Assembly (NCBI RefSeq): GCF_000621545.1
Contig: NZ_JHYA01000002.1
Span: 186,001-250,000 of the forward strand
Direction: 5' to 3'
Length of the DNA: 64,000 nt
Origin: Anaerovibrio lipolyticus LB2005
GTDB lineage: Bacteria; Bacillota; Negativicutes; Selenomonadales; Selenomonadaceae
The position numbers and the translations under genes were made by a program. Under the pieces are notes generated by a model. The model saw nothing but the letters and a program-made list of their open reading frames with translations. It had not been told where the DNA came from and ran no database searches. Shown piece by piece: positions 1 to 64,000 of this stretch; positions within the stretch are counted from its first letter, which is position 1, and every line of letters starts with the position of its first letter.

Positions 1-2
1 CA

Positions 3-170
3 AAGCGTAAAATGTCTAAGGCTCGTCGTGATTCCCGTCGTGCCAACTGGAAGTTAGAGGTTCCTGGTTTCGTAGAGTGCCCACAGTGCCACGAGCCAAA
101 GATGCCTCATCATGTTTGCACAGAGTGTGGTTACTATGATGGCAAGGAAGTTATTTCCGCAGCTGAATAA
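3..170 (+). CDS. rpmF: 50S ribosomal protein L32, 5' end missing
   Basis: Structural protein of the large ribosomal subunit. The visible 55 residues run in frame from the window edge and contain the L32 zinc-ribbon layout CPQC near the middle and CTEC about 15 residues later, after a basic N-terminal part (SKARRDSRR). Only the first few codons are missing, since L32 is normally about 57-60 residues. In Firmicutes rpmF often sits just before the fapR-plsX lipid operon, as here. A strong terminator follows at once, so it is probably transcribed separately from fapR. Confidence 0.93.
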   Translation, partial: KRKMSKARRDSRRANWKLEVPGFVECPQCHEPKMPHHVCTECGYYDGKEVISAAE

Positions 171-181
171 TTGACTGCTGA

Positions 182-221
182 ATGAGCAGGCTTCAGGGCC
201 TGCTCATTTTTAATTTTTTCT
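182..221 (+). terminator. Rho-independent terminator after rpmF
   Basis: A perfect 10-bp stem (ATGAGCAGGC at 182-191 with GCCTGCTCAT at 198-207) closes a 6-nt loop and is followed by a T-rich tract. Confidence 0.9.
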
Positions 222-279
222 TGATAAATGTTTTAATTATACACACAATTCAAACATTTAGTAGTTGATAATATTTTTC

Positions 280-308
280 TTGCCTTTTCATTGGAAAATT
301 AATATAAT
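280..308 (+). promoter_or_regulatory. Sigma-A promoter of the fapR-fab operon
   Basis: TTGCCT (280-285), a 17-bp spacer and a perfect TATAAT (303-308). Transcription would start near 315 and leave an untranslated leader of about 185 nt before fapR. That leader can form small hairpins, for example TGTCAG at 375-380 with CTGACA at 427-432. Confidence 0.75.
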
Positions 309-317
309 CATAAGCAG

Positions 318-337
318 TTAGTAGGACTTGGTACTAA
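318..337 (+). promoter_or_regulatory. Putative FapR operator
   Basis: The 20-bp dyad TTAGTAGGACTTGGTACTAA lies directly over and after the expected transcription start of the fapR operon. Its arms TTAGTA and TACTAA are those of the FapR operator known from Bacillus, although the central spacing here is longer than I recall for Bacillus. Repression of its own operon, relieved by malonyl-CoA, is the known FapR mode. A related dyad occurs at 10051-10070. Confidence 0.7.
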
Positions 338-499
338 TTTTTGTAATCCACGGTTATTTCAACCGTTTATGAAGTGTCAGATTACCAAAGGGATTGATGT
401 ATTTAGGGATTAATTCATTTGTTAACCTGACAATTTGTATTGTTTGGAATGAAATGATTTTTGTGATATGATGGTTATGTTGTTTTAAAGGTGAGTACA

Positions 500-1060
500 A
501 TGGCGCGGGTAAAAAAGAAAGAAAGACATACACTCTTAATGCGTCAGGTCAGCGAAAAACCTTTTCTCACTGATGAAGAATTGGCCAAACTTTTAGAGGT
601 AAGTATCCAGACTATAAGGCTGGACCGTATGGAGCTGGGCATTCCTGAGGTGCGTGAGCGCATCCGCAGGGTAGCAGAAGAGGCTCGTGAAAAAGTAACC
701 ACTATTGAAAAGGATGATCTTGTAGGTGAACTCATAGATCTTCAGCCCGGACGTTCCGGTATATCTCTTTTGAAGATTACTGAGGATATGGTGTTTTCCA
801 AGAACCAGATTGCCAAGGGGCATTATATCTTTGCCCAAGCTAGTTCATTGGCTGTGGCTGTAATTAACGCACCAATGGCGTTGACCGGTGTGGCTAACAT
901 CAAGCATAAGGTCCCTGTTAAGCTGGGGGAGATGCTTGTGGCCAAAGCGGAAATTATTCGTCAGCGCAGCAATAAATTCTTTGTCTGGGTTAAGACCAGA
1001 AATGACAGGGAAGAAGTTTTTCGGGCAAAATTCATTGTGGTTTCGTTGACTGAGAATTAA
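500..1060 (+). CDS. fapR: Fatty acid and phospholipid biosynthesis repressor FapR
   Basis: Malonyl-CoA-responsive repressor of membrane lipid genes. The N-terminal 60 residues form a DeoR-like helix-turn-helix (LTDEELAKLLEVSIQTIRLDR), joined by a linker helix to a thioesterase-like hot-dog domain (about residues 75-186) that binds malonyl-CoA in known FapR proteins. The length of 186 residues matches the family. I chose ATG at 500 rather than the in-frame GTG at 491, because AAGGTGAG lies at a suitable distance from the ATG. It is first gene of the lipid operon, 14 nt before plsX, and has a dyad operator at its promoter, which fits autoregulation. Confidence 0.92.
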   Translation: MARVKKKERHTLLMRQVSEKPFLTDEELAKLLEVSIQTIRLDRMELGIPEVRERIRRVAEEAREKVTTIEKDDLVGELIDLQPGRSGISLLKITEDMVFSKNQIAKGHYIFAQASSLAVAVINAPMALTGVANIKHKVPVKLGEMLVAKAEIIRQRSNKFFVWVKTRNDREEVFRAKFIVVSLTEN

Positions 1061-1074
1061 TAGGAGGCTCAAAA

Positions 1075-2106
1075 TTGAAACTTGCAGTAGATGCAATGGG
1101 CGGTGATTACGCTCCAAAGCAGATAGTCATGGGGGCAATTGAGGCCGTTAAAAAATATGACTGTGAAATAGTCCTGGTAGGCGACCGGGAGAAAATAGAA
1201 GCTGAGATAAAGGCAAATAATGCACAGAATCTCGATAGATTGACTATTCACCATACCACTGAGGTTATTGAAATGGGAGAGCATCCTGTGGAGGCTGTCA
1301 GAAAAAAGAAGGACTCCAGTCTGGTGGTGGCAACTAAGCTGGTAAAAACTGGTGAATGTGACGGAGTACTGTCAGCTGGCAGTACTGGTGCTGCAACTAC
1401 AGCAGCTACCCTGTTTCTTCGTACTATTAAGGGCGTGGATAAGCCGTCTATAGCTACTCCGCTTCCTACAAAGGATGGGCTTGTTCTCCTCTTGGATTCT
1501 GGGGCAATCGTTGACAGTAAACCAAAGGACCTTACAGAGATGGCTCTTATGGGTTCCATTTATAGTCAGTATGTATATGGTATAGATAATCCTAAGGTGG
1601 GACTTCTCAACGTTGGTGAAGAGGAAACCAAGGGAAATAAAAAAGTCCAGGCTACATACCCAATGCTTAAGGGCATGAACTCCATAAATTTCATCGGAAA
1701 TGTGGAAGGACGCGATATTCCTACGGGAATGGCAGATGTTGTAATTTGCGATGGATTTGTTGGAAATATTGTGTTAAAATTTGCTGAGGGTTTGGCAGTA
1801 ACATTATTGGATTTGATTAAGGATGCCATTAAAAATGGTGGTATTTTCGCCAAGCTTGGTGCGGTGCTTGTTATGCCTGCACTAAAAAAGCTGGGAAAAC
1901 GACTTGATGTTACAGAGTATGGTGGCGCACCTTTACTTGGTGTTAATGGCTGCTGTATAATATGCCATGGTTCTTCCAATGCAAAGTCAATTTGCAGTGC
2001 AATTAACGTTGCCAACGAATATGTTAAAAATAATGTGGTTGACCGCATTAGGGATAGCATAGAGAAGGAGGAGATGCTGGCGAATGACAACGATGAAGAA
2101 AAATAA
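1075..2106 (+). CDS. plsX: Phosphate acyltransferase PlsX
   Basis: Makes acyl-phosphate from acyl-ACP for glycerol-3-phosphate acylation, the first committed step of phospholipid synthesis. The N-terminus MKLAVDAMGGDYAPKQ is the typical PlsX start, and the glycine-rich segments LSAGSTGA and VGEEETKGN are present. The TTG start has a strong AGGAGG site. The length of 343 residues is normal for the family. Its 3' end overlaps fabH by 23 nt, so the two are probably translationally coupled. Confidence 0.96.
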   Translation: MKLAVDAMGGDYAPKQIVMGAIEAVKKYDCEIVLVGDREKIEAEIKANNAQNLDRLTIHHTTEVIEMGEHPVEAVRKKKDSSLVVATKLVKTGECDGVLSAGSTGAATTAATLFLRTIKGVDKPSIATPLPTKDGLVLLLDSGAIVDSKPKDLTEMALMGSIYSQYVYGIDNPKVGLLNVGEEETKGNKKVQATYPMLKGMNSINFIGNVEGRDIPTGMADVVICDGFVGNIVLKFAEGLAVTLLDLIKDAIKNGGIFAKLGAVLVMPALKKLGKRLDVTEYGGAPLLGVNGCCIICHGSSNAKSICSAINVANEYVKNNVVDRIRDSIEKEEMLANDNDEEK

Positions 2107-3091
2107 TGCAGGCATCTTGGGAACAGGCTTTTATGTTCCAGAGAAAATATTAACTAATGATGATTTATCAAAAATAGTAGATACAAGTGATGAATGGATT
2201 ACGGAACGCACTGGTATTAAGGAGCGCCGTATAGCAGCTGATGATGAGGCAACCTCTGATTTGTCCATGAAGGCAGCAGAACAGGCCTTGGCCGATGCCA
2301 GAGTGTCTCCGGAGGAGCTTGATCTTATTATTGTATGTACTCTTACATCCGATAGAATTATTCCGTCCACGGCTTGTATGCTCCAGACACGTTTAGGTGC
2401 CAAGAAAGCAGCAGCCTTTGATTTATCAGCAGCTTGCTCCGGCTTTGCCTATGGGCTTAGTGTAGCAGCTCAGTTTATCGAGACTGGTGCCTATAAAAAG
2501 GCTTTGGTTGTTGGTGCGGAAACCCTTTCCAAGTATATTAACTGGGAAGACCGCAACACATGTGTACTTTTCGGTGATGGAGCAGGTGCGGCAGTCCTGG
2601 GACAAGTTGAGGATGGTTATGGTATTCTTAGCTTTGATCTGGGCAGTGATGGCTCCGGCGGGGATGCAATTCAGATTCCTTCCAGTGGCAGCCGTTTACC
2701 TGTCAGCAAGGAAACAATAGATCAGCGACTTAATCTGATTCACATGAATGGCAAGGAAGTCTTTAAGTTTGCCGTTAAGGCTATGGGCAATACTGTGAAG
2801 CATTCCCTGGAAAAGATTGATATGCCACAGGAGCAGATTGATTGGCTGGTACCTCATCAAGCTAATATCAGAATTATTCAGTCCGCAGCCAAAAGATTGG
2901 CAATGCCTATGGATAAGGTGATATTAACTGTTCAGAAATATGGAAATATGTCAGCGGCTTGCATTCCAATAGCATTGGCCGAAGCTGCTGCTGAGAAGCG
3001 CTTTAAAAAAGGCGATATAATAGCACTGTCTGGTTTTGGCGCTGGCCTGACCTGGGCATCATGCATAATCAGATGGTCTAAGGAGGATTAA
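2084..3091 (+). CDS. fabH: 3-oxoacyl-ACP synthase III FabH
   Basis: Condenses acetyl-CoA or a branched primer with malonyl-ACP to start fatty acid synthesis. The catalytic Cys lies in SAACSGFA, the His in VPHQANIRI and the Asn in YGNMSAAC. The last motif is usually GNTSAAS, so Thr-to-Met and Ser-to-Cys changes occur next to the catalytic Asn. The length of 335 residues is normal. The ATG at 2084 follows GGAGGAG inside plsX. Confidence 0.96.
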   Translation: MTTMKKNNAGILGTGFYVPEKILTNDDLSKIVDTSDEWITERTGIKERRIAADDEATSDLSMKAAEQALADARVSPEELDLIIVCTLTSDRIIPSTACMLQTRLGAKKAAAFDLSAACSGFAYGLSVAAQFIETGAYKKALVVGAETLSKYINWEDRNTCVLFGDGAGAAVLGQVEDGYGILSFDLGSDGSGGDAIQIPSSGSRLPVSKETIDQRLNLIHMNGKEVFKFAVKAMGNTVKHSLEKIDMPQEQIDWLVPHQANIRIIQSAAKRLAMPMDKVILTVQKYGNMSAACIPIALAEAAAEKRFKKGDIIALSGFGAGLTWASCIIRWSKED

Positions 3092-3092
3092 C

Positions 3093-4040
3093 ATGTTTGA
3101 GGAAAATCCAATTTGTAAGTTATTGAATATCAAGTACCCTATTTTTCAGGGCGGCATGGCATGGATTGGTACAGCAGAGCTGGCATCCGCAGTATCCAAT
3201 GCAGGCGGTCTTGGTATTATTGGCGCAGGTCACATGCCTCCGGATATTTTGAGAGCAGAGATTCAGAAGGCTAAGAAATGGACTGACAAGCCATTCGGTG
3301 TAAATATAATGCTCATGTCTCCTTTTGTTAAGGAGGTTATGCAGGTAGTTGTGGACGAGCGTGTAGCTGTTGTAACAACTGGTGCGGGCAACCCTGCTGA
3401 ATATTTGCCAGCTCTTAAAGAGGTTGGTACCAAGGTTATCCCGGTAGTTGCATCTGTTGCACTTGCCAAGCGTTTGGTTCGTTCTGGAGTTGATGCAGTT
3501 ATTGCCGAGGGTACTGAGTCTGGTGGCCACATCGGTGATATTACCACTATGGCTTTGGTTCCACAGGTAGTAGATGCTGTTGATGTACCAGTTATTGCAG
3601 CTGGTGGTATTGGTGATTCCCGTGGAATTACAGCAGCGATTGCTCTTGGTGCTTCTGGCGTTCAGATGGGTACCCGTTTTGTAGTATCTGAGGAGTGTAT
3701 TGCTCATGAAAACTACAAGAATCTTGTGCTGAAGGCAAAGGATCGTTCCACTGTTGTTACTGGACGTTCCACTGGTCATCCTGTACGAGTAATCAGTAAT
3801 AAGATGACCCGTGAGTACGCGGAGCTTGAGGCTAAGCAGACTCCTGTGGAGGAACTGGAGAAGTTTGGTGCTGGCCGTCTGAACCTTGCAACCCATAAGG
3901 GCGACGTTGAAAATGGTTCCGTTATGATTGGTCAGATTTCTGGCATGCTGGATGAAATTAAGCCAGTTGCTGTTATTATGGAAGAACTTGTTTCCGGTCT
4001 TGCAGCTGCAAGAGATAGAGTTGTGGCTTTTTCAAAATAA
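3093..4040 (+). CDS. fabK: Enoyl-ACP reductase II (FMN-dependent) FabK
   Basis: Reduces enoyl-ACP in the last step of each elongation cycle. It is a TIM-barrel flavoprotein of the nitronate monooxygenase superfamily: the start has YPIFQGGMAWIG, the middle has EGTESGGHIG and PVIAAGGIGD, and then GVQMGTRF, which bind FMN phosphate in FabK. It lies 1 nt after fabH and before fabD, the usual FabK position in Firmicutes that lack FabI. A second, more diverged FabK-like gene follows acpP, and this copy is the likelier true reductase. Confidence 0.93.
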   Translation: MFEENPICKLLNIKYPIFQGGMAWIGTAELASAVSNAGGLGIIGAGHMPPDILRAEIQKAKKWTDKPFGVNIMLMSPFVKEVMQVVVDERVAVVTTGAGNPAEYLPALKEVGTKVIPVVASVALAKRLVRSGVDAVIAEGTESGGHIGDITTMALVPQVVDAVDVPVIAAGGIGDSRGITAAIALGASGVQMGTRFVVSEECIAHENYKNLVLKAKDRSTVVTGRSTGHPVRVISNKMTREYAELEAKQTPVEELEKFGAGRLNLATHKGDVENGSVMIGQISGMLDEIKPVAVIMEELVSGLAAARDRVVAFSK

Positions 4041-4074
4041 TAATGTGATAATATAATAGTATGGAGAATATAAA

Positions 4075-5016
4075 ATGAGTAAACTTGCTTTTGTTTTCCC
4101 TGGACAGGGCGCACAGAAGGTTGGTATGGGTAAGGACTTCTATGATCACTACGATGTGGCAAAGAAGCTCTTTAAAGAGGCTGATGAGGCACTTGGATAT
4201 TCTATAATGAAGATGTGCTTCGAGGGTCCTGAGGAAGATTTGAAGCTGACTGCAAATACTCAGCCAGCAATTCTTACCATTAGCTGTATTGCCAATGAGA
4301 TTCTGAAGGAAAATGGTGTTCAGCCTGATATTACTGGCGGTCATTCTTTAGGTGAGTATTCCGCTTTGGTTGCCGCTGGTGTACTGAAGTTCCAGGATGC
4401 GGTTGCTTTGGTTCATAAGCGTGGCGAGTTCATGCAGGAGGCTGTTCCAGTAGGTGAAGGCGGCATGGCTGCTATTATTGGCGTAGATCGTGACAAGATT
4501 ATTGAAATCTGTGAGGCTATCAATGCTGAGAGCCCTGTACAGGCTGTTAATCTGAACTGCCCTGGTCAGACAGTTATTGCTGGTGCAACCTTAGGCGTAG
4601 AGAAGGCTGTTGAGGAGCTGAAGGCAGCTGGTGCCAAGAAGGCCGTTATTTTGCCAGTAAGTGCTCCATTCCACAGCACACTTATGAAGCCAGCAGCTGA
4701 GAAGCTGGCTGTAGAGCTTGATAAGGTAACCATGTCTGATGCCAAGATCCCTGTAGTAGCAAATGTTAATGCTCATGTTCTTACCAATGCTGATGAGATT
4801 AAGACAGCTTTGGTAGCCCAGGCTGCAAGCCCAGTTCTCTGGGAGGATTGTGTAGCCCAGATGCAGGCATTTGGTGCTGATACCCTCTTGGAGGCAGGCC
4901 CTGGTAAGACCCTCTGTGGCTTCAATCGTAGAATCGATAAGGCCATTAAGAGCCTTAATGTTGAAGATGTTGAGTCCTTAGAAAAAACGCTTGACTATTT
5001 CAAGGAGGTTCGCTAA
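4075..5016 (+). CDS. fabD: Malonyl-CoA:ACP transacylase FabD
   Basis: Loads malonyl groups onto ACP. It shows the N-terminal FPGQGAQ motif, the nucleophile Ser in GHSLGEYSAL and the catalytic His in SAPFHSTLM. The length of 313 residues is typical. The 34-nt gap after fabK and the GGAGAATAT site before the ATG keep it in the operon. Confidence 0.96.
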   Translation: MSKLAFVFPGQGAQKVGMGKDFYDHYDVAKKLFKEADEALGYSIMKMCFEGPEEDLKLTANTQPAILTISCIANEILKENGVQPDITGGHSLGEYSALVAAGVLKFQDAVALVHKRGEFMQEAVPVGEGGMAAIIGVDRDKIIEICEAINAESPVQAVNLNCPGQTVIAGATLGVEKAVEELKAAGAKKAVILPVSAPFHSTLMKPAAEKLAVELDKVTMSDAKIPVVANVNAHVLTNADEIKTALVAQAASPVLWEDCVAQMQAFGADTLLEAGPGKTLCGFNRRIDKAIKSLNVEDVESLEKTLDYFKEVR

Positions 5017-5017
5017 T

Positions 5018-5761
5018 ATGCTTTTAGATGGAAAGTCTGCCCTTGTTACGGGCGGTTCCCGTGGTATAGGCCGTGCCATTGCAATCAAGCTGGCATCTGA
5101 GGGTGCTGCAGTTGCTATTAATTATGCTGGCAACGCAAAGGCTGCTGAAGAAGTTAAGTCCATTATTGAAGCAGCTGGCGGCAAGGCTATGATTGTACAG
5201 GCCGATGTATCCAACGGCGAGTCCGTTGATGCTATGATTAAGGAAGTAGTTGATACATTCGGTGGCATTGATATTCTTGTAAATAATGCTGGTATTACCC
5301 GTGATGGTCTTCTTATGAGAATGAAGGAAGAGGATTGGGATGCAGTTATTAATACTAACCTTAAGGGCGTATTCTACTGCACCAAGGCCGTTTCCAAGCT
5401 CATGATGAAGAAGCGGGCAGGCCGCATTGTAAATATGGCTTCTGTAGTTGGTCTTACTGGTAATGCCGGTCAGGCGAACTATTCTGCAGCCAAGGCTGGT
5501 GTTATTGGTTTTTCCAAGACCATGGCAAAGGAGCTTGCTTCCCGTGGTATTACCGTAAATATGGTAGCACCAGGCTATATAGATACCGACATGACCTCCG
5601 TACTTCCAGAGAATGTTCGTGAGGCTATGGTAGCAGGTATTCCACTGGGCAGAGTTGGCGCGCCAGAGGACGTTGCCAATGCAGTTCTGTTCCTGGTGTC
5701 TGATAATGCATCTTATGTTACTGGCCAGGTCATCAATGTTGATGGCGGCATGGTTATGTAA
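5018..5761 (+). CDS. fabG: 3-oxoacyl-ACP reductase FabG
   Basis: NADPH-dependent short-chain dehydrogenase that reduces 3-oxoacyl-ACP. It has the Rossmann motif TGGSRGIG, the NNAG motif, the active-site Ser in NMASVVG, and YSAAK (catalytic Tyr and Lys). The ATG at 5018 follows AAGGAGG and starts 1 nt after the fabD stop, giving a normal 247 residues. A longer in-frame start inside fabD (4991) is less likely. Confidence 0.96.
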   Translation: MLLDGKSALVTGGSRGIGRAIAIKLASEGAAVAINYAGNAKAAEEVKSIIEAAGGKAMIVQADVSNGESVDAMIKEVVDTFGGIDILVNNAGITRDGLLMRMKEEDWDAVINTNLKGVFYCTKAVSKLMMKKRAGRIVNMASVVGLTGNAGQANYSAAKAGVIGFSKTMAKELASRGITVNMVAPGYIDTDMTSVLPENVREAMVAGIPLGRVGAPEDVANAVLFLVSDNASYVTGQVINVDGGMVM

Positions 5762-5803
5762 CATAGTCTATAGATGAAACTTGTTTGAGGAGGTGAACCA
5801 TAC

Positions 5804-6034
5804 ATGTCTACTTTTGAGAAAGTAAGAGATATCGTTGTTGATCAGTTAAGTGTAGATGCTGATGATGTTGCAATCGAGTCCACTTTTATCGATGATTTAG
5901 GCGCTGATTCTCTTGATATTGTTGAGCTCATCATGGCTTTTGAGGAGGAGTTCGGCATCGAAATTCCAGATAGCGCAGCTGAAAAGATTAAGACCGTTCA
6001 GGACGTTGTAACTTTCATTGACCAGAACAAATAA
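5804..6034 (+). CDS. acpP: Acyl carrier protein
   Basis: Carries the growing acyl chain on phosphopantetheine attached to the Ser of [10 protein letters not shown]. It is 76 residues long, strongly acidic, and preceded by GGAGGTG. It lies 42 nt after fabG in the same operon. A GC-rich hairpin follows and may lower transcription into the downstream genes. Confidence 0.97.
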
Positions 6035-6055
6035 GCTTTTTGCGTCTTACCTTTA

Positions 6056-6090
6056 AGAAAGTCCCGTGAAGTTACTTCGCGGGATTTTCT
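6056..6090 (+). terminator. Hairpin between acpP and the second FabK-like gene
   Basis: TCCCGTGAAG (62-71 of the 6000s) pairs with CTTCGCGGGA (75-84) around a 3-nt loop and is followed by TTTTC. The T tract is short, so this may be a partial terminator or a processing or stability hairpin inside the operon rather than its end, because the next genes are also fatty acid genes. Confidence 0.55.
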
Positions 6091-6129
6091 AAAGAAGGTA
6101 AGTACCGCCCCATGAATGGAGGAGTAATT

Positions 6130-7074
6130 TTGAAGCTTCCTGAACTTAAAATTGGCGATAAAATTGCAAAGATGCCAATTATTCAAGGCGGCATGGCGAT
6201 ACGTTTATCTACTGGCAGACTGGCTGCAGCCGTTGCAAATCAAGGCGGTATCGGCCTGATTGCTGCATCTGGCATGACCAATGATGAGCTTCGTTATGAG
6301 ATCAGGATGGCCCGTGCACTGTCAAAGGGTATTATCGGTATCAATATCATGTTTGCCGCAAAGAAATTTGCAGAGATCGTAAACACTGCTATTGATGAAG
6401 GTATTGACCTTGTGGTTGCTGGTGCAGGCTTTTCCCGTGATATATTTGGCCTTGGCCAGAAATCTGGAACTCCAGTTGTTCCAATTGTATCATCAGTAAA
6501 ATTAGCGAAAATTTCTCAGCGTCTTGGTGCCGCAGCTATTATAGTTGAAGGCAAGGAGGCAGGCGGTCATCTTGGAACTGATCAGTCTATCAAGACGATC
6601 ATTCCTGATATCGTTGATGCTGTGGACATTCCTGTAATTGCTGCAGGTGGTGTCCTCCATGGCCAGGATATTGCTGATTTAATAAAAATGGGCGTAAGTG
6701 GTGTCCAGATGGGCTCCCGCTTTGCTGCCAGTGTTGAGGCTAACAGTGCCCCAGCCTTGAAAGAATATTATTTAAAGGCAAAGCCAGAGGATGTTGTGGT
6801 TATCCATAGTCCAGTAGGCTTGCCAGGCCGTGCAGTTAGAAATCCATGGGCTGCTAGAATCATGGATGGTCCTGTACCGCCAACTAAATGTGATAACTGT
6901 CTTAAGGCTTGCAAGCATAACTTCTGCATTATAAGAGCTCTTAGCCGTGCTCAGCAGGGGGATGTTGAAACAGGTCTTGTGTTTACTGGTGAATATTTAC
7001 CGACTATAGATAAAATATTGACTGTAGAAGAAATTTTCCAGCAGCTTAAGGCAGAACTTGCTGCTATTAATTGA
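6130..7074 (+). CDS. FabK-like / nitronate monooxygenase family flavoprotein with a Cys cluster
   Basis: An FMN TIM-barrel protein: PIIQGGMA near the start, [18 protein letters not shown] and GVQMGSRF, as in FabK and 2-nitropropane dioxygenases. Residues around 260-275 hold the extra motif [13 protein letters not shown], which is absent from the other FabK copy at 3093 and could bind a metal or Fe-S centre. I chose the TTG at 6130 because GGAGGAG lies 6 nt before it; ATG 6112 lies before that site. Its place between acpP and fabF suggests a lipid role, possibly a second enoyl reductase, but a nitronate monooxygenase-type activity cannot be excluded. Confidence 0.75.
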
Positions 7075-7091
7075 ATTGTGAGGTGTTAATT

Positions 7092-8336
7092 TTGTCTAAT
7101 CGCGTTGTAATTACCGGCCTTGGCGTAATCAGCCCAGTTGGTACTGGCAAGGATGTTTTTTGGAATTCCCTGCTGGAAGGCAAAAACGGAATTGATAAAA
7201 TTACTCGTTTTGATGCATCTGAGTACAAGTCTCAGATTGCTGGCGAGGTAAAAGATTTTGATCCAGCTGATTACATGGATAAGAAAGAGGCTAAGCGCAT
7301 TGACCGCTATGCCCAGTTTGCAGTTGCTGCAGCAAAGATGGCTGTAGAGGATGCAAAGCTCGATCTTGAGGCTGAGGATTGCGACCGTATCGGTACCTTC
7401 GTAGGTAGTGGTATTGGTGGTATCGAAACCATGCATGGGCAGTATCAGAAATTGTTCGAAAAGGGACCTAGCAAGATTAGTCCGTTTTTTATTCCAATGA
7501 TGATTGCCAACATGGCCTCTGGTCATGTTTCCATCGCTTTGGGTTTACGCGGCCCAAGCAGCTGTGTTGTAACTGCTTGTGCAACTGGTACCAATAACAT
7601 TGGTGATGCTTTCCGCGTTCTTCAGCGTGGCGAGGCAGATGTTATGGTAGCTGGTGGTACTGAGGCAAGTATTTCTGAGGCAGCTGTAGCAGGTTTCTGC
7701 TCCATGAAGGCACTGTGTAGTGACCACAATGATGATCCGGCACATGCTTCCAGACCATTTGATGCTAACCGCAGCGGTTTCATCATGGGTGAGGGCGCTG
7801 GTATTGTAGTACTGGAGACCCTTGAGCATGCTGAAAAACGTGGTGCTCATATCTATGCTGAGATTGTGGGCTATGCTTCCAACAATGATGCTTATCATAT
7901 CACTTCCCCAGCTCCTAACGGTGAAGTGGCTGCAAAGTGCATGGCTAAGGCTCTTGCTGATGCAGGCTTGGAGGCAGCTGAGGTTGATTACATCAATGCT
8001 CATGGTACTTCCACTCATTTAAATGATGAGACTGAAACTCAGGCTATTAAGGCTGTTTGGGGCGAGCATGCAAAGGATGTTTCCGTAAGCTCCATTAAGT
8101 CCATGACTGGTCACCTTCTTGGTGCTGCCGGTGGAATTGAGTGTATTGCTACTGCTTTGTCTGTAGAAAATGATATGCTTCCACCTACCATCAATTATGA
8201 GACTCCAGATGAGGGCCTGGATCTCGATTATGTACCTAACAAGGCAAAGGCAAAGACTGTTCGCGCTGCATTGTCCAATAATCTTGGCTTTGGCGGACAT
8301 AACGCTTGTATTGTATTAAAAAAATATTCTAAGTAA
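7092..8336 (+). CDS. fabF: 3-oxoacyl-ACP synthase II FabF
   Basis: Elongating condensing enzyme. The catalytic Cys is in VTACATG, and the two His are in NAHGTST and SMTGHLLGA. The length from TTG 7092 is 414 residues, the usual FabF size, with GAGGTG in front of this start. The longer reading from 7071 adds seven residues before the family start ([16 protein letters not shown]). It follows the FabK-like gene closely and precedes rnc by 18 nt. Confidence 0.96.
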
Positions 8337-8354
8337 GAAGTTGAGTGATTTATT

Positions 8355-9071
8355 ATGGTTGAGCGTGTGACTGCAGAACGCAGGAGGCGCTTGGAAGGAC
8401 TTGCAGGTCAGCTGGGTGTGCGCTTTAGGCACATTGGTTGGCTTCATCAGGCCCTTACCCACACCTCTTATGCAAATGAGTCTCGCATTCGTGTAGAGCA
8501 TAATGAACGCTTGGAGTTTTTAGGAGATGCGGTGCTGGAGCTTGCTATCAGCACCTATCTTTTTAAACATTTCCCAGAACTTCCTGAGGGAGATCTTACT
8601 AAATCCAGAGCAGCTGTCGTTTGTGAGGCAAGTCTTTCCAGTCGTGCAGCTGAGCTTAATCTGGGTGATTATCTGCTTTTGGGTCACGGAGAACAAAGCT
8701 CCGGTGGCCGCAAACGTGCTTCTATTTTGGAGGATGCCTTTGAAGCAGTAATTGGGGCAATTTATATGGACCAGGGATGGGCTTGTGCCCAGGCCTACGT
8801 CATCCGTCAGTTGGAGGAACACCTTGAACAGGTGGAAAATGGTGTATCCACAGTGAAGGATTATAAAACGATGCTTCAGGAGCTGGTTCAGCGACATGGA
8901 GAAAATAAAATCTCCTACTGCATGATTGGCTCAGATGGTCCCGATCACGCCAAAGTGTTTAAATTTGAAGTAAGGCTTAATGATGAAGTTTTAGGAATTG
9001 GAACCGGCCCAAGCAAAAAGGCCGCCGAACAGCAGGCTGCCAAGCAAGCTCTAGAAAAAATGAATAAATAA
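8355..9071 (+). CDS. rnc: Ribonuclease III
   Basis: Cuts double-stranded RNA in rRNA maturation and mRNA decay. The RNase III signature ERLEFLGDAVLELAIS is near residue 55, with the second acidic site in EDAFEAVIGAIYMDQG. A C-terminal double-stranded RNA-binding domain includes GTGPSKKAAEQQAAKQAL. The length of 238 residues is typical. It closes the lipid operon, a common Firmicutes order (acpP/fabF then rnc), and a strong terminator follows. Confidence 0.96.
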   Translation: MVERVTAERRRRLEGLAGQLGVRFRHIGWLHQALTHTSYANESRIRVEHNERLEFLGDAVLELAISTYLFKHFPELPEGDLTKSRAAVVCEASLSSRAAELNLGDYLLLGHGEQSSGGRKRASILEDAFEAVIGAIYMDQGWACAQAYVIRQLEEHLEQVENGVSTVKDYKTMLQELVQRHGENKISYCMIGSDGPDHAKVFKFEVRLNDEVLGIGTGPSKKAAEQQAAKQALEKMNK

Positions 9072-9073
9072 TT

Positions 9074-9110
9074 AAAGGACTGTTGCGTTATTGGCAACAG
9101 TCCTTTATTA
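9074..9110 (+). terminator. Terminator of the fapR-rnc operon
   Basis: A perfect 13-bp stem, AAAGGACTGTTGC (9074-9086) with GCAACAGTCCTTT (9094-9106), closes a 7-nt loop and is followed by a T-rich stretch. Confidence 0.92.
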
Positions 9111-9187
9111 TTAGAGGTAAGAGAACACGGTTAAATATTTCTATATGAGCGATTATTCTAATATATTGCATTATGGGAGGTAATAAT

Positions 9188-9997
9188 ATGAGGAAGCTTA
9201 TTTTTTTAGGTACTGGTAATGCCATGGTTACCAAGGTATTTAACACCTGTTTTCTGATTGAGACGTCAGATGGGCAGCTGTTTTTGACTGATGCTGGTGG
9301 CGGTAACGGAATACTTCGCCAGCTGGAGATGGCAGGGGCGGACTATAATAAGCTTCACCACATGTATATTACTCATGCCCATACTGATCATATTATGGGG
9401 GCAGTTTGGGTTATCAGAAAGATTGCTTCATTGATGAACAGCAGTAAATATGATGGTGAGTTTCATGTTTATTGCCATGATGAGGTGAAGGACATCCTTC
9501 TCAGCATGTGTGAAATGATGCTGAAGCGCAAGGATTTTGAACACATTGGTGATGATATTATTATTCATGAGATCTGGGATGGTCAGGTTATTGAGCTTCC
9601 TAATTTTGATATTAATGTATTTGATATTTATTCCACCAAGGCAAAGCAGTTTGGCTATCAACTCCAGTTTAAGGAGGATAATCTTATGATGACCTGTCTG
9701 GGAGATGAGCCATTTAGTGAAGGCTGTGAGGAATATGCCAAGGGGGCTGATTGGATGCTATCTGAGGCATTCTGCAAATATGGGGACAGGGAGATTTTCA
9801 AGCCTTATGAGAAGCATCACAGCACCTGCAAGGAGGCTGCTGAACTGGGCCAAAAACTCGAAGTGAAGAATCTGATCCTGTACCACACTGAGGACAAGAC
9901 AATCGATACCCGCAAAGCTGCATATACGGCAGAGGCAAAGCAGTATTTTGATGGCAATGTTTTCGTTCCTGATGATCTTGAAATTATCGAATTCTAA
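9188..9997 (+). CDS. Metallo-beta-lactamase-fold hydrolase, RNase Z-like
   Basis: A zinc-dependent hydrolase of the RNase Z / MBL superfamily. It starts with KLIFLGTGNAM, has the metal-binding motif THAHTDH near residue 65, a later Asp in CLGDEP, and a His late in the protein (LYHTED). At 269 residues it is shorter than full RNase Z and lacks an obvious exosite arm, so the substrate is uncertain. ATG 9188 follows GGGAGG. The gene stands alone between the lipid operon terminator and the RND control region. Confidence 0.75.
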   Translation: MRKLIFLGTGNAMVTKVFNTCFLIETSDGQLFLTDAGGGNGILRQLEMAGADYNKLHHMYITHAHTDHIMGAVWVIRKIASLMNSSKYDGEFHVYCHDEVKDILLSMCEMMLKRKDFEHIGDDIIIHEIWDGQVIELPNFDINVFDIYSTKAKQFGYQLQFKEDNLMMTCLGDEPFSEGCEEYAKGADWMLSEAFCKYGDREIFKPYEKHHSTCKEAAELGQKLEVKNLILYHTEDKTIDTRKAAYTAEAKQYFDGNVFVPDDLEIIEF

Positions 9998-10041
9998 TCA
10001 AAATTTAATCTTATTCTAACCGTATACATTTTGAAAAAACA

Positions 10042-10139
10042 TATAATAGGCTAGTAAGACTAGGTACGAGTTATATAAAAGCGTATAGTTCGTACCTAGT
10101 TTGCGTTGACAATGTTTTTCTTCTGCTGTAGCATATTAT
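10042..10139 (+). promoter_or_regulatory. RND pump control region: FapR-like dyad, inverted repeat and promoter
   Basis: A TATAAT at 10042-10047 is followed at 10051-10070 by CTAGTAAGACTAGGTACGAG, the same 20-bp layout as the fapR dyad. An 11-bp perfect inverted repeat, ACTAGGTACGA at 10059-10069 with its complement at 10090-10100, overlaps it. A second promoter, TTGACA (10106-10111) with a 17-bp spacer and a weak TAGCAT (10129-10134), follows directly. The repeat beside the -35 box suggests a repressor site. That FapR is the binding protein is inference from sequence likeness. Confidence 0.55.
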
Positions 10140-10207
10140 AGCGGAAGTTCGTTTTATTTAATATTGTTACACAAGTTTTTTATTATTTATATGAGGAGGA
10201 ATATGAC

Positions 10208-11377
10208 TTGTTATCTAAAAAAGGTATTGTAATATGTGTCGTTGCTGTTATTGCAGCAGTTATAGGCGGCTACATGTTCCTTATGTCACAGATGGCTGGC
10301 CAGCGGCAGGGTGGGGGAGCACCTCAGGTTAAGGCGATGAATGTTATTAAGCGTGATACCCCTGTTACTCTGGAATATCCGGGTACTGTTATTGGCAAGG
10401 ACACCACTAAGGTGACTTCCAAGGTTTCTGGTACTATTGTGGAAAAGTACATTAAGGGTGGTGATCAGGTTCAGGCTGGTCAGGCTTTGTACAGAATAGA
10501 TTCCAGAACATATCAGGCTGCTCTTTTGAATGCTCAGGCTAATCTCGCCCAGGCTCAGGCAAATCTTAATAATGCTAAAGTTGATTTGGCCAGAGATCAG
10601 CAGCTTTTTGCCGCTGAGGCTATTTCTGAGCAGGTCCTGACTAATCAGCAGGCTCAGGTGAATGCCCTTGCAGCAAATGTTTCCGCAATGGAGGCATTGG
10701 TTCAGACAGCACAGCAGAATCTTGATGATACAATAGTTTATGCTCCAATGAGCGGTAAGCTGTCTGTTGATGATGTGGCAGTTGGTACTTATGCGGCTGC
10801 TGGTACCACGGCTCTGGTTACTATTGGTACCAGTGATCCTATGATGGTACAGTTCAGTGTCAGCGAGGCTGAATATCTTAAGTATGTTGATAATTCTGTA
10901 GTTCCAGGTCAGGCTCTGCCAACTAAAAATGTTCGCATTGTTCTTTCTGATGGTAAGGAATATCCAGGCCTTGGTAATGTTGTGGCTGTTGACCGCGCTA
11001 TGGAGGGTAGCACATCTTCCCTTATGCTTAAGGCACAGTTTGATAATTCCAAGGGTGTCCTGATTCCAGGCATGTTTGCCCGTGCCCGTTTGGTGGGTGA
11101 TACCATCAAGGATGCCATTTTGGTTCCTCAGCGTTCCGTACAACAGCTTTTGGGTAAATCCTTTGTTATAGTTGTTGGAGAAGGCAACAAATCCGTTGTT
11201 GTCCCTGTAGAACTTGGCGAAAGTGTTGGAAGTTATTATGTAATTAAGAGTGGTCTCAACGGCAGCGAGCAGGTTGTGGTTGAGGGACTTACAAATCTTA
11301 CTGAGGGTGTAGAGATGGCAGTTACTACGGTTTCTGCAGATGACATGGGCTTCTCATTTGTTGAAAAGCACGAATAA
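10208..11377 (+). CDS. acrA: RND efflux periplasmic adaptor (membrane fusion protein), AcrA/MexA type
   Basis: Links the inner-membrane pump to an outer-membrane channel. It has an N-terminal membrane anchor (GIVICVVAVIAAVIGGYMFL), a lipoyl-type half-domain (VSGTIVEKYIKGGDQVQAG), an Ala/Gln-rich coiled-coil hairpin (about residues 95-180, repeating AQANLAQAQANL) and beta-barrel segments. There is no clear lipobox. The TTG start follows GAGGAGG. The 389 residues and the position 12 nt before the RND pump gene fix the role. No outer-membrane channel gene lies next to it, so the pump probably shares a channel encoded elsewhere. Confidence 0.9.
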   Translation: MLSKKGIVICVVAVIAAVIGGYMFLMSQMAGQRQGGGAPQVKAMNVIKRDTPVTLEYPGTVIGKDTTKVTSKVSGTIVEKYIKGGDQVQAGQALYRIDSRTYQAALLNAQANLAQAQANLNNAKVDLARDQQLFAAEAISEQVLTNQQAQVNALAANVSAMEALVQTAQQNLDDTIVYAPMSGKLSVDDVAVGTYAAAGTTALVTIGTSDPMMVQFSVSEAEYLKYVDNSVVPGQALPTKNVRIVLSDGKEYPGLGNVVAVDRAMEGSTSSLMLKAQFDNSKGVLIPGMFARARLVGDTIKDAILVPQRSVQQLLGKSFVIVVGEGNKSVVVPVELGESVGSYYVIKSGLNGSEQVVVEGLTNLTEGVEMAVTTVSADDMGFSFVEKHE

Positions 11378-11389
11378 GGGGGTAGACTG

Positions 11390-14300
11390 GTGTCTAAATT
11401 TTTCATACATAGACCAATATTTGCGATAGTTATATCCCTTATTATTGTAATTGGTGGTTTGATTTCTGCTTTTCAGCTTCCTATTGCCCAATATCCGCAG
11501 ATTGCACCGCCAACCATATCTGTAAGTACAACATATACAGGTGCAAATGCCAAGGTAGTAAATGAAACTGTTGCTCAGATTATTGAGCAGCAGGTTAACG
11601 GTGTTCAGGGGATGGATTATATGAATTCCAATGCTTCTGACTCCGGTTATTACTCCTTATCTGTTGTATTTGAGTTGGGTACTGATGGTGACATGGACGC
11701 AGTTAAGGTACAGAATGCTGTAGCTGTTGCAAATCCTACGTTGCCAGATACTGTAAAAACAGTAGGTGTTGTAACATCTAAATCTTCAAATACCATGGCC
11801 CTTATGGCGGCACTGGTATCTCCTGAAGGAACCTTCGACAGTACCTGGATAAAAAACTATTCAGATATCTATTTGATTGATAGAATTAAGCGCGTTGATG
11901 GTGTAGGTTCGGTACAGGCCTTTGGTGCTGACCATGCCTTGCGTATATGGTTGAATCCGGATCGTTTGGCAGAGCTGAATCTTACTGTAAGCGATATCAC
12001 CGCTGCTATTAATGAGCAGAATCTTCAGGCCCCTGCTGGTACCGTAGGTGCGTTGCCAATTCGCGACCAGCAGGAAAAGCAGTTCACCGGTAAAATTGAC
12101 GGTCGACTGGTTACCTCTGAAGAATTTGGTAACATTGTAATCAAGAGAGATCATAACGGTTCCATGGTGCATCTGAAGGATGTGGCCAGGGTAGAAAAGG
12201 GTGCCAAGCAGTATGCGGTTTTCTCCAAAATGAATGGTGCTCCTAATACAGTCGCTTTTGGTATACAGCTGACAGAAGATGCTAATACCATGACTACTGT
12301 AGCCGAGGTACGTGAGATTTTGGAAGAAGCGGAAAAATCCTTCCCTCCTGATTTAAAGCTGCAGTATATCGTAGATACGACAGATTTTATCGGTTCCTCC
12401 ATCAAGGAAGTAGTTGAGACCTTCGTAGAGGCGCTCTTGCTGGTAGTATTGGTTGTATTTATATTCCTTCAGAACTGGCGGGCAACCTTGATTCCATTGT
12501 TGGCTGTTCCAGTATCTCTTATTGGTACCTTTATTGCCTTTATAATTTTGGGCTTCTCCATTAATACTCTGACCCTGTTTGCTATGGTATTGGCCATAGG
12601 TCTGGTAGTTGATGATGCTATCGTTGTTATCGAGAATGTAGAGCATCACATGAGTACCGGCCTTACCCCTATTGATGCCACTGAGCGTGCTATGGATGAG
12701 GTTCAGGGACCGGTAGTAGCCATTGCCTTTGTATTGGCTGCCGTATTCATACCAGTTGCTTTCCTGGGTGGCATGATGGGTGTATTGTATCGACAGTTCG
12801 CTTTGACCATTGCTATCTCCATGGCGTTGTCAGCCTTTGTGGCGTTGACTCTTACACCGGCCTTATGTGCAATGATTCTTAAACCAGTGGATTATGATGC
12901 CAAGCAGGAAAGAGATAGCAGTGTATTAGACCGGTTCTTTAAAAAGTTTAATGATAAGTTCAATGAAATTCGCATCAGCTATCAGGGGGTAGTTGGCTGG
13001 TTCATTGGAAATGCCAAGTATGCAGTAATACTAATCGTTATTATAACGGGTCTTACGGGCCTGCTTTATAAGATTGTGCCTAGTACCTTCGTTCCTGATG
13101 AGGACCAGGGGTATTATGCGATTTCCGTAACCCTGCCAGAGGGTACATCTATTAATCAGACATCCATTACAATGGATAATGTATCCACTGCAGTAAAGGG
13201 AATGGATGGTATTGAAAATGTTATTGCCATCACTGGTTTTGATATTTTCTCCTTTGGTACTAAATCAAATGCCGGAACTATGTTCGTCGGCTTGAAAAAT
13301 TGGGATGACCGAACCACACCTGATTTGTCCATTAATGCCCTTATTGGAAAAACCTTTGCTGTAGGTGCTAAGGTTGCCCCAGAGGCCCAAGTTGTAGCAT
13401 TCAATATGCCGGCGTTGCCAGGTCTTGGTAACGTAGGTGGTTGGCAGATGGAGCTTCAGGATTTGTCTGGACATACCGATGAAGAATTAAATGAGGTTTC
13501 CCAGAAAATCGTGGCTGCTGCAAATCAGCGTCCCGAGTTGCAGGGTGTCCGTTCAACATTTAAGGTTAATTCTCCTATTGTACAGTATGATGTTGACCGT
13601 GATAAAGCCAAGAGCCTTGGTGTTCAGCTGTCTGATATCTTTAATACCATGCAGGTATTCTATGGTGGTAATCAGATAAATGACTTTAATGAATTTGGTC
13701 GAAGCTACAAGGTTATGTTGCAGGCGGATAAGGCATATCGTACTGCTGCCGATGACATGCGGTTTATGTTTGTCCGCAACAGCTCTGGAGAGATGATTCC
13801 TTTGGAGTCATTACTTACTCCTAGAATGAGTACAGCTCCTTCTATTGTACATCGTTTCAATGCTTCCAAGGCTGTATCCTTCCAGGGTAATGCCGCTAGT
13901 GGGTATTCTTCTGGTCAGGCTATTGCTGCAATGGAAGAAATTGTAAATGAAGTTGCGCCTAACGGCTATCATATTGAGTGGTCCGGTCAGGCACGTGAGG
14001 AAATCAAGAGTGGCGATTCCACTGGTAAAGTATTGGCATTGGCCCTCGTCTTTGTATTCCTTTGTCTGGCAGCTCTCTATGAAAGCTGGAGCGTACCATT
14101 TGCCGTTATTCTTTGCGTACCGGTAGGTATATTTGGTGCCCTGTTCTCTGAATTGGCTGTCAGCTTGTTGGAGACCTTGACTGTGGGTCCTAATGCAGGC
14201 CTTCAGAATAGTGTGTATATGCAGATCGGCGTAATCATGCTCATCGGTTTGTCGGCCAAAAATGCGATTTTGATCGTAGAATTTGCCAAGGCCCGTGCTG

Positions 14301-14593
14301 ATATGGGTATGAATCCTCTGAAGGCAGCTATTGAAGCCGCCGGACTCCGTCTTCGTCCTATTCTCATGACCTCCTTTGCATTTATCATCGGCTGTCTGCC
14401 ATTGGCAGTAGCCTCTGGTGCAGGTGCAGCGGCTCGTAATGGTATGGGTGTTGCCGTAGTTGGTGGTATGTTATTTGCAACCTTTATTGGTATTTTCATT
14501 ATTCCAACCTTCTACATTATCACTGTTCGGTTTGCCGATATGGTGGGCTGGAACAAGAAGAAAAAGAATGAACATGATAAGAGGTTTGTATAA
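11390..14593 (+). CDS. acrB: RND multidrug efflux transporter, HAE1 family (AcrB type)
   Basis: Proton-driven inner-membrane exporter. It starts with the family signature FFIHRPIFAIVISL and runs 1067 residues with the usual duplicated layout of two large periplasmic loops and twelve membrane segments. The proton-relay pair is Asp408-Asp409 (VVDDAIVVIEN), and the matching Lys is near residue 957 (SAKNAILIVEF). The GTG start follows GGGGG. It is in an operon with the adaptor. Presence of an HAE1 pump supports an organism with two membranes. Confidence 0.94.
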   Translation: MSKFFIHRPIFAIVISLIIVIGGLISAFQLPIAQYPQIAPPTISVSTTYTGANAKVVNETVAQIIEQQVNGVQGMDYMNSNASDSGYYSLSVVFELGTDGDMDAVKVQNAVAVANPTLPDTVKTVGVVTSKSSNTMALMAALVSPEGTFDSTWIKNYSDIYLIDRIKRVDGVGSVQAFGADHALRIWLNPDRLAELNLTVSDITAAINEQNLQAPAGTVGALPIRDQQEKQFTGKIDGRLVTSEEFGNIVIKRDHNGSMVHLKDVARVEKGAKQYAVFSKMNGAPNTVAFGIQLTEDANTMTTVAEVREILEEAEKSFPPDLKLQYIVDTTDFIGSSIKEVVETFVEALLLVVLVVFIFLQNWRATLIPLLAVPVSLIGTFIAFIILGFSINTLTLFAMVLAIGLVVDDAIVVIENVEHHMSTGLTPIDATERAMDEVQGPVVAIAFVLAAVFIPVAFLGGMMGVLYRQFALTIAISMALSAFVALTLTPALCAMILKPVDYDAKQERDSSVLDRFFKKFNDKFNEIRISYQGVVGWFIGNAKYAVILIVIITGLTGLLYKIVPSTFVPDEDQGYYAISVTLPEGTSINQTSITMDNVSTAVKGMDGIENVIAITGFDIFSFGTKSNAGTMFVGLKNWDDRTTPDLSINALIGKTFAVGAKVAPEAQVVAFNMPALPGLGNVGGWQMELQDLSGHTDEELNEVSQKIVAAANQRPELQGVRSTFKVNSPIVQYDVDRDKAKSLGVQLSDIFNTMQVFYGGNQINDFNEFGRSYKVMLQADKAYRTAADDMRFMFVRNSSGEMIPLESLLTPRMSTAPSIVHRFNASKAVSFQGNAASGYSSGQAIAAMEEIVNEVAPNGYHIEWSGQAREEIKSGDSTGKVLALALVFVFLCLAALYESWSVPFAVILCVPVGIFGALFSELAVSLLETLTVGPNAGLQNSVYMQIGVIMLIGLSAKNAILIVEFAKARADMGMNPLKAAIEAAGLRLRPILMTSFAFIIGCLPLAVASGAGAAARNGMGVAVVGGMLFATFIGIFIIPTFYIITVRFADMVGWNKKKKNEHDKRFV

Positions 14594-14621
14594 AATATAA
14601 TACCATTTAATAAAATGAAGC

Positions 14622-14658
14622 TATTTTTAATAAATAGCTTCATTTTTTAGTTATAAAG
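14622..14658 (+). terminator. Terminator of the RND operon
   Basis: A 15-bp stem (14622-14636 with 14642-14656, core GAAGCTATTT / AAATAGCTTC) closes a short loop and runs into a T tract. Confidence 0.9.
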
Positions 14659-14718
14659 AGGTATAATGTAAAGGTAATAAATAGGTGGATAATATTTTTA
14701 CCAGTGTAAGAATAGGTA

Positions 14719-14785
14719 TTGTATTAAAAACTTTTGTTTGGTATAATACATAGCAGTGAAACGAAAATATAGAATGGATATTCTA
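14719..14785 (+). promoter_or_regulatory. recA promoter with a downstream palindrome
   Basis: TTGTAT (14719-14724), a 17-bp spacer and TATAAT (14742-14747) form a good promoter. About 23 nt after the -10 box lies the perfect 16-bp palindrome TAGAATGGATATTCTA (14770-14785). It does not match the Bacillus LexA box (GAAC-N4-GTTC) but sits where an SOS operator would be expected. LexA binding is inference. Confidence 0.6.
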
Positions 14786-14823
14786 AAAATAATCATGTTA
14801 ACATAGAAGGGAGTTTAGTGTTA

Positions 14824-15867
14824 ATGGAGAAGGAAGAAGCGTTAAAAAGTGCTTTGAAGCAGATTGAAAAGGATTATGGTAAGGGAGCTATTATGCGTCT
14901 TGGCGATGCTGCCAACAACATGAACGTGGAGGTTATTCCTACAGGTATCCTACCGTTAGATATAGCCTTAGGTGTAGGCGGTATTCCTCGTGGACGTATC
15001 ATTGAGATTTATGGTCCGGAATCATCTGGTAAAACCACAGTTACTTTGCACATGATTGCCGAGGCACAGAAAAATGGTGGTATTGCGGCATTTATTGATG
15101 CGGAGCATGCCTTGGACCCTGTATATGCCAAGAAGCTGGGGGTAGATATCGATAACCTGCTGATTTCCCAGCCAGATACTGGTGAGCAGGCACTGGAGAT
15201 TGCTGAAGCCCTTGTTCGCAGTGGTGCCATTGACATTATTGTAGTGGATTCCGTAGCGGCTTTGGTACCAAAGGCTGAAATAGAAGGCGAAATGGGTGAT
15301 GCCCATGTGGGACTTTTAGCTCGTCTTATGAGTCAGGCTATGCGCAAACTTACAGGCGTTATCAGTAAGTCCCGTACTACGGCTATATTCATTAACCAGA
15401 TTCGTGAGAAGGTCGGCGTTATGTATGGTAACCCTGAGGTTACTACTGGTGGTCGTGCATTGAAATTCTATGCCTCTGTTCGTCTTGATGTACGAAAATA
15501 TGATACTGTCAAGCAGGGAACCAATGTATTGGGAAACAGAACCAGAGTCAAGGTTGTAAAGAATAAGGTGGCTCCACCGTTTAAGGTTGCTGAGTTTGAT
15601 ATTATGTATGGTGAAGGTGTGTCACGTGAAAGCAGCCTTATAGATATCGCAGCTGATTTGGAAATCCTCCAGAAGAGCGGCTCCTGGTATTCTTACAATG
15701 ATACTCGCCTGGGTCAGGGTAAGGACACTGTTAAGGAGATTTTGAGAAATCAGCCAGAGCTCTTTGAGGAAATAGAAGGTAAGGTTCATGAAATGCTGAA
15801 GGATGAAGCTGTTTTGCAGAAGCTGACTTCACCAAGCAAGAAGTCTAAGGCTGGCAGTGATGATTAA
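14824..15867 (+). CDS. recA: Recombinase RecA
   Basis: DNA strand-exchange ATPase and SOS co-protease. The Walker A motif GPESSGKTT is near residue 65, the RecA signature [13 protein letters not shown] is in the middle, and the acidic/basic tail is present. I take ATG 14824 ([16 protein letters not shown]), 10 nt after GGGAG, as the start; GTG 14818 would add two residues and is too close to that site. The end overlaps recX by 8 nt. Confidence 0.97.
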
Positions 15868-16348
15868 TAAAACCTCCCGTGGTAAAAATAAACCTAAGCC
15901 ATCGGCAAAGGCCAAGGCGGTGGATTTACTCTCCAGAAGTGATCAAAGCGTAAGACGGCTTACGGAAAAGCTCACAAGGAAGGAATACAGTGAGGATGAG
16001 ATTAAGGAGACTATAGAGTGGCTTCGGGACAAGCACTATATAGATGACGAGGCGGGCTGCAGAAGGCGCTTTGAATACCTTTATGAGTCCTCCAGCTATA
16101 GTGTGAAGCAGATTTGCGCAAAGCTGATGCAAAAGGGTTATGACAGTAGCCTGGTCCGTTCCTGTGTCCCTGATGACATATATGCTAGGGAGCTTGAAAA
16201 GGCGGGCAGAGTAGTAAGGAGCAGATTTAAGCCTGGGGCAGATTTTCGGAAAATGCAGCAGTATATGTATGGCAAGGGATTTGACTACAGTGCTGCCAGA
16301 GATGCCATTGATGATTATCGCCAGGAGTGGCCTGAGGAAGATGAATAA
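15860..16348 (+). CDS. recX: Regulatory protein RecX
   Basis: Binds RecA and modulates its filaments. The 162 residues are made of the three-helix RecX repeats, for example [19 protein letters not shown] and [19 protein letters not shown], and a third C-terminal repeat. ATG 15860 lies inside the end of recA (ATGATTAATAA), so translation is coupled. The basic N-terminal tail ([17 protein letters not shown]) is longer than usual. Confidence 0.9.
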
Positions 16349-16356
16349 TGATTTTT

Positions 16357-16387
16357 AGGGGATTGCCTTAGGCAGTCTCCTTTATTT
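16357..16387 (+). terminator. Terminator of recA-recX
   Basis: AGGGGATTGCC (16357-16367) pairs with GGCAGTCTCCT (16371-16381) around a 3-nt loop, followed by TTATTTTT. Confidence 0.85.
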
Positions 16388-16461
16388 TTCCATTTAGGAT
16401 GGAAAAATTTGTATAACTGGGGTATAATGTTCTAGACTAAAATTGAAGGAGGCTAAAGCTC

Positions 16462-18006
16462 TTGGCAAACGAAATGATACTGGTATTGGATTTTGGTGGT
16501 CAGTATAATCAGCTGATTGCCCGTCGTGTTCGTGAGTGTAATGTATACTGTGAGGTTCACCCTAATACTTTAAGCATCGAGAAGATTAAGGAAATGAACC
16601 CTAAAGGCATTATTTTTACTGGCGGTCCAAACAGCGTATATAAACCTGAGTCTGCTACCATTAGCACTGAAATATTTGAATTGGGTGTGCCTGTTCTGGG
16701 TATTTGCTATGGTTCCCAGCTCATTGCCCATCTTCTTGGAGGCAAGGTGGACACCGCCCCTGTTAGTGAGTATGGCAAGACAGAGGTTGCTATCAAGAGT
16801 TCTTCTTCAAAATTATTTGATGGCGTTTCCAGCAAGACTATCTGTTGGATGAGTCATACCGATTATATTTCCAAGGCTCCTGAGGGCTTTGAGATTACTG
16901 CTGATACTCCTGTATGCCCTGTAGCTGGTATGGAGGATGAGAAGCGTAAGATTTATGCTGTACAGTTCCATCCAGAGGTCCTTCATTCCGTGGAAGGCTC
17001 TAAGATGCTCAGTAACTTTGTCTACAAGGTTTGTGAATGCGCTGGTGACTGGCGCATGGATTCCTTTGTGGCAACTACAATTAAGCAGCTGAAGGAGAAG
17101 ATCGGTAGCGGCAAGGCACTGTGTGCTCTTTCCGGCGGTGTAGATTCCTCTGTGGCAGCTGTTCTCATGTCAAAGGCTATTGGCAAGCAGCTTACCTGCG
17201 TATTTGTAGATCACGGACTTCTCCGCAAGGATGAAGGGGATCAGGTGGAGGCTGTCTTTGGCCCAGATGGTCCTTATGATTTGAACTTTATCCGGGTTAA
17301 TGCCCAGGAGCGCTTCTATGAAAAGCTCAAGGGTGTAACTGAGCCAGAGGCAAAGCGTAAGATTATCGGTGAGGAGTTCATCCGTGTATTTGAGGAAGAG
17401 GCCAAGAAAATTGGTGCTGTTGACTTCCTGGTACAGGGTACTATTTATCCGGATGTAATTGAAAGTGGACTTGGAAAATCTGCTGTTATAAAATCCCATC
17501 ATAATGTGGGTGGTTTGCCAGATTATGTAGATTTTAAGGAAATTGTGGAGCCACTTCGTCTTCTCTTTAAGGATGAGGTTCGTAAGGCTGGCCGTGAGCT
17601 GGAGATTCCAGAATATCTGGTAAATCGTCAGCCGTTCCCAGGTCCTGGCCTCGGTATCCGTATTATTGGCGAGGTAACTGCTGAGAAGGTAAAAATCGTT
17701 CAGGATGCTGACGCAATTTATCGTGAGGAAATTGCAAAGGCTGGGGTGGACAAGAACTTGGGCCAGTATTTTGCAGCACTCACCAATATGCGCTCTGTAG
17801 GCGTAATGGGTGACTTCAGAACCTACGATTATGCTATTGCCCTTAGAGCTGTAATGACCAGCGACTTTATGACCGCTGAAAGCGCACAGATTCCATGGGA
17901 GGTTCTTCACAAGGTTACCAACCGCATCGTAAACGAGGTAAAGGGTGTAAACCGTGTAATGTATGATTGCACCAGTAAACCACCTGCTACTATAGAGTTT
18001 GAATAA
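16462..18006 (+). CDS. guaA: GMP synthase (glutamine-hydrolysing)
   Basis: Converts XMP to GMP using glutamine and ATP. The class I amidotransferase domain (about 1-195) has its nucleophile Cys in GICYGSQ and its His in FHPEV. The ATP pyrophosphatase domain has the P-loop [10 protein letters not shown], and the C-terminal dimerisation domain ends with the expected [11 protein letters not shown]. The TTG start follows AAGGAGG. The 514 residues are normal. It has its own TATAAT box (16423-16428) and terminator. Confidence 0.97.
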
Positions 18007-18012
18007 AATGCA

Positions 18013-18060
18013 AAAATTCCTACAAAACGTGATTTTTAGCGGTTTGTAGGGATTTTTTTA
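18013..18060 (+). terminator. Terminator after guaA
   Basis: An imperfect stem of about 14 bp (AATTCCTACAAAACG with CGGTTTGTAGGGATT) is followed by seven T. It marks the end of the core-gene stretch before the accessory island. Confidence 0.88.
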
Positions 18061-18095
18061 TTGGCATTGGCGTTTATTCTGTTGTACTTATATGG

Positions 18096-18161
18096 TTTAA
18101 CTCGATTTTAACTCGATTTTAACTCGACAAATATAATATACCGAATTATAATTGAGTTAAA
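18096..18161 (+). repeat. Three phased direct repeats plus one inverted copy at the island promoter
   Basis: TTTAACTCGA occurs three times at exactly 11-bp intervals (18096-18105, 18107-18116, 18118-18127). An inverted copy with one mismatch (TTGAGTTAAA) lies at 18152-18161. A TATAAT box (18132-18137) sits between them, 5 bp after the last direct copy. The helical phasing and the flanking of the -10 box suggest cooperative binding by a regulator, most simply by the helix-turn-helix product of the first gene at 18185. The binding protein is inference. Confidence 0.7.
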
Positions 18162-18184
18162 ATATAGTGGGGGAGGGATTAAAA

Positions 18185-19837
18185 ATGCGTACTGTTCCCT
18201 ATAAAGAGGACTTGATAATTGAATTTAAAAGTGATTTAAAAAGGTATCCTGATAACGAATTAATTGATGAAATTGTTGGTATGGCTAATACAAAGGGGGG
18301 AACTTTGTATTTAGGAGTAGAGGATGATGGACGGATAACTGGAATTCACAAAATACATAAAGATACAATAGGAGTAACAGCTCTTATTGCAAATAATACG
18401 GTACCATCTGTATCTGTTCGTGCTGAAGTAGTAACAGAGGATGAAAAAGATGTACTCAAGATTGAAATTCCTGTAAGCAGAACGGTGGTTTCAACAAGAT
18501 CGGGAAAAATGTTAAAGCGTAGATTAAAAGCAGACGGGACTCCGGAAGTTATTCCGATGTTTTCGTATGAAATTGTTACAAGATTGTCAGAATTGGCATT
18601 GTTGGACTTTTCAGCAGGACCGCTCGCAGGTGCTACGGTAAATGATTTTGATCCAAATCAAAGAACTAGATTAAGAAATATTATACAGACAAAACCAGGA
18701 GGGGAGAAAAATCTGCTTAGCCTAACGGATGAAGAGTTAGATAAGGCTTTGCGATTTACTACAGAAGTGGATGGCAAAGTTTATCCGACAGTCACGGGGA
18801 TGCTTATTTTAGGGAAAGAAAATCGAATTGCTGAGCTGATGCCTACGGTAAAGGCAGCTTTTCAGGTATTGGAGGGTACGAAAGTTAGAATAAATACGGA
18901 GACCTCGGCACCTTTACTTGAAGTATTTGAAAAATTCGAAACATATGCAGACGCTTGGAATCCTGAACGCGAAGTGGAAGATGGTTTATTTAGGGTTGCG
19001 GTACCGGAATTTGATAAAGCGGCATTTCGTGAAGGATTGATTAATGCTTTTTGTCATCGAGATTATACTATGCTGGGTACGGTTCGTGTACTAATCGATG
19101 ATGAAGGAATGACTATAAGTAGTCCAGGGGGCTTTATCGATGGGGTTACATTGGATAATCTACTAACAGTAGAACCACATGGTAAAAACCCTGCTCTTGC
19201 AGATGCTTTAAAGCGAATAGGACTTGCAGAGAAAACAGGGCGCGGTATAGATCGTATATATGAAGGTTCTATAATCTATGGAAGACCTTGGCCGGACTAT
19301 TCTGACACTACAAGTACCAATGTTAGGCTGTTCATTCAAAGAGCCAAAGCAGATGATATGTTTACGAAATTTATATCAGATGAGCAAAATAGACGAAGAA
19401 GCCCATTGTCAATATATGCTCTAATGATTCTCTCGTTATTAAAGAATGAGAAACGACTTACGGTAGAACGCATTGTAGAAATGACACATTTGGCAAAGGG
19501 GAAACTGCTTGGAGCTTTAGAAAACTTAATTGAGGATGGCCTGGTTGAAGGAGTCGGAAGTGGCAAGTCAAGATCATATATTCTATCTGGGAAAGTATAT
19601 AAGGAAAGTAATAAAAGCATCCAATATGTTAGACAAACAGGTATAGATAGAGTGGCATATCCTGAAATGATTATTAAGTTAGCTCGTACACAAGATGGAA
19701 TTATCACAAAGAAAGATGTGGTTGAATTGTTGAAGATAACACCAGATCAAGCATATTCCGAAATAAAGAAGCTGGTTGAGACAGGAAAGATATACAAGTA
19801 TTGCGGCGGAAAATACGCGAAGTATAAGCTATGTTAA
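18185..19837 (+). CDS. AlbA_2/Schlafen-type ATP-binding transcriptional regulator (COG2865-like)
   Basis: Residues about 1-130 form an AlbA_2 (Schlafen-fold) domain: YKEDLIIEFKSDL, then GMANTKGGTLYLGVEDDG. The middle holds a GHKL-like ATP-binding module (EGLINAFCHRDY, later GLAEKTGRGIDRIYE). The C-terminal part has helix-turn-helix segments (RLTVERIVEMTHLAKGKLL and another near residues 510-545). ATG 18185 follows GGGGGAGGG. Proteins of this layout are common in mobile and defence regions as regulators. It leads a three-gene run, 24 nt before the SIR2 gene. It may repress the island through the phased repeats; that is inference. Confidence 0.8.
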   Translation: MRTVPYKEDLIIEFKSDLKRYPDNELIDEIVGMANTKGGTLYLGVEDDGRITGIHKIHKDTIGVTALIANNTVPSVSVRAEVVTEDEKDVLKIEIPVSRTVVSTRSGKMLKRRLKADGTPEVIPMFSYEIVTRLSELALLDFSAGPLAGATVNDFDPNQRTRLRNIIQTKPGGEKNLLSLTDEELDKALRFTTEVDGKVYPTVTGMLILGKENRIAELMPTVKAAFQVLEGTKVRINTETSAPLLEVFEKFETYADAWNPEREVEDGLFRVAVPEFDKAAFREGLINAFCHRDYTMLGTVRVLIDDEGMTISSPGGFIDGVTLDNLLTVEPHGKNPALADALKRIGLAEKTGRGIDRIYEGSIIYGRPWPDYSDTTSTNVRLFIQRAKADDMFTKFISDEQNRRRSPLSIYALMILSLLKNEKRLTVERIVEMTHLAKGKLLGALENLIEDGLVEGVGSGKSRSYILSGKVYKESNKSIQYVRQTGIDRVAYPEMIIKLARTQDGIITKKDVVELLKITPDQAYSEIKKLVETGKIYKYCGGKYAKYKLC

Positions 19838-19861
19838 TTATAATCTTGGGAGGAGTTAGGG

Positions 19862-21001
19862 ATGGAAAGGTTTCAAAATATATCTTATTTTAGAGGAAAA
19901 AATAAAAAAATAATAGATTTAGAATGCCTTAAAAATGAGGTGGCTCAGTTTCTCCAGTTGGATAATTTGAATTTTTTTCTGGGCGCAGGTTGCTCAAGTC
20001 ATATAGTTAATAATAAAGAACAAGGAATACCTGGGATGGCAACTCTATATAAAGGTTTTTTTGAAGAAAATCCTGGATTTACAATAGCTGAATCTGAAGT
20101 TGAACATATTTTTGAGGGAAACCTCGAGAAAATGCTCGAAACAATGGGGGCAATTTATGTTGCGGGAAAAGTGAAATCCATCGAGAAAGATATTGAGAAT
20201 AAGATTTGTATGGTCCAGAAATTTATTAGGAGACGTATTACAGAAGGGTTGCATGGTGCAGAAGTTTTAAGATTTTATCATAACTTTTATTTGAAGACAG
20301 TTTCTAGAGGAAGAAAAAATCCTATTAATATCTTTACAACTAACTATGATTTATATAATGAACAGGCATTAGATTCGTTGTCTTTTCCATACAATAACGG
20401 ATTCATTGGTAAATATAAAAGATCTTTTAATCCGGTTAGTTATAAATATGCATACGTCGAGAATATGAACATTTCAAAAAATGTATGGGAAAGAGTACCG
20501 AATTTCTATAATTTATACAAGATTCATGGATCTATCTCGTGGATAAAAAAAGATAATAAGATTTATGAAATAGACTGTGAGCATATAAATGATGATGAGA
20601 CAGTAATGATCTACCCCACACCATTAAAAGATAGAACTACATTAATGACGCCGTACTCTGATTTGTTTAGAGCAATGGAAACAGCGTTACTTAAGAAAAA
20701 TAGTGTGTTAATAACGTTAGGATATAGTTTTGGTGATGATCACATTAATAGGTTGATCCTAAATTCATTAGCAATACCGACATTTAAACTTGTAGTTTTT
20801 GGCCAAAGTGATGCAATATCAAAATTAATTGAAATGAATGATTCACGCATTATAGTTATTAATTCGGAGGATAAGATTCATTATTTCAAAAATTTTGTAG
20901 AAAAAGTAATGCCTGATGTTCAGACTGATATAAAAGAGCAGATAGAGTTGCCTATGGTCTCTGATTTGATAAAAGTATTTGAGGGAGCAAAAAATGAGTA
21001 G
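19862..21001 (+). CDS. SIR2-like domain protein, likely NAD-consuming defence effector
   Basis: The 379 residues show the hallmarks of the SIR2_2 family: FLGAGCSS at residues 39-46, FTTNYD with the likely catalytic Asn161, KIHGS with His222, and LGYSFGDDHINRL near residue 290. In known SIR2-HerA anti-phage pairs such proteins hydrolyse NAD+ or cut nucleic acid when the complex senses phage. GGGAGGAG precedes the ATG. The gene overlaps the HerA-type gene by 8 nt, which suggests a shared complex. Codon use is AT-rich compared with recA or guaA. The exact reaction is unproven here. Confidence 0.85.
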   Translation: MERFQNISYFRGKNKKIIDLECLKNEVAQFLQLDNLNFFLGAGCSSHIVNNKEQGIPGMATLYKGFFEENPGFTIAESEVEHIFEGNLEKMLETMGAIYVAGKVKSIEKDIENKICMVQKFIRRRITEGLHGAEVLRFYHNFYLKTVSRGRKNPINIFTTNYDLYNEQALDSLSFPYNNGFIGKYKRSFNPVSYKYAYVENMNISKNVWERVPNFYNLYKIHGSISWIKKDNKIYEIDCEHINDDETVMIYPTPLKDRTTLMTPYSDLFRAMETALLKKNSVLITLGYSFGDDHINRLILNSLAIPTFKLVVFGQSDAISKLIEMNDSRIIVINSEDKIHYFKNFVEKVMPDVQTDIKEQIELPMVSDLIKVFEGAKNE

Positions 21002-22847
21002 TCGTGAAATAGGAAAGATCACATCTGTGGGAATTCATGGAGTAATTGCGGATGTAAATTCTGATCTCGGAAACTATATAAATACAATTGATGGGATTTT
21101 ATTTGTGGGAGAAGTAGGATCGTATGTATCTATTTATGAAATCGGTAGAACCGTTATTGCTGAAATAGTTGGGGTCGATGAGAAAACACAGCCTTTTAAT
21201 TCAGATGAATTAGTTAAGCCCAATAGTAAAAGACAAGTGTACTTAAATCTTATTGGAGAAATAGTAGAGGATAAGTTTTGTTTTGGCGTATCGAAGATGC
21301 CACTTATTTTTTCTGCAGTGTATATGATTTCCCAAAAGGAACTTGTTTCGATGCTTGAAGTCGGTAAAGAGGTGGTAAAGGTTGCTGAGGATTCTGATAA
21401 AACCCGGGCAGTTTTACTTACAATAGGTAAATCCGTTATTTTCCCGGATTACGATGTGAAAATCAATATCGATAAGTTCTTTGGATTTCATTTTGCTGTA
21501 TTTGGAAATACTGGTGCAGGAAAATCTAATACTGTTGCTAGAGTGTTACAAAATATTTTTGAAAAGAGTAATTATTCTGCCAAGGGAGCTAAATTTGTGA
21601 TAATAGATTCCAATGGAGAATATAATAAGGCGTTCTCAAAACTAAAGGAGGTTAATCACCAGATTAAGCATTCACTTATGGAGACCGATGAAGATAGTCA
21701 GAATAAGTTTGAAATACCTGTGTGGGCTTTATCTGTTGATGATTGGGCAACATTGTTGCACGCATCTGAAAAAACGCAAATGCCTGTATTAAAACGGGCA
21801 CTAGATATAGCGCGTGTATTTTATAATACTGAAATGTCTAATACTGAATTAAAGAATCATATATTAGCTTCGACATTATTAGGAATTATTCAGAGCTCGG
21901 ATTCGTCTCCATCTAAGTCGGACAAGTTAAAAGCAATAATCACTAAATTTGGAACCAATGAAATTAATATGGATTCTACTTTATCAACGGGAAAGCGTTT
22001 GAGGCAGGCTATAGCTATAAATTATGGCTCAATGTCGGATGAGGAAGATGTTATTTCATTTCTGACAAATCATTTAAATCCAGATGCTATTGTTGAAAAT
22101 GCTACGCGAGCTATGATCCCGTATAGTCTTGACGATTTTGCTAAAGCGGTTGAATTTGCAACTTTGTATGAAGGAAGTGTCAGTTCTCAGAGAATACAAG
22201 AATATACTGCAACATTGATGACTCGTTTACAAAGCATTCAAGAAGGACCTCAAGGACGTATTCTTTCTAAAACAGGTTACAGTAATGTCGATGATTACAT
22301 CAGAATGCTGCTTGGTGAAAATCAAATCGTTGATTTGGACCTTAGTTCGTTAGATGATGTTTCCGCTGAAGTTGTAACTAAAGTATTAGCTAAATTGTTA
22401 TTGGATTATTTGAAGAAAAAGGAAGTAAAAGCAGAAACACCGATTAATTTTGTTATAGAAGAAGCGCACAGATTCATTAGAAATGAAACAAATTATGGCG
22501 CGGTTGGGTATAATATTTTTGAGAGAATTGCTAAAGAAGGACGTAAGTATGGTATGCTTTTAGGAATATCTTCTCAGCGTCCCAGCGAATTATCAAAAAC
22601 AGTTGTATCTCAGTGTAGTAATTTTATAGTTCATCGTGTGCAAAATCCTGACGATTTGCAGTATATTTCAAGGATGGTGCCGTATATTAATCAGAATATG
22701 ATAGAAAGGCTTACTTACCTTCAAACTGGAAACGCGTTGGTGTTTGGTAGTGCAATTAATTTGCCGACCCTTACCAAATTTGCACAGGCTAATCCGACAA
22801 CGGACAGTGATAATGCTAAAATATCAGAAAAGTGGTATATCGAATAA
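20994..22847 (+). CDS. HerA-type hexameric ATPase/translocase partner of the SIR2 protein
   Basis: A FtsK/HerA-superfamily ATPase of 617 residues. A HAS-barrel-like N-terminal domain (about 1-140) is followed by Walker A GNTGAGKSNT near residue 171, Walker B NFVIEEAH near 486, and an arginine-finger-like segment FERIAKEGRKYGM, then SSQRPSELSKTVVSQC. ATG 20994 follows GAGGGAG and overlaps the SIR2 gene. A HerA next to a SIR2 gene is the pattern of SIR2-HerA anti-phage systems, where the two form a large complex. A housekeeping HerA-NurA repair role is less likely because no NurA nuclease is present. Confidence 0.85.
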   Translation: MSSREIGKITSVGIHGVIADVNSDLGNYINTIDGILFVGEVGSYVSIYEIGRTVIAEIVGVDEKTQPFNSDELVKPNSKRQVYLNLIGEIVEDKFCFGVSKMPLIFSAVYMISQKELVSMLEVGKEVVKVAEDSDKTRAVLLTIGKSVIFPDYDVKINIDKFFGFHFAVFGNTGAGKSNTVARVLQNIFEKSNYSAKGAKFVIIDSNGEYNKAFSKLKEVNHQIKHSLMETDEDSQNKFEIPVWALSVDDWATLLHASEKTQMPVLKRALDIARVFYNTEMSNTELKNHILASTLLGIIQSSDSSPSKSDKLKAIITKFGTNEINMDSTLSTGKRLRQAIAINYGSMSDEEDVISFLTNHLNPDAIVENATRAMIPYSLDDFAKAVEFATLYEGSVSSQRIQEYTATLMTRLQSIQEGPQGRILSKTGYSNVDDYIRMLLGENQIVDLDLSSLDDVSAEVVTKVLAKLLLDYLKKKEVKAETPINFVIEEAHRFIRNETNYGAVGYNIFERIAKEGRKYGMLLGISSQRPSELSKTVVSQCSNFIVHRVQNPDDLQYISRMVPYINQNMIERLTYLQTGNALVFGSAINLPTLTKFAQANPTTDSDNAKISEKWYIE

Positions 22848-23298
22848 GTATATCTGCCCAATATAAAGTTGTGTTTATCACGGATTGATTAGCATCATAC
22901 GAACATTATAGAAATTAAATTTGTTTCAACTTTCGTGAAAACTTTAACAATATCCCAGTATTGTTGGATGTTATTGAAGTGCACTATTCAACTTCGTCAA
23001 CAAACAAGTATGACTAGTTGGTTGGCAATTATTATTGAGCGAGGAAACTCAGATTTTAAGGCTCAAGATTATTAGCGAGCAGAGGAATATGTTGATAATG
23101 TCTATTATTGTTGCCAGGTATATAGGTAATCCTGTTACAAGTGCAGTAATAGTATTATTAATTCTGGTACTCCAATTCCAAACATATAGACCACTCCATT
23201 ATATAATTCTTGTTTAATTTTTTTAACGAATTTAAAGGAATAATATTACCATGTATAGAATTCTCGTGTGAGTGACTATTATACTAGGAGGAATAAAT
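22848..23298. other. 451-bp gap with no convincing gene
   Basis: AT-rich sequence between the HerA gene and the first zinc-ribbon gene. One short hydrophobic reading frame (23035-23217, TTG start, 60 residues, no ribosome-binding site) is visible, possibly a remnant. I see no strong terminator after the HerA gene and no RNA gene. Confidence 0.4.
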
Positions 23299-24099
23299 AT
23301 GTTTTGCAGAAAATGTGGAAAAGAGTTACCAGAGTATGCTACGTTTTGCTCAAAATGTGGAATAAAAGTAGAGATATTGTCACCAACTGCAAATGAAGGG
23401 ATAGATACAAATAGTCAAAATGATGATTATTGCAGTCAAACACCAGAATCACCTGATCCTGTGCTACAAGATTCAACTAATACTGCAGTCAGTGAACAAG
23501 TTTGTAATAGTAAGCAAAGCGCAAAAAATAGGATTAGTATAAAAGGTTTTGCAGTTGCAGGTGTAATAGCATTTTTATTTCTTGCTGTATGGTTTATGTT
23601 TTCCTCTGATGGTTTACATGAAACAACAATTAAATATGCTAATACAAAATTAACAGTATTGTCCCCAGTTGAACTAAAAGAACTAGAGCAAAAAAGCAGT
23701 AAGACTGGAGATAGTAGAGTTAGTCAGCTGACAGCTTATTCCCTTTGGCAAGCTGGAACCTCTGAAAGGTTTGTATTTAAAGTAAATTGGACAGAAGTAT
23801 TTCTCATGTTGAGTGAAAAGGATAGAAATCAATATTTAGAGGAATTTGTAAAAGAATTAAAAACAACCAGGCCAAGTTTTGTGATAACTAAGAAAGAATC
23901 AGAGAAATACGGTACTTGGGATGGAAGTAAAATTATTGGACAGACATTAGAAGGTAATATAACACATAAAATACAGTGTCTGGTTGTCAGCGATCAAAAT
24001 AAAATGTGGTTAGTTTACATAGAGTATGATGATTCCGATAAGAAGGCAGATGAATTGGCAAATAAAATTATAAAAAGTGTAAAGCCGACTTATGAATAA
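23299..24099 (+). CDS. Zinc-ribbon single-pass membrane protein of unknown function
   Basis: 266 residues. The N-terminus is a zinc ribbon (MFCRKCGKELPEYATFCSKCG, two CxxC pairs), then a polar linker to residue 80, one membrane segment (GFAVAGVIAFLFLAVWFMF, about 90-110) and an extracytoplasmic domain of about 155 residues. ATG 23299 follows AGGAGG. The gene lies between the SIR2-HerA pair and a second zinc-ribbon gene and has AT-rich codon use. Zinc-ribbon membrane proteins of this kind are common but uncharacterised. A link with the defence genes is only positional. Confidence 0.7.
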   Translation: MFCRKCGKELPEYATFCSKCGIKVEILSPTANEGIDTNSQNDDYCSQTPESPDPVLQDSTNTAVSEQVCNSKQSAKNRISIKGFAVAGVIAFLFLAVWFMFSSDGLHETTIKYANTKLTVLSPVELKELEQKSSKTGDSRVSQLTAYSLWQAGTSERFVFKVNWTEVFLMLSEKDRNQYLEEFVKELKTTRPSFVITKKESEKYGTWDGSKIIGQTLEGNITHKIQCLVVSDQNKMWLVYIEYDDSDKKADELANKIIKSVKPTYE

Positions 24100-24130
24100 T
24101 AATTACATATCAATAAGGAGCTGAGCAATC

Positions 24131-24417
24131 ATGTTCTGTATGAAATGTGGCACAAAACTTCCTGATGATTCCGTATATTGTATAAAGTGTGGATATAAAT
24201 TACCTGTAGATGATTCAAGTATGCGTACTACATCAAGTTGCAATCATAAAACAGATATGATAATGAATCATAAAATTTATGCCGGTAATACAGTCCAAAA
24301 TAATAACAAAATCGTTTATACTCACCAGGAATGTCCTGATAATAAAACTTTTAATCATGAAAAAGGCAAAGACGTGGTAATCCATCTAGCTAAGTGCATT
24401 TTTGTTGCTGTTTTGTC
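24131..24417 (+). pseudogene. Zinc-ribbon membrane protein gene, 5' part, interrupted by IS256-family element
   Basis: Starts with a zinc ribbon (MFCMKCGTKLPDDSVYCIKCG) like that of the upstream gene, preceded by AAGGAG. After 95 codons the reading frame meets the left end of the insertion element and would stop at 24427 within it. Removing the element and one copy of the 8-bp duplication joins it in frame to 25945-26296. The rebuilt protein has 212 residues, a zinc ribbon and about four membrane segments, the first spanning the insertion point. Confidence 0.85.
24410..24417. repeat. Left copy of the 8-bp target-site duplication
   Basis: GTTTTGTC directly before the left inverted repeat; the identical 8 bp directly follow the right end at 25937-25944. 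An 8-bp duplication is normal for IS256-family insertions. Confidence 0.9.
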
Positions 24418-25936
24418 GAGAGTGTGAAAGTTTTTCTGTAAATAATAACAACAGCAACAGTTAAGGTCTTCTATGGTAAAATATAGAATCATAGGAGGCC
24501 TTTTACTATGGCAAAAAAATCAAAGAAACCTGTTCACCATGTTCAGATGACAGAAGGTAAGCGACAGATCATTCAGCAGCTCTTGTCTGAATATGAGATT
24601 GAAACAGCGGAAGACATTCAGAATGCTTTGAAAGATCTACTTGGTGGAACCATCAAAGAGATGATGGAGGCGGAAATGGATAGCCATCTTGGCTACCAGA
24701 AATCTGAGCGTTCAGACAACGAGGATAGTCGTAACGGCTACAAGACGAAAACTGTCAACAGCAGTTATGGCAGTTTTCAGATTGATGTTCCCCAGGACAG
24801 GCAGTCCACCTTTGAACCACAGGTTGTCAAAAAGCGCCAGAAGGACATTTCGGACATTGACAAGAAAATTATATCCATGTATGCCAAAGGCATGACCACC
24901 AGACAGATTTCGGATACCATAGAGGACATTTACGGCTTCGATGTTTCTGAAGGCTTTATTTCTGATGTTACGGATAAATTGTTGCCTGAAATACAGGACT
25001 GGCAAAATAGGGCCTTATCCAGCATCTATCCTGTGGTATTTGTTGATGCAATTCATTACTCTGTAAAGGATAACGGCATCATTAGGAAAATGGCAGCTTA
25101 TGTTATCTTTGGAATAAACAGAGACGGCATAAAAGAAGTATTGGGCATCTACATTGGTGAAAATGAGAGTGCCAAGTATTGGCTCAATTTATTCAATGAA
25201 CTTAAAAACCGTGGCCTTAGGGATATTTTAATTATCTGTGCCGATGGCCTGACCGGCATGAAGGAGGCTGTTGTAGCAGCCTTCCCCAAAGCCGAATACC
25301 AGCGCTGCATTGTTCACCAGGTACGCAACACATTAAAATATGTGGCAGATAAAGACCGTAAGGAATTTGCTACTGACTTAAAGAGCATTTACCACGCCGT
25401 TACCGAAGAACAGGGCCGAAAAAACCGCAATGCCGTTACTGAAAAATGGAAGGATAAATATCCTAATGCCATGAAGAGCTGGAAGACAAATTGGGATGTA
25501 ATAACGCCAATTTTCAAATTTTCGTCGGAGGTCAGGAAGGTAATTTATACCACTAACGCTATTGAAAGCCTCAACTCCAGCTACAGGCGTCTTAACCGCC
25601 AGCGCAGCGTTTTCCCGGATTCACAGGCCTTAATGAAGGCACTATATCTTGCTACTCTGGAAGCCACTAAAAAATGGACTATGCCGATTCGTAATTGGGG
25701 CCGTGTATACGGCGAATTAAGCATTATGTACGAAGATCGGCTTGAATATTAGGCTATTTCTTGTTGCAACTTTATTGAAATTGAGGCCTGGAGCCAGTCC
25801 TCAGTTTATTGAGTTGTCTAAAATTACAGCTAAGAAAAATGCTGGAACCGGTTTCAACCAATTCCAGCAAAATTATGAAATATATAGTTTTTATTGCCAT
25901 AGAAGACTCTATTTACAGAGATTTTTTCACAGGCTC
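24418..25936 (+). mobile_element. IS256-family insertion sequence, complete, 1519 bp
   Basis: Bounded by imperfect terminal inverted repeats of 27 bp (24418-24444 and 25910-25936) that agree at 21 positions; both ends start GAG, share TGTGAAA and end CTGTAAATA. Flanks are an identical 8-bp duplication. It contains one intact transposase gene. About 184 bp lie between the transposase stop and the right end and include a hairpin (GCTGGAA with ATTCCAGC). The intact ends, duplication and gene suggest a fairly recent insertion that may still move. Confidence 0.93.
24508..25752 (+). CDS. IS256-family (Mutator type) transposase
   Basis: A DDE transposase of 414 residues, a typical size. The catalytic acids are probably Asp180 (VDAIHY), Asp246 (CADGLTGM) and Glu353 (NAIESLNS). 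The N-terminal part has the family segment KEMMEAEMDSHLGY and a helix-turn-helix-like MTTRQISDTI. AGGAGG precedes the ATG. No frameshift or stop is seen, so the enzyme should be active. Confidence 0.96.
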   Translation: MAKKSKKPVHHVQMTEGKRQIIQQLLSEYEIETAEDIQNALKDLLGGTIKEMMEAEMDSHLGYQKSERSDNEDSRNGYKTKTVNSSYGSFQIDVPQDRQSTFEPQVVKKRQKDISDIDKKIISMYAKGMTTRQISDTIEDIYGFDVSEGFISDVTDKLLPEIQDWQNRALSSIYPVVFVDAIHYSVKDNGIIRKMAAYVIFGINRDGIKEVLGIYIGENESAKYWLNLFNELKNRGLRDILIICADGLTGMKEAVVAAFPKAEYQRCIVHQVRNTLKYVADKDRKEFATDLKSIYHAVTEEQGRKNRNAVTEKWKDKYPNAMKSWKTNWDVITPIFKFSSEVRKVIYTTNAIESLNSSYRRLNRQRSVFPDSQALMKALYLATLEATKKWTMPIRNWGRVYGELSIMYEDRLEY

Positions 25937-26296
25937 GTTTTGTCTGCGGCTTTGTTGTGCATACCTATGATTCCTAAAAATGTTTCTGTGGTTAATTTTT
26001 TTATTAATATTCAAGGTTTTGCTCGATTAATTTTTCATGCCTTGGGGTCTTTAACATTAGTGGTTCCTTTTTTTATTCCGTTAGTTGTTGCGTTACATAG
26101 ATTAAAAATAACGAAGCGTAGGTACTTTAGTGAAGTTTTTTCTTTCTTGCTTTTTATTAACATAATGATACCTGGAATATATGGTGATGATTTTTATTCG
26201 ACCCATCAGAATGTGTTTGCTGTTTTGTTTTTTATACTTGGTGTCGGTATAATAGCTTTAGTAGGATCGTTTATTTATAAGTCAAAAAAGATGTAA
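25937..26296 (+). pseudogene. Zinc-ribbon membrane protein gene, 3' part, cut off by the IS256-family element
   Basis: The sequence after the right end of the element continues the frame of 24131-24417: after the duplicated GTTTTGTC it reads SAALLCIPMIPKNV and so on to the stop at 26294. It encodes the rest of the first membrane segment and three more (about LGSLTLVVPFFIPLVVAL, FSFLLFINIMIPGIY, LFFILGVGIIALVGSF). It has no start or ribosome-binding site of its own. Confidence 0.82.
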
Positions 26297-26392
26297 TTTA
26301 TGATAAATGTTCATTATAAAAAAGGTCACGTCCAACCAGAAGGGGCCAAATTATGACTTAATGTTGATATATAACATAAAGGGGCTGTAAAT

Positions 26393-26737
26393 ATGTTATT
26401 TATATGTTATCCAAAATGTACCACCTGTCAGAGGGCAAGGAAGTGGCTGGAGGAACATAAAATACAATATACTGAAAGAAATATTGCTACTGACAATCCT
26501 ACTTATGATGAGCTTAAGGAGTGGCATGAAAAGAGCGGACTGCCATTAAAGAGATTCTTTAATACCAGTGGCATGATATATAGGGAAATGCAGCTGAAGG
26601 ATAAGTTGCCTTCTATGAGTGAGGAGGAACAGCTAAAATTATTGGCAACGGATGGTAGGCTGGTAAAGCGTCCTCTTTTAGTAGCCGAGGATAAGGTGTC
26701 GGTAGGCTTTAAAGAAGCTGAATGGGCAGAAATATGA
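26393..26737 (+). CDS. Spx/ArsC-family thioredoxin-fold protein
   Basis: 114 residues with the ArsC/Spx start ICYPKCTTCQRARKWL, containing a CxxC pair, and the family end VKRPLLVAEDKVSVGFKEAEW. Family members are arsenate reductases, Spx regulators or YffB-like proteins. The sequence GLPLKRFFNTSGMIYRE is typical of the YffB/YusI branch rather than arsenate reductase, and no ars genes are nearby. It is a core-type gene following the island; codon use returns to that of the neighbours. Confidence 0.82.
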   Translation: MLFICYPKCTTCQRARKWLEEHKIQYTERNIATDNPTYDELKEWHEKSGLPLKRFFNTSGMIYREMQLKDKLPSMSEEEQLKLLATDGRLVKRPLLVAEDKVSVGFKEAEWAEI

Positions 26738-26866
26738 CCACTTCCTTCTTATATAAATACAGTGACAAAAAGGCTAAAATATGATAAAATCACAATAGGA
26801 AAATTGTGCGCTTTGTTATTGCTATATAGGATGTATGAGGTTTCAAGGATGAAAGGTGGATGACTT

Positions 26867-27721
26867 ATGGCTATGACAATTAATTCTATGATTAACAATA
26901 ATTACAGTTTTAGCCAATTTACTCAGAATTATGGCATTTCTTCCGGTGGCAAAAAGTCTGCAAATCAGAATAATGCCATTTCCACAATGTGGAACAATTA
27001 TGCCAATAATCAGAGCAGCAGCGGGGTTGGCTTTAATGCTGCTGATATCTATGGCGTAAAGGAAAGTGCCCGGGAGCTGCTTTCTTCCTACGAAAGCACC
27101 AGAAAGGATTTCAACGAGGACTTCAGTTCAAAGATGGATGACCTTTCCAAGTCCTTAAAGACTCTGAAGTCCACTGATTTTAATGTGGGTAAGGATGCTT
27201 TGACAACGAAGGATGTTACCACCACTGATAAGGACGGCAAGACCACTACCAGCACCCAGACCGAGATGAGCGATGGTCTGAAGACTGCCCTGAAGAACGT
27301 AAAGGACTTCGTAAGCAGCTACAATGACACTGTTAGCTTTATGAAGGACAATGCTGCTATTTCCAAGCGTATGGGCCGGGTAAGTGAGATGTTTGCTGAT
27401 ACTTCTTATCGTGCTTCAAATTATAACAGCATTGGTATTAGTGTTGGCAAGGATGGCAGTCTTACCGTAGATGAGGACAAGCTGGCTAATGCCATTACCA
27501 ATTCTCCGGATAAGGTATCCCGTATCATGGGCAAGGATGGCTTAGCAGGCAAGACCGAGTCACACATCAGTGCCGCTAATGCCCAGAAGGATCAGCTGTT
27601 CCCATCTGTTGAGTCCCTCTTTGGCAAGGAGCTGAAGACGGCTCAGGTTTATACCAGCAGTGCCATGACACGCATGAATGGCTATGCTTATATGGGCAAT
27701 TTCTTAAATATGTATTGGTAA
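26867..27721 (+). CDS. Orphan FliD-like (flagellar cap C-terminal-like) protein
   Basis: 284 residues rich in Ser, Asn, Thr and Lys. The segments LKNVKDFVSSYNDTVSFM and SIGISVGKDGSLTVDEDKLANAI resemble the C-terminal part of the flagellar cap protein FliD (hook-associated protein 2). It lacks the long N-terminal FliD half, and no other flagellar gene is visible here. There is no signal peptide, as expected for flagellar-exported proteins. It could be a flagellum-secreted or structural protein; function is inferred from this partial likeness only. A strong terminator follows. Confidence 0.6.
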   Translation: MAMTINSMINNNYSFSQFTQNYGISSGGKKSANQNNAISTMWNNYANNQSSSGVGFNAADIYGVKESARELLSSYESTRKDFNEDFSSKMDDLSKSLKTLKSTDFNVGKDALTTKDVTTTDKDGKTTTSTQTEMSDGLKTALKNVKDFVSSYNDTVSFMKDNAAISKRMGRVSEMFADTSYRASNYNSIGISVGKDGSLTVDEDKLANAITNSPDKVSRIMGKDGLAGKTESHISAANAQKDQLFPSVESLFGKELKTAQVYTSSAMTRMNGYAYMGNFLNMYW

Positions 27722-27733
27722 TATTGAAACATG

Positions 27734-27762
27734 GCGTCCTGTGCAAGCAGGACGCTTTTTTT
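27734..27762 (+). terminator. Terminator after the FliD-like gene
   Basis: Perfect 8-bp stem GCGTCCTG (27734-27741) with CAGGACGC (27748-27755), 6-nt loop, then seven T. Confidence 0.92.
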
Positions 27763-27859
27763 ATTTTATTGCAGGAATACTACCTCCCGTGTAGAAGTGT
27801 ACCCGTATACAGCATATGTACCCGGATTTCTAGGATTAAATTTATGGGAGGTGGCCATA

Positions 27860-29446
27860 TTGTTAAAGACTATTGCAGCAGGAATGACTGCACTTATGCT
27901 TCTGGGAGCCAGTACGGAAGCATGTACGGTAATGGTGGTGACCAAGGGGGCTTCCGAGGATGGGAGCATGATTGTTTCACACTCCAATGATGCCTTTGGC
28001 AGTGATATGAATCTTGCCTTTGTACCAGCCAAGGACCATCCACGCGGCAGTATGCGGCCAGTGTATCCATCAGCGGCTGCATTGACTGAAATGCCGGACT
28101 ACAACTGCTTTGCCCAGCCAAATCTGGTGGCCCCGGAGCGCAGCGATGACTATAATTACCCGGGACGTCCAAAGACAAAGCCTATTGGCTACATCCCGGA
28201 GGTGGAGCACACCTATGCTTATATGGATGCGGCTTATGGCGTGGCCAATGAGCACGGGCTGATTTTTGGTGAATGCACCGATATGTCCGCTCACTTGCCG
28301 GAGGCACCTTATAGGGAAGGGGAAGGTATTTTCTACGCCGCAGAGCTGAGCCGTGTTGCTTTGGAACGGTGCAAGACTTCCCGGGAAGCCATAGAACTGA
28401 TGGGCAGTCTAATTGATGAGTATGGTTTATGGGGTACTGCAGAAACCTTGGCGGTGGCTGACCAAAATGAGTGCTGGGTGTTGGAAATGCAGCCAGCTCC
28501 CGGGGGAAAGGGAGGCTTTTGGATTGCGGAGAGGATTCCTGACGGAGATTTTTTCATTGCCGCCAATCAGTTGAGAATTCGTGCCATTAAAGAGGGAAAT
28601 CCTGACCAGATTTTTAATCCAAAGCTGCCTCAGATGATTAAGGATGCCGAATGGGCAGCCTATGATGAAAATGGAAATCTGGATTGGGTACGCTCCATGG
28701 AGTCAAGAGAATTCCACCATCCATACTATTCCCAGCGCCGTGTATGGAGTGCCATGAACGATGTGGCTCCATCCCGTAATCTGCCATCAAGAGTGGCGGA
28801 CTGGGATGCCAAGACATATCCTTTGTCCATTCATCCTGAGAGGAAATTAGGAGTGGAGGATTTGGCCCGTTTGTATCGCAACTATTATGCCGGCACAGAA
28901 TATGATAAGTCCAGGGGCCCTCTGTCCGGGCTTTATGGTTCACCTTATCATTATGAGGTGGAGGAGGGACAGCGTTCCATTCTTTCCGCCAAGACGTCTT
29001 ATACCCACATTGTGCAGCTCAATGAGTCCCTGCCATCACCGGTGGTATGGTTCTCCACCAATGCTCCGTATGAAAATCCATTCATACCTCTTACTGTGGG
29101 CAAGCTTCCAAAGGTCTATGACAAGGCCCTGCGGGATACCTACAATCCGGACAAACTGTATTGGGCCTCCAACGAGGTTATGGCCCTGAATCAGGGGTTC
29201 TTCAATATTATGTCACCGATGGTCAGCAAGGCCGTGGAGGATTCGGAGAAAACATCTTTGGGATTGGTCAAGTCTTACAAGGGCCACAGTCGGGAGAAGT
29301 TCGCTGCTGCTCTGGAGAAAAATGCCATTAATAATTTCCACAAATGGCGGGAGCTGCCCCATGAGCTTTTGAAGAAATACAATGGTGGCCAGGGAGTTAC
29401 ATACGGCGGCAGAATGCCTGACCCGAAAACACCAACGGAATATTAA
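27860..29446 (+). CDS. Secreted C69-family dipeptidase
   Basis: An N-terminal-nucleophile dipeptidase (PepD-like, peptidase family C69). From TTG 27860, which follows GGGAGG, there is a short signal peptide (LKTIAAGMTALMLLGASTEA) and then Cys22 of ACTVMVVTKGAS, which would become the N-terminal catalytic Cys after processing. Family motifs include DGSMIVSHSND and later EYGLWGTAETLAVAD. It ends at 528 residues, about the family size. The longer frame from 27731 has no ribosome-binding site and would bury the signal peptide. It probably trims dipeptides in the periplasm. Confidence 0.88.
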   Translation: MLKTIAAGMTALMLLGASTEACTVMVVTKGASEDGSMIVSHSNDAFGSDMNLAFVPAKDHPRGSMRPVYPSAAALTEMPDYNCFAQPNLVAPERSDDYNYPGRPKTKPIGYIPEVEHTYAYMDAAYGVANEHGLIFGECTDMSAHLPEAPYREGEGIFYAAELSRVALERCKTSREAIELMGSLIDEYGLWGTAETLAVADQNECWVLEMQPAPGGKGGFWIAERIPDGDFFIAANQLRIRAIKEGNPDQIFNPKLPQMIKDAEWAAYDENGNLDWVRSMESREFHHPYYSQRRVWSAMNDVAPSRNLPSRVADWDAKTYPLSIHPERKLGVEDLARLYRNYYAGTEYDKSRGPLSGLYGSPYHYEVEEGQRSILSAKTSYTHIVQLNESLPSPVVWFSTNAPYENPFIPLTVGKLPKVYDKALRDTYNPDKLYWASNEVMALNQGFFNIMSPMVSKAVEDSEKTSLGLVKSYKGHSREKFAAALEKNAINNFHKWRELPHELLKKYNGGQGVTYGGRMPDPKTPTEY

Positions 29447-29474
29447 ACTCAAAAACGCCTTAGTGTAGGAACAA

Positions 29475-29509
29475 AAAAAGCAGGGTTGTCATTGACAGCC
29501 CTGCTTTTC
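29475..29509. terminator. Bidirectional terminator between convergent genes
   Basis: GCAGGGTTGTC (29480-29490) pairs with GACAGCCCTGC (29494-29504), with a run of A before and T after, so it can serve both the dipeptidase gene (plus) and the desulfidase gene (minus). Confidence 0.9.
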
Positions 29510-29521
29510 TACGGGAAAGAC

Positions 29522-30799
29522 TTATTGTCCGATCATCATTTTGATTATTTCCTTGTCCGTTTCCTTCATGCCAATGCGGCCTAGGCGGCTGATGTTTCTG
29601 ATGGTGTTTTCCACACCCTTCAGAACAAGACCGTCGCCACCGTAAAATTCCTGTCCGTTGCGGAACATCTCGAATCCCATAATGCCCGCATCCACGGCAG
29701 CGGATATTTTGGCTGCACAGGAGGCCTTGGCACCGTCACAGACGATACCGGAGGTAATGGCAAGAGCATTGACGATGGTGTGGATTACGGCACTGTAATC
29801 CTTGGTGCACAGCCAGGCAATGCCAGCTCCTGCCCCGGCTCCGGCACTTACAGCTCCACAGTAGGCAGAAAGACGGCCAATACCCTCCTTTTCGTGGAGG
29901 GTGACAAGATTGGATAGCAGAAGGGCACGGTACAGCTCCTCCTGAGAGTTGCCCAGCTCCTTGGCATATTCAATAACTGGAAGGGAAACAGTCATCCCCT
30001 GATTGCCACTTCCGGAGTTGATAACCACTGGCATTTCACAGCCGTTCATGCGGGCATCGGAGCCAGCAGCAGCCCGGGCCCGGGCACGAACATGAACATC
30101 ATTTCCATAAGCCTTCAGAAGGGTTTTCCCTATATTGGCACCATAGTTGTTTTTCAGTCCCTCGTCGGAAATAGCGGTGTTGTAGGCAATCTGACGATCA
30201 ATGGTTTCTTTGATGTCGTTAAGATCACAGGTCATGGCAAAATCGTAAATATCCTCAATTGTCATGCATTCATAATCTGGCTTGCCAGTATCAACGGAGT
30301 CTACAATTTCCTTTTCAAATATAACCGCATCATTTTTGGAAATTTTAACTATATTGGTGTGTTCATTTACTACATGCACCTCAGCGGTATCGCTTCCGCT
30401 CCATACAGTAACGATAATGTCCAATACATGCTCAGATTGGGCGGCATCCACATGGATTTCGGTGTTTTCCATGTAGCTGCCAATTTTTTCCTTATCCTCC
30501 GGTTTTACATGGGCTATTACCTCCAACGCGGCATTGGCATCACCAGCCAGCACTCCGATGGCTGCTGCGGCTTCGATACCCTTACGGCCATCAGTATTTG
30601 GGACAATAACGCTTTTTACGTTCTTTATGATGTTTCCGCTGGCAGCTACTGTGATTTTATCCGGCAGCTTTCCCAACGCTTCACGGGCCTTGGCAGCGCA
30701 ATATGCAATGGCAATAGGCTCCGTGCAGCCCATGGCTGGCACCAGCTCCCGCTTGAGTATTTCAATATATGCCTGATAGGTTTTACTAGTTTTCTCCAT
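29522..30799 (-). CDS. cyuA: L-cysteine desulfidase / serine dehydratase alpha-like protein (CyuA, YhaM family)
   Basis: Breaks L-cysteine to pyruvate, ammonia and sulfide using a [4Fe-4S] cluster in characterised relatives. 425 residues, with PAMGCTEPIAIAYCAA near the start, NSGSGNQGM in the middle, and Cys residues in LSAYCGAVSAGAGAGAG, GIVCDGAKASCAAKI that fit cluster binding. It stands alone on the minus strand; no cysteine transporter lies beside it. GGGTGAA in the minus sense precedes the ATG at 30799. Confidence 0.88.
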   Translation of the reverse strand: MEKTSKTYQAYIEILKRELVPAMGCTEPIAIAYCAAKAREALGKLPDKITVAASGNIIKNVKSVIVPNTDGRKGIEAAAAIGVLAGDANAALEVIAHVKPEDKEKIGSYMENTEIHVDAAQSEHVLDIIVTVWSGSDTAEVHVVNEHTNIVKISKNDAVIFEKEIVDSVDTGKPDYECMTIEDIYDFAMTCDLNDIKETIDRQIAYNTAISDEGLKNNYGANIGKTLLKAYGNDVHVRARARAAAGSDARMNGCEMPVVINSGSGNQGMTVSLPVIEYAKELGNSQEELYRALLLSNLVTLHEKEGIGRLSAYCGAVSAGAGAGAGIAWLCTKDYSAVIHTIVNALAITSGIVCDGAKASCAAKISAAVDAGIMGFEMFRNGQEFYGGDGLVLKGVENTIRNISRLGRIGMKETDKEIIKMMIGQ

Positions 30800-31093
30800 G
30801 TAAGTTCACCCTTCTCGTACTATATTTGGTATTAATTATAACGCATTTATGGGTAAAAAAATACTCTTTTAAGCAGTAGGCATGATGTTGGATTCAAAAA
30901 ATAAGGGGAATTTTACACAGTTTATTGACTAAAATTTAATAATATATTTCCAATTAGAGGAATTTGACCATAATTAGAGAATATTAAAAGCATAGGATTT
31001 TTTTGTGAGGAGGCTTCGATAATTAGGGGAACAATTAAAGAATCATAAATAAGATATCGAGAGAGGCTTCTAAGAGAATTTGGAGGGGTTAAC

Positions 31094-33181
31094 ATGAAGG
31101 TTTATACTACTGACAAAATTCGTAATGTGGTTTTGCTGGGCCATGGTGGCTGCGGAAAGACAACCTTGGCTGAAGCAATGGCTTATCTGAGCGGTATAGT
31201 GTCAAGACCGGGCAAGATAGAGGATGGTTCCACTATTTCCGATTGTACGAAGGAAGAAGTTAAAAGACAGATTTCCATATCTACCTCTGTTGTTCCTGTT
31301 GAATGGGACGATTTTAAGATTAATGTTCTTGATACTCCAGGATTCTTCGACTTTGAGGGCGAGGTCAATGAGGCCATGAGCGTAGCGGACGGTGCTATTA
31401 TTGTGGTTTCCGGTAAGGCCGGAGTGGAGGCAGGTACAGAGCGTGCGTGGGATCTTTGCGAGAAGTATCACCTGCCAAGAATTTTCTTTATTACAGATAT
31501 GGATATTGACTCTGTTTCCTATCGTCAGGTGCTGGATGATCTCAATGTTATGTTCGGCAAGAAGATTGCACCTTTCAATATGCCGTTGCGTGAGGATGAA
31601 AAGCTGGCAGGCTATATCAACGTAATTCAGAAAAAGGCCTTCCGTTATCAGGGGGAAGAGGCCGTGGAGGAGGAGGTTCCGGACTATTCCGTAAGCTACC
31701 TCAATCAGTATAATGATTCATTGATGGAGGCCGTTGCAGAAACATCTGAAGAATTTCTTGACCGTTATTTGTCAGGTGACTCTTTCTCAGAGGCAGAGAT
31801 TCGTGCGGCAGTAAGAAGTGCTATTTCCGATGGTTCCATCATTCCTGTGGAGTCAGGATCTGGTATTGCTCAGCGCGGTGTGTATACCTTGCTGGACGAC
31901 ATTGTAAAGTATATGCCATCCGCTGATAATCGCAAAATGTCTGGTATTAATGCCCAGACAAATGAGATTTTCGAGGCAAACTTTGATATTCTTAAGCCAA
32001 AAACTGCATTTGTGTTTAAGACTATCGCGGATCCATTTATTGGTTTTTACAGCTTGATAAAGATTCGCTCTGGTGTAGTTAAGGCCGATGATATAATGTA
32101 TGATGTGCGTACCGGCAATGAGTTTAAAATTGGTAAGCTGTACGTACTGCGTGGTAACAAGGCTACTGAGGTTCCTGAGCTTCATGCTGGCGATTTGGGT
32201 GCTTTGGCCAAGCAGACGGCGGTTAAGACTGGTGATACCTTGTCTACAAAGAATAATCCAGTGGTATATGCCAAGATGGATTTGCCGACACCTTATACCT
32301 GCATGAGATGGAAGCCGGTTAAGAAGGGTGACGTGGATAAGATTGCTATGGCAATGCAGAAGATTGCCGCAGAGGATCAGACCTTTAAGTTTGAACGTGA
32401 TAATGCCAACCGTCAATCCTTGATTTATGGTATGGGTGACCTGCATCTGGAAATTATCCAGTCCAGACTTCTCAATGAGTATAAGGCTGAGATTAAGACA
32501 GAGAAACCGAAGGTTGCCTTCCGTGAGACCATAAAGAAGCGTTCTGATGTGGAGTTTAAGTACAAGAAGCAGACTGGTGGACACGGCCAGTATGGTCATG
32601 TAAAGATGCGCTTTGGTCCATCTGGCACCAATGATCCGTATGTATTTGATGAAGAGGTTGTAGGCGGTGCAGTACCAAAGAATTTCTTCCCTGCTGTTGA
32701 AAAGGGTATTGCCGCAGGCTGTGAGCGGGGACCATTGGCAGGCTATCCTGTAGTTGGCGTTCATGCCACCCTTTATGATGGTTCTTATCACTCCGTTGAT
32801 TCCTCAGAGAATTCCTTTAAGATTGCTGCAGAGCAGTGCTTCAAGAAGGGGATTATGGAGGCAGGAGCAGTCCTTTTGGAGCCATTTGTAATGCTGAAGG
32901 TAACGGTGCCTGATTCCTATATAGGTGATGTTATTGGTGACCTGAACAAGCGTCGGGGCAGTGTAATGGGCATGACCCCGATGAATGGTAAGCAGATTAT
33001 TGAAGCGGAGATTCCGCAGATGGAGCTCTATGGATACAGTACGGTGCTTCGCTCTATGACTGGTGGCCGGGGCGACTTCTCCTATGAATTCTCCCGCTAC
33101 GATCAGGCTCCTGAGGATGTACAGTCCAAGGCTATCGCTGCATATCAGGAGAAGCTGGCAGCCAGTGACAATGAAGAATAA
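31094..33181 (+). CDS. Elongation factor G-like protein with altered GTPase motifs
   Basis: 695 residues with the five-domain EF-G layout. G1 is GHGGCGKT (16-23). G3 is DTPGFF (80-85), with Phe where translational GTPases have the catalytic His. G4 is TDMD (134-137) instead of NKxD, so the usual base-recognition Asn and Lys are missing. Domain IV has TGGHGQYGHVKM. These changes suggest a paralogue of EF-G (the FusA2-like group) rather than the main factor. No ribosomal protein genes adjoin it. The GTPase activity and role are uncertain. GGAGGGG precedes the ATG. Confidence 0.85.
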   Translation: MKVYTTDKIRNVVLLGHGGCGKTTLAEAMAYLSGIVSRPGKIEDGSTISDCTKEEVKRQISISTSVVPVEWDDFKINVLDTPGFFDFEGEVNEAMSVADGAIIVVSGKAGVEAGTERAWDLCEKYHLPRIFFITDMDIDSVSYRQVLDDLNVMFGKKIAPFNMPLREDEKLAGYINVIQKKAFRYQGEEAVEEEVPDYSVSYLNQYNDSLMEAVAETSEEFLDRYLSGDSFSEAEIRAAVRSAISDGSIIPVESGSGIAQRGVYTLLDDIVKYMPSADNRKMSGINAQTNEIFEANFDILKPKTAFVFKTIADPFIGFYSLIKIRSGVVKADDIMYDVRTGNEFKIGKLYVLRGNKATEVPELHAGDLGALAKQTAVKTGDTLSTKNNPVVYAKMDLPTPYTCMRWKPVKKGDVDKIAMAMQKIAAEDQTFKFERDNANRQSLIYGMGDLHLEIIQSRLLNEYKAEIKTEKPKVAFRETIKKRSDVEFKYKKQTGGHGQYGHVKMRFGPSGTNDPYVFDEEVVGGAVPKNFFPAVEKGIAAGCERGPLAGYPVVGVHATLYDGSYHSVDSSENSFKIAAEQCFKKGIMEAGAVLLEPFVMLKVTVPDSYIGDVIGDLNKRRGSVMGMTPMNGKQIIEAEIPQMELYGYSTVLRSMTGGRGDFSYEFSRYDQAPEDVQSKAIAAYQEKLAASDNEE

Positions 33182-33203
33182 AAATTATCTTTTGTTTAAA
33201 GTG

Positions 33204-33232
33204 TTGACAAAAATAAAATAATAGTTTATATT
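33204..33232 (+). promoter_or_regulatory. Promoter of the ethanolamine operon
   Basis: TTGACA (33204-33209), 17-bp spacer, TATATT (33227-33232). The transcript would start near 33239 and carry a leader of about 190 nt before the permease gene. Confidence 0.8.
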
Positions 33233-33250
33233 AAGCCCATAACTTGATAC

Positions 33251-33396
33251 TGACTAGCAATGAAGCTTCGCCCCAGTGCCCTTGGCACTGTAAGGCGAAG
33301 CTTTTTCTGTCAGTGTAGTTATCTAGGTATTATATTTATATGCTTGGCAATGGGGCCGTCGAAGTTTCTGACGAGAAGCTTTGGCGGCTTTTTTGT
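33251..33396 (+). promoter_or_regulatory. ANTAR-type dual-hairpin antitermination leader
   Basis: Two short hairpins with hexaloops occur: AGC-AATGAA-GCT (33256-33267) and GGC-AATGGG-GCC (33346-33357). Both match the EutV/ANTAR RNA motif (loop A at 1, G at 4). Each overlaps the 5' arm of a terminator: 33263-33306 (AAGCTTCGCC with GGCGAAGCTT) and 33355-33396 (GCCGTCGAAG with CTTTGGCGGC, then six T). Binding of an ANTAR regulator would hold the small hairpins and prevent termination. In known systems EutV does this when EutW senses ethanolamine with B12. No eutV or eutW is in this window. Confidence 0.75.
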
Positions 33397-33426
33397 TTAA
33401 AGCAAAGTAGTAAGGGAGGAATATGT

Positions 33427-34806
33427 ATGAGCATGAATTATAGTGGTACTGCAGTAATGGAAGTACCAAAGAAGGAAGAAGATTTAAGTCGTGTATTAAA
33501 GCCTATTCATTTGTGGTCATTGGCAGTAGGCCTTGTTATATCCGGTAATTACTTCGGCTGGAGCTATGGCTTTGCCGAGGGCGGTGTTATGGGCCTGGCA
33601 TTGGCTCTTATACCGGTAACTATTTTCTATGTAACCTTTATTTTGTCATATTCGGAGCTGGCAACAGCAATTCCACATGCTGGTGGTCCTTCAGCCTATG
33701 CCCGCCGTGCGCTGGGTAAGTTTGGCGGCTATCTTAATGGTATCAGCTGCCTTATAGAGTTTGTATTTGCTCCACCGGCTATTGCCTTGGCTGTAGGTGG
33801 TTACGTACATGCCCTGCTTCCGATAATTGACCCAATGGTGGCAACTGTAGCTGCATTTTTCTTCTTCATCTTCCTGAATTATTTGGGAATGAAAACCTCT
33901 GCCACCTTTGAGCTGGCTGTAACAGTAATTGCTCTCCTTGGTTTGGTGGTGTACTGGTTCCTGGCAGCTCCTCATTTTGATCCTGCACTGGTAATGGCTG
34001 AGCCTCTTCTTCCAAACGGTTTCAGCGGTGTAATGGCAGCTGTTCCTTTTGCAATCTGGTTCTATCTGGCCATTGAGGGCGGTGCCATGAGTGCTGAGGA
34101 GATGGTAAATCCTCAGAAGGATCTTCCAAAGGGCTTTCTTAGTGGTATGGCTACTCTGCTGGTTATGGCTGCGTTAACTTTGTTCCTTACCGCCGGCCTT
34201 GGTAACGTTGAGGCTGTTTCTGCTGTTGATTTCCCATTGCCATTGGCTTTGGCTTCTGTATATGGTGATGGTTCCATGCCGGTTCTTCTCATGAGTGGTA
34301 TTGGCCTTTTCGGTTTGGTTGCATCTCTCCATGGTATTATCGTGGGCTATTCCCGTCAGACCTATGCTATGGCCCGTACCGGCTATCTGCCAAAGTTCCT
34401 GGCACATATTGATGAAAAGCATCATACCCCTGTATGGGCTCTGATCCTGCCAGGTATTGTATGTCTCTTTACAGCACTTACAGGTCTTACTGATTTGGTA
34501 ATCACCATTGCTTGCTATGGCTCCGTTGTTATGTATGTTACTTCTTTGATTTCCCTGTTTATTTTGCGTAACAAGGAACCAAATCTGAAGCGCCCGTTCC
34601 GTGTGTCCTATCCTATTATTCCAATTATCAGCATGGTAATGGCTATTTTCTGTGTAGTAAGTCTGGTAATGGCTTCTAGTGCTGCTCTTCCTTATGTGGC
34701 TGGTATTTATATAGTGGCTATTGCATATTACTTTATCCATGGCAATAAGCATATCCGTCCATACGAAGAAGAATTTGGTGTTATGGATGATTTGGATCAG
34801 GAATAA
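33427..34806 (+). CDS. eat: Ethanolamine permease, APC superfamily
   Basis: Imports ethanolamine. 459 residues with about twelve membrane segments; it shows the family segments LWSLAVGLVISGNYFGWSYG near the start and YLAIEGGAMSAEEMVNPQKD, typical of ethanolamine permeases. ATG 33427 follows AAGGGAGGA; an upstream extension to 33340 would run through the terminator hairpin and is rejected. It starts the operon and ends 3 nt before eutA. This replaces the EutH transporter of compartment-type eut operons. Confidence 0.9.
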   Translation: MSMNYSGTAVMEVPKKEEDLSRVLKPIHLWSLAVGLVISGNYFGWSYGFAEGGVMGLALALIPVTIFYVTFILSYSELATAIPHAGGPSAYARRALGKFGGYLNGISCLIEFVFAPPAIALAVGGYVHALLPIIDPMVATVAAFFFFIFLNYLGMKTSATFELAVTVIALLGLVVYWFLAAPHFDPALVMAEPLLPNGFSGVMAAVPFAIWFYLAIEGGAMSAEEMVNPQKDLPKGFLSGMATLLVMAALTLFLTAGLGNVEAVSAVDFPLPLALASVYGDGSMPVLLMSGIGLFGLVASLHGIIVGYSRQTYAMARTGYLPKFLAHIDEKHHTPVWALILPGIVCLFTALTGLTDLVITIACYGSVVMYVTSLISLFILRNKEPNLKRPFRVSYPIIPIISMVMAIFCVVSLVMASSAALPYVAGIYIVAIAYYFIHGNKHIRPYEEEFGVMDDLDQE

Positions 34807-34809
34807 ATT

Positions 34810-36222
34810 ATGGAGCAGGAAATTCTAAGTGCCGGTATTGATTTGGGAACCACCACATCACAGGTGATATTCAGCCGCATAAAGCTGGAAAATATATCAT
34901 ATACGGCGGTTCCCGAAATCCGTATCAAGGAAAAAGAGATAATTTATAAAAGCAAGATATACTTTACACCTATGATGGAGGATAACCGTATTGATATCCC
35001 TGCGTTAATTTCTATATTACAAAAGGAATATCATCTGGCGGGCATAAAGCGTCAGGATATTTCCACGGGAGCCGTGATTATAACTGGTGAAACCTCCCGC
35101 AAGGAAAATGCCCGACAAGCCCTTCAAGGACTATCAGCAGAGGCAGGTGACTTCGTGGTGGCCGAGGCCGGTCCGGATCTGGAATCTGTTTTGGCCGGCT
35201 TTGGCTCTGGGGCCGCAGCTGCTTCAAGGGTATGGGAAGGAGCGGTTATAAATTTTGATATCGGTGGAGGTACCACCAATGCTGCGGTATTTTCCAACGA
35301 GGAAATACAGGATTCCTTTGCTTTGGATATTGGTGGACGCCTGGTGCGTTTGGATGAGAATGGGAAAATTACTTATATTTCTGACCGCCTTATACCGCTG
35401 ATTAATGAAATGTCCCTGCCCCTGAAAATAGGTGACAAGGTGGAGCTGAATTATCTTAGGCAGCTTACTGATGCATTGGCCATGGTACTTCTGCATATTT
35501 GTCAGGGACAGGAATTAACTGCTGTTGAGGAAAAATTATTCATCAATCATGGTATAGAGTATAAGAAATTTGAAAGGGTGATGTTTTCCGGTGGTGTGGC
35601 TGAATGTATTTATGACAGCTCATGGGATGGAGGCTATGTTGATATCCGGGAGGTAAATAAATACGGGGATATTGGTCCTTTGTTGGGAGCCTCTATTCGC
35701 CGTATATTCAGTCGGGAGTGCGGGATAACTTTATTGGAGCCACGGGAAAAGATTAGAGCCACTGTCATTGGTGCTGGCAGTTATTCTGTACGAATTAGTG
35801 GCAGTACGGTGATTATGGATGATGGCTGTGTGCCATTGACAAATATCCCGGTGTTACATCTTGACCATACGGAACAGGGGCATGAGCTGAAGGAGGAATA
35901 TAGGAGAAAGAGGCGTTTTTATCCTCAGTCTCAGCAGGTGGCCATAGCCTTTGCAGGGAAAAGATCCCCTGAATACAGTGCAGTTAAGGCTGTAGCCAAG
36001 GCTTTAGCGGATATCACAAGAAATGAGGGGGATATTCTGCTGGTTATTGTGGAACAGGATTTTGCAAAGGCCTTGGGAATGCTGCTTCGACAGTTTGCCA
36101 GTCAGCATCATGTTATTTGCCTGGATCGTATTCATGCTGCGGATGGAGATTATGTGGATGTGGGAAAATCTGTATCCGGCATAGTTCCTGTGGCGGTGAA
36201 GACATTGATATTCAAGAGCTGA
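34810..36222 (+). CDS. eutA: Ethanolamine ammonia-lyase reactivating factor EutA
   Basis: Reactivates the B12 enzyme by exchanging damaged cobalamin, using ATP. It has the actin/Hsp70-like ATPase motifs GIDLGTTTSQV near the start, NFDIGGGTTNAAVF in the middle and FSGGVAE later. The 470 residues match the family. It starts 3 nt after the permease stop and precedes eutB by 15 nt. Confidence 0.93.
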   Translation: MEQEILSAGIDLGTTTSQVIFSRIKLENISYTAVPEIRIKEKEIIYKSKIYFTPMMEDNRIDIPALISILQKEYHLAGIKRQDISTGAVIITGETSRKENARQALQGLSAEAGDFVVAEAGPDLESVLAGFGSGAAAASRVWEGAVINFDIGGGTTNAAVFSNEEIQDSFALDIGGRLVRLDENGKITYISDRLIPLINEMSLPLKIGDKVELNYLRQLTDALAMVLLHICQGQELTAVEEKLFINHGIEYKKFERVMFSGGVAECIYDSSWDGGYVDIREVNKYGDIGPLLGASIRRIFSRECGITLLEPREKIRATVIGAGSYSVRISGSTVIMDDGCVPLTNIPVLHLDHTEQGHELKEEYRRKRRFYPQSQQVAIAFAGKRSPEYSAVKAVAKALADITRNEGDILLVIVEQDFAKALGMLLRQFASQHHVICLDRIHAADGDYVDVGKSVSGIVPVAVKTLIFKS

Positions 36223-36237
36223 AGGTAGGTTAGTTAT

Positions 36238-37635
36238 ATGAGATTAAAAACGACATTATTTGGTCACACTTATGCCTTTAAGGATGTGAAGGAGGTTTTG
36301 GCCAAAGCAAATGAGGAAAAATCGGGAGATATATTGGCCGGAGTGGCTGCGGAGTCTACAGTGGAAAGAATTGCCGCCAAGACAGTATTGGCTGATATGA
36401 CCTTAGAGGATTTGCGCAATAATCCAGTGGTTCCCTATGAAGATGATGACATAACCAGAGTGGATCAGGATTCAGTAGATGAGGAGGTCTTTGGCCGTAT
36501 TAAGGCAATGACTGTTGGAGAATTCCGGGAATTTTTATTATCAGCCTCGGAGAAGGAAATCGCTGCTATTCGTCCGGCTTTGACTTCTGAAATAGTTGCT
36601 GCCGTGGCTAAGCTCATGTCAAATATGGATTTGGTATATGCTGCCAAGAAAATGCATGTGGAGGCCACCTGCAATACTACTATTGGTAAGCCGGGAACTT
36701 TATCCTCCAGATTACAGCCAAATCATGCCACCGATGATGTGGCTGGAATAATGGCCTCAGTTATGGAAGGTATCAGCTATGGCGTAGGGGATGCGGTTAT
36801 AGGACTGAATCCGGCAGTGGATGCCATAGATAGCGTGGCGGATATACTTAAGGAATTTAAGGATTTCATGTATAAATGGGATATTCCAACCCAGAATTGC
36901 GTATTGGCTCATGTTACCACCCAGATGAAGGTTCTGGAAAGGAATCTGGCCCCTATGGATTTAATGTTTCAAAGTCTTGCAGGCTCTGAGGTGGCCAGCC
37001 GTGCCTTTGGCATAAATGTTGCCCTGATTGACGAGGCTTACGCCATCATGAAGGAAAGAAAAAGTTCAACAGGCCCTAATTTCATGTATTTTGAGACAGG
37101 CCAGGGCTCTGAGCTGTCGGCTGATGGACATCATGGTGCTGACCAGCTGGTGATGGAGGCCCGTTGCTATGCCTTCGCCAAGCGGTATAATCCGTTTTTG
37201 GTAAATACAGTGGTTGGTTTTATTGGTCCTGAGTATCTCTATGATGGCCGTCAGATGATTCGGGCGGGGCTAGAGGATCATTTTATGGGCAAGCTCACCG
37301 GTATTCCTATGGGCTGTGATGTATGTTATACCAACCACATGCGGGCAGACCAGAATGACTTGGAAAATTTGGCCATGATGTTGACCATGGCTGACTGCAA
37401 CTACATTATGGGAATACCAGCAGGGGACGATGTAATGCTCATGTATCAGACCACCAGCTACCATGATGCAGCAGCGTTACGCAGATTAAGCGGAAAGCAG
37501 ACAATCGCTCCATTTGAGAAGCGTATGAAGGAGCTGGGGATTTTTGATGAGCTGGGAAATCTTTCACAAATCGCCGGTGATCCGTCATTGTTCATCAGCA
37601 GAGAGCAGGAAATGCATTTAAGGAGTGCCGTATGA
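36238..37635 (+). CDS. eutB: Ethanolamine ammonia-lyase large subunit
   Basis: Catalytic subunit that turns ethanolamine into acetaldehyde and ammonia with adenosylcobalamin. 465 residues, with family segments MYKWDIPTQNCVLAHVTTQ, YFETGQGSELSADGHHGADQ and MGCDVCYTNHMRADQND. The start ATG follows GGTAGGTTAG. It overlaps eutC by 4 nt (ATGA), so the two subunits are translated together. Confidence 0.97.
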   Translation: MRLKTTLFGHTYAFKDVKEVLAKANEEKSGDILAGVAAESTVERIAAKTVLADMTLEDLRNNPVVPYEDDDITRVDQDSVDEEVFGRIKAMTVGEFREFLLSASEKEIAAIRPALTSEIVAAVAKLMSNMDLVYAAKKMHVEATCNTTIGKPGTLSSRLQPNHATDDVAGIMASVMEGISYGVGDAVIGLNPAVDAIDSVADILKEFKDFMYKWDIPTQNCVLAHVTTQMKVLERNLAPMDLMFQSLAGSEVASRAFGINVALIDEAYAIMKERKSSTGPNFMYFETGQGSELSADGHHGADQLVMEARCYAFAKRYNPFLVNTVVGFIGPEYLYDGRQMIRAGLEDHFMGKLTGIPMGCDVCYTNHMRADQNDLENLAMMLTMADCNYIMGIPAGDDVMLMYQTTSYHDAAALRRLSGKQTIAPFEKRMKELGIFDELGNLSQIAGDPSLFISREQEMHLRSAV

Positions 37636-38405
37636 TGAAAGAAGAATTTGTACCTGATGTATCCTTGCCGGAGGTTAAGGATAAGGTGTTAATTGATAAC
37701 CCGAAAAGCTTGGAGCTGGTAAAGCGCCTGAAAAAGACCACTAATGCCCGACTGGGGGTAGGGCGAGCTGGTGACCGCTTCAAGACTGAAACATTGCTGA
37801 AATTTCGGGCCGACCATGCTATTGCCCAGGATGCAGTTTGGACGGAGATAGATGAATCTCTGGTGGACGAAATGGGCTTTTACAAGGTTCAGACCATGGT
37901 CAATAACAAGGAGGAATATGTCAGAAGGCCGGATTTGGGGCGTATTTTCTCTGAGGAAACTACTGAGGCCATAAAGAGGGACTGCATTCACCAGCCTGAT
38001 GTGCAGATAATCGTGGCGGATGGTCTTAGCGGATTTGCTATAAATGCCAATCTGAAGGATATGTATGCCATTATGATGGATGGCTTCAGAGAGAAAAAAT
38101 ACAAGGTAGGAACCCCCATATTTGTCCGCTATAGCCGTGTAGCCACCATGGACAGAATCAGTGAGGCCCTGGGAGCCAAGGTTACAATACAACTAATTGG
38201 GGAAAGACCGGGACTGGCCACTGGGGAAAGCATGAGTGTATATATGGCTTATGAATCCAGTCCAAAGAAGCCAGAATCCCAGCGCACAGTGGTATCAAAC
38301 ATTTACAGCAATGGTATACCACCCATTGAGGCCGGAGCCCAGGTAGTTCATTTGACGGAAATCCTCATGCGGGAGAAGAAAAGTGGTGTTGAACTGAAAA
38401 TCTAA
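37632..38405 (+). CDS. eutC: Ethanolamine ammonia-lyase small subunit
   Basis: Binds cobalamin with EutB. 257 residues, somewhat shorter than the enterobacterial subunit, mainly by a shorter N-terminal region. Family segments are NARLGVGRAGDRFKT, VADGLSGFA, QLIGERPGLATGESMS and SNIYSNGIPPIEAGA. The ATGATG start lies in the eutB stop. It lacks an obvious microcompartment-targeting tail, which fits the absence of shell genes. Twelve nt separate it from cobT. Confidence 0.96.
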   Translation: MMKEEFVPDVSLPEVKDKVLIDNPKSLELVKRLKKTTNARLGVGRAGDRFKTETLLKFRADHAIAQDAVWTEIDESLVDEMGFYKVQTMVNNKEEYVRRPDLGRIFSEETTEAIKRDCIHQPDVQIIVADGLSGFAINANLKDMYAIMMDGFREKKYKVGTPIFVRYSRVATMDRISEALGAKVTIQLIGERPGLATGESMSVYMAYESSPKKPESQRTVVSNIYSNGIPPIEAGAQVVHLTEILMREKKSGVELKI

Positions 38406-38417
38406 GGAGGCAAAATT

Positions 38418-39449
38418 ATGGTACAGATGGATGAAGCAGCAAGATTAACCTCAAGGATGGCAGTGCCTAAAAAGAGTCTGGGCTTGTTGGAGCTTCAGAT
38501 ACAGAAATTGATGCGGGCTTGGAAGACAATACAGTTTGATCTTAGGCCTTTTCATTTTATTTTTGCGGCAGATAATGGTATAGTGGAAGAAGGTGTAGTG
38601 CGCCAATCTCAGGACATAACATATTTGCAGGCCAGAAATATGATGCTGGGGCTGTCAACCATCAGCTGTTTTTGCCAGTCCAATAACATTCCTTGGCTGG
38701 TAGTGGATGTGGGGATCAAGCGCGAGGAATCTGTAGGACTTAACCGCAAGGTTCGTCAGGGAACGAGAAATTTTCTGAAGGAACCGGCCATGACGGCAGA
38801 GGAGTTTCAAAGAGCCTATGACGTTGGCTATGAACAGGTGGATGAGGCTGTAAGACAGGGACACAATATACTGTCCTTTGGGGAAATGGGTATAGGAAAT
38901 ACTACCACTTCCTCTGCGGTCCTTCATGCCCTTTCTGGTATCTCCGCAGAATTTATTGTGGGATATGGAGCCAATCCAGCTTTTCCGGAGGTTATACAGC
39001 GCAAGCGACAGGTTATAGCTGATGCAGTGAGGAAATATAAGGAATTTTTGAGAACACCACAGGATATAATTCGTTATGTGGGTGGCTTCGATATTGCAGC
39101 CCTATGTGGTGCCATGGTTCGCTGCGGTGAGCTGCGTATTCCATTTGTACTGGATGGCTTTATTACGGCAGTGGCCTTTGCCTGTGCTGCCAAAATTCAT
39201 CCTGATGTTGCCCGTGCAATGATACCTTCTCATCTTTCCAAGGAGCCGGGGATGAAATACGCTTTGGCCCTGGGGGGCATTAATGAAGATGAGGTGCCTA
39301 TTAGAGCTGGTTTGGCTTTGGGTGAGGGTACAGGTGCTATTTTGGAGCTGAATATATTGCGTACAATGCTTTATACAGTGGCCCATATTGATCAGATGGC
39401 CCATCTGGAGGCTGAAGCTATGGAAGCCTGTCGGGCAAAATCGTCATAA
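38418..39449 (+). CDS. cobT: Nicotinate-nucleotide-dimethylbenzimidazole phosphoribosyltransferase
   Basis: Makes alpha-ribazole phosphate for the lower ligand of cobalamin. 343 residues; motifs include FAADNGIVEEGV, the stretch FGEMGIGNTTTSSAVL and ALALGGINEDEVPIRAGLALGEGTGA. AAGGAGG precedes the ATG. Its presence in the eut operon suggests that B12 lower-ligand activation is raised together with the B12-dependent lyase. Confidence 0.95.
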   Translation: MVQMDEAARLTSRMAVPKKSLGLLELQIQKLMRAWKTIQFDLRPFHFIFAADNGIVEEGVVRQSQDITYLQARNMMLGLSTISCFCQSNNIPWLVVDVGIKREESVGLNRKVRQGTRNFLKEPAMTAEEFQRAYDVGYEQVDEAVRQGHNILSFGEMGIGNTTTSSAVLHALSGISAEFIVGYGANPAFPEVIQRKRQVIADAVRKYKEFLRTPQDIIRYVGGFDIAALCGAMVRCGELRIPFVLDGFITAVAFACAAKIHPDVARAMIPSHLSKEPGMKYALALGGINEDEVPIRAGLALGEGTGAILELNILRTMLYTVAHIDQMAHLEAEAMEACRAKSS

Positions 39450-39480
39450 AAATAATTAATTTGATAAGTAGGTGAGAACA

Positions 39481-40053
39481 ATGGCAACCTATTTGGTAAG
39501 ACATGGAGAATCTGAGGGAAATTGCCATAGGGGTTACTATGGCAGATTGGATACCCTATTGACAGAGCAGGGGAGGGCTCAGGCAAGAGAGGCCGCACAA
39601 GAGCTTTCAGAGTTGCTGAAGGATAATTCTGCCCATAAGGTGGCCATTTTCACCAGCCCTTTACAGCGGGCTTTTAGGACAGCCTGTATTTTGGAGGAAA
39701 ATCTGGATGTTCCCTGCCAAATAGAAGTGGTGCCTTATCTGACGGAAATAGATTTTGGCCGTTGGGAAGGCATGGATTACGAGGAAATAAAGGAGAAATA
39801 TCCGGAGGAATGCCTTGAATGGCAGGAGGATTGGATTAATTTCCGATTTCCTCAGGGAGAGAGCTTCAAGAAATTTTATCAGCGTGTTGAATGGTGCTGG
39901 AAGGGTCTTGAACGGAAAATAGACGCCTTTGACGGTGATTCCGTGGTGGTATCCCATGGCGGGGTGCTGAAGGTAATAAAGCTCATTAATGAAAATCGCC
40001 CAGTGGATGATTTCTGGAAATTGAAATTCTCTCTGGGAGAGGTACAGCAGTAA
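39481..40053 (+). CDS. cobC: Alpha-ribazole phosphatase-like histidine phosphatase
   Basis: A phosphoglycerate mutase-like enzyme that in CobC removes phosphate from alpha-ribazole phosphate, the product of CobT. The catalytic motif LVRHGESEGN is at the start, with EIDFGRWEGMDYEEI and VVSHGGVLKV later. The 190 residues are typical. ATG 39481 follows TAGGTGAG; GTG 39472 is less likely. The position directly after cobT supports the cobalamin role, though the sequence alone cannot exclude another substrate. Confidence 0.85.
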   Translation: MATYLVRHGESEGNCHRGYYGRLDTLLTEQGRAQAREAAQELSELLKDNSAHKVAIFTSPLQRAFRTACILEENLDVPCQIEVVPYLTEIDFGRWEGMDYEEIKEKYPEECLEWQEDWINFRFPQGESFKKFYQRVEWCWKGLERKIDAFDGDSVVVSHGGVLKVIKLINENRPVDDFWKLKFSLGEVQQ

Positions 40054-40137
40054 TGGGTGCACAATAACAGTATAATATTCCCCCACCTGCCATCCGCTTA
40101 TGTTATACTATACGGGTAGTAAAGTGGGGGATTTATT

Positions 40138-40737
40138 TTGAAAGAAAAATATAGTATATCGTCAACAAGCATATTGAATAAAATTTATTCCCTGGTGGAG
40201 AGGAACAGGAATAAACGGGTAATTATAGCTATCGATGGCAGATGTGGTGCCGGAAAAACTACATTGGCCCAGTATTTGAAGGAACAGACCGGGGCCACGG
40301 TCTTTCACATGGATGACTTTTTTTTGCGTCCGGAGCAACGTACTGCAGCACGACTGAGTACGCCAGGGGAAAATGTGGACCATGAACGGTTCCTGTCGGA
40401 GGTACTTGAGCCTTTGCGAAAAGGTGCGTTGGAGCTTCCGTATCAGAGATTTGACTGCAAAAGCCAGTCCTTGCAGGAAGCGGTGATTATCCGTCCAGGT
40501 AACCTATGCATTGTGGAGGGCTCCTATAGCTGCCATCCTTCACTGGTGAATATATATGATTATCGCATATTTATGACGGTGTCTCCTGATGAGCAGATGG
40601 AGCGTATTATTAGGAGAAATGGTGCTGAAGGAGCAAAAATGTTTGAGTCACGCTGGATTCCCCTGGAGGAAAAGTATTTTTCAGTGTGCACAGTGGAAGG
40701 ACAATGTGACTGTACTATCGATACCAGCAAAATGTAA
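40138..40737 (+). CDS. Uridine kinase-like P-loop kinase of unknown substrate
   Basis: 199 residues. Walker A is IDGRCGAGKTTLA, followed by FHMDDFFLRPEQR, typical of the uridine kinase/phosphoribulokinase group, and IVEGSYSCHPSL. It starts with TTG after GTGGGGG, 84 nt after cobC. A TATACT box lies in that gap (near 40107), so it may also have its own promoter. Co-location with cobT and cobC could mean a small-molecule kinase for ethanolamine or cobalamin metabolism, but nothing in the sequence proves this. Confidence 0.7.
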   Translation: MKEKYSISSTSILNKIYSLVERNRNKRVIIAIDGRCGAGKTTLAQYLKEQTGATVFHMDDFFLRPEQRTAARLSTPGENVDHERFLSEVLEPLRKGALELPYQRFDCKSQSLQEAVIIRPGNLCIVEGSYSCHPSLVNIYDYRIFMTVSPDEQMERIIRRNGAEGAKMFESRWIPLEEKYFSVCTVEGQCDCTIDTSKM

Positions 40738-40750
40738 AGTAACATTTACC

Positions 40751-40779
40751 TTGACATTTTTTGATTTTTGCAGTTTAAT
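40751..40779 (+). promoter_or_regulatory. Promoter of the T-box/trpD unit
   Basis: TTGACA (40751-40756), 17-bp spacer, TTTAAT (40774-40779). Confidence 0.75.
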
Positions 40780-40805
40780 ACTAACAGGTTCAAAAAAATA
40801 TTGAA

Positions 40806-41086
40806 CAAACCTATGATGTGGAGATCAAGCAAAAGGGGCACTCACAGAGAGTCCGGGAAGCTGAGAGCCGGACAGAACGCTGATTTGTAAATGGACCACA
40901 GAGGGCATGATGAAATGCAATGGATTTTGTACATGGCAGAGTATCTCATGACGTGAAGGCATACGTTAGTTGCCGGGGATATGATGGTATCCTGCTGAGT
41001 GTGTGAAGTCGCAAATCTAGGTGGCACCACGGGAATAGTTTATTCTCGCCCTTGACGATAGTTTTTATCGTTGAGGGCGTTTTTAT
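40806..41086 (+). promoter_or_regulatory. T-box leader with tryptophan specifier
   Basis: The T-box core AGGTGGCACCACGGG is at 41019-41033 and is followed by a terminator (CGCCCTTGACGATA at 41047-41060 pairing with 41066-41079, then T). Stem I begins with GTGG (40818-40821) pairing with CCAC (40896-40899) and has a distal hairpin GTCCGG/CCGGAC. The triplet just inside the 3' side of the stem base is TGG (40892-40894), followed by a purine, which fits a Trp specifier. Uncharged tRNA-Trp would allow trpD transcription. Confidence 0.88.
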
Positions 41087-41175
41087 TATTTGCCCACACT
41101 TCGGTCAGGCTGCTGGAAGGAAAGCAGTTAAGAGCTTTCAAAAAAATGTTTTGCTGTTTGAAAGGAGCCAAAAAA

Positions 41176-42201
41176 ATGATTAGAGAAGCAATTGAAAAAA
41201 TCGTAAGAAAAGAGGACCTGACCTATGATGAGGCGTACACTGTAATGAATGAAATTATGAAGGGCCAGACCTCCCAAACCCAGAATGCAGCCTTTTTGGC
41301 AGCTCTTTCCACCAAGAGCACCAGAGCGGAAACCATAGCGGAAATCTCCGGCTGTGCAGCAGCTATGCGTGAACTAGCAACCCCGGTTCCACACCCTGGC
41401 CTTAAGGTACTGGAAATTGTGGGGACCGGCGGTGACCGTTCCAATACCTTTAATATTTCCACTACCTCTGCCTTTGTTATTGCTGCAGCTGGGGTAAAGG
41501 TGGCAAAGCACGGAAATAGGGCGGCTTCCTCCAAATCCGGTACTGCTGATGTGCAGGAGGCCCTTGGAGCAAATATTCAGCAGAGTCCTGAAAAGGCATT
41601 GGAGATGCTTAACGGCTGTGGCATGTGCTTCCTTTTTGCCCAGAAATATCATAGTGCTATGAAGTATGTTGGTCCTATCCGCAAGGAGCTGGGCTTTAGA
41701 ACAGTATTTAATATTCTTGGTCCATTGACAAACCCAGCCAATCCGGACTACTTCCTGCTGGGTGTTTACGATGAATATTTGGTGGAGCCGGTAGCCAAGG
41801 TTTTGGATAAGCTAGGTGTAGCCAATGCTGTGGTGGTTCACGGTAAGGATCGTCTGGATGAGGTATCTCCAAGTGCTCCCACCACTGTATGCGAGCTTAA
41901 GGATGGCTATTATCGTACTACCCAGATTTGTCCTGAGGATTTCGGTCTGGTGCGTGGAAGCAAGGATGAACTGGTGGGAGGCACTGCCGAGGAAAATGCT
42001 GAGATTACCAAAGGCGTTTTGTCTGGTAAAATTCAGGGAACCAAGAGAAATGCTGTGCTGATGAATGCGGGACTGGCCCTTTATGTGGCTCAGAAGGCAC
42101 CAACCATGCAGGCTGGTATTGAACTGGCGGCTGAAATGATCGACAGTGGCAAGGCATATAAAACCATGGAGGCTTATATCAAGCAGTCAAATGAGGCTTA
42201 A
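41176..42201 (+). CDS. trpD: Anthranilate phosphoribosyltransferase
   Basis: Transfers phosphoribose to anthranilate in tryptophan synthesis. Motifs are [32 protein letters not shown] and [11 protein letters not shown]. The length from ATG 41176 is 341 residues, the usual size, and this ATG follows AAAGGAG. A longer frame from 41071 would start inside the T-box terminator and is rejected. No other trp gene adjoins it, so the pathway is split in this genome. Confidence 0.96.
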
Positions 42202-42237
42202 AAAACAAGGCAAATTATGATTAATTATGAAAAATAA

Positions 42238-42266
42238 TTGTCATAATCTATATACAGTGATATATT
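42238..42266 (+). promoter_or_regulatory. Promoter of the thiC leader
   Basis: TTGTCA (42238-42243), 17-bp spacer, TATATT (42261-42266), just before the TPP aptamer. Confidence 0.75.
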
Positions 42267-42282
42267 TAAGAGGTAACAGAAT

Positions 42283-42372
42283 AGCGAGGGGAGCGGAAAT
42301 GCTGAGAGGTGTGTATGAAAAGACACACGACACTGAACCTGATTTGGATAATGCCAACGTAGGAATGCTTAC
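42283..42372 (+). promoter_or_regulatory. TPP riboswitch aptamer
   Basis: Conserved THI-box parts appear in order: AGGGGAGC near 42287, GCTGAGAGG at 42301, ACCTGATTTGGATAATGCC near 42337, and GTAGGAA at 42359. A terminator follows at 42423, so excess thiamin pyrophosphate should shut off thiC by premature termination. Confidence 0.93.
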
Positions 42373-42422
42373 AGAGCATATAGGGTTGATGTGGCCTTGC
42401 TCTGATCCATATATAAACAAGT

Positions 42423-42455
42423 AAGGCAGTGTCCAAACGGGCACTGTCTTTTACT
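42423..42455 (+). terminator. Expression-platform terminator of the TPP riboswitch
   Basis: AGGCAGTGTCC pairs imperfectly with GGGCACTGTCTT around a short loop, then TTTT. A second hairpin (GATGAAAGC with GCTTTCATC, 42520-42543) lies before the thiC ribosome-binding site and may affect initiation. Confidence 0.78.
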
Positions 42456-42574
42456 ATGAAATCTTAGCGAATCGAATCTGAAAGATGAAGATGAGCTCTA
42501 GATTTCGTGTAAGGGCTGATGAAAGCCAGTATGCTTTCATCTTGCTTGCTTTATTTATGGAGGGTAAGAAAGAA

Positions 42575-43888
42575 ATGAAAAGAGAGTATGCAACACAAAT
42601 GGAGGCGGCCAGAAAGGGAATTGTTACCCCGGAGATTGAGGCTGTAGCCAAAAAGGAAAACAGGGAGATTTCCTTTATTATGGATATGGTGGCCCAGGGG
42701 AAGGTAGCCATTCCTGCCAATGTAAATCATAAGAGCCTTGAGCCAAATGGGGTAGGCAGTATGCTGAAAACCAAGATAAATGTTAATCTTGGTGTATCAA
42801 GGGACTGCAAGGACTATGATATAGAAATGCAAAAGGTTATGAGCGCCGTTAATCTGGGAGCAGAGGCTATTATGGATCTATCCTCCCATGGGAATACCCA
42901 GCCCTTCAGACAGAAGCTGTGCCGGGAATGCCCTGCCATGGTGGGGACTGTGCCGGTTTATGATGCGGTGATTCACTATCAGAGGGATTTGGCAACTCTT
43001 ACGGCCAAGGATTTTGTGGATGTTGTAAGACTTCATGCTGAGGATGGTGTGGATTTTGTTACTCTCCACTGCGGTATTACCAGAAAGACTATTGAGCAGA
43101 TTCGCAAGGGTGAGCGGAAGATGAATATCGTTTCGCGGGGGGGCTCTCTAGTTTTTGCCTGGATGTCCATGACGGGGGAGGAAAATCCTTTCTACGAATA
43201 TTATGATGAGATTTTGGACATTTGCCGTGAATACGATGTAACGGTAAGCCTTGGAGATGCCTGTCGTCCAGGATGTCTGGCTGATGCTACCGATGGAGTG
43301 CAGATAGAGGAGCTTATTCGCTTGGGTGAGCTGACTCAGCGGGCCTGGGACAAGGATGTACAGGTTATGGTGGAGGGGCCGGGTCACGTGCCAATGGATC
43401 AGATTGCCGCCAATATGAAGGTGCAACAGACAATATGCAAGGGTGCCCCGTTCTACGTTTTGGGACCATTGGTTACGGATATTGCTCCGGGATATGATCA
43501 TATTACTGCTGCCATTGGTGGTGCTATAGCAGCCATGAGTGGCGCAGCCTTTTTGTGCTATGTTACCCCAGCAGAGCATCTGGCCCTGCCAAACGTGGAT
43601 GATGTAAGGGAAGGTATTATTGCCAGTAAGATAGCAGCCCATGCGGCAGATATTGCCAAGGGCTTGCCGGGGGCTCGCGATCAGGATGACCGTATGGCAG
43701 ATGCCAGACGAAAGCTGGATTGGGATGCCCAGTACAAGGAGGCTCTGGACCCGGAAACAGCCAAGTCTATCCGCGACTCCCGTGCTCCTGAGGATGACCA
43801 TGCAGATACCTGCAGCATGTGCGGAAAATTCTGCGCCGTGAGATCCATGAACAAGGCCCTGGCCGGGGAAATAATTGATATATTGTAA
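42575..43888 (+). CDS. thiC: Phosphomethylpyrimidine synthase ThiC, short form
   Basis: Radical SAM enzyme that makes the pyrimidine of thiamin from aminoimidazole ribotide. 437 residues from ATG 42575, which follows GGAGGG; the frame extends upstream to 42485 but without a site. Motifs include MDLSSHGNTQPFR and EGPGHVPMDQI. It lacks the long N-terminal domain of aerobic ThiC. The C-terminal cluster motif reads CSMCGKFC (CX2CX3C), one residue shorter than the CX2CX4C of well-studied ThiC. It is regulated by the upstream TPP riboswitch. Confidence 0.95.
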   Translation: MKREYATQMEAARKGIVTPEIEAVAKKENREISFIMDMVAQGKVAIPANVNHKSLEPNGVGSMLKTKINVNLGVSRDCKDYDIEMQKVMSAVNLGAEAIMDLSSHGNTQPFRQKLCRECPAMVGTVPVYDAVIHYQRDLATLTAKDFVDVVRLHAEDGVDFVTLHCGITRKTIEQIRKGERKMNIVSRGGSLVFAWMSMTGEENPFYEYYDEILDICREYDVTVSLGDACRPGCLADATDGVQIEELIRLGELTQRAWDKDVQVMVEGPGHVPMDQIAANMKVQQTICKGAPFYVLGPLVTDIAPGYDHITAAIGGAIAAMSGAAFLCYVTPAEHLALPNVDDVREGIIASKIAAHAADIAKGLPGARDQDDRMADARRKLDWDAQYKEALDPETAKSIRDSRAPEDDHADTCSMCGKFCAVRSMNKALAGEIIDIL

Positions 43889-43924
43889 AGAGTTCAACGG
43901 TATATACAGTCTCGTTGAAATGTA

Positions 43925-43969
43925 AACGACCATGTAGGAGAGGTAAGCTCTTACATGGTCGTTGCTTTT
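43925..43969. terminator. Bidirectional terminator between thiC and the ArsR gene
   Basis: AACGACCATGTAGGAG (43925-43940) pairs with CTCTTACATGGTCGTT (43948-43963), with T-rich sequence after it; convergent genes lie on both sides. Confidence 0.85.
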
Positions 43970-43982
43970 CATAAGTATTATT

Positions 43983-44345
43983 TTACTGGTCGCAGCAGTT
44001 GATTTCTGCGATTTCCTCAATGGTATGGTGCAGTTTATTCACCATGGGGGTATCAGCAGCGGTATAGTATACCTCCTTGCCCTCACGGCGTGTGGTTACC
44101 AGACCAGTGTTTTTAAGAACCCGTAGATGGTGAGATACGGCCGGGGAAGACATATTCATAAAGGCCGCAATATCCACCACACATTCTTCCGTGTGACAAA
44201 GCAGCCAAAATATACGTAATCTTGTAGGATCACCAAGCTGCTTCATGGCTTCTGCTACAGCGGCAATGGTACATTCTGCTGGCATATTTTCAACTATATA
44301 TTGTTCTTCTTCATGGCTATGGTGGTTATGGGGAAGTGTAGTCAT
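43983..44345 (-). CDS. ArsR/SmtB-family metal-responsive repressor
   Basis: 120 residues. A winged helix of the ArsR type: KQLGDPTRLRIFWLL, then MSSPAVSHHLRVLKNTGLV as recognition helix. The motif EECVVDIA resembles the ELCVCDL metal site but keeps only one Cys (the sequence is CHTEECVVD). The N-terminal HNHHSHEEE and the C-terminal HHTIEEIAEINCCDQ are His/Cys-rich and could bind zinc or cadmium at the CadC/CzrA alpha-5 type site. It is divergent from the metal-export genes and probably represses both directions through the operators between them. Confidence 0.9.
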   Translation of the reverse strand: MTTLPHNHHSHEEEQYIVENMPAECTIAAVAEAMKQLGDPTRLRIFWLLCHTEECVVDIAAFMNMSSPAVSHHLRVLKNTGLVTTRREGKEVYYTAADTPMVNKLHHTIEEIAEINCCDQ

Positions 44346-44418
44346 GGATAAAGCACTCCTTATGCTGGAATAACGATCTTATATATTGTATTTTAATTAA
44401 TTATAGCAGAAATTAACA

Positions 44419-44506
44419 ATTAAGCAAAAGTTTAATTATTCACTTGACAACGATTAAGCAATTGTTTAATATATAGACATAGAGAACGATTAAATAACTA
44501 CTTAAT
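44419..44506. promoter_or_regulatory. Three ArsR-type operators and the metal-export promoter
   Basis: Three 18-bp dyads of the form ATTAA-N8-TTAAT lie at 44419-44436, 44453-44470 (ATTAAGCAATTGTTTAAT) and 44489-44506, spaced 34 and 36 bp. A promoter TTGACA (44444-44449), 17-bp spacer, TAATAT (44467-44472) overlaps the middle one. The layout fits an SmtB/CzrA-type repressor covering a divergent promoter region. Confidence 0.82.
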
Positions 44507-44570
44507 TGTCCGTACTATTGACTGACAATTATTTGGATGTATGCAGGAAAAGAAAGAGAGGAATATTATT

Positions 44571-44792
44571 ATGAAAAAGACCTATAAAATTGATGTGGAT
44601 TGTGCAAACTGTGCTGCTAAGATGGAGGATGCAGCCAATAAGGTTAATGGCGTTAAGGCTGCTTCTGTAAATTTCATGGCCTTGAAGATGAAGGTTGAAT
44701 TTGAAGATGGGGTTGAGCCAAATGAGGTTATGAAAAATGTATTGGCTGATTGCCGCAAGGTGGAACCAGACTGCGAAATCTTCTTTGAATAA
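44571..44792 (+). CDS. Small heavy-metal-associated (HMA) domain protein
   Basis: 73 residues forming one HMA domain with the metal motif DCANCAAKME (CxxC). It acts as a metallochaperone or as the detached N-terminal domain of the ATPase that follows, which has no HMA domain of its own. ATG 44571 follows GAGAGG; an upstream ATG at 44541 is less likely. The gap to the ATPase gene is 35 nt. Confidence 0.88.
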   Translation: MKKTYKIDVDCANCAAKMEDAANKVNGVKAASVNFMALKMKVEFEDGVEPNEVMKNVLADCRKVEPDCEIFFE

Positions 44793-44827
44793 ATGAGAGC
44801 AGTATTAAGCTGCAAGGGGAGATTGCC

Positions 44828-46732
44828 ATGAATGAAAAACAAAAACAAAATCTGATACGCATAGTCATCACCTCCGTCATTATGATTGCCTTAAATTTTA
44901 TCGAGGCTGATGGAATGTTCAGGTTTACCTTATATATCATTCCATATTTTATAATCGGACATGATATATTGATAAAGGCTGTGAAGGGAATCAGAAACCG
45001 TCAGCCCTTTGACGAGAATCTGCTGATGGCAATTGCCACTTTAGGTGCCATTGCCCTGGCGTTGTATCGTAGTGGTGATTATGTAGAGGCTATTGCGGTA
45101 ATGTTGTTTTATCAGATTGGCGAATGGTTCCAAAGCTATGCCGTGGGCAAGAGCCGCAAGGATATTGCAGACTTAATGGATATTGCTCCGGATTATGCCA
45201 ATATGGAAAATGAGGATGGCCAGTTGGAGCAGGTGGACCCAGATGATGTGGAAATTGGTTCTGTTATTGTGGTTAAGCCCGGTGAAAGGGTTCCTATTGA
45301 CGGAATTGTGTTAGAAGGTCATTCTACTTTAAATACAGCAGCTCTTACTGGTGAATCACTTCCTAGGGATGTTGAACCAGGTAATGAAATAATTTCCGGC
45401 AGTATCAATTTAAATGGCTTGCTGAAGGTGCGTACCACTAAAGAATTTGGTGAGTCTACGGCCTCTAAAATCCTTGAACTTATCGAGGATGCAGGCTCCA
45501 GAAAGTCTAAGTCTGAGGAATTTATTACTAAGTTTGCCCGGGTATATACCCCTATTGTAGTGTGGGCAGCTATCGCCTTGGCCGTAATTCCACCAGTGGT
45601 TTTAACTGTTATGGACAGTGAACCCATGTGGGGGGAGTGGCTGTATAGGGCCTTGACCTTCCTGATAATCAGTTGCCCTTGTGCACTGGTTATATCTATT
45701 CCTTTATCCTTTTTTGCAGGACTGGGGGCGGCCAGTCGTCATGGTATTCTGGTAAAGGGCTCCAATTATATGGAAACCTTGTCGGAAACTAAAACAGTTG
45801 TATTTGATAAAACTGGTACTCTGACTAAGGGCACATTTAGTGTAGTAGCTATTCATCCGGAAAAGCTGGATGAAAACCAGCTTCTCCATTTGGCAGCCCA
45901 TGTGGAGCGCTATTCATCCCATCCTATTGCCCTTTCTCTCTTGGAGGCCTATCCGAATGAGCATGACGATTGCCATATAGAAAATACAGAAGAAATTGCC
46001 GGCCGGGGTATTAAGGCCATTATTAATGGCGATACGGTTTGTGTTGGAAATGCGCGTATGATGGAGGATCTTGGCATTAATTGGAAGCCTTGTGAGCATA
46101 GTGGCACTATAGTCCATGTGGCCATTAATGGTGAATACGAGGGTCATATCGTGGTTGCTGATACTCCTAAGCCACATAGTAAGGCGGCTATAAAAGCACT
46201 TAAGGCCCAGGGAATCCGTGAGACCATTATGCTGACTGGTGACGCAAAGGCTGTAGCTGACGTTGTCGCAGCAGAGCTTGGCCTTGACCAGGTAAGAAGT
46301 GATTTGTTGCCTCAGGATAAGGTCAGTGAAGTGGAGAAGCTACTCGCCGGTAAACGTAGTGAGGATGAAGCATTGGCCTTTGTGGGGGACGGTATTAATG
46401 ATGCACCTGTGCTTTCCAGGGCAGATATCGGTATTGCCATGGGAGCCATGGGAAGTGATGCGGCCATAGAGGCTGCCGATGTAGTTTTGATGGATGATGA
46501 TCCATTTAAGATTGCCACAGCCATCCGCGTGTCCCGTAAGTGCCTCAGAATTGTAAAGGAGAATATCTGGTTTGCCATTGGTATTAAAGTATTGGTTTTA
46601 GTCGCTGGTGCCCTTGGCTTTGCCAGCATGTGGGCGGCTATATTTGCCGATGTGGGAGTGGCAGTTTTGGCTATTCTTAATGCTATGCGGTGTATGTATA
46701 TTAAGGCTCAGCAGCCAGAGACAGTATCATAA
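44828..46732 (+). CDS. P1B-type zinc/cadmium/lead-exporting ATPase
   Basis: 634 residues. The transport motif SCPCAL is near residue 282, the phosphorylated Asp327 is in DKTGTLT, the HP motif is in SSHPIAL, and GDGINDAPVL is near 521. The CPC motif with the order of segments fits the ZntA/CadA group more than copper pumps. It lacks an N-terminal HMA domain, which is supplied by the preceding small gene. It would pump Zn2+, Cd2+ or Pb2+ out of the cytoplasm under control of the divergent ArsR protein. Confidence 0.92.
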   Translation: MNEKQKQNLIRIVITSVIMIALNFIEADGMFRFTLYIIPYFIIGHDILIKAVKGIRNRQPFDENLLMAIATLGAIALALYRSGDYVEAIAVMLFYQIGEWFQSYAVGKSRKDIADLMDIAPDYANMENEDGQLEQVDPDDVEIGSVIVVKPGERVPIDGIVLEGHSTLNTAALTGESLPRDVEPGNEIISGSINLNGLLKVRTTKEFGESTASKILELIEDAGSRKSKSEEFITKFARVYTPIVVWAAIALAVIPPVVLTVMDSEPMWGEWLYRALTFLIISCPCALVISIPLSFFAGLGAASRHGILVKGSNYMETLSETKTVVFDKTGTLTKGTFSVVAIHPEKLDENQLLHLAAHVERYSSHPIALSLLEAYPNEHDDCHIENTEEIAGRGIKAIINGDTVCVGNARMMEDLGINWKPCEHSGTIVHVAINGEYEGHIVVADTPKPHSKAAIKALKAQGIRETIMLTGDAKAVADVVAAELGLDQVRSDLLPQDKVSEVEKLLAGKRSEDEALAFVGDGINDAPVLSRADIGIAMGAMGSDAAIEAADVVLMDDDPFKIATAIRVSRKCLRIVKENIWFAIGIKVLVLVAGALGFASMWAAIFADVGVAVLAILNAMRCMYIKAQQPETVS

Positions 46733-46750
46733 AACAATATATTGTAAAAC

Positions 46751-46932
46751 GAGCAGGGGCATTACCTCCAGCACGGATTAAGATCTAAAATTATTTTTTA
46801 CATTATTGTTAATAGCGATAAAAATTATAACTCGCTTCGCTCAAACAAATAATTTTTATCACTAATGCAGGTTTGTAAAAAATAATTTCTTAAAGATCTA
46901 AATCCTATTGCTGTTGGCAATTACCCCTGCTC
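46751..46932. repeat. Long imperfect inverted repeat between convergent genes
   Basis: Arms of about 52-59 nt (46751-46802 and 46874-46932) begin GAGCAGGGG and end CCCCTGCTC and include AAGATCTAAA-type and TAAAAAATAATTT segments. A nested pair GATAAAAATTA (46817-46827) with TAATTTTTATC (46850-46860) encloses CTCGCTTCGCTC. The whole could fold into one hairpin of about 180 nt. It may be an elaborate bidirectional terminator or a small miniature-transposon-like element. No clear target duplication is visible. Confidence 0.75.
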
Positions 46933-46963
46933 TTTGTATTTTGGTAAAATGCTTTTTTATATA

Positions 46964-47467
46964 TTATTCTATCCTTACTCTAAATGAAAGAATAGGGTCA
47001 TTTAAATTGCCTAATATTTCTCCCTCTGGCAGCCATTCCCTGGACCAGCCCTGATTCTTGATGCGTCCCTTGTAGGAAACGGACCATAAATCGCCTCTCC
47101 AGCTACCTAAGGCTATTTGTATACCATCAATAGGCTTGCCATAGATACCGGCTGTGGATCCGTTCATGGCCCAGCCAGTCCATTCACCATTCTGCACGTG
47201 AACACGATACATGACATACATATTTCGCCCTGTGAGAAACTGTACCCGTATGGCATCAATAGTCTGAGTACCGTAAGGATCTCCGGCGGCTTCACCGTCA
47301 TTGGCCCGGTCTGACCAGCCGTTTTCCAGAGTGTGTGCATAATACTGAATCAGGGGGCGGTCACCAATATCATCAAGGTCATTCCAGCCCCATCCCCAAG
47401 CAAAACAGCTGGATATAGATAATAGCATAAAGCTGAATGTCAAAAGCAGAATTTTGAATTTATCCAT
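46964..47467 (-). CDS. Exported ChW-repeat protein
   Basis: 167 residues. A signal peptide (about MDKFKILLLTFSFMLLSIS then SCFA) precedes a Trp-rich mature part. It holds three clostridial-hydrophobic-W (ChW) repeats: around ENGWSDRANDGEAAG, NGEWTGWAMNGSTAG and NQGWSREWLPEGEILG. Each is followed by an IDAIRV/IDGIQI-like strand. ChW repeats occur in surface or extracellular proteins; the ligand here is unknown. It is transcribed divergently from nothing nearby and lies downstream of the FIST chemoreceptor on the same strand, 82 nt away. Confidence 0.82.
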   Translation of the reverse strand: MDKFKILLLTFSFMLLSISSCFAWGWGWNDLDDIGDRPLIQYYAHTLENGWSDRANDGEAAGDPYGTQTIDAIRVQFLTGRNMYVMYRVHVQNGEWTGWAMNGSTAGIYGKPIDGIQIALGSWRGDLWSVSYKGRIKNQGWSREWLPEGEILGNLNDPILSFRVRIE

Positions 47468-47549
47468 AATAATCTCTCCTTTCTATAAGAATATCGAAGA
47501 AAAATGCCGGCCCCAAAAGGAACCGGCAATTTTTTACATTAGAAGTTGA

Positions 47550-49637
47550 TTAAATACCAAGCTCGATGTTGCGGATGGTCTCCTGCAGAACCTTGAGTTT
47601 TTCGGTAACTGTGGCGTTAACGCTGTCCAAATCATTGATAACCTGAGTGGATTTGGAAATCTGCTCCAGACTGTGCTGCAGGCTATCGTGAACGGATGCT
47701 ACCTGTTTGGAGAAGCGCTGATCAAACTCATCAATTTTGGCTTCAAATTCCTTGTTCTTTGCCAAAATGGTATCGATGGCCTTAACATCGTTTACCAGAG
47801 TGTTAATGGCTTCATCGGAGCTTTGAACACTCTCCTGGGTACTCTTGGACAGCTTACCAACCTCTTGGGCTACAACAGCGAAGCCACGGCCATGTTCACC
47901 GGCACGGGCGGCCTCGATGGCGGCGTTGAGAGCCAGCAGATTAATCTGGGAAGAAATATCTGTAATAATCTGCATTACATCATTTATCTTTTCAGTGCTG
48001 GAGCTTAGGAGCTTCAGCTTTGGCGTAATCTCTGAATTGCGTTCCAGCAGCTGTGAGAAGTAGGAGCCCTGCTCATCGATACCGCCGGAAAGCTCCTGCA
48101 TGGAATCCTTAACCGCATCAACGTCCTTGGACATCTGGGAAATGGTACGGATAATGGATGGCAGGCTCTGCTGATATTCGTCAAAGAGGTCAAGCACCTG
48201 ATCCTTCAGTACACCTACACGTTGCTGACGGGCGATTACACGGGTGAGGAAGAATTCCTGACAAGCCGCATAATGACCAGCAAAATAATCCAGATACTGA
48301 TCGTGGAAGGAAGTGCCATTTGGTTCATAGTAGAAGAAAATAGCTGTCAATGTTTCGTTCATGTGCAGACCACTGATTTCACCAAAGCTGGAGAAACCAG
48401 CCACAGGATATTCGTTGAACATATCAATGTGCTTGATTTCTTCAGGATAACCTAGACGGCGGAGTATGCAGTCATTTAAGATAGCGCCAATTGGAGCAGG
48501 CTTGCCCTGATTAAACTCTCTCACAGCGTTTTTGAGGTCATTTTCCAGTCCTACGCGTTTCATAAGGTAGAGGCGCTCGCCGGACTCAATATCGCAGAAG
48601 AAATTAATGCGGTAGTTGCTTTCATCAATGCTGGAAATGGAACGGATAAAGTTTTCACCTTTTATATCGGTGGCGAAGGTGTATTCCTGCATCTTTGCGT
48701 TAAGCTCAGAGACACTGGAGCATCCCAGCTCTCTCTTAAGGGCATCAATGAATGGAACAGCATCGCCGTTGGTGTCTTCTACAGTGGAAATGTAACGCAG
48801 AGCGGAGTTGGCATTTACTACGTCGAAGTATTTGCCTACCCTTTCAACGGCCTGAGTCTTTAAAATACCATAGCGATAGTTCTTGGATGTGTGAACGATA
48901 ACAGCCACAGCAACATTTTCCAGAACCTGGCTGTCGTTGTAGATATAAGTATGCTGGAAATCCAACAGACCGGCGGAGCTGCCGCCGATAAACGGAATAG
49001 GGAACATACCATTCTGGTAGAATGCCTGCATAACGAAGGATTCGCAGTTGGAAAGACCATCGATATATAATAAACCAAAGGTATGGTTAACATTCATGCG
49101 GAATGGAATCTTATGTTTATCAATTTCCTGCTGCATTCTTCTAACACGATCTTCAACGCTCATGTCAACGCGACCTTGACGCAGATCATCATTAGGCAGT
49201 TTGATGGTCATGATGTACATGTTGTCGATCATGCGGCGGGAAAATACTTGAAGTAAAACCTTGCGACGATTGTCTGGTGCTTCGCAATATAATGTACGGC
49301 TGCTAGCATGTCTGCACAGCTCACCGGAGGTGGTTAACAAAATCAGCTTGGCATTTGGAGGCAATACGGCCTTTATGCTGGAAGCGACATCATTCATGTC
49401 GTTGTCTGGGGAAACATAGCCGATAACCAGTGCAGGCCCTTCGGCAACGTCAAAGAGGGGAGTTAATGCTGAAGAATTCAGCTCGCTGGTGGACAGATAA
49501 GCCACCTTGGTATCTGGGGTGGATGCAGCACTGGCAGTAGGTGTAGCTGCCGGACGAACAGCCTTAGGGGCTATCCGTTCTGCTGGTGATGGTGCGGCAG
49601 CTTTGGGTTGATTTGATTTGAATAAACTATCGAACAT
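47550..49637 (-). CDS. Soluble FIST-domain chemoreceptor (methyl-accepting type)
   Basis: 695 residues with no membrane segment. After a Pro/Ala-rich linker (20-45), a FIST N domain (about 60-260; [11 protein letters not shown]) and FIST C domain (about 265-420; [10 protein letters not shown]) form the sensor. The C-terminal signalling domain (about 480-690) has the hairpin-tip sequence [24 protein letters not shown] domains are thought to sense small ligands such as amino acids. The protein would signal from the cytoplasm to CheA. AGGAGG precedes the ATG. It is divergent from another chemoreceptor at 49891. Confidence 0.9.
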
Positions 49638-49890
49638 AATCTGTGACCTCCTATATAAAGTCCTTTTACGTTAGTAACACAATCACTGTACATTGTTAAA
49701 ATTCGTTATTGATAAATAATTTCCTGCTTTAAAAGAAAAATAATACTCAATTTAAAGAAATTATCTATAGAAATATTTCGCAGATAAAAGCAGGAATATG
49801 CCAATAAATGTAGAAAAAATAATTTGTAAAGTGGCTAAAATTACATAGCAAATATGTAGTTTGATAACTAAAAGAAAGGATGGAGTTATT

Positions 49891-51939
49891 ATGTCGAATA
49901 ACAACATTTCAAATCAGGGGAATGTCCGTACTGTAAAGACGGAAATCCTGATGTATGTGTTGCCTATTGTAATAATAGGCCTGGTGATTATGTCTGGAAT
50001 AATCTTCAAGTATGTGGGAAGTACCTTTGAGGATCAGCTGACACGCAGCTCTCTGAACAATGCTCAGGAGGTCTCCGATGGTGTATCTGCATGGCTGGAG
50101 ACGCGTATGTTGGAGACCCAGAATGCTGCAAATATTCCTTCTGCAAAGGTGCTGAAGGATAATCCAGCGGGGATGAATGAGAACAATAAATATCGTCTTG
50201 CTCTCATGAACAAGATTTATCCGGGGGTTTATGACTCCGTCAGCTGGGGTCCCTTTGATGGCTCTGGCGTATTGTATGGTGAGACAAAGTCCGGCTTCAA
50301 GGAAATGCATAATGCAGATAAGGCTTGGTACAAGGAAACCATGACTGGTGCCAAGGATTCCTTTATGGCATCCCCTGTAATTTCCCAGGCCACTGGTAAG
50401 ATTATTGTGAATTCCATTGCTTTGGCAAAGGACAATAATGGACAGAATGTAGGTATGGTATTGGCTGCTATCTATGTTGATGCAGTTATGGAGAAGGTAA
50501 GTGACTTTAAGCTTGGTGAAAAGGGCTACAGCCTTTTGGTTTCCAAGGAGGGAACTTACATTGTAAATCCTGATGAAGAAGCCATCATGAAGAAAAAGAT
50601 TTCTGAGGACAGTGATCCTGAAATCAAGACTTTGGGTGAAAAGATGCTTTCCGGTGATGCCGGTGTCTATAAGTTTACCAATAAAGATGGCGACGATATG
50701 ATTGCCTTCTATAACCCAATTAAGGCTACTGGCTGGGGTATGGCTACCATTGCATATCAGGATGAGCTGTTTGCCCCTGTAGGCAATGTACTTAAAATCA
50801 TGGTAGGAATAAGCCTGCTTCTTATAGTTTTGATTTCCTTGGGAGTTCTTGTTACTGTGAATAAAGCCATGGCACCTCTTGCAGTTATGATGGATGAAAT
50901 GCATCTTTTGGCAGCAGGTGATTTCCGTAATCGTCCAAGCCGTATTACCTCCAATAATGAGTTGGGAGCTTTGGCTGCGGCGGTTCGTGAAATGCGTCAG
51001 GGTGTAAGCAATGTTATGAAGCAGGTTAGCGGTTCCTCTGATAGTCTGGCTGCAGCCGCTGAGGAGCTGAATGCCACCACTGAGCAGTCTGCACAGGCCT
51101 CCAACCAGGTGGCAAATTCCATTGTAAATGTTGCCCAAGGTACTAATGAACAGCTGGAAGCAGTTAGCTCCACTGGAACGGCCATCGAGGAATTGAACGA
51201 CACCATTCAGACAGTTGCCGGTGAAGCCGATGCAGCAGCAGCCCATGGCCGTGAAGCCGCAGAGGTAGCCCGTGATGGAGGCAAGACTCTGGAGCAGGCC
51301 ATTGGACAGATTAAGCGCATAGAGCAGAGCACCAATGAGTCTACAGAAGTGGTTACTGCATTGGGTGAGCGCTCTGCAGAAATTGGTCAGATCGTGGATA
51401 CCATTTCAAATATCTCTGCACAGACAAACCTGTTGGCCCTAAATGCAGCTATTGAGGCTGCCCGTGCTGGTGAGCATGGAAGAGGCTTTGCCGTAGTAGC
51501 AGATGAGGTTCGTAAGCTGGCTGAGTCCTCTCAGGAGGCAGCTAACCAGATTGCTGATCTTATTCAGCAGACCCGCAAGGATACCGACAATGCCGTTGCT
51601 GGTATGCAGGCGGGCAGCGAGGAGGTTCGTGTTGGTACTCAGAATATTATCAGCATGGGTGAGAGCTTCCGCAAGATTATTGAAATCGTTGAGACAGTTT
51701 CCGGTCAGGTTCAGCATATTTCCTCCGCTATCAGTGGCATGGCTGCCAACGGAGAGGAAGTTATGGGGCATATTAGAACCATTGGTGATGCCAGCAGAAA
51801 GGCAGCTGAGGAAGCTGAGACCGTATCTGCCGCAACAGAGGAGCAGAGTGCCAGCGTAATGGAGATTTCCAATGCGTCCGATAGCCTTTCCAAGATGGCA
51901 ATGGAGCTGCAGAATGAAATCAGCAAGTTTAAGCTATAA
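49891..51939 (+). CDS. Membrane chemoreceptor with Cache sensor (methyl-accepting chemotaxis protein)
   Basis: 682 residues. The first membrane segment is about residues 20-40 ([19 protein letters not shown]), followed by a dCache-type periplasmic sensor (about 45-290, with [13 protein letters not shown] and [14 protein letters not shown]). A second membrane segment spans about 301-322. Next come a HAMP domain and a signalling domain with [23 protein letters not shown] 49891 follows AAAGGATGGAG. A terminator follows. Cache sensors of this kind often bind amino or organic acids; the ligand is unknown. Confidence 0.93.
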
Positions 51940-51979
51940 TTATACGAGTGTATTGTGTGTGTAAAATATTATAGGATCG

Positions 51980-52008
51980 GGCCTTCCCTGCGGGGAAGGC
52001 CTTTTTTT
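51980..52008 (+). terminator. Terminator after the Cache chemoreceptor
   Basis: GGCCTTCCC pairs with GGGAAGGCC around TGCG, followed by seven T. Confidence 0.93.
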
Positions 52009-52009
52009 G

Positions 52010-52038
52010 TGGACAATTATACGAACATATGTTAGAAT
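52010..52038 (+). promoter_or_regulatory. Promoter of the RhuM fragment with a LexA-like box in the spacer
   Basis: TGGACA (52010-52015), 17-bp spacer, TAGAAT (52033-52038). The spacer and -10 edge contain CGAACATATGTTAG (52022-52035), close to the Gram-positive LexA box CGAAC-N4-GTTYG. Whether LexA of this organism uses this form is unknown. Confidence 0.5.
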
Positions 52039-52079
52039 AAACACAGCAAACATCCATGAAAGTGTGAAAGAGGCAAAAT

Positions 52080-52631
52080 ATGGCAACAATAGATAATGGG
52101 AGAGAGGAACAAGGGGAAATCATCATTTATCAGACCGATGATGGCAGAACGAAGATAGATGTTCGGTTTGAAAATGATACTGTTTGGCTTACGCTTAATC
52201 AAATGACAGAACTATTTGGTCGTGATAAGTCAACTATCTCACGCCACATAAAAAATATTTTTTCTGAAGGGGAATTAGTGCGTGAGGCAGTTGTTGCAAA
52301 AAATGCAACAACTGCCTCTGATGGCAAAAATTATCAGGTTGAGTTTTTTAATCTAGATGTTATTATTTCCGTAGGCTATCGTGTCAAGTCCCTTCGTGGA
52401 ACTCAGTTCCGCCGCTGGGCAACGGAACGGCTGAAGGAATACATCATCAAGGGCTTTACGATGGATGATGAGCGGTTGAAAAAAGTCGGGGGCGGCAATT
52501 ACTGGAAAGAGCTTCTTGACCGTATTCGTGACATACGATCATCGGAGAAAATGCTTTATCGTCAGGTGTTGGATTTTGGTTATTTTGATATTGCTGAAAT
52601 CCTACAGAATTTGGTGAGCCGAACTTCGTAG
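52080..52631 (+). pseudogene. RhuM-family protein, truncated
   Basis: The first about 160 residues are typical RhuM/virulence RhuM-family sequence (FENDTVWLTLNQMTELFGRDKSTISRHI, then VISVGYRVKS and FRRWATERLKEYI, SSEKMLYRQVLD). Full-length members are about 320-340 residues. After RQVLD the match stops, and 16 unrelated residues lead to a stop, so a deletion or recombination has removed the C-terminal half. The family occurs in accessory regions; its function is unclear. A promoter lies in front, so the fragment could still be expressed. Confidence 0.8.
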
Positions 52632-52645
52632 TTAAGGTCACCATT

Positions 52646-52930
52646 ATGTTAAAGAATAGATATGCGCAAGAGGATAGAGAAATTATCATGGAGATCAAGT
52701 ATAGAGATTTATGCTATGCTACCTCAAAATGTTTTACTGAGTGTCTTAAAAAGTATGGATTCATGGGATTTAGTTCCGGTTCTTATGGTGATGAAATAAA
52801 TATAAGACAGTTGCTAATAATAAAAGCATTTGCCCTGGGATTGATTGGGAATGAGAATGGCTTGAATGTAAATAACCACTATGATTTTTCATTTGAGGAA
52901 GAAATGGAGATTTTAGCAGTGGATATGTAA
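52646..52930 (+). CDS. Small protein of unknown function, possibly a gene fragment
   Basis: 94 residues; I recognise no domain. ATG 52646 has no clear ribosome-binding site, and ATG 52688 (MEIKYRDLCYATSKC) is an alternative. The same frame is open upstream for about 22 codons without a start (reading EFGEPNFVVKVTI), which suggests it is the 3' part of a gene that lost its beginning in the event that truncated RhuM. Confidence 0.4.
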   Translation: MLKNRYAQEDREIIMEIKYRDLCYATSKCFTECLKKYGFMGFSSGSYGDEINIRQLLIIKAFALGLIGNENGLNVNNHYDFSFEEEMEILAVDM

Positions 52931-52990
52931 TGGGTTCAGGTTTGCTACTTATGCACACATCGTGGTTTCATTTTTAGGGGATTAAGCAAT

Positions 52991-53716
52991 ATGAATAGTT
53001 CATTGTTTATTAGTAAGTTGATTATTGATTGGGATAAAATAGACGGCCATAGCTATTTGAGGAATATACCAGCAATAGATTCTATTGATGAGCTGGAATT
53101 TCATGCACCAATTACTTTGTTCGCTGGAGAAAATGGCATGGGTAAATCAACGCTGTTAGAAGCAATGGCTGTGGCATCAGGGTTTAACCCGGAGGGCGGC
53201 ACGAAAAATTATGCTTTTTCAACCTATGATTCCCATTCTGATTTGTGTGATGCCATACGTTTAATAAAAAGTGCAAGGAGAAATCAATGGGGATATTTTC
53301 TGCGTGCCGAGAGTTTTTATAATGTGGCTACTAAGGAAGATGAATATAGCAAAATTGGCGGCGTACCTGAGCATTTTCACGAAATGTCTCATGGTGAGAG
53401 CTTTTTTAGGATTGCTGATAGCCAGTTCAAAGAGAATGGTCTTTATTTTCTTGATGAGCCAGAGGCAGCATTATCCCCACAGAGACAGCTTGCTTTGCTC
53501 AGAAAAATATACTTTAGCGTTAAGGATGGGGCACAGTTTTTCATCGTTACCCATTCTCCAATCTTATTAGGGATACCTTATTCAGAAATACTTGTCTTTG
53601 ATGAAAAGGGCGTTCATATTTCTTCCTATGAGGAGACAGATAGCTATCAGGTTACTTCACTTTTTATAAACCGGAGAGAGTATATGTTGGAACAGCTATT
53701 GGAAGACGAAAAATAG
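52991..53716 (+). CDS. AAA/ABC-type ATPase of unknown role (COG3910-like)
   Basis: 241 residues. Walker A is FAGENGMGKSTLLEAMA, the signature MSHGESF is in the middle, Walker B with the next residues is LYFLDEPEAALSPQRQ, and the switch His is in FIVTHSPILL. It is a single-domain ATPase of the SMC/RecF-like fold with no nuclease domain. Such proteins occur alone or with partners in defence and stress loci. The partner here is not evident. Position next to RhuM remnants suggests an accessory gene. Confidence 0.8.
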   Translation: MNSSLFISKLIIDWDKIDGHSYLRNIPAIDSIDELEFHAPITLFAGENGMGKSTLLEAMAVASGFNPEGGTKNYAFSTYDSHSDLCDAIRLIKSARRNQWGYFLRAESFYNVATKEDEYSKIGGVPEHFHEMSHGESFFRIADSQFKENGLYFLDEPEAALSPQRQLALLRKIYFSVKDGAQFFIVTHSPILLGIPYSEILVFDEKGVHISSYEETDSYQVTSLFINRREYMLEQLLEDEK

Positions 53717-53752
53717 TAATTAAATAACCATATCCTGTGGTATAAATAAATT

Positions 53753-53800
53753 CATATCCACCAGTTGCTAAAAGGAACTGGTGGTATGGTTATTTTTTTT
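53753..53800 (+). terminator. Terminator after the AAA ATPase
   Basis: CCACCAGTT pairs with AACTGGTGG, extended by CATA/TATG, followed by a run of T. A second hairpin lies at 53827. Confidence 0.88.
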
Positions 53801-53826
53801 AAAATGTATGTGATTATATAGGGTTG

Positions 53827-53853
53827 GCCTTCCCTTCGGGGAGGGCTTTTTCT
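53827..53853 (+). terminator. Second terminator-like hairpin before trmO
   Basis: GCCTTCCC (53827-53834) with GGGAGGGC (53839-53846) around TTCG, followed by TTTTTC. It resembles the terminator at 51980, so the stretch 51980-53853 may be a segment bordered by similar hairpins. Confidence 0.8.
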
Positions 53854-53954
53854 TTTGCCATGTTCTGTACGGTAAGGAGTCAGTCTTGAATTAGTATGCT
53901 ATACTGATAGAAATGCGTTTAATAATGTGTAAAAAATGAAAAGGATTTGAAGGC

Positions 53955-54653
53955 ATGGCTGATATTATAGAAACAAAAATAATAGGAAGAATTCATACGG
54001 ATTTTCCAACCAAGTTTGGCATTCCCCGGCAGAGTGGGGTGGTGAAGGAGCTGAAGGGACGTATTGTTTTCGAGCCGGAATATCGTAATGAGGATGCTCT
54101 CAGAGGTATAGAAGGCTTTTCACATTTGTGGCTTATCTGGCAATTTTCCGAAAATGTTCGTGAGGGGTGGTCCCCAACGGTCAGACCACCAATTTTAGGA
54201 GGTAATACACGGGTAGGAGTGTTTGCCACCAGGTCACCATTTCGCCCTAATCCTATTGGTTTATCATCAGTGAAGCTGGAAGGGGTGGAGGTAGATCCCC
54301 ATGATGGTACGGTCCTCGTAGTTAGTGGTGCAGATCTTATGGATGGCACACCAATTCTTGATATAAAGCCCTATATTCCCTATGCGGATAGTCACCCAGA
54401 GGCTACTGAGGGCTTTAGAAGTGGTGGGTGGAACCGAATGCTGGAGGTGGATTTCCCTCCGGAACTGCTGGCAAAGGTTCCGGAAAAACAGCATAAGTCC
54501 CTGATAGAGGTATTGGCCAATGACCCAAGACCGTCTTATCATCACGATCCCGATCGTGTTTACGGAATGCCCTTTGGGAATGTGGAGGTCAAATTCTCTG
54601 TAAATGAAAGGGAACTCAAAGTGGTAGCTGTTTACGATTTACGTAACAATTAA
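53955..54653 (+). CDS. trmO: tRNA (N6-threonylcarbamoyladenosine37-N6)-methyltransferase TrmO
   Basis: Methylates t6A37 of tRNA-Thr using S-adenosylmethionine. 232 residues with the UPF0066/TsaA domain: IGRIHTDFPTKFGIPRQSG, FSHLWLIWQF, FATRSPFRPNPIGLS and DGTPILDIKPYIPYAD. It appears to be a single gene; the upstream -10 region TGCTATACT near 53897 is of the extended type. Confidence 0.92.
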   Translation: MADIIETKIIGRIHTDFPTKFGIPRQSGVVKELKGRIVFEPEYRNEDALRGIEGFSHLWLIWQFSENVREGWSPTVRPPILGGNTRVGVFATRSPFRPNPIGLSSVKLEGVEVDPHDGTVLVVSGADLMDGTPILDIKPYIPYADSHPEATEGFRSGGWNRMLEVDFPPELLAKVPEKQHKSLIEVLANDPRPSYHHDPDRVYGMPFGNVEVKFSVNERELKVVAVYDLRNN

Positions 54654-54663
54654 TAATATCTTG

Positions 54664-54710
54664 TTGACAATAATACGTTAGCGTACTAATATAAAGTACG
54701 TTAACGTATT
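54664..54710 (+). promoter_or_regulatory. marR promoter and operator
   Basis: TTGACA (54664-54669), 17-bp spacer, TAATAT (54687-54692). AATACGTTAGCGTAC (54672-54686) and GTACGTTAACGTATT (54696-54710) form a 15-bp inverted repeat with one mismatch that brackets the -10 box exactly. This is the expected placing for autorepression by the MarR protein encoded next. Confidence 0.85.
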
Positions 54711-54766
54711 ATTTTTATGAGATCATCATGAAAGTTCGATAAATACAAAAAGAAGGTGAAATCACG

Positions 54767-55189
54767 ATGCAGATAGATGATACATTGGGCTATCTGTTAT
54801 GTCGAACGGCCAGAAAGGTTCATCGCCATACCGAGAAAATATTCAGCCCATACGGACTGACTGTAGAGCAATGGGTGGCTATGAAGATATTAGCTGAGCA
54901 TCCGGATATCAGCCAAAAAGAATTATCCGGACAAATGCAACGAGATCCCAATACAGTGAAGGCGATTGTGGATAGATTGCTTAAGAAGGATTATGTAAAA
55001 AGGGAGCCAAATCAAGTTGACCGACGTGCCTTTCTCTTGCAGCTGACCATGTCTGGTAAGGAGCTTGTGGATAAGCTGGCTGAGGAAGATGAACGGGAAA
55101 ACCGGCAATTAGAGCTGGGGCTGGGTGAGGCTGATACAGTAAATATGAAGAAAATGTTACTAAAAATAGAGGAAATGATCAGGGAATGA
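54767..55189 (+). CDS. MarR-family transcriptional regulator
   Basis: 140 residues with the MarR winged helix: SQKELSGQMQRDPNTVKAIVDRLLKKDYV followed by the wing with DRRAFLLQLT. AGAAGGTG precedes the ATG. It overlaps the MFS exporter gene by 4 nt (ATGA) and is probably its repressor, acting at the large inverted repeat upstream and released by a substrate of the pump. Confidence 0.93.
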   Translation: MQIDDTLGYLLCRTARKVHRHTEKIFSPYGLTVEQWVAMKILAEHPDISQKELSGQMQRDPNTVKAIVDRLLKKDYVKREPNQVDRRAFLLQLTMSGKELVDKLAEEDERENRQLELGLGEADTVNMKKMLLKIEEMIRE

Positions 55190-56379
55190 ACAAACTTTGG
55201 ACAACGGAATTTATTAGTATGGGCGGCTGTAACTTTCTGGTATTTATGAGCCAGTATATTATGATTGCAGCCTTGCCAATTTTTATTATGGATGATTTGC
55301 AGGGTGGGGAACTGGAAGCCGGAATGGCCATGACTTTTTTCCAGATTGGAACTGTGGCCTGCCGTCCATTGGCTGGAAAACTTATCGACAGCGTGAATAA
55401 GCGAACATTGATGTTGGTGGCGACACTCTGTTTTGGGCTTATTATGCTTGGGTTCAACTTTTTTCAGACCCTTACAGGGCTTTATAGCTTGCGCCTGTTT
55501 CATGGTGTGATTTTTGCTATTGCAACTACGGCAGCTGCTGCTATGGCCGCAATGGTATTACCTGCAGAGCGCAAGGGTGAGGGTATTGGTTATTTTGCCT
55601 TGACCACAAATTTGGCTATGGTTGTAGGTCCTTTGCTGGGATTGGTAATAATCGGCAGCTGGGGAGCTGAGATGTTTTTCCCATTCATGGTGATGTTGGC
55701 ATTATTTACCTTTGTTGTGGCAAATCATCGTAGACTTCCTGATGCAGTTATTTTGCCTGCTAAAAAGCAGCGCCATGTCATCTCCATCAGTGATTTTATT
55801 GAACGCAGGTCTGTGGCTATGTCTTCCATTGGTGGCCTGGTATTCTTTGCTTACGGTGGCGTATTGACATTTATTCCCCTTTATGCGAAATCCTTGGGTC
55901 TGCAGCAGGAAACCAGTATGTTCTTTGCCGTATTTGCCACTGTTATTGTGCTGACCCGTCCTATCGTTGGAAAAATATTTGATACCAAGGGACCGGATTA
56001 TACAATTTATCCTGGTTTTCTGTGTTTCGCTTTGGGAATGGTTGTTTTTGGTCAGATTTCCACCATGCTGGGGCTTTTAGTGTCAGCTGCAATATTGGGC
56101 ATAGGCTTTGGCGCTTTGAGCCCGGCTTTTCAGACATTGGCTATCCAAAGTGCACCGATGGAGCGTAGCGGTGTGGCTACAGCTACCTATTTCTGGTCCC
56201 TGGATATTTGTGTCGGACTGGCAGCTGGCCTTTTGGGGATAGTCGCAGCTGGCTATGGCTATACCTTTATGTATAGTGTGGTTTGCACTGGTGTTATTGT
56301 AGCAGCAGCTGTGTGTTATTTTGTTTGGAACAAGTATCAGCAAGGATACATTGTTATGATGCACAAAACATGTGAATAA
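55186..56379 (+). CDS. MFS drug-efflux type transporter
   Basis: 397 residues with about twelve membrane segments, in the DHA1-like size range. The loop between segments 2 and 3 reads RPLAGKLIDSVNKRTLM, a variant of the MFS A motif, and a matching GKIFDTKG occurs in the second half. The start overlaps marR, and this pairing points to regulated export of a toxic compound. The substrate cannot be told. Confidence 0.9.
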   Translation: MNKLWTTEFISMGGCNFLVFMSQYIMIAALPIFIMDDLQGGELEAGMAMTFFQIGTVACRPLAGKLIDSVNKRTLMLVATLCFGLIMLGFNFFQTLTGLYSLRLFHGVIFAIATTAAAAMAAMVLPAERKGEGIGYFALTTNLAMVVGPLLGLVIIGSWGAEMFFPFMVMLALFTFVVANHRRLPDAVILPAKKQRHVISISDFIERRSVAMSSIGGLVFFAYGGVLTFIPLYAKSLGLQQETSMFFAVFATVIVLTRPIVGKIFDTKGPDYTIYPGFLCFALGMVVFGQISTMLGLLVSAAILGIGFGALSPAFQTLAIQSAPMERSGVATATYFWSLDICVGLAAGLLGIVAAGYGYTFMYSVVCTGVIVAAAVCYFVWNKYQQGYIVMMHKTCE

Positions 56380-56453
56380 AGGATATCGATGACAGTAATA
56401 AATGTCTGTTACCAATAGACATTACACTTTTGTGTACATTTTATTCCATTTCT

Positions 56454-56482
56454 TTGACATCCCTGTTTCTCAGTGGTAACAT
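56454..56482 (+). promoter_or_regulatory. brnQ promoter
   Basis: TTGACA (56454-56459), 17-bp spacer, TAACAT (56477-56482). Just upstream AATGTCT/AGACATT (56401-56423) can form a small hairpin. Confidence 0.65.
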
Positions 56483-56520
56483 TTTATTTGCTGTGATTAT
56501 AAATATGAGGGGCGTTTAAT

Positions 56521-57894
56521 GTGAATGAAAAATTGAGTTGGAAAAATTATCTTTTTGTTGCCAGTATGCTGTTTGGTATGTTCTTTGGCGCTGGTAACAT
56601 TATCTTCCCTGTTCATCTGGGACAGGCGGCAGGCAGCAACGTGTGGCCAGCTATTGCCGGCTTCATTTTGACTGGTGTGGGTATTCCTATTTTGGCAGTG
56701 GCAGCCATTGGTATGTCCGGTGGTAACGGCTTGCAGGATTTGGCCAGCCGAGTTAACAAAAAGTATGCCATGTTCTTTACTTGCATGCTTTATTTAACAA
56801 TTGGTCCTTGCTTTGCTATTCCTCGTTGTGCCACAGTTCCATTTTCCATGGGTATTGCGCCAATGATTACCGGCGTAAGTCCTGAAATGGCACTTTTTGG
56901 TTTTTCTTTGGTGTTTTTTGCCATTGTCATGTTCTTTTCCCTCAGACCAAGTGGAATTGTTACCTGGGTTGGAAAGATTTTGACACCTATTTTTCTTGTA
57001 TTCCTTGGAAGCCTTCTGCTGGTTGCCTTTGCTAACCCAATGGTGAACAGTATTGCCAATATTGCACCATCTGCAGATTATGAGTCTGGTGCCTTTGCCA
57101 AGGGCATTTTGGAAGGCTATAACACCATGGATGCCATGGCTGGTTTGGCTTTCGGTATTATTGTAGTAAACAGTATGAAGAATCTTGGCCTGCGAACCAA
57201 TGAGGCTATTGCTTCTTCCACTATTAAGGCCGGTGTTCTCAGCGGTATAATCATGTCCGTTATTTATTTGATGATTATCCTCATGGGTACCATGAGTATG
57301 GGAGTATTCCCAATGGCTGAAAATGGCGGTGTAGCTCTGTCTGATATTTCTGGCTTCTACTTTGGTGCCGCTGGCGTATTTGTATTGGCTGGTATTGCTA
57401 CATTTGCTTGTCTTAAAACAGCTATTGGCCTTGTAACCAGCTGTTCTGAGACCTTCTGTGAAATGTTCCCGGGTGGTCCTGGATATCGTACTTGGGCCTG
57501 CATCTTTGGGGCAGTTTCCCTGTTAATTTCCAATGTTGGACTTACAGCGATTATAGTTTATGCTATTCCAGTGTTGATGTTCCTGTATCCATTGACCATT
57601 ACCCTAACTTTGTTGGGCTTGATGGGTGGCTATTTCAATCATTCCAAGTGGGTATATGGCATGGTTACCTTCTTTACCCTTATTGCGGCTGTATTTGACC
57701 TTATGAATGCACTGCCTAAGGAATTGGCTGGTTCTGCCTTCGTATCCTCTATGGTTGGCTTTGCAACTGAGTATCTTCCTTTCTTTGCCCAGGGCTTCGG
57801 TTGGCTGGTACCTGCCATGGTGGGCTTTGCAATTGGCCTTGTGATGTACAAGGTGAAGGGCGAATGCAGTAACCATAAGGTTGCAGTGGGATAA
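56521..57894 (+). CDS. brnQ: Branched-chain amino acid transporter BrnQ (LIVCS family)
   Basis: Sodium-coupled importer of leucine, isoleucine and valine. 457 residues with about twelve membrane segments, and the family start LFVASMLFGMFFGAGNIIFPVHLGQ split here as FGMFFGAGNIIFP and HLGQAAG. GTG start after GAGGGGCG. It has its own promoter. The promoter of the riboflavin leader overlaps its last codons. Confidence 0.95.
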   Translation: MNEKLSWKNYLFVASMLFGMFFGAGNIIFPVHLGQAAGSNVWPAIAGFILTGVGIPILAVAAIGMSGGNGLQDLASRVNKKYAMFFTCMLYLTIGPCFAIPRCATVPFSMGIAPMITGVSPEMALFGFSLVFFAIVMFFSLRPSGIVTWVGKILTPIFLVFLGSLLLVAFANPMVNSIANIAPSADYESGAFAKGILEGYNTMDAMAGLAFGIIVVNSMKNLGLRTNEAIASSTIKAGVLSGIIMSVIYLMIILMGTMSMGVFPMAENGGVALSDISGFYFGAAGVFVLAGIATFACLKTAIGLVTSCSETFCEMFPGGPGYRTWACIFGAVSLLISNVGLTAIIVYAIPVLMFLYPLTITLTLLGLMGGYFNHSKWVYGMVTFFTLIAAVFDLMNALPKELAGSAFVSSMVGFATEYLPFFAQGFGWLVPAMVGFAIGLVMYKVKGECSNHKVAVG

Positions 57895-57909
57895 GTGATG
57901 TGTTACAAT
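57881..57909 (+). promoter_or_regulatory. Promoter of the riboflavin operon
   Basis: TTGCAG (57881-57886), 17-bp spacer, TACAAT (57904-57909); the -35 box lies in the last codons of brnQ. Confidence 0.65.
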
Positions 57910-57929
57910 GGTTAATGGAAATACAGATA

Positions 57930-58105
57930 CAGTCTTTGGGGCAGGGTGTGATTCCCTACCGGCGGTATAGCCCGCGAGCCGTTTTGGCATGACACGGTGA
58001 GATTCCGTGGCCGACAGTATAGTCTGGATGAGAAAAGACTTGTATGTACATTGTTTTTGTGTGCATTTGGGGCTGTTGAAGAGTTTCTTTCTTCAACAGC
58101 CTTTT
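57930..58105 (+). promoter_or_regulatory. FMN riboswitch (RFN element) with terminator
   Basis: The aptamer (57930-58039) has the RFN parts in order: GGGGCAGGGTG, ATTCCCTACCGGCGGTA, AGCCCGCGA, GGTGAGATTCC, GCCGACAGTATAGTCTGGAT. A terminator follows: GGCTGTTGAAG (58071) with CTTCAACAGCC (58091), then TTTTCT. High FMN would stop transcription before ribD. Confidence 0.95.
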
Positions 58106-58162
58106 CTATTTGATATAGGCTGTTCTGTGTATCTCATTTTCTATAGGAAAGAGGTGATAGAA

Positions 58163-59251
58163 TTGCAGGATGAGTTTTATATGAGTGAGGCCCTGCGGGT
58201 GGCCAGAAATGCCACTGGCAGAACGTCGCCAAATCCTTTAGTGGGTGCTGTTATCGTCAAGGATGGCAGAATCATTGCTGAAGGCTGGCATCGTAAGGCT
58301 GGAACTCCCCATGCTGAAATTCATGCTCTGAATATGGCCGGTGAGCTGGCCAAAGGGGCAACAGTATATGTTACCTTGGAGCCATGCTCCCACTATGGTC
58401 GGACAGGTCCATGTGCCAATGCGCTGGTGGAAGCAGGGGTAGCCAAGGTGGTAGTGGCCATGCTGGATCCAAATCCAAAGGTGGCGGGCCGAGGCGTAAA
58501 AATTCTTCAGAATGCGGGCATTGATGTTGTGACCGGGGTGCTGGAGGAGGAAGCAAAAAAGCTCAATGAGGTATTTCTAAAGTGGATTACCAAAGAAATG
58601 CCATTTGTGGCGCTAAAGACCGCCATGTCACTGGACGGAAAGATTGCCACAGCCACGGGGCAGTCCCAGTGGATAACCAACGAGGCCTCCAGATTGCGAA
58701 CCCATGAGCTGCGGGATGTCTACGATGGTATTATGGTGGGTATAAACACCGCCATTAAGGATAATCCGAGTCTTACTACAAGGCTCCCCGATAATATGGG
58801 AAAAAATCCTGTGCGTATAGTGGTGGACAGTAAAGCAAGACTGCCATTGGATTCCAATCTGGTAACTGATGGTAAGGCCCAGACCATAGTGGCCGTATCT
58901 GGTGCAGCCAGTGCCGGGGCGGTCCAGGACCTTAGGGATGCAGGAGTTCAGGTGATTTCTGCTGGTGAGGACAAAGTGGATTTGCCCCAGCTGTTAAAGA
59001 AATTGGCTGAAATGAATATCTGTTCAGTTTTGGTAGAAGGCGGCGGCCAGCTTAACTTCTCTATGCTGAAGGCGGGGCTTGTGGACAAGATTTATGCCTT
59101 TATTGCACCAAAGCTAATTGGAGGCAGAGACGCCCTTACTCCGGTGGAGGGGGATGGCTTTGGTGAGCTAAGTCAGGCCGTGGAGCTTGAAAATGCAGAA
59201 ACTGAGCTTATTGACGGTGATATTCTTATTACAGCCAATGTAGCGAAGTAA
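58163..59251 (+). CDS. ribD: Bifunctional riboflavin deaminase/reductase RibD
   Basis: Deaminates and then reduces the pyrimidine intermediate of riboflavin synthesis. The deaminase domain (about 1-145) has zinc motif HAEIHAL and PCSHYGRTGPC. The reductase domain (about 150-360) has KTAMSLDGKIAT and VEGGGQLNFSML. I chose TTG 58163, which follows AAAGAGGTG; the frame opens upstream into the riboswitch, so longer starts are wrong. 362 residues is normal. Confidence 0.96.
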   Translation: MQDEFYMSEALRVARNATGRTSPNPLVGAVIVKDGRIIAEGWHRKAGTPHAEIHALNMAGELAKGATVYVTLEPCSHYGRTGPCANALVEAGVAKVVVAMLDPNPKVAGRGVKILQNAGIDVVTGVLEEEAKKLNEVFLKWITKEMPFVALKTAMSLDGKIATATGQSQWITNEASRLRTHELRDVYDGIMVGINTAIKDNPSLTTRLPDNMGKNPVRIVVDSKARLPLDSNLVTDGKAQTIVAVSGAASAGAVQDLRDAGVQVISAGEDKVDLPQLLKKLAEMNICSVLVEGGGQLNFSMLKAGLVDKIYAFIAPKLIGGRDALTPVEGDGFGELSQAVELENAETELIDGDILITANVAK

Positions 59252-59264
59252 AATGGGTGATTAG

Positions 59265-59903
59265 ATGTTTACAGGAATAATTGAAGAGGTTGGCTCTGTG
59301 CACAGCATTGGTGGCGGGAACCTTACTATAAAGGCTTCCAAGGTCCTTCAGGATGTGCAGCTGGGAGACAGCATTGCCGTAAATGGCGTATGCTTGACGG
59401 TTACCAGATTCGACAGGGGCAGCTTTGATGCCGATGTGATGCCGGAAACTATTCGTCGTACATCATTGGCAGAGCTAAAAAAAGGCAGCCCGGTTAATTT
59501 GGAAAGGGCCCTTACCCTGCAGAGCCGTTTGGGTGGCCATATCGTCAGCGGTCACATTGATGGAGTAGGGTATATTGTTTCTCTGAAGGAGGAACAGAAT
59601 GCTGTGCTGATGAGGATTTCCGCAGAGAAGGATATTTTGAGACATATCGTGGAGAAAGGCTCTGTGGCTCTTGATGGTATCAGTCTTACAGTGGCGGAGG
59701 TTACTGACAGTGATTTTACCGTTTCACTGATACCACATACACGGCAGGTGACCAATTTGTCCAGCAAAAAAACGGGCTCAACAATTAATATTGAAAATGA
59801 TGTTATCGGAAAATACGTGGAGAAGCTCATGCAGCCTCAGGAGACACCTAAGGAAAATGTAAGCCGTATCACCATGGATTTTCTGAAAAATAATGGTTTT
59901 TAA
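59265..59903 (+). CDS. ribE: Riboflavin synthase alpha chain
   Basis: Dismutates two lumazines to riboflavin. 212 residues with two similar barrels; starts MFTGIIEEVGSV and has the matching second repeat GHIVSGHIDGVG and SLTVAEV. It lies 13 nt after ribD and 11 nt before ribBA. Confidence 0.96.
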   Translation: MFTGIIEEVGSVHSIGGGNLTIKASKVLQDVQLGDSIAVNGVCLTVTRFDRGSFDADVMPETIRRTSLAELKKGSPVNLERALTLQSRLGGHIVSGHIDGVGYIVSLKEEQNAVLMRISAEKDILRHIVEKGSVALDGISLTVAEVTDSDFTVSLIPHTRQVTNLSSKKTGSTINIENDVIGKYVEKLMQPQETPKENVSRITMDFLKNNGF

Positions 59904-59914
59904 GGAGCGAGATT

Positions 59915-61120
59915 ATGTCAGATTTTGCAACAGTTGAAGAAGCAATCGAAGAAATTCGTAAAGGAAATATGGTAGTCGTAGTTGACGACGAGGACAGGGA
60001 AAATGAAGGTGACCTTATTGTTGCCGCCGAGACATTGACCCCTGAGCACGTCAACTTCATGGCTACTTATGCCAAAGGGCTTATTTGTACCCCTATGGAG
60101 GCAGAATATTTGGATCGGTTGGAGATTTTCCCAATGGTGTCCAATAATACTGATAACCATGAAACAGCATTTACTGTATCTGTGGATGCTGATACCACCA
60201 CTACAGGTATCTCCGCCTTTGAGCGTTGTGAAACCGTAAAACGCCTCATTGACCCAACGGCTAAGCCTGAGAATTTCCGTCGTCCGGGTCATGTATTCCC
60301 ATTGCGCAGTGTTCCAGGCGGTGTGCTCCGTCGCGCTGGCCATACCGAAACTACTACTGATTTGGCTAAGCTGGCAGGACTTGCTCCAGCAGGCCTTTGC
60401 TGTGAGATTATGGATGATGACGGCCACATGATGCGTACTCCACGCCTTATTGAGTTTTCCAAGGAGCATGGTCTGAAGCTCATTACTGTAAAGGCTCTGA
60501 TTGAGTACAGAAAGCGTACTGAGTGCTTCGTGGAGAAAATTGCCGAGGCAGATCTTCCTAGCAAGTATGGCCACTTCCGCATTCATGCTTATGAGAGTAA
60601 GCTGGACGGCAAGTGCCATTTGGCTATTGTAAAGGGCGATGTTAAGGGCAAGGAGAATGTTTTGGTTCGTGTTCACTCCGAGTGTCTCACTGGTGATGCC
60701 CTTGGTTCCCTGCGCTGCGACTGCGGTGAACAGCTGGCTACAGCCTTGAAGCGCATTGAGGCTGAAGGGGAAGGTATGGTTCTTTACATGCGCCAGGAGG
60801 GCCGTGGCATTGGTCTTGGCAACAAGATGCGCGCTTATGAGCTGCAGGATCATGGCAAGGATACTGTAGAAGCTAATGTACTGCTGGGCTTTGCTCCAGA
60901 TGAGCGTGACTATGGTATCGGTGCCCAGATCTTGGCGGATATGGGACTGACCACCATTCGCCTTATGACAAACAACCCTGCAAAGCGTGCCGGTCTCGAG
61001 GGCTATGGCCTTAAGATTGTGGACAGAGTGTCTCTGGAGGTACCTACCAACGAGTACAACCAGAACTATATGAAGGTAAAGAAGACCAAGATGGGTCATA
61101 TTTTAGCTGAAAAAATCTGA
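59915..61120 (+). CDS. ribBA: Bifunctional 3,4-dihydroxy-2-butanone-4-phosphate synthase / GTP cyclohydrolase II
   Basis: Supplies both precursors of riboflavin. The RibB domain (about 1-200) has VVVDDEDRENEGDL and FRRPGHVFPLR. The RibA domain (about 205-400) has the zinc cysteines in RVHSECLTGDALGSLRCDCG and the GTP site MRQEGRGIGL. 401 residues is the usual fused size. GGAGCG precedes the ATG. Confidence 0.97.
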   Translation: MSDFATVEEAIEEIRKGNMVVVVDDEDRENEGDLIVAAETLTPEHVNFMATYAKGLICTPMEAEYLDRLEIFPMVSNNTDNHETAFTVSVDADTTTTGISAFERCETVKRLIDPTAKPENFRRPGHVFPLRSVPGGVLRRAGHTETTTDLAKLAGLAPAGLCCEIMDDDGHMMRTPRLIEFSKEHGLKLITVKALIEYRKRTECFVEKIAEADLPSKYGHFRIHAYESKLDGKCHLAIVKGDVKGKENVLVRVHSECLTGDALGSLRCDCGEQLATALKRIEAEGEGMVLYMRQEGRGIGLGNKMRAYELQDHGKDTVEANVLLGFAPDERDYGIGAQILADMGLTTIRLMTNNPAKRAGLEGYGLKIVDRVSLEVPTNEYNQNYMKVKKTKMGHILAEKI

Positions 61121-61162
61121 TTTTTGTTTTGATAATACAATCTTTTTATGGAGGAATATAAT

Positions 61163-61633
61163 ATGAAAGAAGTTAAAGTTTTGGAAGGTATGCTTAATGC
61201 TCAGGGCATGAAGTTTGGTATTGTTGTTGCCCGTTTTAATGAGTTTTTGACATCTAAGCTGCTTGGTGGCGCTTTGGACACCCTACATCGTCATGGTGCT
61301 GATGAGGATGATATTACTGTAGCTTGGGTTCCGGGAGCCTATGAGCTGCCATTGGTTTCCAAGAAGATGGCTGAGTCCGGCAAGTACGATGCTATTATCG
61401 CTTTGGGTACTGTAATCCGTGGTTCTACCACCCATTATGATTATGTTTGCAACGAGGCTGCCAAGGGCATTGCCCAGGCCAGCATGTCCACCGGCGTTCC
61501 TGTAACCTTCAGTGTTGTTACCACCGAGAATATCGAGCAGGCTATTGAGCGTGCTGGTACCAAGGCTGGTAATAAGGGTGCTGATGGTGCCATGACCGCT
61601 ATTGAGATGGCAAATCTTTTAAAGCAGCTCTAA
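61163..61633 (+). CDS. ribH: 6,7-dimethyl-8-ribityllumazine synthase
   Basis: Joins the RibD and RibB products to lumazine. 156 residues with [27 protein letters not shown] and [19 protein letters not shown] 61163 follows GGAGG; ATG 61148 overlaps that site and is rejected. Fourth gene of the rib operon. Confidence 0.97.
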
Positions 61634-61648
61634 GATAGGATTGATGAA

Positions 61649-62524
61649 ATGTCTGATACTTTAGTAAAAGCAATTACCAAGGGCGTAAGGATATACGCGG
61701 CAGTTACCACTGATCTGGTAAATGAGGCTATCCGTCGTCATGACTGCTCTCCAACTGCAGCAGCAGCTCTTGGACGTACCATGACGGGTGCCCTTTTGAT
61801 GGCAGCTAACCTTAAAAATAAGGAGGCTCTTACAGTCAGCTTTCAGGGAAATGGCCCATTGGGCTACATTACCGCTGACGCTACTCCTGAGGGCTATGTA
61901 CGTGGCTATGTGGGGAATCCCCATGTGGATCTCCCATTAAAGGAAAATGGCAAGCTGGACGTGGGTGGTGCAGTAGGTCAGGGTATGGTGCAAGTAACCC
62001 GCTTCACCGGTCTTGGCGACCCAATGCGGGGCAGCTCGGAAATCGTGTCCGGGGAAATTGCCGAGGATCTTACCAATTATCTCTTTGTATCTGAGCAGAC
62101 AGCCTCCAGTGTGGGCCTTGGCGTATTGGTGGGTACTGATCGCAGAGCAATGGCCTCTGGTGGCTTTATCCTTCAGATGATGCCGGATGCTGACGAGGAG
62201 ATTATTACCCGTGTGGAGGAGGCTCTGAAGAAGGTACGTCCTGTTTCCTCCATGATTGCTGATGGCGTTGACGCCAAGGGAATTATTGCGGAGCTTATGG
62301 CAGATTTTGATGTGGATTATCTCACTACTACGGATCTGGCCTTTAAGTGCAAGTGTAACCGTGAAAGAATCGAGGATGTTCTTCTTAGCCTTAGTCATAA
62401 GGATATGGAGCAGCTGGTACAGGATGGCCATGCTGAGGTATGCTGTCAGTTCTGTGGCGAGAAGTACCAGTATGAAAAGGACGAGCTGGAGCATCTCATG
62501 AAGCTGGCAGACGGCGTAAGATAA
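61649..62524 (+). CDS. hslO: Redox-regulated chaperone Hsp33
   Basis: Holds unfolding proteins during oxidative stress. 291 residues; the C-terminal zinc site reads CKCN then, about 32 residues on, CQFC, the CxC-x(27-32)-CxxC pattern of Hsp33. The chaperone core includes GRTMTGALLMAANLKN. It lies 15 nt after ribH, probably in the same transcript, and is followed by a terminator. Confidence 0.95.
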   Translation: MSDTLVKAITKGVRIYAAVTTDLVNEAIRRHDCSPTAAAALGRTMTGALLMAANLKNKEALTVSFQGNGPLGYITADATPEGYVRGYVGNPHVDLPLKENGKLDVGGAVGQGMVQVTRFTGLGDPMRGSSEIVSGEIAEDLTNYLFVSEQTASSVGLGVLVGTDRRAMASGGFILQMMPDADEEIITRVEEALKKVRPVSSMIADGVDAKGIIAELMADFDVDYLTTTDLAFKCKCNRERIEDVLLSLSHKDMEQLVQDGHAEVCCQFCGEKYQYEKDELEHLMKLADGVR

Positions 62525-62536
62525 TTAATTTTGTGT

Positions 62537-62577
62537 TAAATGCAGGGGCTTTATGATTGAGCCCTTGCATTTATTTT
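62537..62577 (+). terminator. Terminator of the rib-hslO operon
   Basis: TAAATGCAGGGGCT pairs with GCCCTTGCATTTA (one bulge), followed by TTTTA. Confidence 0.85.
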
Positions 62578-62671
62578 AGAAAAATGATAGTATAGTCAAG
62601 CAACAGATTATACAGTTGAATGCAAGATGAACTTGGCGTTATGGACAGCAAAAATAATTGCTGCCAAGGGG

Positions 62672-62701
62672 TTGCATTTGACAGCCTTATTGTGCTATAA
62701 T
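62672..62701 (+). promoter_or_regulatory. rpmB promoter
   Basis: TTGCAT (62672-62677), 18-bp spacer, TATAAT (62696-62701) with an extended TGC just before the -10 box. A hairpin (CTTGG with CCAAG, inner CAGC/GCTG) at about 62633-62668 lies just upstream. Confidence 0.7.
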
Positions 62702-62787
62702 CTTTTTGTTTGTGTGTATAGGACTATGTACAGATAATTTACATATATGCGACTATGCGCCGATGAAACGTTAAGGAGGTGTGCTAT

Positions 62788-62979
62788 ATGGCAAGTTTAT
62801 GTGAAGTATGCGGTAAGGGTGAGCTGTCCGGTAACAATGTCAGCCATTCCCATCTGAAGACCAAGCGCTCCTGGAAGCCAAATATCCAGCGCGTACGTGC
62901 CGTTGTAGAAGGCGAAATCAAGCGTGTAAATGTTTGCACTCGCTGCCTGCGTACCGGTAAGGTTGAAAGAGCCCTCTAA
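62788..62979 (+). CDS. rpmB: 50S ribosomal protein L28, zinc-binding form
   Basis: 63 residues of ribosomal protein L28 with CEVCGKG near the start and CTRCLRTGKV at the end, the Cys-containing (zinc) form. HLKTKRSWKPNIQRVRAVV is the typical core. ATG 62788 follows AAGGAGG. It has its own promoter and terminator. Confidence 0.96.
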   Translation: MASLCEVCGKGELSGNNVSHSHLKTKRSWKPNIQRVRAVVEGEIKRVNVCTRCLRTGKVERAL

Positions 62980-63012
62980 TTTTGTGCAAAATATCGATTG
63001 ATATATCATAAG

Positions 63013-63045
63013 AAAAGCCGATAACGGAAGTTATCGGCTTTTCTT
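63013..63045 (+). terminator. Terminator after rpmB
   Basis: A perfect 13-bp stem (AAAAGCCGATAAC with GTTATCGGCTTTT) around GGAA, followed by CTTAT. Confidence 0.92.
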
Positions 63046-63139
63046 ATACTATCTTAAAAGCAGCTAGAGAGTGCAGCGTTCCGCATGGGTATCTCCGGCT
63101 GGTATTTTAAATATATAAATATTTGACAAGGAAAAATAC

Positions 63140-63168
63140 TTGACAACCTATAGGGGGATGGCTATAAT
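63140..63168 (+). promoter_or_regulatory. ylxM-ffh promoter
   Basis: TTGACA (63140-63145), 17-bp spacer and TATAAT (63163-63168), a full consensus sigma-A promoter. Confidence 0.85.
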
Positions 63169-63212
63169 AACTATGGTCGGGATAAACTGTGCCTTGAAAG
63201 TGGGTGTTTTCA

Positions 63213-63581
63213 ATGCTTGAACAGCGTTTATATCTGGCAGAGCTCTTTGATATTTACGGGCCACTGCTGACGGATAAACAACAGAAGTGTTTAAGTATGC
63301 ACCTTTTTGAGGATTTCTCCATGTCAGAGATAGGGGAGGATTTGGCAGTTTCCAGACAGGCTGTATATGATATATTGCACCGCTCGGAGCAGACCATGGC
63401 AGCCTACGAAAAAAAGCTCGGTTTGGCACAGCGCCTTAGAGAACAGCGCCATGAGCTTACTGAGATTTATGATGATATTTCCCAGCTTTCTTCCAATAAA
63501 AAGATTGATGAGAAGGAAGCAAATCATATACTTATGAAGCTTGCTCCATATACCAGCAAGGTTCAGGAGGAATTAGATTGA
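63213..63581 (+). CDS. ylxM: YlxM-family helix-turn-helix protein (SRP-associated)
   Basis: 122 residues with a sigma-70 region 4-like helix-turn-helix: FDIYGPLLTDKQQKCLSMHL, then FSMSEIGEDLAVSRQAVYDIL. YlxM is the usual partner gene before ffh in Firmicutes and has been linked to the signal recognition particle. ATG 63213 is preferred to GTG 63204. The stop overlaps ffh by 4 nt. Confidence 0.92.
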   Translation: MLEQRLYLAELFDIYGPLLTDKQQKCLSMHLFEDFSMSEIGEDLAVSRQAVYDILHRSEQTMAAYEKKLGLAQRLREQRHELTEIYDDISQLSSNKKIDEKEANHILMKLAPYTSKVQEELD

Positions 63582-64000
63582 TTTTTGAAGGTTTGGCAGA
63601 TCGTCTGCAGGAAACATTTAAAAAGCTTCGCGGACATGGCAAGCTCACAGAGGATGACGTAAATGAAGCCATGCGGGAAGTGCGAATGGCACTTCTTGAG
63701 GCCGATGTAAACTTCAAGGTCGTTAAGGACTTTGTAAAACGCGTAAAAGAGCGTGCCATCGGTCAGGACGTCATGGAGGCACTTACACCGGCTCAGCTCG
63801 TTATCAAGATTGTTAATGAGGAGCTCACAGAGTTGATGGGCGGCTCCCAGAGCCGTATCAATATGTCCCCAAATCCACCTACTATTATTATGATGGTGGG
63901 TCTGCAGGGTGCTGGTAAGACTACCTCAGCTGGTAAGTTGGGTCTTTCCCTTAAAAAGCAGGGCAAGCGCCCGGTGCTGGTTGCGGCAGATATATATAGA
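63578..64000 (+). CDS. ffh: Signal recognition particle protein Ffh, 3' end beyond the window
   Basis: GTPase that targets membrane and secreted proteins with 4.5S/6S SRP RNA. The visible 141 residues hold the N domain (IFEGLADRLQETFKKL, ALLEADVNF) and the G1 motif of the G domain, GLQGAGKTTSAGKL, then KRPVLVAADIYR. The TTG start follows CAGGAGG inside the end of ylxM. The gene continues past 64000. Confidence 0.96.
   Translation, partial: MIFEGLADRLQETFKKLRGHGKLTEDDVNEAMREVRMALLEADVNFKVVKDFVKRVKERAIGQDVMEALTPAQLVIKIVNEELTELMGGSQSRINMSPNPPTIIMMVGLQGAGKTTSAGKLGLSLKKQGKRPVLVAADIYR

Follow-up and report, generated by a model that had tools for sequence, protein, structure and literature searches.

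The closest described relatives of the locus reported here are the attenuators of the EutV/EutW system in Enterococcus faecalis, in which a REC-ANTAR regulator with a partner kinase acts on eut (Ramesh 2012, PMC3369931; Walshe 2022, PMC8934654). The RNA site is a hexaloop with A at position 1 and G at position 4 (A1/G4), carried by a short stem, the 3' arm of which also forms the terminator base. These hexaloops come as P1-P2 pairs 5-12 nt apart, activity is lost or falls sharply with linkers of 3, 14 or an additional 20 nt, and both hairpins of the close pair are needed for antitermination (PMC3369931, PMC8934654). A survey of actinobacterial ANTAR RNAs allows linkers of 2-25 nt. Walshe 2022 redefines the minimal ANTAR site as one hexaloop, keeps the dual form as necessary for antitermination, leaves the role of single hexaloops open, and notes that the EutX RNA contains a lone hexaloop (PMC8934654).

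In the ANTAR nitrogen regulon of Desulfotomaculum acetoxidans, several attenuators share a transcription unit, with at least 13 in six units, and the same survey overall also names P-II and ammonium transporter genes (PMC3369931). Serial ANTAR attenuators and their links to nitrogen genes, including P-II and ammonium transporters, are thus already known under the dual-hairpin model with which the Desulfotomaculum sites were found, whereas the units described below each carry a single hexaloop. The PdtaS/PdtaR system of Mycobacterium tuberculosis (Rv1626, PDB 1s8n) combines a GAF_PdtaS and HisKA_2 kinase with a REC-ANTAR regulator. According to Walshe 2022, the ANTAR sites of mycobacteria depart from the dual-hexaloop motif in some cases and take the form of stem-loops located at ribosome binding sites and in 5' UTRs (PMC8934654), in contrast to the intrinsic terminators considered here. 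In the literature searched, we came across neither a single-hexaloop ANTAR terminator nor a class with A at loop position 4 (A4).

Two proposed attenuators before the eut operon

The window, by which we mean the whole 64-kb stretch of Anaerovibrio lipolyticus LB2005 DNA that was analysed, contains an ethanolamine operon in the order permease, eutA, eutB, eutC, cobT, cobC-like and P-loop kinase (Table 1). Its permease is 98% identical to that of the nearest named relative, A. lipolyticus DSM 3074, and a close eut permease (at least 79% identity) occurs in 16 of the 151 genomes of the family. An initial annotation, made from the sequence alone, had described the operon as lacking a microcompartment; accordingly, we found no BMC shell gene (PF00936) in the genome with a search that was positive in E. 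coli and Synechococcus. The locus further differs from E. faecalis in having no eut-dedicated regulator and no AdoCbl riboswitch at the Rfam gathering threshold in the window. The sole Rfam family at that threshold in the window is an FMN riboswitch aptamer (57928-58043, 114.5 bits), and an ORF at 24508-25752 resembles an IS256-type transposase by eye from its translation.

Table 1. Positions of the eut leader elements and operon genes in the 64-kb window
Feature	Position	Strand	Remarks
Sigma70-like promoter, TTGACA-17-TATATT	33204..33232	+	Scores 11/12; -10 box ends 23 nt before HP1
Distal hexaloop hairpin HP1, AGC-AATGAA-GCT	33256..33267	+	A1 33259, G4 33262
Intrinsic terminator T1	33262..33306 (about)	+	5' arm contains HP1 3' arm
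Proximal hexaloop hairpin HP2, GGC-AATGGG-GCC	33346..33357	+	A1 33349, G4 33352
Intrinsic terminator T2	33352..33391, U tract to 33394	+	5' arm contains HP2 3' arm
Ethanolamine permease	33427..34806	+	TIGR00908, 471 bits, above cut-off
eutA, ethanolamine ammonia-lyase reactivase	34810..36222	+	
eutB, ethanolamine ammonia-lyase large subunit	36238..37635	+	
eutC, ethanolamine ammonia-lyase small subunit	37632..38405	+	
cobT-like phosphoribosyltransferase	38418..39449	+	PF02277; TIGR03160 278 bits, under 319 cut-off
Alpha-ribazole phosphatase-like (cobC-like)	39478..40053	+	TIGR03162 158 bits, just under 163 cut-off

Sequence reading and folding place one promoter, HP1, T1, HP2 and T2, in this order, between the end of an EF-G-like gene at 33181 and the permease start, with predicted transcription start positions. 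Both hairpins are A1/G4 hexaloops on stems of at least 3 bp, each over the 5' arm of its own intrinsic terminator, just as the initial annotation had read them. It had set them in tandem about 80 nt apart; the tandem arrangement stands, and the distance is corrected to 90 nt from A1 to A1, with the complete terminator T1 in between. T1 folds at -30.8 kcal/mol (z -6.6) and T2 at -30.4 kcal/mol (z -7.1), the entire leader has a z of -8.3, and the bare hairpins reach -1.1 (HP1) and -4.2 kcal/mol (HP2). Because the 3' arm is common to the hairpin and the terminator base, the two structures are mutually exclusive, and the disparity in energy suggests that a bound protein would be needed for the hairpins to win. 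Positions 33239-33254 can also pair with 33308-33323 just past T1 (ATAACT..ACTGAC with GTCAGT..AGTTAT), and Selenomonas leaders have, by eye, a different pair at the equivalent place (CATCA with TGATG); this pairing competes with no terminator and no hexaloop.

A hairpin-plus-terminator pattern matches twice in the window, both times in the eut leader, with 0.43 matches expected, and 9 of 100 shuffled windows reach two matches. A structural scan of the window returned four hexaloop-over-terminator units, all A1/G4. The other two are end-of-gene terminators with a 3-bp A1/G4 hexaloop, at 181 (after a short frame ending near 170) and at 51976 (after a chemoreceptor-like ORF), both neighbours being judged by eye, and their loops are probably due to chance. 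In a background set of 17 records (530 kb with both strands counted, eut leaders masked), A1/G4 accounted for 22 of 198 hexaloop-over-terminator units under a loose definition and 8 of 35 under a strict one, three of these eight being kinase-leader units of the kind described below. The window statistics alone are weak to modest, and it is conservation that carries the case for the two units. Elsewhere in the same genome (L070, about 1500; G000:C1:12575-12621), a terminator bears the A1/G4 hexaloop AGC-AACGAT-GCT at its tip instead of its base, where it would not compete with the terminator.

Conservation and spacing of the hexaloops

To describe these leaders across the class, we used permease matches at E 1e-120 or better, present in 35 of 380 genomes. 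They gave 34 leaders: 33 from a first scan that fixed A at the first loop position and accepted any letter at the fourth, and that of G301, scanned upstream of the permease match (no start codon found); G119, at a contig edge, gave none. Distant permease matches of 37% identity (G089, G123) and loci L037 and L038 were left out. The permease matches of G242 (L111) and G244 (L114) each hold one in-frame TAA, which must lie late as the frames from the chosen starts span at least 300 codons.

Among the 33 leaders, a proximal A1/G4 unit is present in 28 and a distal or sole unit (HP1) in 30, the latter with G4 in 11 and A4 in 19. A repeat scan with all loop letters free returned 55 strong units from the same leaders: 39 A1/G4, 15 A1/A4 and one G1/A4. 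The tandem arrangement noted in the initial annotation is kept in 11 of the 12 Anaerovibrio/Selenomonas clade leaders read, always as two units in identical order, and an alignment of 14 leaders of this clade shows HP1 A1 and G4 to be invariant while the T1 stem diverges. We consider it quite probable that the window leader consists of two single-hexaloop attenuators in series, read by a lone ANTAR regulator of nitrogen type.

The initial annotation had instead likened the hairpins to the paired motif bound by EutV. In its canonical form, HP1 would serve as P1 for recruitment and HP2 as P2 for antitermination, with one dimer bridging about 80 nt. Both loops are indeed A1/G4 in a conserved order, and the pairing of the 5' segment just past T1 could shorten the effective distance. 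However, T1 lies between the hairpins, and HP2 is made only once T1 has been read through; published linkers measure 5-12 nt, and 20 additional nt abolish activity (PMC3369931, PMC8934654), whereas the two units lie 76 to 203 nt apart over 26 two-unit leaders; and single-unit leaders exist. Nor does either hexaloop appear to have a closer partner. In the 45 nt upstream, a P1-like hairpin of the form A1/(A or G)4 accompanies none of the 30 distal or sole hexaloops (0.5 expected) and 1 of the 28 proximal hexaloops (0.85 expected). In all 11 leaders in which both units are G4, a promoter scoring 10-11 of 12 has its -10 end 17-23 nt before HP1, so that no space remains for another hairpin with its linker. 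With the hexaloops 90 nt apart in the window, T1 between them, no P1 partner and no EutV, the comparison with the EutV-bound pair does not hold, and we regard a dual hairpin as improbable.

It is marginally less probable still that T1 merely ends the EF-G-like gene, with only HP2-T2 regulating eut and the HP1 hexaloop a product of chance or a relic. HP1 does lie downstream of that gene, the window has a weak promoter-like site (9/12) between T1 and HP2, G057 has HP2 only, and end-of-gene terminators with a chance A1/G4 hexaloop do occur. This account is weakened by the stronger promoter that precedes HP1 in every G4-G4 leader, by the retention of the HP1 A1 and G4 although the T1 stems diverge, and by ammonium transporter leaders of identical two-unit build. 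Two attenuators in series thus remain our preferred reading, and the class appears to be a natural answer to the single-hexaloop question, namely promoter-proximal terminators with one hexaloop each, frequently arranged as a series of two, ahead of amtB, eut and further genes. By analogy with the requirement of E. faecalis EutV for a pair, a lone hexaloop might be too weak for antitermination.

The ANTAR regulator and ammonium transporter leaders

The window genome holds exactly one ANTAR protein gene, on contig C7 (eut is on C2), which agrees with the initial annotation in placing the regulator outside the window; its proposed genome search for an ANTAR response regulator and partner kinase thus finds one such pair, and its refuting condition of a genome devoid of ANTAR genes does not apply. 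The gene encodes a 191-residue REC-ANTAR response regulator, and directly upstream lies a kinase gene with GAF_PdtaS, HisKA_2 and HATPase domains, the pair being upstream of groES (identified by eye). The best solved relatives of the regulator are PdtaR (1s8n, 202 bits), followed by EutV (6wsh, 143 bits), although the tree placement of these two references is unsure. Both the kinase domains and the closer match to PdtaR thus conform to the PdtaS/PdtaR type. No dedicated EutV/EutW pair was found near eut in this genome, its sole ANTAR gene being the one near groES. Because the regulator is nearer PdtaR, its kinase is of the GAF_PdtaS type and the second, eut-associated pair that relatives possess is absent, a response to ethanolamine or B12 is not implied. 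Across the family, ANTAR matches occur in 102 of 151 genomes (101 above the cut-off) against 16 with a close eut permease, indicating that ANTAR proteins there are not eut specific.

We propose the following mechanism. Each attenuator would comprise a 3-bp A1/G4 hexaloop hairpin whose 3' arm is common with the terminator base, and in the default state T1 and T2 would both form, leaving the eut operon off. The adjacent GAF_PdtaS kinase would phosphorylate and thereby activate the PdtaR-like REC-ANTAR regulator, which could then bind each hexaloop as it leaves RNA polymerase, hold the hairpin and block its terminator, such that eut would be read only when both terminators are passed. The functional unit would be one hexaloop with no P1 recruitment hairpin, and the first such unit would lie within tens of nucleotides of the transcript start. 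Probably, amtB, the ammonium transporter gene, is under this regulator as well, through two like units, which would tie eut to the nitrogen state and not to ethanolamine alone. The expression of eut in rumen Selenomonadaceae thereby becomes testable as part of nitrogen control.

In the window genome, two G4 units in series precede amtB (L205). A strict G4 pattern was searched in 17 genomes, and 20 loci were hand-picked for good-looking terminators. Units lie before amtB in 12 of these loci from 11 genomes, mostly followed by glnB; Ammonium_transp and P-II domains were confirmed at one locus (L176), and the others were assigned by like translations. The remaining eight loci precede a glutamine synthetase domain gene (G317), a xanthine/uracil permease gene with an amidohydrolase gene, an amino-acid-type binding protein gene and a sodium:solute symporter gene (all G034), a 4Fe-4S protein gene (G231), a transporter-like ORF judged by eye (G302), no clear gene (G310), and a GAF_PdtaS kinase gene (G302, L192). 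A wider regulon pattern gave 45 matches in the window genome, 30 of which were scanned as loci, and only the two eut units resembled hexaloops at a terminator base; the amtB units escape this pattern, so the search is non-exhaustive.

We also evaluated amtB leaders that had not been chosen by their leader sequence. From 18 hand-picked genomes, 14 had amtB (PF00909), all 14 with an ANTAR protein, and 13 of these amtB leaders, that of the window genome included, carry G4 units, at least two in 10 of them, and no A4 unit in a scan that admitted only G or A at position 4. G4 units also precede amtB in genomes where no close eut permease was found. The exception, G088, has an ANTAR protein and an amtB leader without a unit. 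The set scored as ANTAR-less comprised 21 genomes, namely 20 of the 49 family genomes without an ANTAR match and G012, whose match is weak and under the cut-off; amtB is present in seven, and one of the seven leaders has a unit (13/14 versus 1/7, Fisher p 0.0009, uncorrected for kinship). That lone positive, G046, is a 63% complete assembly whose genus mate G020 has an ANTAR protein. The six unit-free leaders, G012 among them, all belong to a single genus, which makes the control nearly one event. In 20 of 21 amtB leaders tested, 14-26 nt separate the -10 box of a promoter scoring 10-12 of 12 from the start of the first unit, and none of 35 amtB and kinase-leader units has a P1-like neighbour (0.74 expected). 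Judging from these leaders, the window regulator probably also controls ammonium uptake through amtB.

Loop position 4 and the second ANTAR protein

All 35 eut-bearing genomes encode an ANTAR protein, here called the core protein, and 21 encode a second one. The second gene lies on the same contig as the permease and within about 2.5 kb of it in 19 of the 21, and on other contigs in G034 and G229. Over the 33 leaders, 19 of the 20 genomes that have a second ANTAR protein carry an A4 unit, as against 0 of the 13 that lack this protein (Fisher p 2e-8, uncorrected for kinship); G301, which has the second protein, adds the A4 unit GGGC-AAAAGC-GCCC, making 20 of 21. In the exception, G223, the distal unit is N-masked past its 5' half, and that half reads A4 (L029) but was left uncounted. 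In a permease tree the distal loop changes once, along the branch that loses the second ANTAR protein, so the evidence is weaker than this p value implies. About two losses of the second protein took place, in the Anaerovibrio/Selenomonas clade and in G234, and the association rests on few evolutionary events.

The loops are distributed by position. Where an operon-proximal hexaloop is present among the 34 leaders, it always has G at position 4, and the distal or sole first hexaloop is G4 in the Anaerovibrio/Selenomonas group, which has one ANTAR protein. Five genomes with the second protein have A4-only leaders (G310, G317, G296, G297, G301), and G057, with the core protein alone, has a G4 unit only. 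G234 (L155), likewise with the core protein alone, has no hexaloop unit in its eut leader and keeps G4 units in its amtB leaders. In A4 units, loop position 2 is mostly A, and positions 3, 5 and 6 vary. A broad A4 pattern run against 17 genomes proved too loose and was excluded from the counts.

In E. faecalis, changing G to A at loop position 4 lowered EutV induction (PMC3369931), suggesting that recognition of an A4 loop would call for a changed protein. In EutV, Tyr164 stacks against G4, and Arg142, Lys149 and Glu160 form bonds to it (PMC8934654). We mapped these residues with a numbering offset of 2 read from the solved-structure match. The 35 core proteins have Arg, Lys and Glu at positions 142, 149 and 160 without exception, and Tyr (29), Phe (5) or His (1) at 164. 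The 21 second proteins, which form one clade (SH-aLRT 100), have Gln (19), His (1) or Leu (1) at 142, Arg (19) or Lys (2) at 149, Ala (16), Glu (4) or Val (1) at 160, and His (21) at 164; four thus keep Glu160 and two keep Lys149. The loop-plugging Met172 is kept in 35 of 35 core and 20 of 21 second proteins. We rejected His164 alone as the determinant of A4: AmiR (PDB 1qo0) has His and NasR has Trp, and both targets are A1/G4 loops according to Ramesh 2012 (PMC3369931). The core protein of G083 also has His, yet its loops are G4; this sequence is a tree outlier from an assembly listed at 8% contamination. Only the combined pocket change separates the G4 and A4 protein groups.

The one-letter change of HP1 in relatives with a second regulator suggests that the pairing of loop and protein follows a readable code. 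By eye, HP1 resembles A4 units, as in Selenomonas AGC-AATGGC-GCT against Pelosinus AGC-AATAGC-GCT and AAAGGC of G083 against AAAAGC of G034. An origin of HP1 by deletion-fusion from a kinase-leader G4 unit was considered as well, and is possible, but the greater likeness of HP1 to A4 units speaks against it. The ancestral leader probably needed two ANTAR proteins of different loop specificity. ANTAR proteins are far commoner in the family than this eut operon, which would suit a reading of the hexaloops by an unrecognised second RNA-binding protein or sRNA, unrelated to the ANTAR pair. We consider this very improbable: amtB G4 units track ANTAR presence, A4 loops track the second ANTAR protein, and the loop fits the published EutV, NasR and AmiR signature (PMC3369931).

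We lean slightly towards a joint reading with four parts. The first is a two-letter ANTAR code, in which the core PdtaR-like protein would read G4 and the second protein would read A4 through a rebuilt pocket (R142 to Q, K149 to R, E160 to A and Y164 to H in most). The second is an ancestral Negativicutes eut AND gate of A4 and G4 single-hexaloop terminators, and the third is control of the second pair by the core regulator via its G4 unit, as a coherent feed-forward loop. Finally, when the Anaerovibrio/Selenomonas lineage lost the second pair, the distal loop would have become G4, leaving one regulator to open both locks, as would be the case in the window. If true, the A4/G4 pairing would be a specificity code for ANTAR-RNA recognition, of which none was found in the literature searched. 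Two ANTAR regulators could then work independently of each other within a cell and even on a shared leader, and the pairing would offer an orthogonal antitermination pair for circuit building.

The leaders of the second pair bear on the feed-forward arrangement. With position 4 left free in the scan, 12 of the 20 genomes examined have a G4 unit ahead of the kinase gene of the second pair. Those without one are the five A4-only genomes together with G242, G243 and G244, in which the second pair is located after the permease. The core kinase gene had no such unit ahead of it in the four genomes checked. The second pair therefore appears to be under the core regulator, and eut would be under both, which amounts to a feed-forward loop. 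An A4 unit also lies ahead of eutA, identified by Pfam, in the Propionispora locus (L031).
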